Part shown: positions 1 to 21,775 of the stretch, piece after piece
How positions within the stretch are numbered: position 1 is the stretch's first letter
Layout: each line of letters opens with the position of its first letter
Origin: a virus
Reading direction: 5' to 3' (one strand)
IMG/VR virus record: IMGVR_UViG_3300036772_000031
Coordinates: 1-21,775 of that record
DNA length: 21,775 nt
Position numbers and translations under genes: made by a program
The notes under the pieces: generated by a model
Database searches by the model: none
What the model saw: only the letters and a program-made list of their open reading frames with translations
Told to the model about the DNA's origin: nothing

Positions 1-1
1 G

Positions 2-148
2 GCTGGCGCATCAGGCATGTTTCGGCGAGTGCTGCAACACGTACGCACCAAGCCGATAGACGACCTGAACAAGACTATGGTGTTCATGGCGGAAGACGTC
101 ATCGAGCACTTCGACCAAGTTGACAGAGAGATGAGGAACAGGAAATGA
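2..148 (+). CDS. Hypothetical protein, 5' end cut off by window
   Basis: An open frame enters from the left edge and stops with TGA at 146-148. The visible 48 residues end in an acidic then basic tail (EDVIEHFDQVDREMRNRK). There is an ATG at 17, but the frame is already open before it, so the true start may lie outside the window. Its stop overlaps the ATG of the next gene (145), the ATGA arrangement typical of translational coupling, which supports it as a real gene. I do not recognise a family. The visible part looks helical and charged, with no membrane segment. Confidence 0.55.
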   Translation, partial: AGASGMFRRVLQHVRTKPIDDLNKTMVFMAEDVIEHFDQVDREMRNRK

Positions 149-237
149 TGTGCATGCTTTGCGGAAAACGGTTCGATGAAGTCGGCGTGTGCTTTGCGTC
201 GGCATGCCCCCTTTGGAATGTGGAGTACTACGGATGA
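145..237 (+). CDS. Cys-rich 30-aa microprotein (zinc-ribbon-like)
   Basis: This very short gene starts at ATG 145 (a second ATG follows at 148) and stops with TGA at 235-237. The product holds CMLC near the N-terminus and CFASACPLW further on, i.e. a C-x2-C pair followed by a second cysteine pair. This resembles a minimal zinc-binding knuckle, although the second pair is spaced C-x4-C rather than C-x2-C. It overlaps its upstream and downstream neighbours by 4 nt each (ATGA at both ends), so it sits in a coupled gene string and is unlikely to be random. Many phages carry small zinc-ribbon proteins of unknown function in early or accessory regions. Function here is unknown, and zinc binding is an inference from cysteine spacing. 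Confidence 0.5.
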   Translation: MMCMLCGKRFDEVGVCFASACPLWNVEYYG

Positions 238-482
238 GCACCTATCCAGAACTGATTGAGTTCCCCGAGCAGGCGTGCGTGTACGCCAAGGATCAGCCGG
301 AATACCGTCCGCTCCCCGCGCACAAAGCGCTAAACGGAACACTGACCTTTTGCTGGCGCCTAGGGTGGCGCGACCGCCTGCGCGTGCTGTGGAGCGGACT
401 GCTGTGGCATCAGGTGTTGACGTTCAATCAACCATTGCAGCCTCAACTGCTGCTGACGCATAAACCTGATATGGAGACCTGA
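234..482 (+). CDS. Hypothetical protein, 82 aa
   Basis: I chose the ATG at 234 because it overlaps the previous stop in an ATGA, leaving no gap. A longer in-frame start at 189 (GTG) would run through the upstream microprotein and is less likely. The product begins MSTYPELIEFPEQACVYA. Its middle, FCWRLGWRDRLRVLWSGLLWH, is rich in Trp, Leu and Arg and could be an amphipathic or membrane-touching helix; it is interrupted by arginines, so it is not a clean transmembrane segment. No recognised domain. The next gene begins 4 nt after the stop, with GGAG (473-476) inside this gene acting as its ribosome binding site. Confidence 0.6.
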   Translation: MSTYPELIEFPEQACVYAKDQPEYRPLPAHKALNGTLTFCWRLGWRDRLRVLWSGLLWHQVLTFNQPLQPQLLLTHKPDMET

Positions 483-485
483 GAG

Positions 486-944
486 ATGATGTACGTAGTC
501 GGCAAGACGGCGAATGAGACGCCGGGAAAAGCGCTCACGTTCGAGCAGCTGGTGAATGCTGGTGCGTTTCGATCTGGTCCAGGCCGAACGAAGCTAGAGT
601 CGTTTGGGCTGGACTTGGTCGACGCTACGAAGATTCGCTCTACGAATCTCTGTAGCCCGGGCACGTGGAGCTTCAACGTCGCCCTGCAGAACTGGCACAA
701 GCTGCTGCCGCACGTGAAACCCGGTGACTGCGTCCTGCTCTGCGGAGCCGACGTGGCTCGGGCGTGTGGGTTCCCGTATGCCCCGTTCGTCTCACGAACC
801 ATTCAGGTGAGTCATGGGTGTGACTGCGACCAGTACGCCACGGTCATCGTGATACCCCACCCGTCTGGCCTGTGTCGCGCGTGGAACGACGAAGATACGG
901 CCAAAGAGTTCAGGAGGATCCTCGATGTTCACTACCCGAAATAA
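486..944 (+). CDS. Uracil-DNA-glycosylase-like superfamily protein (putative)
   Basis: The gene encodes 152 aa, starting at ATG 486 (or ATG 489) after GGAG at 473-476. Two stretches look like the uracil-DNA glycosylase fold family. One is a hydrophobic strand plus small-residue turn, VLLCGADVARACG (residues 83-95). The other is VIVIPHPSGLCRAWND (about 120-135), which resembles the His-Pro-Ser leucine-loop motif of that superfamily as seen in many divergent phage and bacterial members. The usual N-terminal active-site loop (a Gly-rich GxxPG-type motif) is at best altered here (VVGKTANETPG), so glycosylase activity is uncertain and it could be a nucleotide- or base-sensing relative. It overlaps the next gene by 20 nt. 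The assignment rests on motif resemblance only. Confidence 0.5.
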   Translation: MMYVVGKTANETPGKALTFEQLVNAGAFRSGPGRTKLESFGLDLVDATKIRSTNLCSPGTWSFNVALQNWHKLLPHVKPGDCVLLCGADVARACGFPYAPFVSRTIQVSHGCDCDQYATVIVIPHPSGLCRAWNDEDTAKEFRRILDVHYPK

Positions 945-1368
945 CGTAGTCTATCTGCACGCGGTAGGACTTGCGCGCTTGGATCAGGAACTCGTTAATG
1001 GTGAGCTTAGTGGGAATTGGTTCGTCACGCCTTTATTCCCTGCCAAGTGGTTCAAGGTCAAGGAAGGTGACACGAGAGCTGCTGAAGTAGGCGTCGCTAA
1101 ACAGCTGGCGCAGTTTCTCGACGCCATCGGCTCGTACCAGTCGCTGGCAGAAGGTGAGCCGCTGATCGCGCTGACGCATGACTTCGAGCGGTACGCGGAG
1201 CCGCGAGGTGAGAGTTGGAACCTGCACCAAGGAACGTATCGCGTTTTCGACGAGTCAGTCGAAACCGCGACACAGGTCATAGTGCAGTCTCGATGTCTCA
1301 TGTTGCTGGGTCAGCCGCGCCACTGGCGGCAGCACGCGTCGGACCTGGGGGTGACCGGTGAAGCGTAA
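925..1368 (+). CDS. Hypothetical protein, 147 aa
   Basis: The ATG at 925 is preceded by a strong ribosome binding site (AGGAGG at 912-917, 7 nt spacing) inside the 3' end of the preceding gene, which fixes the start. The soluble product mixes beta and alpha segments, starting MFTTRNNVVYLHAVGLARLD, with an acidic/aromatic centre around HDFERYAEPRGESWNLHQGTY. There is no signal peptide, membrane helix or motif I recognise. It overlaps the following GTG-started gene by 11 nt, so it belongs to the same transcription unit as its neighbours. Confidence 0.7.
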   Translation: MFTTRNNVVYLHAVGLARLDQELVNGELSGNWFVTPLFPAKWFKVKEGDTRAAEVGVAKQLAQFLDAIGSYQSLAEGEPLIALTHDFERYAEPRGESWNLHQGTYRVFDESVETATQVIVQSRCLMLLGQPRHWRQHASDLGVTGEA

Positions 1369-1933
1369 GAATAAGTTCGAAGCTGCAGTCAAGCGCATGG
1401 TTCGCAACATGTTGCTGAAGATCTTATGGCTCGAAGAGGTCGAAGCGATCTTCATTAAGCGCGTTCGCATACACTCCGAAGGGGCGAAACTCGACATCCG
1501 GTGCCAGCGCGCGAGCAACTCTCACGGTGACGACAACGTCCAGAAGTTGGATTGGCACTTCAAAAATATGTGGTACCTGTTCTGGGCGAAGAACAGGATT
1601 GACCACTTCTTCTTAGATATCGACATCACGCAAGGTGTAGTGGACGTCACGTGGCACGATTGGGGGATCGTCTATGGTCCTGATGATCACGACTTTAGGG
1701 CGTGGAGTGCTGTGCTGCGACCACCCAGGGAGTTCGTGTTTGAGGCGTACATCTACGACGAACCACATCTCTGGTTCCCGACTGTGTGTGAAAATGCCAC
1801 GACGATGGCCTCAATTATTGAGAAGCTCGATGCCAAGGGGGATGAGTGGCTGCTCAAGGCGGAGTGGCTCAAGGTCCGCTTGGACCCCATTGCTGCCAAG
1901 AAGCGGGGAATGAGGGGACGGCCTTATCGGTGA
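1358..1933 (+). CDS. Hypothetical protein, 191 aa, basic N-terminus
   Basis: Translation from GTG 1358 gives MKRKNKFEAAVKRMVRNMLLK..., a strongly basic start that could contact nucleic acid. A G-rich stretch (GGGGGTG) just upstream can serve as the ribosome binding site. The middle is rich in aromatic and acidic residues (WHFKNMWYLFWAKNRIDHFF, then DIDITQGVVDVTWHDWG), suggesting a folded alpha/beta domain. The C-terminus is again basic (AAKKRGMRGRPYR). I do not recognise the family. It is the last gene before a 293-nt non-coding segment, so it probably ends the accessory block before the packaging genes. Confidence 0.7.
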   Translation: MKRKNKFEAAVKRMVRNMLLKILWLEEVEAIFIKRVRIHSEGAKLDIRCQRASNSHGDDNVQKLDWHFKNMWYLFWAKNRIDHFFLDIDITQGVVDVTWHDWGIVYGPDDHDFRAWSAVLRPPREFVFEAYIYDEPHLWFPTVCENATTMASIIEKLDAKGDEWLLKAEWLKVRLDPIAAKKRGMRGRPYR

Positions 1934-2186
1934 CCCTCAACCGGCACCCGACGTGCACCCTGCGTGCATTTTGGCCCAAAATAGCAGGAATCGCGGACCT
2001 AAGTTATTGATTTTGTGCTCTAATACCCCCACAATACCTGACCCCAGGTCAAGCTTGTACTCGGCTGCATACCCATCCCCCTGGGTAGCCTGAGTCTGCA
2101 TACCGGAGTATGCACTCGACTACACACATGTCACGTTATAGCGCTCGTATTAGCGGCTGAACTGCGGCTCAACGAAATTATGTCGC
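1934..2186. other. Non-coding segment with clustered palindromes upstream of terminase genes
   Basis: No credible gene is visible between the last accessory gene and the terminase promoter. The segment holds several short perfect inverted repeats: ATTTTGG-C-CCAAAAT at 1968-1982; ACCTG/CAGGT and TGACC/GGTCA nested at 2036-2051; TACCCA-6 nt-TGGGTA at 2070-2087; and TGCATAC-CGGA-GTATGCA at 2097-2114. TGCATAC also occurs at 2066-2072. There is no T-run typical of an intrinsic terminator. Its place next to terS/terL makes a packaging site (cos or pac) or an operator cluster reasonable ideas, but these are inferences. Confidence 0.5.
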
Positions 2187-2219
2187 AATGTGTACATGTA
2201 TACTTCTGTGATGTATAAT
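2187..2219 (+). promoter_or_regulatory. Sigma70-like promoter with palindromic box over -35, upstream of terminase genes
   Basis: The -35 is TGTACA (2191-2196), the spacer is exactly 17 nt, and the -10 is a perfect TATAAT (2214-2219). The -35 lies in the near-palindrome GTGTACATGTATAC (2190-2203), suited to a dimeric regulator. An 18-nt block covering it recurs at the second promoter at 7237-7269 with one difference. Transcription would begin about 2226, essentially at the terS ATG (2227), so the message may be leaderless or nearly so. Confidence 0.75.
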
Positions 2220-2226
2220 CAGCGTC

Positions 2227-2556
2227 ATGAGTGAGAACATCGCAGAAGAACTGGCCGGCAAGCTCTCACCCGCAGACCGTGACAGGCTAGTTCGAGGCAT
2301 GGTGATACCGCATGCCGCTGTTGCCGTCGCCACTTTGGTCGAAATATGCAGTAACCGCCGTCTCAACCCGCAAGCGAGAGTCATCGCTGCGAAGTTGCTT
2401 CTCGACCGAGGGTTCGGGAAGCCTGAAACGGTTCATACGCCGCCGGTCTTGCCAGGAGGGCAGTCAGGCGTCATGCTGGTTCCGAGCGAACCGACAGATG
2501 GGAAACAGTCGTGGTTGCAGCAGGCTTCGGAGCATCACAAGAAGATGTTAACGTAG
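2227..2556 (+). CDS. Putative terminase small subunit (TerS)
   Basis: This 109-aa protein sits directly before the large terminase. Its centre, ALVEIC-like then NPQARVIAAKLLLDRGFGKPE (about residues 38-66), matches a pattern common in phage proteins encoded before TerL, often annotated as small terminase or terminase-associated: a short helix, 'aRv.AAk.lLDRg.GKP', then a disordered tail. A small terminase would recognise phage DNA and load it on the motor. No clear N-terminal helix-turn-helix can be asserted. The start ATG 2227 is only about 8 nt after the -10 hexamer at 2214-2219, so initiation may occur on an almost leaderless message. The gene overlaps terL by 46 nt. Assignment is by position and motif. 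Confidence 0.6.
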   Translation: MSENIAEELAGKLSPADRDRLVRGMVIPHAAVAVATLVEICSNRRLNPQARVIAAKLLLDRGFGKPETVHTPPVLPGGQSGVMLVPSEPTDGKQSWLQQASEHHKKMLT

Positions 2557-3953
2557 CGTGGGCGCCGCTGCCTGGCTCGCAAGTTCTCTTCTTAACATGC
2601 CCGATACGAGAGGCGCTGTATGAGGGAACACGCGGTCCGGGTAAGACTGAAGCCCTGCTCATGGCCTACGCCATGCACGTCGGCAGAGGCTACGGCGACT
2701 ACTGGCGTGGCATCATCTTCCGTCAGACGTACAAACAGCTCGCTGACCTCATCGTCAAGTCGCAGCGCCTGTTCTATCGCATCTTCCCTGGTGCGCGCTA
2801 CAACAAGTCGGACCATACGTGGCACTTCCCCGGCGGTGAGTCGCTGCTGCTTCGGCAGATCAAGACTGTCGACGACTACTGGGACTACCACGGCCATGAG
2901 TACCCGTTCATCGCGTGGGAGGAGCTGACGGCGTGGTCAGACCTCGAACCGTATCACATGATGAAGTCATGCCTGCGCTGCAGCATGTTGGGAGTGCCGC
3001 GCATGCTGCGCTCTACGACCAATCCCTTTGGCATCGGCCACAGAGCGGTCAAGGAGTACTTCATCACGCCCGGAGCTCGAGGCAGCGTAATCTGCGACGA
3101 GCACGGCAACGAGCGAGTCGCGATACATGGCAACGTGCGCGAGAACGCGTACCTCTTGAAGGCAGATCCGCAGTACATTCAACGGTTGGAGGCGATCCGT
3201 GACCCGAACGTCCGTAAGGCGTGGTTGGATGGCAGTTGGGATATCAATGCCGGTGGTGCTGTCGATGACGTTTATAACGAGCGCGTTCATGTCATCGCTC
3301 CTTTCAAGATCCCCGACCACTGGCGCATCACTCGCAGTTTCGACTGGGGCAGTGCCCGACCCTTCAGCATCGGATGGCATGCTACCGCCACGGGCGAAGA
3401 GATTCGCCTCGCCGATGGAACCACCCGAACCTTTTCCCGCGGTACTAAGGTTCGAATCCATGAGTGGTACGGATCCAACGGACAACCCAACGAAGGTCTC
3501 CGCTACACAAACATCCGCATCGCTGAAGAGGCCAAGGCGATCGAACAGCGGCTCGGCATACACAGCAGGTGCGCCGCGGGTGCTGCTGACAGCGCCATCT
3601 ATGGCGACGCGAACGGCTTCAACAAGACTATCGCCTCGGAAATGGAGGACTGTGGAATCTCTTTCATTCCCGCACCAAAAGGGCCGGGTTCTCGTCGTAC
3701 TCGACTCTCGCTGCTGCGCAGCGCCCTGGAAGCCGGGTTAGTGGCGTATGAGAAGAACATCCCCATGGAGAAACCCGGCCTCTTCGTTTTTGACACGTGC
3801 CGAGACTTTCGTAAGCTGATTCCACCGCTGCCTCGCGACCCGAACGACTATGAAGTGGTTGACACAGGATGTGAAGACCACCTGTACGATGAAGTCACCT
3901 ACGAGCTTAGCGTCGACTCCGACCAGACACACGCCCTCAGCCTGATACTGTGA
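2511..3953 (+). CDS. terL: Terminase large subunit (TerL), ATPase-nuclease
   Basis: The 480-aa packaging motor shows all expected landmarks. The Walker A is GTRGPGKT (39-46). The Walker B is YPFIAWEEL (131-139), with the catalytic acidic pair EE. The coupling motif is STTNPFG (168-174). The C-terminal RNase H-like nuclease has acidic residues in FDWG (D278), AADS (D360) and EDHLYDE (D456/D460). Length is normal for the family. GTG 2511 is the best start because there is no in-frame ATG until inside the ATPase fold, and GGGA (2500-2503) lies upstream of it. The start overlaps terS by 46 nt, which suggests coupled translation. It would dock on the portal encoded next and cut concatemers. Confidence 0.95.
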   Translation: MVAAGFGASQEDVNVAWAPLPGSQVLFLTCPIREALYEGTRGPGKTEALLMAYAMHVGRGYGDYWRGIIFRQTYKQLADLIVKSQRLFYRIFPGARYNKSDHTWHFPGGESLLLRQIKTVDDYWDYHGHEYPFIAWEELTAWSDLEPYHMMKSCLRCSMLGVPRMLRSTTNPFGIGHRAVKEYFITPGARGSVICDEHGNERVAIHGNVRENAYLLKADPQYIQRLEAIRDPNVRKAWLDGSWDINAGGAVDDVYNERVHVIAPFKIPDHWRITRSFDWGSARPFSIGWHATATGEEIRLADGTTRTFSRGTKVRIHEWYGSNGQPNEGLRYTNIRIAEEAKAIEQRLGIHSRCAAGAADSAIYGDANGFNKTIASEMEDCGISFIPAPKGPGSRRTRLSLLRSALEAGLVAYEKNIPMEKPGLFVFDTCRDFRKLIPPLPRDPNDYEVVDTGCEDHLYDEVTYELSVDSDQTHALSLIL

Positions 3954-3962
3954 GAGACGACC

Positions 3963-5381
3963 ATGATATTCAAGATCGGTGACGAAAGCAAGGCGTACAA
4001 AGCCTTAGCGGAGCGTTGGGCGCTGCCACAAGCCCTTATGCAGGGCACGCAGGCAATGCGCGACAACGCTAAAGAATTCCTGCCTATGTGGCCGATGGAG
4101 AACCCGCTGCACTACCACGCACGTGTCGCCTCATCGACACTGTACAACGCCTTCAAGCGCACGAATCGCGTGCTTGCTGCCAAGCCGTTCAGCGAAGCGG
4201 TGAAGGTGATCGAGATCCCGGCTGAGCTCGAGGTGCTCGAAACCGACATTGACCGCAATGGCCTCACGCTCACGCAGTTCTGCCACAAGCAGTTGACGGA
4301 CAAGCTGACGTACGGTCTACAGTACTTCCTCGTCGACAACCCAGCGTACGACCCAGAGACCACGACTCGCGCCGACCAAATGGCGAAGAACATCCACCCG
4401 TACTTTTGCCGCGTGCAGCCGGACTCCATCATCTACTGGAACATCGAGAACGACGATACCGGCAAGTCGACTCTCGTCGAGCTGCACATCCGCACCTGCG
4501 AGACCGACGCGAACGACGAGGAGTGGAGCATCATCACGGTCTGGGAACCGGGCATGGTGACGCGCTACAAGAAGCCCGTCGACCAAGACGGCAAGACGAA
4601 GGTCGACTACTCACTGGACGTCCAACGTGAAAACCCACTCGGTGTCATCCCGCTCGTCGTCACGTATTCGATCGCCACGCAGACTGACGAGATGCAAGCT
4701 ACGTCTCCGCTGGAAGACCTCGCGTGGCTCAACCTCCGCCACTACCAGTCACAGTCGGATCAGGATACTGCGCTGCACTATGCGCGCGTACCGTTCCTGC
4801 ACTTTGCTGGTTTCGACAAGGACGAGGTCAATCGCGTCGTAGCCGCCAACAACGCGTTCGTCAGCAAGAACCCGCAAGCGAAGATCGCGTGGATTGAGCC
4901 GACTGGCAACGCTCTCGCGCAAGGCTTCAAGGATCTCGAAGCGTTGGAAATTCGCATGGACGTGATGGGCGCCGACTTGCTGGCGAAGCAGAAGTCAGGC
5001 AACCCGACAGCAACCGCGAAGACCATCGACACTGCCGAGAAGCAGTCGGACCTGCAGTCGATGGTCGTGAGTCTCGAAGCTGGCATCGTGCAAGGCTACA
5101 AGCTGGCTGCGATGTGGCTGAATCTCACCGACCCGAACATTGACATCGAGATGAACACAGACTTTGGTCTGTCGCTCAACGACGTCGCTGAACTGAACTT
5201 CCTGCTGAAGGCCCGTCTCGCTGGCGAGATCAGTCGTGAACTGTTCTACCAGGAGATCATCCGCCGCGGCCTGTTCGACGAGTTCGACCCTGACGAGGAG
5301 GCGGCTCGCGTTGCTGTCGAGAACGCCAACGCCGTTACGAGACCTATCCCAACGAGCGGCAACCCAGGAGGCGCACCGTGA
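3963..5381 (+). CDS. Portal protein (DUF4055-like)
   Basis: This 472-aa protein begins 9 nt after terL. Its N-terminal part (FLPMWPMENPLHYHARVASSTLYNAFKRTNRVLAA...) and the passage about DIDRNGLTLTQFCHKQLTDKLTYGLQYFLVDNPAYDP match the layout of DUF4055-family portal proteins, as do later parts: LRHYQSQSDQDTALHYARVP, an aromatic WIEPTGNALAQGFKDLEALE, and GNPTATAKTIDTAEKQSDLQS. Portals form the 12-subunit ring through which DNA enters and leaves the capsid. A disordered Pro/Gly-rich C-terminus (RPIPTSGNPGGAP) ends the protein. Its stop overlaps the GTG of the small membrane gene by 4 nt (GTGA). Confidence 0.88.
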   Translation: MIFKIGDESKAYKALAERWALPQALMQGTQAMRDNAKEFLPMWPMENPLHYHARVASSTLYNAFKRTNRVLAAKPFSEAVKVIEIPAELEVLETDIDRNGLTLTQFCHKQLTDKLTYGLQYFLVDNPAYDPETTTRADQMAKNIHPYFCRVQPDSIIYWNIENDDTGKSTLVELHIRTCETDANDEEWSIITVWEPGMVTRYKKPVDQDGKTKVDYSLDVQRENPLGVIPLVVTYSIATQTDEMQATSPLEDLAWLNLRHYQSQSDQDTALHYARVPFLHFAGFDKDEVNRVVAANNAFVSKNPQAKIAWIEPTGNALAQGFKDLEALEIRMDVMGADLLAKQKSGNPTATAKTIDTAEKQSDLQSMVVSLEAGIVQGYKLAAMWLNLTDPNIDIEMNTDFGLSLNDVAELNFLLKARLAGEISRELFYQEIIRRGLFDEFDPDEEAARVAVENANAVTRPIPTSGNPGGAP

Positions 5382-5545
5382 AGACGATCGTGATCGTGTT
5401 GCTGACGCTCGTCACGTGGTGGCTGTTTCGCATGGCGTGGCGTTGGGGCATGGCTCGTTGGGATCAAGACTCGAACGTTGGGTGGATTGCATTCATCGGT
5501 GCCTGGGTCTTCATGTGTCTCGACGTGCTGGTCGCGCTGCTGTAA
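5378..5545 (+). CDS. Small two-helix membrane protein, 55 aa
   Basis: The GTG at 5378 is preceded by a strong ribosome binding site (AGGAGG, 5367-5372) and overlaps the portal stop in GTGA, so this is a real coupled gene despite its size. The product has two hydrophobic stretches. Residues 2-20 (KTIVIVLLTLVTWWLFRMA) and 36-55 (GWIAFIGAWVFMCLDVLVALL region) flank a short basic/acidic loop (WRWGMARWDQDSN). This predicts a hairpin in the inner membrane. Small bitopic or hairpin proteins of phages include holins, spanin parts and superinfection or ejection factors; nothing here picks one. A membrane protein between portal and minor head protein is unusual. Confidence 0.7.
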   Translation: MKTIVIVLLTLVTWWLFRMAWRWGMARWDQDSNVGWIAFIGAWVFMCLDVLVALL

Positions 5546-5586
5546 AATTTCGAACTTCACGAACCCGGAGCAAGAATCAACTCTCG

Positions 5587-5617
5587 TGGTTAGTGCTTGC
5601 ACCACCTAAACTAACCA
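5587..5617 (+). promoter_or_regulatory. Inverted repeat before the 5631 gene (TGGTTAGT / ACTAACCA)
   Basis: A perfect 8-bp inverted repeat, TGGTTAGT (5587-5594) and ACTAACCA (5610-5617), encloses a 15-nt loop. It directly abuts the AAGGA ribosome binding site of the next gene, so folding in mRNA could limit or set translation, or stabilise a processed 5' end. Its core GGTTAG...CTAACC recurs in the hairpin at 12709-12745. Confidence 0.5.
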
Positions 5618-5630
5618 AGGAAAAATGACA

Positions 5631-5918
5631 ATGTCAAATCGTACTCGTGCAAAAGTCACTCTCGAAACCGTCACCCGACACGGCACCGCTGCATCACCGT
5701 CCGAGACGTGGGTGTTTCGGCCCGTGTGCAAAAAAGGCGGTTACGAGCAAGGTAATGGACCGACCGCTGGCCTTGACGAAGATAATACCTTCGCCAAGTT
5801 TAGTCCATCCGGTCGTTTCGAACTGACAGTCAACAATCCAGCACTCGTCGGCACGCTGAATCCCGGTGAGCAGTACTACGTCGACTTTACGCCGGTGCCG
5901 GTCGAGCAGAAGAGCTGA
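5631..5918 (+). CDS. Hypothetical small virion-region protein, 95 aa
   Basis: Two ATGs compete (5625 and 5631). The second is preferred because the AAGGA box at 5617-5621 lies 9 nt upstream of it, against only 3 nt from the first. The product looks beta-rich: KVTLETVTRHG, ETWVFRPVC, FAKFSPSGRFELTVNNPALVG, GEQYYVDFTPV. This is consistent with a small beta-sandwich or decoration-type protein, but no family is recognised. Its place between portal and minor head protein suggests a head-related role. The following gene starts 2 nt after its stop. Confidence 0.7.
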   Translation: MSNRTRAKVTLETVTRHGTAASPSETWVFRPVCKKGGYEQGNGPTAGLDEDNTFAKFSPSGRFELTVNNPALVGTLNPGEQYYVDFTPVPVEQKS

Positions 5919-5920
5919 AG

Positions 5921-6973
5921 ATGGCCAACCTGACGGATAAGCTGCTGGACGACCTGCTCAATCGTCAGGTGATGATGATCAGAGCCGCTGAAGGACTCAG
6001 TGGCTCTCTCATCGACCAGTTTCAGCAAGTGCAGGACCAGATCGTGACGCTCTTGAAGCGCACCGACCTCAGTCGCTACACGCGATCCCGCACTCGCCGG
6101 CTGATGTCAGACATCAAAGACATGCTGGAGACGTTCGCAGAGAAGGCGCTGAATGTGAACGCGGAAGGCGCTGCGCGTATCGCTGACCTCATTCAGAACC
6201 GCACTTCGACTGACATCAATGAGGTGCTGTCGTACGACCTCACTTCGCCAGTCCTCACGCTTGACAAGCTGCAGGCGCTAATGGACGACAGCGCCGTGCT
6301 GGGTGGTCGCTCGATGGCTGACTTCTGGGACCAGTGGCCAGACTCGACCGCCGCTGCTTACGCCGACGTGATCCGCAATGGCGCTGTCTACGGCGCCTCT
6401 GTCGGCGACATGATCAACGCCATCGACGAGTCCGGAGCGCTGTCCAGCGCCACCAACAACATCGCTACTGCAGTGCGCACGTCGACCATCAACGTGGCCA
6501 ACGAAGCGCGCCTGCAGATGTACCAAGATAGCTCAGACGTCGTGAAAGGTTTCCAGTGGGTCGCGACTCTCGATGCTAACACGTGCGTCGAGTGTGGCGC
6601 TCTCGACGGGCTTCAGTGGGATCTCGACTACAACCCCATCGGACATGATCTACCGTTCCCTGGCGCCACCGCTCACGGCAACTGTCGCTGCGCGCAAGTG
6701 CCGGTCACGAAGAGTTGGGACGAGCTCTCGTCCTCCACTCAAGACGACATGAGTGACGTGCCAGACAGCACACGCGCCTCAATGGACGGTGAGGTGGCCG
6801 ACAGCGTGACTTACAATGACTGGCTCGCGACCAAGCCGGAAGCGTTTCAGCAAGACGTGCTCGGCCCCAGCCGCTATGAACTTTGGTCCAAAGGCAACTT
6901 GAATCTTCGCGACATGCTCTCACAGCAGGGTAACGTGCTGAGCGTCGCTGAACTGGAGAAGAGATATGGGTGA
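5921..6973 (+). CDS. Minor head protein, phage Mu F-like (head morphogenesis)
   Basis: This 350-aa protein carries the Mu-F/SPP1 gp7-type C-terminal signature: a helix TSTINVANEARLQMYQD (about 188-204), then FQWVATLDANTCVECGALDG (211-230), then AHGNCRCAQVPV (251-262). Cys222, Cys225, His252, Cys255 and Cys257 form the usual metal-binding-like set. The N-terminal 90 residues are helical. Members of this family sit inside the head at the portal and are needed for head assembly or DNA ejection. It lies soon after the portal gene, the usual order. It overlaps the next gene by 8 nt. Confidence 0.9.
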   Translation: MANLTDKLLDDLLNRQVMMIRAAEGLSGSLIDQFQQVQDQIVTLLKRTDLSRYTRSRTRRLMSDIKDMLETFAEKALNVNAEGAARIADLIQNRTSTDINEVLSYDLTSPVLTLDKLQALMDDSAVLGGRSMADFWDQWPDSTAAAYADVIRNGAVYGASVGDMINAIDESGALSSATNNIATAVRTSTINVANEARLQMYQDSSDVVKGFQWVATLDANTCVECGALDGLQWDLDYNPIGHDLPFPGATAHGNCRCAQVPVTKSWDELSSSTQDDMSDVPDSTRASMDGEVADSVTYNDWLATKPEAFQQDVLGPSRYELWSKGNLNLRDMLSQQGNVLSVAELEKRYG

Positions 6974-7223
6974 ACTTCGCACGCTGCGCCAGAACGTAGA
7001 ATCATCGCTCATGCTCGCATCTGAGCTGGAGGAGGTGGCGCGTCAGTTGCGAATGGGAGAGCGTGAAGCGACACACGCTGTGCTGATTCTCGATAACCGC
7101 CAGGGGTTCGCAGGTGGAGCCATGACGCTTAAAGCGCTAGGCGCGAACTGTCCACCATACTATCAATTGGGACTCGTGACTCACGCTCAAGCTGCACTCG
7201 TCGATGAGATTCAGGGTAGCTAA
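6966..7223 (+). CDS. Hypothetical protein, 85 aa
   Basis: ATG 6966 lies inside the end of the Mu F-like gene, with GGAGAAGAG just upstream as ribosome binding site. The N-terminal half is a charged helix (LRTLRQNVESSLMLASELEEVARQLRMGEREA). The second half is more hydrophobic (HAVLILDNRQGFAGGAMTLKALG). No recognised domain. It is the last gene before the second promoter, so it closes the packaging/portal block. Confidence 0.7.
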   Translation: MGELRTLRQNVESSLMLASELEEVARQLRMGEREATHAVLILDNRQGFAGGAMTLKALGANCPPYYQLGLVTHAQAALVDEIQGS

Positions 7224-7236
7224 AAGTTGAGTTGAA

Positions 7237-7269
7237 AATGTGTACAAGTATACTCAATCGGTATATAAT
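7237..7269 (+). promoter_or_regulatory. Second sigma70-like promoter with the same boxed -35, upstream of scaffold/coat genes
   Basis: The -35 is TGTACA (7241-7246), the spacer is 17 nt, and the -10 is TATAAT (7264-7269). The block AATGTGTACAAGTATACT (7237-7254) differs at one base from 2187-2204. Transcription would start about 7276, giving a leader of roughly 34 nt before the scaffold start at 7310. A dedicated promoter here fits the high demand for scaffold and coat protein. Confidence 0.78.
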
Positions 7270-7309
7270 CTCCCCATCACGTCGTTAATTGCCGTTGGGG
7301 AAAATTGCC

Positions 7310-8092
7310 GTGGCTCTGAAAGCTCGATTGCCGAATCTGGACAACCTCTCGGACGCCATCAAGGCGCTCTATCGCCAGGTCGATGACCATTTCGTTCTCG
7401 ACGTCGAGCCGGTCGACGGCTACGCGTTGGAGGACATCAACGGTCTCAAGACGACGCTCGCGAAGAAGACGACCGAGATCACGACCCTCAAGAATTCTCT
7501 GCAAGCGTTCGGCGACATGAAGCCGGACGACGCCAAGGCCGCCATCGCCAAGCTTGCTGAGTACGGCAACTTGAACCCCGAAGAGCAGGCCAAGGCGAAG
7601 GTCAAGGCCGCCCTCGACCAGCAGCAGTCGCAGTTCAACGCACAACTCACTGCGAAAGACACCGAGCTCAAGTCGCTCATGACGCAGTTGCAGGTCGTGA
7701 TGGTCGACAACGCCGCATCGTCTGCGCTGTCGTCGAAGGGTGGCAACGTGAAACTGCTGCTGCCGCACCTGCGCAGCCAGCTACGAATGGACCGGACGGA
7801 ATCCGGTTTCGCTGTGAATGTGATCGACGCCGAGGGCAACGCGCGCATTCACTACCAAGACGGCAAGACGTCGAATATGACGCTGGACCAGCTCGTCGAC
7901 GAAATGTCGTCATCCCAGGACTTCGCTGCCGCATTCAAGGCGGTAGGGACTCCGGGCAACGGCACCAAGCCTGGCAACGCCAACCCGAACGGCAATCCTC
8001 GCCCGAAAGTCGTGGATGCTGGTGACCAGAATGCGTTGTCCCGCAATCTCGAGGACATCGCGAAAGGTGCTGTCACCGTAGCAAACCTCTGA
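7310..8092 (+). CDS. Capsid scaffolding protein
   Basis: I chose GTG 7310 because GGGGA (7297-7301) sits 8 nt upstream; an earlier TTG (7289) lacks such a site. The 260-aa product has the usual scaffold plan. A short N-terminal domain (LPNLDNLSDAIKALYRQVDDHFVLDVE) is followed by a long charged coiled coil (about 40-125, Lys/Glu/Gln rich). Then come NAASSALSSKGGNVKLLLPHLRSQL (about 134-158) and TLDQLVDEMSSSQDFAAAFK (191-210), a flexible Gly/Asn/Pro stretch, and a C-terminal tail. It lies directly before the coat gene. Scaffolds direct coat assembly into procapsids and then leave or are degraded. No protease domain is seen. Confidence 0.85.
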   Translation: MALKARLPNLDNLSDAIKALYRQVDDHFVLDVEPVDGYALEDINGLKTTLAKKTTEITTLKNSLQAFGDMKPDDAKAAIAKLAEYGNLNPEEQAKAKVKAALDQQQSQFNAQLTAKDTELKSLMTQLQVVMVDNAASSALSSKGGNVKLLLPHLRSQLRMDRTESGFAVNVIDAEGNARIHYQDGKTSNMTLDQLVDEMSSSQDFAAAFKAVGTPGNGTKPGNANPNGNPRPKVVDAGDQNALSRNLEDIAKGAVTVANL

Positions 8093-8107
8093 CCCCGAGT
8101 CGGGTCA
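8090..8107 (+). other. Hairpin at the scaffold stop codon
   Basis: TGACCC (8090-8095, containing the TGA stop) can pair with GGGTCA (8102-8107) around a 6-nt loop. No T-run follows, so it is not a standard intrinsic terminator. It lies in the 86-nt leader of the coat gene and could be an mRNA stability or processing element. Confidence 0.4.
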
Positions 8108-8178
8108 CAAAGCGCTTGGCACGAGCTGCCTGCGTTTCGTAGAGCAAACTCTCCCCATCTCGCTTTGAGGAACGACTC

Positions 8179-9321
8179 ATGTCCAATACACTGAACAGTA
8201 TCATCCCGAAGATCTTGGCTCGCGCACTGCTCGTCCTGCGTGGCCGGCTCGTCATGCCGCAGCTTGCAAATTCGGACTACGCCGCCGATGCCGCGAAGAA
8301 GGGCGACGTGATCAACGTCCAGATCCCCGCCGCGCAGACCGCGACCGACGTCACGCCGAGCAACACCAAGCCGGCTCTGTCCAGTCACACGCCGACCACC
8401 GTCCCCATCCCGCTCGATCAGTGGAAGATGACGGACTTCAACTTGACCGACAAGGACATGCAGTTGATCGACACGAACGACGCGTTCTTGCCGATGCAGA
8501 CCTACTCGGCCATCGACGCGATCGCGAGCACCATCAACAGCTACCTGTTCACGCAGTCGCTGCAGATTCCGTCGTTCACCGGCACGGCCGGCACCACGCC
8601 GTTCGCGTCCGACGCCACGGCCGTCATCAACGGTCGCAAGAAGCTCGTTCAGCAGAAGTGCCCCGACGAGCGTAAGCGCAACCTGGTTCTCGACCCGAAC
8701 GCCGAAGCCAACGCGCTCGGCCTCGCCGTCTTCGCTAACTTCGAACAGACCGGCGACCAGGGTCCGAAGATCGAAGGCGCGCTCGGCCGCAAGTATGGCG
8801 TGAATTTCTACGTCGACCAGCAGGCCCCGACCCACACGCTTGGCGCCACCGGCACCGTGACTGTCGACACCGCTGGCGGCACCGCCGGCCAGTCGACGCT
8901 GCCGGTCGTGGCCAGCTCGCTCGGCCAGCCGACCCCGGGTGATCACTTCACGATCGCCGGCGACACGACGCAGTATGTCGTCGTGAGCGCCACGACGGTT
9001 GCGTCCAACAAGTCGACGCTCACCATCTCGCCGGCTCTCGCCACCTCGCCGGTCTCCACCACGGCGATCACGTTCCTCGCTTCCTTCACGGCGAACGTGC
9101 TCTTCCACCCGCGCGCCCTCGCTTTCGCGATGCGCCCGCTGGTTCAGAGCACCGCGGACCTCGCCTTCGGCAGCAAGATCATGTCGATGCAGGACCCGCT
9201 CACGCAGATCACGCTCCGCTTGGAAGTGACCCGCGTGCACAAGGCCGTCATCTGGGAATTCGACGTCCTGTACGGCGGCGCGGTGGTCGACGGCAACTGC
9301 GGCTGCCTGATCCTCGGCTGA
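8179..9321 (+). CDS. Major capsid (coat) protein, P22 coat-like HK97 fold
   Basis: The 380-aa product follows the scaffold, with GAGG (8167-8170) 8 nt before the ATG. Features typical of the P22-gp5-type coat family are an N-terminal helix (NSIIPKILARALLVLRGRL), KKGDVINVQIP (40-50), the ATDVTPSNTKPALSSHTPTTVPIPLDQW beta region, and DQGPKIEGALGRKYGVNFYVDQQAPTHT (203-220). A Thr/Gly/Ser-rich beta-domain (about 221-305) follows, then a conserved closing part (FHPRALAFAMRPL...ITLRLEVTRVHKAVIWEFDVLYGG). Codon choice is strongly biased to C/G-ending codons, as expected for the most expressed gene. It forms the icosahedral shell. Confidence 0.9.
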   Translation: MSNTLNSIIPKILARALLVLRGRLVMPQLANSDYAADAAKKGDVINVQIPAAQTATDVTPSNTKPALSSHTPTTVPIPLDQWKMTDFNLTDKDMQLIDTNDAFLPMQTYSAIDAIASTINSYLFTQSLQIPSFTGTAGTTPFASDATAVINGRKKLVQQKCPDERKRNLVLDPNAEANALGLAVFANFEQTGDQGPKIEGALGRKYGVNFYVDQQAPTHTLGATGTVTVDTAGGTAGQSTLPVVASSLGQPTPGDHFTIAGDTTQYVVVSATTVASNKSTLTISPALATSPVSTTAITFLASFTANVLFHPRALAFAMRPLVQSTADLAFGSKIMSMQDPLTQITLRLEVTRVHKAVIWEFDVLYGGAVVDGNCGCLILG

Positions 9322-9341
9322 TTCCCCAACCAGCCTGGGAT

Positions 9342-9375
9342 GGTGGGCGGTCTCGATCCTCGAAGGCCGCCCACC
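9342..9375 (+). terminator. Strong hairpin after the coat gene (GGTGGGCGG / CCGCCCACC)
   Basis: A perfect 9-bp GC-rich inverted repeat, 9342-9350 and 9367-9375, with a 16-nt loop, begins 20 nt after the coat stop. It is followed by TCTCTC rather than a T-run. It could partly terminate transcription or protect the coat message 3' end, allowing coat protein to exceed downstream products. It could equally be only a stability element. Confidence 0.5.
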
Positions 9376-9397
9376 TCTCTCACTCAAGGAGTATTCT

Positions 9398-9694
9398 ATG
9401 CGTGTACCCACTGTGAAAGTGCGCAACAAGGCGACCGGCGAGACGATGATCGTCAACGAGGCCGACTACGCCCAAGGCTCTCTGACGTCCGACATGCAGC
9501 TCAACGCGAGCGGCTGGGAACGCGTCGGCGAAGAGACCACCGGCGAACAGGACGACTTCTCGAAGAAAGAAGCCGACGAAGCGGCTGCGGACAGCAAGGT
9601 CGCGATGACCTCCGCCGCCCTGAACCCGCCCAGCCAGGCCGACATCGCTGCCAAGCAGGCCGCGACTGCGAGCGTCAAGGACAAGGCGAAGTAA
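9398..9694 (+). CDS. Small post-coat protein, 98 aa
   Basis: The ATG is preceded by AAGGAG (9385-9390). The first 45 residues look folded and beta-like (MRVPTVKVRNKATGETMIVNEADY, then ASGWERVGEE). The rest is a highly charged Ala/Asp/Lys-rich tail (SKKEADEAAADSKVAMTS...KQAATASVKDKAK), likely disordered or helical. Small proteins of this build are common between coat and connector genes in siphophages and are sometimes decoration or head-completion proteins; no family can be named with confidence. The next gene starts 4 nt downstream. Confidence 0.75.
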   Translation: MRVPTVKVRNKATGETMIVNEADYAQGSLTSDMQLNASGWERVGEETTGEQDDFSKKEADEAAADSKVAMTSAALNPPSQADIAAKQAATASVKDKAK

Positions 9695-9697
9695 GTC

Positions 9698-10186
9698 GTG
9701 CCCACGATCAACTCGACTCCAGGCGACCCGTCACAGAACAGCTACTGCTCTCTCGCAGAAGCGGACGCGTATCACGCGTCACGGCTGTTCAACGACGCCT
9801 GGACGTCGGCTGATCCGGATGCCGTCAAGACGCCTGCACTCCTTTGGGCATGCAGGACGTTGGATCGCCAAGACTGGCAGGGTCTGCGCACCAACAAAGT
9901 GCAAGGTCTGCGTTGGCCTCGCTATTACGTCGCAGATCAAGATGGGTGGATGTTCGCAGCCACCGAGATCCCCACGTTCCTGAAGAACGCTCAAGCGGAA
10001 CTTGCTTTCCTGTTCATCCAGCAAGACCGCACCAGCGAAGTCGGAACCGAGGGATTCAGCGAGATCAAGGCCGGCGAGATTGACGTGAAGGTCGACAAGT
10101 ACGACCGCATTGACACGATCTCGAAGGAAGTTTGGTCGATGATAGCCCCGTTCTGCAATACTGGTGTCGAACTCATGAGAGGGTAA
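9698..10186 (+). CDS. Head-tail adaptor-type protein (DnaT-like family)
   Basis: This 162-aa product starts at GTG 9698. The pattern NSYCSLAEADAYHASRLFNDAW, then TPALLWACRTLDRQDWQGLRTN, then QGLRWPRYY and TEIPTFLKNAQAELAFLF matches a widespread phage family often labelled 'DnaT-like ssDNA-binding protein'. In structural clusters it occupies the place of the head-tail adaptor between coat and head-closure genes. Given its place two genes after the coat gene, a connector role is far more likely than replication. The C-terminal part is charged (IKAGEIDVKVDKYDRIDTISKE). The next gene begins 1 nt later. Confidence 0.8.
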   Translation: MPTINSTPGDPSQNSYCSLAEADAYHASRLFNDAWTSADPDAVKTPALLWACRTLDRQDWQGLRTNKVQGLRWPRYYVADQDGWMFAATEIPTFLKNAQAELAFLFIQQDRTSEVGTEGFSEIKAGEIDVKVDKYDRIDTISKEVWSMIAPFCNTGVELMRG

Positions 10187-10187
10187 C

Positions 10188-10565
10188 GTGGGCCTTAAAG
10201 CTGCTATCGCCAAAGCTGCGGCCTCTGCGTTTACGGCGGTAGGTGATGTCGTCGAGACGACGAACATCATTCGCTACGACGGAGACCCCGTTCGCGACCT
10301 CTCAACCGGCCTATACACTCGCCCTCAGACGGTCCTGTCTGACGTCAAGATCATCTGGATGAAAGTCCAGCGTGATCGCTGGGCAGACTTCGAAATCAGT
10401 TATCAGGATCGCCAAGCGCTCGTGCTTCAGGCGCTGGCGCCAGGCATCAAGGTCGGCGACGTCATTCAGCAGCTCTCTGCGTACTACGAGATCATGTTGA
10501 TGAATGAGGACCCTGCGCACGCGTCCTTCGTCTTACTGTGTCGCACGAAGCGGGTGGTGACGTGA
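10188..10565 (+). CDS. Putative head-closure/head-tail joining protein, 125 aa
   Basis: The start is GTG 10188, with GAGAGGGT upstream as ribosome binding site. The product has an Ala-rich N-terminal helix (GLKAAIAKAAASAFTAVGDV). A mainly beta body follows: TNIIRYDGDPVRDLSTGLYT, QTVLSDVKIIWMKVQRD, GIKVGDVIQQLSAYYEIM, ASFVLLCRTKRVV. This size, fold impression and place between adaptor and gp10-like genes match head-closure (stopper) proteins. The family assignment is from synteny rather than clear sequence motifs. Its stop shares GTGA with the next start. Confidence 0.6.
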   Translation: MGLKAAIAKAAASAFTAVGDVVETTNIIRYDGDPVRDLSTGLYTRPQTVLSDVKIIWMKVQRDRWADFEISYQDRQALVLQALAPGIKVGDVIQQLSAYYEIMLMNEDPAHASFVLLCRTKRVVT

Positions 10566-10981
10566 GCTTCGCTGACGACCTCACCGCTGCCGCCAACAAG
10601 CTGAATCTCCAGCCTGGTGTCATCGCACGTAAGATGGCGATGGACATCTTGACCGGCGTCGTGTTGAAGACGCCCGTCGATCACGGCTACCTGCGCTCAG
10701 CGTGGAACGTGAGTGTCAATGAACTCATTTTCGTGACGACGCCTGGCGAGTCTGGCAACCAGACGGTGCCATCCGACTTGCCACAATTCCCGACGATTGA
10801 GATCACGAACGGTCTGCCGTACGCCGCTGTCGTGGAGTTCGGTGGATACCCAGGCGTCGGCCCCAAGACGACACAAGGCTCCAACCCTGAGGGAGGTGGT
10901 GGCATCTTCTCTTCACAGGCCCCGCGCGGCATGATGATGCTGACGCTGGAAGAACTTACTCGCAACTTCAAGGTGAGCTGA
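10562..10981 (+). CDS. HK97 gp10-like neck/tail-completion protein, 139 aa
   Basis: The GTG at 10562 overlaps the previous stop (GTGA). A longer reading from GTG 10538 would intrude into that gene and is not preferred. The pattern LKTPVDHGYLRSAWNVSVNE (about 40-60), ITNGLPYAAVVEFGGYPGVGPKT (about 81-105) and a closing QAPRGMMMLTLEELTRNF is characteristic of the HK97 gp10 family. These proteins sit at the neck and help join the tail tube to the head. It lies directly before the tail terminator, the standard order. Confidence 0.85.
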   Translation: MSFADDLTAAANKLNLQPGVIARKMAMDILTGVVLKTPVDHGYLRSAWNVSVNELIFVTTPGESGNQTVPSDLPQFPTIEITNGLPYAAVVEFGGYPGVGPKTTQGSNPEGGGGIFSSQAPRGMMMLTLEELTRNFKVS

Positions 10982-10982
10982 G

Positions 10983-11384
10983 ATGTCAGGCCTGACTGAT
11001 AGTCAAGCGGTCCTCTTACTCACCCAATACTTTGGTACCAACTTCACTGGTGCCAAGGTGGTGTACCAGGACGAGCCGATCTCAACCGACTGGACAGGTC
11101 CCTACGTTCGGATGTCGGTGCTTCTTGGTGACCCGCAGCCCAACCTCGACTCCACGTGGGAGAGAGTGACAGGCATTGCGTGGTTCCAGACTTTTACGGT
11201 GCAGGGCGTGGGCGACGTCGCAGCGTGGAGTTTGGCTGATGCGGTGGCGAACGTCATGAAGTACCAGACGATCGGCATCATCCGCCTGACGAGTGCAGGC
11301 AAGCAAAACCTCGGCGCAGGGAAAACGACGTGGAACCGCATTGACGTGCGAGTGCCATTCTTTTTCGAACGAGTCACGAGTTGA
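10983..11384 (+). CDS. Tail terminator-like protein, 133 aa
   Basis: The gene starts 1 nt after its neighbour, with AAGGTGAG upstream. The alpha/beta product has an N-terminal helix (SQAVLLLTQYFGTNF), strands VVYQDEPISTDWTGPYVRMSVLL, then WFQTFTVQGVGDVAAWSLADAVANVM and a final strand NRIDVRVPFFFERV. This order of strands and helix resembles lambda gpU-type tail terminators (and DUF4128-type proteins), which cap the tail tube and set its end. Place between the gp10-like and tube genes supports this. Confidence 0.75.
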   Translation: MSGLTDSQAVLLLTQYFGTNFTGAKVVYQDEPISTDWTGPYVRMSVLLGDPQPNLDSTWERVTGIAWFQTFTVQGVGDVAAWSLADAVANVMKYQTIGIIRLTSAGKQNLGAGKTTWNRIDVRVPFFFERVTS

Positions 11385-11527
11385 CGTGTGCACCAGGGAA
11401 TCCTAGGGATCATGGAAAATTGGGTAATATAGACATATAGGCCTCATACCAGGAGGGTCGCCAGGCTCCCGCCAGGCACACCAGGCAATACCTGGAATGA
11501 ATTCCAAAGAATTACTGGAGCATCCCA
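11385..11527 (+). repeat. Non-coding gap with a cluster of CCWGG sites before the tail tube gene
   Basis: No gene fits here. CCAGG occurs at 11393, 11449, 11461, 11472 and 11481, and CCTGG at 11491, i.e. six CCWGG sites. Five of them lie within 47 bp at 9-12 nt spacing. The last two also form an inverted repeat (CCAGG-5 nt-CCTGG, 11481-11495). CTGGAG at 11515-11520 is the ribosome binding site for the tube gene. A TAATAT at 11425-11430 has no convincing -35. Confidence 0.55.
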
Positions 11528-12691
11528 ATGAGCGACAGCAATGCGATTCAACTGGCGGTCGGCGCCGAAACAACGGCCGGCACTGCCGCAACTGGCCCGT
11601 ACACCCTACTCAACGTCAGCAGCGTCTCGCTGAAGTCGCAGAAGGGTACGGCCGAATCCAACACCATCCGCGCCGACCGCAACCTATCTGGCCTGATCAT
11701 GACGAACATGGTCCCGTCCGGCGGTTTCGGCTTCGACTTCAGCTACGGCAACTTGGACGTGCTGTTGCCGGGCATGATGTGCAACACGCTCTCGACGCCG
11801 GTCTCACTGACGACCGTCGCAGGCACCGTCGCCGGCGCGGTCTTCACCGCCACGACTGGCACGCCGTTCTCGGTCTGCACAGTGGGTCAGTGGCTCAGCA
11901 TCGTGATCAGCGGCACCCGCTACATCGTCAAGATCACGGCGATTGGCGGCTCCGGCGCGAGCATCACGGTCACTGGCGCGACACTGCCGTCTGGCGCCCA
12001 GACGATCACGACGGCCAAAGGTAAGTACTACCGCAACGGTGTTGCGCAGAAGACCTACACTTTGGAAAAGGTGTTCACCGACCAAGCCGCGTCGAATAAG
12101 CACATCTTCGGCTATCTCGGCTGCCAAGCCAACACAATGACGCTCAACGCACAAGCCGAGCAGATCGTGACTGGTGACATGCAGTTCATGGGCATGGCGT
12201 GCTTGACGCCGTATGGCACCTCATTGTCGGGCGGTGCATACACAGCGGCGCCTACTAACCAGTCATTCGCTGGCCTGACCGGCAATATCGGCCAGTTCAT
12301 CGTGAATGGCACGCTGGTCACGCCGACGGTCATGGCAGTGAAGGGTATCAACGCCTCGGTCACGAACAACGGTCGTCGCGACGCCGGCATCAACGTCGCC
12401 CGCATGGGTTGGGGCCAGTTCGGCTTGACAGGCACACTGAGCACGTACTTTCAGGGCGGACTCGCCGCTGTGGATGCGTTCTTCGCGCACACGCCGGGCA
12501 GCGTCAGTTATGTGATGACCGACCCTGCCGGCAACGTGTTCGTGGTAACGGTGAATAACCTCCAGTTCAGCGACTTCGTCAATCAGGTCGGCGGCAAAAA
12601 CCAGCCGGTCATGGGTGACTTGAACTTCACTGCGATTCTCGACTCCACCATCTCCAACGCTACGCTGCAGTTCGATATGCTGGATCCATAA
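11528..12691 (+). CDS. Major tail (tube) protein, 387 aa
   Basis: The product begins MSDSNAIQLAVGAETTAGTAATG, followed by a run with RADRNLSGLIMTNMVPSGGFGFDFSYGNLDVLL (about 48-80). That is the usual pattern of siphophage tube proteins: a 'sg...g' bend and a long beta-hairpin loop that builds the tube. About residues 88-165 form a Thr/Gly/Ser-rich beta-domain (VCTVGQWLSIVISGTRYIVK...ASITVTGATLPSG), probably exposed. The core resumes with KYYRNGVAQKTYTLEKVFTD and ends with a strand pair ending DSTISNATLQFDMLDP. Place between tail terminator and tail chaperone, and abundance-type codon bias, support the call. Confidence 0.85.
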   Translation: MSDSNAIQLAVGAETTAGTAATGPYTLLNVSSVSLKSQKGTAESNTIRADRNLSGLIMTNMVPSGGFGFDFSYGNLDVLLPGMMCNTLSTPVSLTTVAGTVAGAVFTATTGTPFSVCTVGQWLSIVISGTRYIVKITAIGGSGASITVTGATLPSGAQTITTAKGKYYRNGVAQKTYTLEKVFTDQAASNKHIFGYLGCQANTMTLNAQAEQIVTGDMQFMGMACLTPYGTSLSGGAYTAAPTNQSFAGLTGNIGQFIVNGTLVTPTVMAVKGINASVTNNGRRDAGINVARMGWGQFGLTGTLSTYFQGGLAAVDAFFAHTPGSVSYVMTDPAGNVFVVTVNNLQFSDFVNQVGGKNQPVMGDLNFTAILDSTISNATLQFDMLDP

Positions 12692-12695
12692 GTTT

Positions 12696-12745
12696 CCAGC
12701 CCCCTGGCGGCTGGGTTAGTGTGTGGCTATATTGCTAACCCAGCC
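12696..12745 (+). promoter_or_regulatory. Two mutually exclusive hairpins between tube and chaperone genes
   Basis: Segment 1 CCAGCC (12696-12701) can pair with GGCTGG (12709-12714; 6 bp, 7-nt loop). Segment 2 GGCTGGGTTAG (12709-12719) pairs perfectly with segment 3 CTAACCCAGCC (12735-12745; 11 bp, 15-nt loop). The two folds share segment 2 and exclude each other, as in attenuators. The strong fold has no T-run after it. It lies between the tube stop (12691) and the chaperone ribosome binding site (GAGGAG, about 12758-12763). Confidence 0.6.
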
Positions 12746-12771
12746 CCCGTTAACCCTCGAGGAGTGTTTCA

Positions 12772-13245
12772 ATGTTCGATATCCGCGATTTCAAGCAAGA
12801 TAAGCAGAAGGCGGAAGAAGGCATCATCCGCAAGTTTGGCGACGACGCGCACATCCGCGTGGCGCGCGCCGACAACCCGAAATACCAGAAGAAGATGCGT
12901 GGCTCGCTCGAGCAGTACCGCAACTTCCGTCGCGGCAAGATCCCTGCCGGCGTCATCGATGACGCTGTGTGCGCGGCCGTCGCCGAAACGATCTTGCTCG
13001 AGATGAAGGGCTTCCGTGACGGCGCGGGTGACATTACCGGCACCGCGGGTGCCGTGATCGAGGACACCTATGAGAACCGCTTAAAGGTTCTCAAGCACGA
13101 GGATTACGTGGAATTCCGCGACCTCGTTGCGAACATGTCGCAAGACTTCGACCAGTATCGCGTGGCAGTCGAAGAGGAAGAAGAGGGAAACTCCGCAAGC
13201 TCGTCCAGTGGTCTTGGGGTTGGGGAAGTCACGCAAGCTTCCTGA
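12772..13245 (+). CDS. Tail assembly chaperone, short form (lambda G-like), 157 aa
   Basis: The ATG follows GAGGAG with normal spacing. The product starts MFDIRDFKQDKQKAEEGIIR and has a conserved-looking middle (RGKIPAGVIDDAVCAAVAETILLEMKGF). It then has an acidic run EEEEEGN at the slippery site and a Ser/Gly-rich tail of about 17 residues that looks like low-complexity filler to the stop at 13243-13245. Together with place between tube and tape measure, this fits the G part of the G/GT chaperone pair, which binds tape measure and tube subunits before tail assembly and is absent from the finished virion. Family call is by synteny and the frameshift. Confidence 0.85.
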   Translation: MFDIRDFKQDKQKAEEGIIRKFGDDAHIRVARADNPKYQKKMRGSLEQYRNFRRGKIPAGVIDDAVCAAVAETILLEMKGFRDGAGDITGTAGAVIEDTYENRLKVLKHEDYVEFRDLVANMSQDFDQYRVAVEEEEEGNSASSSSGLGVGEVTQAS

Positions 13246-13574
13246 AACTCATCGAGAAACAAACTGGCGAGCGACCAGATGTACTAGATGACGAGCCTGA
13301 TCAAGGATATGATTGGGAGTATGGACACCTGCTACGCTCATTCGCGATTTTAAACAAGTCGCGAGTGCGCAAGAGGACTGAAGGTTCTCTAGCAGGACAG
13401 CCTGTGGTTCAGATCACGACATGCAGTTTGAGCCTGGAAAGTATACTCGCTTACGCGAGAGAGTTTCCAGACGATGTCGATGACCTCAGAAGATTTGTTA
13501 GACTCATTCAGATTCTTGACGAAGAGTTCCTGAACCATGGATCTAGGCGAAGCCAAACTACGCGTAACAGTTGA
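12772..13574 (+). CDS. Tail assembly chaperone, -1 frameshift long form (lambda GT-like), 267 aa
   Basis: Zero-frame reading to AAC (13189-13191), slipping back one base at GGGAAAC, continues at CTC 13191 in the -1 frame to TGA 13572-13574. The fusion keeps 140 residues of the short form and adds about 127: LRKLVQWSWGWGSHASFLKLIEK..., then SLSLESILAYAREFPDDVDDLRRFVRLIQILDEEFLNHG. The -1 extension is fully open and protein-like, and overlaps the tape measure start by 38 nt, exactly as T does before the tape measure in lambda-like phages. There is no independent start with a good ribosome site for the downstream part, so frameshifting is the natural route. Confidence 0.85.
13185..13191 (+). other. 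-1 ribosomal slippery heptamer G GGA AAC
   Basis: The sequence has canonical X_XXY_YYZ form in the zero frame (G GGA AAC), allowing re-pairing on GGG AAA. Lambda G/GT uses the close relative GGGAAAG. A purine-rich, Shine-Dalgarno-like AGAGGAAG lies 4-12 nt upstream (13173-13180), which stimulates -1 slipping in some bacterial genes. A modest GGAAG/CTTCC hairpin lies about 30 nt downstream. Confidence 0.9.
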
Positions 13575-16500
13575 CGCCTCCGGAGCGAAACAGGGCGCTT
13601 CGGACGCCAACTCAGCGTTTCAGTCAATGATGGAGAAGGCGCTCAAGGCGCTCGAATCCATCGAGAAGAGTTCTGAAGAGACTGCATCAGGAATTGAGAA
13701 GCTCAAGGAGTCTGCTGAGAAGAGTGAGCAAGGTTTCGACGCTCTCATTGAGAAGGGCAAGCAACTGATTGAAGTCCTTGGATTGATCGAGATCGCTCAC
13801 CAATTCATCGAAGCAGGTTCCGAAGCAGAGAATCTTCGCATTCGCTTAAACGCGCTTGTCGGCGACGGCACGAAAGCGCTTGAACTGTTCGAGAATCTGC
13901 AGAAGTACGCCGGCAGCACTGCCTTCGGCATGAAAGACGTGGGCAATTCTGCGCTGCAACTGACAGGCGTCTTCAAGGGCAACGTGGAAGCTGTGCAGGC
14001 CTGGATCCCGCTCATCGGCGATCTAGCCTCAGCGACAGGTCAGACAATCGATGAGACTACGACTGAAGTCATCCGCATGATGACTCAGGGGGGCAACGGT
14101 GCTGGCGCATTTCGCGATCGTGGTCTCGCTGCCATGCTCGACCTGCAGCGTGGCGTCGACTACAGCGCGAAAGACATTCGTGACAAGCTCATCGCTGCAT
14201 GGGAGGATCCCTCATCTAAGTTCCGTGACGCGGCGGCGCAGATGGGCACCACGTGGACAGGCACCATGAACCAACTCACCCATGCGTGGGATGAGTTCAT
14301 GGAGGCTGTGATGATTAAAGGTGGTGTCCTAGATTACCTGAAAGCCATCATCCAAGTGCTGACCAAAGATTTCAAAGACGCGTTCGTTGAGAGTGACACA
14401 GTCGCAAAATCTTTTGGACTTAACGCTACCTCAGCGCTCGCTGATATTGGTAAGGGAATCGGATACGTCGTTGAAAGTTCGCGGTTTCTTTCGCTGACGT
14501 GGGACGCTCTCAAGACGTCGATCTCTGGCATCGAAACTGTGTGGGCTCGCATGGAGCAAGCCGGCGCGCAACTCTCTGCGCGCAACTCTGATATCGCTGT
14601 GAAAGCCCAGCAGGACACCATTCAGTATATGAAGGACATGGGCGGCGTCAGTGACACTGATGAAGCCATGATCAAAGCCAAGGCTGACCTTCGTGATCTT
14701 CTCGTGAAGGAGACTAAGGCGTGGCAAGACGCGTCTGACGCGACGCAGAATTACGAGAAGACTTCTGAGAGCAATCAGAAGACCACAGACGAGCTGTTCG
14801 CGTCATACCAGAAATTCCAGGAAGGGTTTGATCCGCAGAAGTTTATCGACGAACTCAATGAGCAGTTTCAGAAGAATCAGGATGTCATCGCTGGCAACAT
14901 TCAGAAGAATAAGGACTTCACGTCCAGTCTGCGTGACTTCGCACCTCCCATCGACGATAGTGTAGCAGCACTGAAAAAGTTAACGCAAGCCAAGACTGAA
15001 CTGGCCGATCTCGACAACAAGTTGGTAGGTCTCGACGCTCAAGCTCAGGCGAATATCAACCCTGTGACAGCAGCTTATGATAAGTACACGAAGGCTGTTG
15101 GTGAGGCGGCGCTCATCAAGCAGAAAGAAGAAGCGTTGACGCGAGATTACCCAGCGCTTGGCTTGACCGAAGCTGGAATCGTCGCGAAAGTCACTCAAAC
15201 TGTCAATGATCTAGCGACAGCGCGTGACAATGAGATCAAGAAAGCCCAGCAAGAAGCCGACGTCATTGGCCGCTTTGAGCGCCAGCTCCTGCAAGACGAT
15301 TCGCTGGACGCGCTCACTGATAAGCAGAAAGCTGTCCAAGAAGCTACGAACAAGGTCATCGACGAATACATTAAGCTGTCACCGGCGTTACAGGCCCTGC
15401 ACCCGCTGACTGCTGAAGCCATCGTTGACATGCGCAATTTCGTCGCGCAGCAGTACGACCAGAAACAGTCAATCACTCAAGCTCGCCAGATCTTGACAGA
15501 CTACGCAAATTCTTGGAAGAGTGGTTTCGACTCGATGGCGAGCGACGCGGCCAAGTTCTTCACTGGTCAGATCAAGAGCTGGGGAGATTTCGGTAAGGCG
15601 CTGATCAATGACGTGAGCAACATGGTCACGCAGATCATCGCGCAGTTCCTTGAACTGCAGTTCCTGAATCCCATCTTAAACTCAATGTTCCAAGGGATTC
15701 TGAACTTGCCAACTTACGCTACGGCGCAATTCGGCATGGGCCAGATTCTTGGAACGCTTGGTAGTGGCGCAGGCACCGCGCTTGGCGGTGGCGGCAGCGG
15801 TGCATTTGCCGGTTCTCAAGCTGCTGGTTCACTTGGCGGTGCCTCAGCGCTCAGCAGTCTCGGCTCACTGGGACAGCTCGGCAGCTTGTTCGGCAGCAAC
15901 AGCCTGATCGGGAGCGGCATCACCTCACTCTTTGGTTCTAGCGCGGTTGGCGCAGGTGGCACGGGCGCGTTCGCTGGAGCTACGGCTGGAGCTTCTCAGA
16001 CAGGTTTGCTTGGTACTACAGGTCTTGGCAACGCGTTCGGCACATACGCGCCAGTACTTGGCGGGTTCATGTTGGGTGACAAGCTGGGTGGGACTGGAGG
16101 TGGCATAGCGTTGGCTGCTGCGTCTTACTTCGTGCCTATCATCGGTTGGATTTCGGGTGCGCTCTCACTCATCGACAAGTTCACTGGTGGTGGCTTGCTT
16201 GGCACAGATTGGAAACCCACCGGCACCGTCACGACTGGCTTGAACGTCGGTAGTAGTGGTGCGAGCGTTCAAGATTGGCTCAACGAATCTAAGAAAGGCT
16301 CGCTCTTCTCTGGGCGTTCCTGGCGTAATGTATCCGTCGATCCTACGCAAGATCAAACTGATGCGGCTAACGCGTTCTTTACAGGTCTCCAGAAAGCTGT
16401 CGCAACATCGGCCGCCCAATTGGGCGTGAAAGCTGGCGATCTTGTTACTGGCTCGTTTACTCAGATCACTGACAAGAGCGGAAATATCACGTCTCAAATT

Positions 16501-17928
16501 TCCACGATCATGGGTAAACAGTACAAAGAAACGATGCAACAGTTTGAGGAGCGCATCACTGCTGAAAATCTGCTTGCACTATTGCCCGCTGCGTCGAATG
16601 CTGAAACTATCGCAGACAAGTGGCGCAGCAGTGCTGACACTCTCTATCAGGGCACGCAGTTCTTGATAGACGCCCAGAGTGACATCAACAAAGGTATGAG
16701 CGCATTCGGTAAGGACACCACGCTCGCTGACATTGACACGACGATCGAAGCTCTCAACAAGGATGGTGAGACTCTTGATCAAACCTATCAGCGAGTATCG
16801 GCCGATACTCAAGCGTTTAGCGCCTTGCTTGACGCTGCTGGCATTAAATTCACGAAGACTGGCACTGCTCTCGTTACGTTTAGCTCGCAACTCGCTGACG
16901 CAGCGGGTGGTGACCAGAACTTGCAACAACTGATGAACACGTATACACAGGCTTACTACACTCCTAGTGAGTTATCTACAAATCAATACACTGCTGACAA
17001 AAACACGGCAGATTCTGATATATCAGCACTTGGTGATGCAGGTGCTGGCCTCACGTTCGACAATTTCCGCCAGCGTTTCGAAGCCGTCATCAATACTCTA
17101 TCGCCGCAAGATGTGGTGAATTGGCTTCAAGCAGGAGACGCGCTTGCGAAGGTCAATGCAGACCTGCAGCAGACGGGTGGCTTCACTGGCGACCTTTCTA
17201 CAGATATTCAGAAATACAACAAATTGTTTGCTGACTATGCCACAGCAGTAAAAGCTGCGTCAGGTACACAGGCGACCTTCACAGATCAGTTGGTTGATAA
17301 CCGCAATCAGATACTCGCTCTCGCTGCTGCATATGATGGCTCAGACGCTTCTGAAAAGAAACTCGAAGCGATGATCCAAAACCGATATGAGCTGGAATTG
17401 CAGTATCTGCAAGCCATTGACGCTTATACCAAGCAAATCGATTCCGATATCAGTAGCTTGATCACTGGTATTCAAACGTCTCAAATGACGCCTGACCAAA
17501 AGTACGCATACTATCGCAATGACGCCAACACTGCCTCTGAACAGCTGAAGTGGACGACTGATCCTGACCAAATCAACGCTCTCGTCAAGAGGATCGAAGA
17601 TGACGAACAGCAGGCATGGGACGATCTCTCACCTGACCAGCAGAATGCGATGGCGCAACAGTTCATCAACTTTCTGCAAGGAGTCAAAGACGAGGCGGAT
17701 CAGCAGCTTGGAAGCGCCAAGCAAGGCGCAGAAAATGACAATCAGACGATCTCTGATGCAGTTAACAATGCTCTTACGAAAGCTACCGACTCTATGCAGA
17801 CAGCCGCAGATACGCAGACTGCAGCGGCAGCTACGTTCAATCAAGGAGTTGATCTATTCGTCTCGACGCCCATCAAAATTCAAGTGACTACGGTTCGTGG
17901 AAGTGACGTTGGAGGGTGGCAGCAATGA
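13537..17928 (+). CDS. Tape measure protein, 1463 aa
   Basis: This is the longest complete gene and sits after the chaperone. Residues 20-90 are coiled coil (SAFQSMMEKALKALESIEK...). The tape-measure N-terminal domain follows, around 83-205, with FIEAGSEAENLRIRLNALVG, YAGSTAFGMKDVGNSALQL, TGQTIDETTTEVIRMM and GNGAGAFRDRGLAAM. After long helical regions, residues 658-728 match the conserved lambda-type segment (SGFDSMASDAAKFFTGQIKSWGDFGKALINDVSNMV...FLELQFLNPILN). A Gly/Ala/Leu-rich hydrophobic region (about 728-890) follows, then coiled coil to the end. Tape length sets tail length; at about 0.15 nm per residue, known for siphophages, this implies a tail near 200 nm. GAAGAG upstream serves the ATG. 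Confidence 0.95.
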   Translation: MDLGEAKLRVTVDASGAKQGASDANSAFQSMMEKALKALESIEKSSEETASGIEKLKESAEKSEQGFDALIEKGKQLIEVLGLIEIAHQFIEAGSEAENLRIRLNALVGDGTKALELFENLQKYAGSTAFGMKDVGNSALQLTGVFKGNVEAVQAWIPLIGDLASATGQTIDETTTEVIRMMTQGGNGAGAFRDRGLAAMLDLQRGVDYSAKDIRDKLIAAWEDPSSKFRDAAAQMGTTWTGTMNQLTHAWDEFMEAVMIKGGVLDYLKAIIQVLTKDFKDAFVESDTVAKSFGLNATSALADIGKGIGYVVESSRFLSLTWDALKTSISGIETVWARMEQAGAQLSARNSDIAVKAQQDTIQYMKDMGGVSDTDEAMIKAKADLRDLLVKETKAWQDASDATQNYEKTSESNQKTTDELFASYQKFQEGFDPQKFIDELNEQFQKNQDVIAGNIQKNKDFTSSLRDFAPPIDDSVAALKKLTQAKTELADLDNKLVGLDAQAQANINPVTAAYDKYTKAVGEAALIKQKEEALTRDYPALGLTEAGIVAKVTQTVNDLATARDNEIKKAQQEADVIGRFERQLLQDDSLDALTDKQKAVQEATNKVIDEYIKLSPALQALHPLTAEAIVDMRNFVAQQYDQKQSITQARQILTDYANSWKSGFDSMASDAAKFFTGQIKSWGDFGKALINDVSNMVTQIIAQFLELQFLNPILNSMFQGILNLPTYATAQFGMGQILGTLGSGAGTALGGGGSGAFAGSQAAGSLGGASALSSLGSLGQLGSLFGSNSLIGSGITSLFGSSAVGAGGTGAFAGATAGASQTGLLGTTGLGNAFGTYAPVLGGFMLGDKLGGTGGGIALAAASYFVPIIGWISGALSLIDKFTGGGLLGTDWKPTGTVTTGLNVGSSGASVQDWLNESKKGSLFSGRSWRNVSVDPTQDQTDAANAFFTGLQKAVATSAAQLGVKAGDLVTGSFTQITDKSGNITSQISTIMGKQYKETMQQFEERITAENLLALLPAASNAETIADKWRSSADTLYQGTQFLIDAQSDINKGMSAFGKDTTLADIDTTIEALNKDGETLDQTYQRVSADTQAFSALLDAAGIKFTKTGTALVTFSSQLADAAGGDQNLQQLMNTYTQAYYTPSELSTNQYTADKNTADSDISALGDAGAGLTFDNFRQRFEAVINTLSPQDVVNWLQAGDALAKVNADLQQTGGFTGDLSTDIQKYNKLFADYATAVKAASGTQATFTDQLVDNRNQILALAAAYDGSDASEKKLEAMIQNRYELELQYLQAIDAYTKQIDSDISSLITGIQTSQMTPDQKYAYYRNDANTASEQLKWTTDPDQINALVKRIEDDEQQAWDDLSPDQQNAMAQQFINFLQGVKDEADQQLGSAKQGAENDNQTISDAVNNALTKATDSMQTAADTQTAAAATFNQGVDLFVSTPIKIQVTTVRGSDVGGWQQ

Positions 17929-18443
17929 GAGCGCTCACTTCACCGCAAACTATGCAGATACAATCAGCCATACAATCGCCTATTTTCTTAGCAGAATTGT
18001 ATCTGCCAACAGGTACTTTGCTACTCTCTAGCGGAGATCCTGTTAAATGGAACAGTAAATTGTATCTGCAATCTGGCATGAAAGTTTCCAACATCGCGCA
18101 GGGTGAAGGTGGCATCAAGCAAGCACAGATCATCATCTCTAACAATCAATTTACTTGGTCATCTGTATTCTTGTCGAGTTCACCGAGTGGTTCTCGCGTC
18201 ATCGTCTACAAGTTGCTCGGATCGGCGCCTTACGCTATTGGCGACGCCTACATGGTATTTGATGGCGTGATTCAAGACATGCCTGATATGGTTCAATTCG
18301 TGACTCTTAACTGTGAGACGGCAAACGCGCGCAGTGTCACAATACCCAACATCACCATCGGACCTCCCTACTTCAACTTCATGCCGGCTGCTGGACAGCA
18401 GTTTACGTGGGGTAACCAAGTCTTCACTCTGGATCCACGCTGA
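17925..18443 (+). CDS. Tail-tip protein (DUF2163-like region), 172 aa
   Basis: ATG 17925 overlaps the tape measure stop in ATGA, so I prefer it to the upstream GTG at 17916. The product starts MRALTSPQTMQIQSAIQSPIFLAELYLPTGTLLLSSGDPVKWNSKLYLQSGMKVSNIAQG, the type of opening seen in tail-tip proteins that follow the tape measure in proteobacterial siphophages. Strand-rich parts follow (GIKQAQIIISNNQ, GSRVIVYKLLG, YMVFDGVIQDM), ending in FTWGNQVFTLDPR. Likely a minor tail protein linking tape measure, distal tube and hub. The family name is uncertain. Base composition is visibly more AT-rich than in the coat region. Confidence 0.65.
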   Translation: MRALTSPQTMQIQSAIQSPIFLAELYLPTGTLLLSSGDPVKWNSKLYLQSGMKVSNIAQGEGGIKQAQIIISNNQFTWSSVFLSSSPSGSRVIVYKLLGSAPYAIGDAYMVFDGVIQDMPDMVQFVTLNCETANARSVTIPNITIGPPYFNFMPAAGQQFTWGNQVFTLDPR

Positions 18444-18826
18444 TGCCTATTCTTTACCAACTTCCCGGTGTTGGCGTAGGTAACACGCTTGACACTACAA
18501 TACCTGTCGGCTACGATACTGATCTCAAGCCAAGTGGTGGCACACAGGTCGTGCAGGCTGAGGATGGCACTGTCGTTGTGTTAAACATGTTCAGTAATCC
18601 AGTCTACACAGGTTCTGTTATTTTGCCGTTCTGCACCGATACTGAACGCGCGACTGTTGAAACGTTCTACAACACCAACAAGAATTTCGTGTGGCAATTC
18701 AACCACCCAGGAGATGGGCACTCGTATTCGCTTTACTTCACTGATCCACCACACATTCAACGTTTTCAAGCTGATGGCAACTTGATCTTTCGCGTCGAAC
18801 TCCCTGTCATCGGGTATCGCAACTAA
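18443..18826 (+). CDS. Minor tail protein, distal-tail/hub associated, 127 aa
   Basis: The start shares a base with the previous stop (TGATG). The beta-rich product ends with a block typical of distal or minor tail proteins: an acidic segment CTDTERATVETFYNTNKNFVWQFNHPGDGHSYSLYFTDPP, then NLIFRVELPVIGYRN. The 'F.W..P.dG..Y.l.F.d.P' cadence followed by a final strand is common in tip proteins just before J. Function is inferred from context and cadence. Its stop overlaps the J-like ATG (TAATG). Confidence 0.65.
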   Translation: MPILYQLPGVGVGNTLDTTIPVGYDTDLKPSGGTQVVQAEDGTVVVLNMFSNPVYTGSVILPFCTDTERATVETFYNTNKNFVWQFNHPGDGHSYSLYFTDPPHIQRFQADGNLIFRVELPVIGYRN

Positions 18827-21775
18827 TGGCTTCTTCATCGTCAGGCAACAACGTCGTCGCGGCGCCCCCGACTCCAGGTACGACGCAGTGGCTGAACAAC
18901 ACGCCTACGCTGCCGCCCTGGCTGCAGCTGCCTCAAAGCGTGAATGTGGATCGCTCTACCATCAACAGCGTCGTCGCTGCTGGCCCAGTCACGGCAAGCG
19001 TTGCGGCGCAAGGCACGCCACTGCCAATCATCTATGGCCGTCAAATCATCGGCCCCATCATCTCTTTGGCCAAAGTGGTGGGGAACAACTTGTACTTGCG
19101 CGCCGTGTGGTGTGTCGGAGAGATTGACGCTATCGAATCAATCACGCTGAATGGCGACCCAGTACCTGCTGGCGTCGTGATTACGAATTACGTTGGTACG
19201 ACCACGCAGGGTGTTGACCCAACGCTTGCGAGCGTCATCCCAGGTTACGCCGACAAGTGCGTGATTCAAGTAGCTGGTCAGAAAGTTGGTGTGTGCTACA
19301 GCGTGATTGTCGTGCCAGCAGGCACGGGTAACGGCTTTCCGCAGTTCACTGCGCAAATTCGAGGCATGAAAGTGCGAGACCCGCGTGGTCTGCCATTTTT
19401 GCAGAACGTGGATTGGAGTTTCAGCAAGTCTACGACTGCGCGTCCGAAGATCGCGTACGAGGGCACGGCGCACAAATATGTGAAAGCAACTGGAAATCGT
19501 GGTACACTCGCCTCAGCAGGTACTGACAGCGCAGTTGGTGTCGTGATGGGTTCTATCAAAATCACGACTGCAGGTATCACTCAGAAAATTTACGAAGCGG
19601 GAGGTGGCAGACTCTCGGTGTATGTTGACACTGACAATCGCGTTCGCGTGACTGGTAAGAACGCCGCTGGCACGACAGTTCTGGACTTCAAGACGGCCAA
19701 CCCTCTCGGCATCAACACCGTGTCTGCCTTCGCGATGTCATGGAATCTGTCAACGCCGAAAGTGAGCGCTATCATGGACGGCATCGTGGGTATCTTCACT
19801 GGGCCTACGATGACCACTGCACAAGTCGTCAATCTCGGTGCCACTGGTTTCGCGATTGGTGGTGAATACTCTACGACGAACAACCAGCTTGACGCTGAAC
19901 TGAGTGGCTTCGCGCATTTGAACTCATTCACTGACATGACATCAGCATCAAGCACGTTCTTCGATTCTCTGAATCGTCTCAAGAAGCAGACGACAGGCGT
20001 GACCTTAGCCGCCATCGGTTATCTGCTAACAGCCACTTACACCCACGCGCCAGCAGTCGTATCGGACGCAGGCCCTCTATGGACGCTGAATGGCACGACA
20101 AGTCGCGACTATTACGCCTCTATGGGTCTCAATGGCGGATTGTACATTCACAACTCTGATCCTGCTACGCGACAAACCAATCTCTCTCCAGTGAGCGCTT
20201 CCATCAGTGCCCCTGGTTACGCGAAAGGTTTCAATATGTCAGTCTATTTGCAGGCTGATTTTCCGCTCGCCAATGGCGGTTTGTTCGTCGATTTCAGCAC
20301 ATCGGGTAATGTTACACATCTGGTGAATTCAAATGCTGCAGGTGGCGCTCTTGGAGATTTTACGAGCGATTCAGCTGGTGAGACGTTCGCAATCATAGAT
20401 GATGGGTCTGTCACTGGAACAGCACTTGACGTAGTGTTGCGTCAATTCAATGTCAGTCCACTCCCTGTCAATTCTTTCGACAATTTCATTGGGTGGGACT
20501 CTGCAGCAGGTGACGCGCTGTGGAACATCGATGCCGGTATTCCAGCGCCTGTGGGTGGAAATGGCGGCATCTCTGTGGATCTTAGTGGTGATAGCGTCAT
20601 CACAACTAAAAATGGTACAGGCTATCCTGGCGAAGTCGTTACTGTCACGTTTCAATGGTCAAATCTCACATTCACTTCAAACATAGTATTCAGCATCAAT
20701 GGTAATGACGTTGGTTTCGCCATGCCATCCATCGCGGACGGTCTCTATTCATTCACCTACGTCTCAACTGGCGGCAACCTATCGTGCGAGATCACCGGCG
20801 CTGGCACTATCTTGAACTGGATTCGCGTGCAGACCAACACCGCGGCTCGTGCGTGGACGCAGACTCCTGCGCTGATGCTCGCTGATCTGCTAGAATCAGA
20901 AGCGTACGGGCTTGGCGGCTCAGTGAATGATCAATCATTGTTCACTGCCATGAACTACAACGAACAGATCGTCCCCAACTCCTCGCCGCCATCGAAGCGC
21001 GTGCAGATCGGACAGTCGCTCACGCAACAGAACACGCTGCAGAGTTACATCGAGACCATGCGCTCGTACGCGAGTTGCTTCATCTCTGCGCGTGATTCGC
21101 AGTTCTACCTCTTCATCGACGGTCCTTACAACTCATCGATGCAGGCGGTGACTGCTGGCGACATGTATAAGGGTTCATTCAAGATCCAAAAGAAGTCTTT
21201 GGTCAATCAACCAAATGTTGTGCGCGTATATTACACGAACACGACTGCAGTGCCATGGACTGAAGTTTACGTTGATGCTATCTTGCCTGAAGTCGTCAAT
21301 GGCACTGATTTTCCGCGAGTGTCTGAACTGCGCATGCCTGGCTTTCAGGACAAATCTACGGCGTATCGCTACGCTGTGCAGCGCTTGAATAACTCTACGC
21401 TCATCGACCTGACAGGGTCGTTCGACGCGCTTGACACGCTTTTCCCAGTCGACGTCGGTGACGTGATCACCGTGTCGCATCCTTGCGGTATGACCACAGT
21501 ACCTTGCCGCGTGCTGGCCTGTGACCCAAGCGATCGTGGCAAGATGGTCGTCTCATTCACGCTATATGACAACAGCGTGTACACTGACCAAATAGTTGAT
21601 GAGCACCCGCCTGCCGATTATCACGGCGCTTCGCCGTTCGAAGTTCCACAGGTCACAAGTATCGCGCTTGTGGAGGAGTTTTACAACGTAGGCACTTCCA
21701 CACTTTCACGTCTGCGTATCACATGGCCGTCAATCAACTACGCGTTCCTGCAGTATTACGTTGTGCAAATCTACG
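18826..21775 (+). CDS. Tail tip hub / host-specificity protein (lambda J-like), 3' end outside window
   Basis: The frame from ATG 18826 is open to the window edge (983 codons, no stop). Residues 1-185 match the first part of J-like hubs: Gly/Val-rich start, QGTPLPIIYGRQIIGP, LRAVWCVGEI, and QIRGMKVRDPRG near 178-187. The continuation, AWTQTPALMLADLLESEAYGLG (about 676-697), aligns with lambda J AYSNNMAWCLWDMLTHPRYGMG and leads into NYNEQIV, QNTLQSYIETMRSYASCFISARDSQFYLFID, LVNQPNVVRVYY and DVGDVITVSHPCGM. A fibronectin III-like start (PQVTSIALVEEF...LRITWPS) ends the visible part. Residues about 189-675 are extra domains: LamG-like at 189-385, then a beta-rich segment. It should sit at the tail tip and contact the host receptor. 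Confidence 0.9.
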   Translation, partial: MASSSSGNNVVAAPPTPGTTQWLNNTPTLPPWLQLPQSVNVDRSTINSVVAAGPVTASVAAQGTPLPIIYGRQIIGPIISLAKVVGNNLYLRAVWCVGEIDAIESITLNGDPVPAGVVITNYVGTTTQGVDPTLASVIPGYADKCVIQVAGQKVGVCYSVIVVPAGTGNGFPQFTAQIRGMKVRDPRGLPFLQNVDWSFSKSTTARPKIAYEGTAHKYVKATGNRGTLASAGTDSAVGVVMGSIKITTAGITQKIYEAGGGRLSVYVDTDNRVRVTGKNAAGTTVLDFKTANPLGINTVSAFAMSWNLSTPKVSAIMDGIVGIFTGPTMTTAQVVNLGATGFAIGGEYSTTNNQLDAELSGFAHLNSFTDMTSASSTFFDSLNRLKKQTTGVTLAAIGYLLTATYTHAPAVVSDAGPLWTLNGTTSRDYYASMGLNGGLYIHNSDPATRQTNLSPVSASISAPGYAKGFNMSVYLQADFPLANGGLFVDFSTSGNVTHLVNSNAAGGALGDFTSDSAGETFAIIDDGSVTGTALDVVLRQFNVSPLPVNSFDNFIGWDSAAGDALWNIDAGIPAPVGGNGGISVDLSGDSVITTKNGTGYPGEVVTVTFQWSNLTFTSNIVFSINGNDVGFAMPSIADGLYSFTYVSTGGNLSCEITGAGTILNWIRVQTNTAARAWTQTPALMLADLLESEAYGLGGSVNDQSLFTAMNYNEQIVPNSSPPSKRVQIGQSLTQQNTLQSYIETMRSYASCFISARDSQFYLFIDGPYNSSMQAVTAGDMYKGSFKIQKKSLVNQPNVVRVYYTNTTAVPWTEVYVDAILPEVVNGTDFPRVSELRMPGFQDKSTAYRYAVQRLNNSTLIDLTGSFDALDTLFPVDVGDVITVSHPCGMTTVPCRVLACDPSDRGKMVVSFTLYDNSVYTDQIVDEHPPADYHGASPFEVPQVTSIALVEEFYNVGTSTLSRLRITWPSINYAFLQYYVVQIY

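Follow-up and report, generated by a model that had tools for sequence, protein, structure and literature searches.

A stable hairpin between the tail tube and chaperone genes of a viral genome and a covarying loop-pairing element at the same boundary in related phages

Introduction

Siphophages need hundreds of tail tube subunits and few tail assembly chaperones. To our knowledge, no element setting the tube-to-chaperone ratio has been described apart from the frameshift in the chaperone gene. Attenuators of the trp and his type consist of two overlapping hairpins that have one arm in common and fold in order. REP-like intergenic hairpins of bacterial operons protect the 3' ends of mRNAs. In phage SPP1, a Rho-independent terminator is predicted at 11,255-11,304, where it overlaps the end of the tube gene 17.1* (stop at 11,279; PMC6316719, Table 2) and precedes the chaperone gene 17.5 (start at 11,363); another terminator is predicted in the late region at 8775-8815 (PMC6316719).

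In this study, we analyzed the tube-chaperone boundary of the window, the whole stretch of 21,775 nt from IMG/VR record IMGVR_UViG_3300036772_000031. An earlier note on this DNA had described two mutually exclusive hairpins at 12696-12745 and proposed that they form a switch that may set the tube-to-chaperone ratio. The sequence and coordinates given there were exact when checked against the window letters.

Results

Genes and segments at the boundary

The flanking genes had been named as tail tube and chaperone, and profile searches agreed with both identities. The window chaperone aligned with its relatives over its whole length. The gap between the two genes is 80 nt. The features of the boundary are as follows.

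11528-12691, plus strand, major tail tube gene, 387 aa (Pfam PF18906 Phage_tube_2, E 2e-28; PHROG 290, E 3e-49)
12689-12691, plus strand, stop codon TAA of the tail tube gene (sequence)
12696-12701, plus strand, U, CCAGCC, upstream partner of the 5' arm, which begins the first copy of CCAGCCCCC (sequence, cotranscriptional fold)
12709-12719, plus strand, L, the 5' arm GGCTGGGTTAG common to both hairpins (sequence, inverted repeat, folding)
12720-12734, plus strand, 15-nt loop of the stable hairpin (folding)
12735-12745, plus strand, D, the 3' arm CTAACCCAGCC of the stable 11-bp hairpin (sequence, inverted repeat, pairing probability >0.99)
12750-12756, plus strand, TTAACCC, third possible partner of GGGTTAG in L, adjoining the ribosome site upstream (sequence, folding)
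12760-12764, plus strand, Shine-Dalgarno AGGAG of the chaperone gene (sequence)
12772, plus strand, ATG of the chaperone gene (sequence)
12772-13245, plus strand, tail assembly chaperone (G-like), 157 aa (PHROG 313, E 4e-9; alignment with relatives)
13185-13191, plus strand, slippery heptamer GGGAAAC in frame G_GGA_AAC at the end of the chaperone gene (sequence, alignment)

The order 3' of the tube stop is GTTT-CCAGCC-CCCTGGC-GGCTGGGTTAG-(15 nt)-CTAACCCAGCC-CCCG-TTAACCC-TCG-AGGAG-TGTTTCA-ATG. U spans the positions 5-10 nt beyond the tube stop, and the chaperone ribosome site is about 15 nt downstream of 12745. Two features had been overlooked: a 9-nt direct repeat of CCAGCCCCC, with copies at 12696-12704 and 12740-12748 that include both CCAGCC segments, and the third partner TTAACCC, which is weak. 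At the end of the chaperone gene, the -1 (GT) frame is open to about 13574 and runs into the tape-measure start. The heptamer and this open frame likely represent a programmed G/GT frameshift in the usual arrangement. The GGGAAAC heptamer was also present in the relative L001, and phage Colossus has the same heptamer according to the phiCbK genome paper (PMC3556154).

The 11-bp hairpin dominates the fold

The 6-bp and 11-bp hairpins are indeed mutually exclusive, since CCAGCC and CTAACCCAGCC contest the same arm, GGCTGGGTTAG. The pairing of CCAGCC (12696) with GGCTGG (12709) has an energy of -9.3 kcal/mol, and the pairing of GGCTGGGTTAG with CTAACCCAGCC has -21.3 kcal/mol, or -24.9 kcal/mol with flanking pairs. 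The energy gap of about 15 kcal/mol favored the 11-bp form over the 6-bp form. At equilibrium, the 11-bp form had a probability of >0.99 and the 6-bp form of 0, so that the proposed bistable attenuator or switch found no support there; the pairing of TTAACCC with L also had zero probability. When the growing transcript was folded, a hairpin of 6-7 bp formed between about 12714 and 12738 and was displaced from about 12741. The folding predictions suggest that the 6-bp form would be at most transient and would occur during transcription only. A sensor holding the 6-bp form may be compatible with these folding results.

In a transcription attenuator, the 6-bp hairpin would act as an anti-terminator and decide whether the 11-bp terminator forms. 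Like the trp and his attenuators, the window has overlapping hairpins that share an arm and fold in order during transcription, and a tube ribosome that terminates would sit over U. Unlike them, the window has no T-run, no leader peptide or sensor was seen, and the late hairpin wins completely. The mutually exclusive folds with a shared arm that mark attenuators and riboswitches are present, whereas population of both folds and an expression platform were not found. The arrangement was also not conserved in the relative L007. No Rfam family matched anywhere in the window at the gathering threshold, and none matched the gap region even at a permissive E-value. Given the energy difference and the missing parts, we regard attenuation as highly improbable.

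Shielding of the chaperone ribosome site by the hairpin had been proposed as well. The predicted fold contradicted this, because the AUG was >0.9 unpaired and AGGAG was partly paired by a weak separate helix and not by the hairpin.

The hairpin could also belong to a late sub-operon as its plain intrinsic terminator. The GC-rich hairpin of such a terminator is present (11 bp perfect, -21 to -25 kcal/mol), whereas the immediate T-run is not: no T-run follows either hairpin, and CCCCGTTAACC comes directly 3' of the stem. A terminator scan of the plus strand from 11500 to 14000 gave no site, and the scanned stretch held no promoter-like site on the plus strand to restart transcription. Termination at this hairpin would be weak, since the T-run is absent. 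Terminator-like hairpins do occur 3' of the tube gene in the relatives L170 and L181, and a hairpin with a T-run was found in only 10 of 72 tube gaps. The predicted SPP1 terminator between 17.1/17.1* and 17.5 resembles the window in having a strong hairpin at the same gene boundary (PMC6316719). The SPP1 hairpin, a standard prediction of an intrinsic terminator, has a T-run at its end, whereas that of the window lacks one. With these hairpins on one side and the missing T-run, terminator site and restart site on the other, plain termination is quite improbable for the window.

The hairpin exceeds chance within its gap

Among the non-palindromic inverted repeats of the window, the one with the arms 12706-12719 and 12735-12748 is the longest. 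A hairpin of this kind could be neutral or have arisen by chance, with no selected role, and it comes from one genome only. In shuffled windows, the expected number of perfect stems of at least 11 bp with a loop of at most 30 nt was 0.175, and 15% of the shuffles contained one or more. Inside its own 80-nt gap, however, a stem that long was reached in none of 200 dinucleotide shuffles. The 11-bp hairpin exceeds chance within its gap. The triple CCAGCC-GGCTGG-CCAGCC (a segment, its complement and the same segment) appeared in 0.38% of 5000 gap shuffles. The fold energy of the gap was only mildly unusual (z -2.1 to -2.2), and folds as strong were found in many coding stretches. A neutral or chance hairpin is improbable, because long stems are found independently in relatives in this same short gap between tube and chaperone.

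Relatives keep structure at the boundary while the sequence changes

No relatives of the window at the DNA level were found among phage records. The chaperone alone as a query of viral contigs gave no matches, nor did a two-sequence tube profile searched against bacterial genome contigs. Five IMG/VR contigs (L001-L005) encode a tube that is 61% identical and a chaperone that is 46-47% identical to those of the window. The 115-nt gap of these contigs has a sequence unrelated to that of the window and contains two strong hairpins. Since these gaps are unrelated in sequence yet strongly folded, structure is kept at the boundary while the sequence changes. The covariation evidence given below comes from other tube-related phages; L001-L005, the only close relatives, share no gap sequence with the window hairpin.

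We compared tube, capsid and other same-strand gaps of named phages and of metagenome loci found via the tube or capsid protein. Tube gaps could not be told from the rest by fold-energy z-score (p 0.14), and 21 of 32 comparison gaps had an energy p of at most 0.05. Stem length was adopted as the measure after the energies had been seen, since energy did not separate the gap classes, and by this measure a perfect stem of at least 8 bp was present in 11 of 12 tube gaps of at least 50 nt versus 7 of 32 control gaps (Fisher p 4e-5). A long stem was thus also found in about one-fifth of the comparison gaps. Gaps shorter than 45 nt were mostly without long stems, so the boundary hairpin is not essential. 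Different lineages seem to place different structures at the tube-chaperone boundary.

Some gaps after the tube gene had features of their own. In L168, the chaperone AGGAG lies inside a long, near-perfect stem ending near the start codon, which is a candidate for hidden translation initiation. L160, L161 and L167 have a tube-chaperone gap of 425 nt, apparently with an extra small reading frame.

A hairpin also follows the major capsid gene (8179-9321) of the window.

9342-9375, plus strand, hairpin GGTGGGCGGTCT...AGGCCGCCCACC after the major capsid gene, -26.9 kcal/mol (inverted repeat, folding)

No other 70-nt stretch of the plus strand folds as stably as that in this capsid gap. The capsid gaps in the comparison, those of relatives included, nearly always had hairpins (16 of 17 with an energy p of at most 0.05), several with T-runs, and the hairpin after the capsid gene of PaMx74 is annotated as a terminator.

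A covarying loop-pairing element in tube-related phages

Tube-profile searches yielded 79 viral-contig and 28 bacterial-genome loci, which were picked by protein and not by RNA. The hosts of the named phages are Caulobacter, Rhodobacter, Ruegeria, Erythrobacter, Sphingobium, Brevundimonas and Dinoroseobacter. The genome loci are mostly from Rhizobiales or other Alphaproteobacteria, and a few are labelled otherwise. Many gaps contain a GC-rich hairpin with the loop TGTCGGG or a variant, with CCCGAC upstream and CCCGAC again just before the ribosome site. A further copy of the loop complement often lies between the ribosome site and the start codon. The loci of this element include the following.

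L035 (phiCbK), 5694-5843, at 58708-58857 of the phiCbK record
L036 (RcXuper), 5694-5834
L038 (XM05), 5703-5874
L048 (Lacusarx), 5487-5748
L050, 5703-5903
L051, 5733-6048
L141, L147, L155 and L156, tube-chaperone gaps

In several loci with a variant loop, the downstream segment changes with it, as in ATCGGGG/CCCCGAT (phiCbK), TGTCAGGC/GCCTGACA (L126), TGCTGG/CCAGCA (L155), TATGCGGGT/ACCCGCATA (L156) and TTGGTCGG/CCGACCAA (L179 and L184). In a swap test, the complementarity of loops to their own downstream segments was 5.46, compared with 4.66 +/- 0.10 across exchanged phages, and none of 5000 exchanges reached it. For the 39 loops without GTCGG, the values were 4.49 and 3.88 +/- 0.13 (0/5000). 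In 43 gaps whose hairpins were located by loop core motifs, a 6-nt loop complement before the last 14 nt was found in 22 (shuffled mean 1.9) and a 5-nt loop complement within the last 14 nt in 20 (shuffled mean 3.9). An ordered triple of at least 6 nt was present in 38 of 72 gaps versus 7.7 expected; many of the element loci are related, and the counts are not independent events. Nine positions of the element stem show 88-100% pairing, each through several pair types, and the stem sequence varies freely. The comparisons of loops and downstream segments suggest that the loop pairs downstream; its complements lie 5' of the hairpin, 5' of the ribosome site and in many cases also 5' of the start codon. 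In L147 and L155, the upstream copy forms a hairpin loop of its own, which makes a kissing interaction possible.

Short, perfect or near-perfect palindromes (CTCAGCGCTGAG, GCCATGGC, TTCGCTGGCGAA and CTCACCGGTGAG) were observed upstream of the loop-pairing hairpin in L035, L036, L038, L048, L050, L051 and L096. The palindrome differs between groups.

The covariance model of the element, R1, was run against eight records of 130-310 kb, most of which had contributed a sequence to it, and gave one strong match per genome, at the boundary, in six of the eight. For Bajun and C1, too, the boundary gave the best match, though a weak one (E 0.02-0.03). No Rfam family matched the element of the relatives. 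Within the literature covered, which was incomplete, no RNA element was described at the tube-chaperone boundary beyond predicted terminators, and the covered parts of the phiCbK genome paper mention no such element (PMC3556154). The covarying loop-pairing element at this boundary is apparently new to the literature.

Relation of the window hairpin to the element

The window hairpin could be a divergent member of this family, in which the hairpin-borne L would pair with U or with D-side copies near the ribosome site and control chaperone translation. The two are alike in the gene boundary, the GC-rich hairpin, the complementary segments on both sides (the triple described above) and a downstream copy near the ribosome site. 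In an alignment, TTAACCC and GAGGAG resemble the TTAACCCGACGAGGA of the family. When R1 was run on the whole window, its best match fell exactly at 12706-12772; the score of 9.3 bits (E 0.98) is not significant, and a second site has 9.2 bits. With the location taken as given, the E-value in the 151-nt region was 0.007, but any GC hairpin upstream of a ribosome site would gain in this way. In the element, the paired segment lies in the loop and is usually TGTCGGG, whereas in the window TGTCGGG is absent and L, the complement of D, sits in the stem and not in the loop. On inspection, the 15-nt window loop had no flanking complement, and the closest relative, L007, showed no triple of this kind. 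Compensatory evidence supports the element in tube-related phages. The membership of the window hairpin is uncertain, and we consider a divergent element unlikely here. If it were true, a hairpin-borne segment pairing upstream or around the chaperone ribosome site would set the amount of chaperone made per tube.

Discussion

We favor, with moderate confidence, the reading that the 11-bp stem is a boundary hairpin placed 3' of a high-copy structural gene, which would lower the amount of intact chaperone message relative to tube message. Once RNA polymerase has passed 12745, the hairpin would fold almost irreversibly. It would then shield the 3' end of the tube mRNA from exonucleases, give weak, T-run-independent termination or processing, or both. 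As a result, less intact message would reach the chaperone ribosome site, and chaperone output would be lowered relative to tube. The 6-bp alternative would be at most a short-lived intermediate, and a terminating tube ribosome would cover U.

Several lines of evidence support the boundary-hairpin reading. In the window itself, these are the pairing probability of the 11-bp form and a stem length above chance in the gap. Among relatives, they are the hairpins of unrelated sequence in the phages with a 61% identical tube and the excess of long stems in tube gaps. The hairpin after the capsid gene, the predicted SPP1 terminator and the terminator-like hairpins of L170 and L181 support it as well. 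Against it stand the missing T-run of the window hairpin, the small share of tube gaps with a T-run hairpin, the short gaps that mostly do without a long stem, the failure of fold energy to set tube gaps apart, and the long stems of some comparison gaps. The window also resembles REP-like hairpins in having a stable stem without a T-run 3' of a highly expressed operon gene. It differs from them in being a single copy without a REP sequence family, and its protective role is putative.

The recurring hairpins of relatives and the covarying element make it more likely that a structure at this boundary sets the tube-to-chaperone ratio. Structure recurs at the exact tube-chaperone boundary while the sequence turns over. 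Since phiCbK and RcXuper can be grown in the laboratory and carry the covarying loop-pairing element, the question of the ratio is directly testable in these phages.
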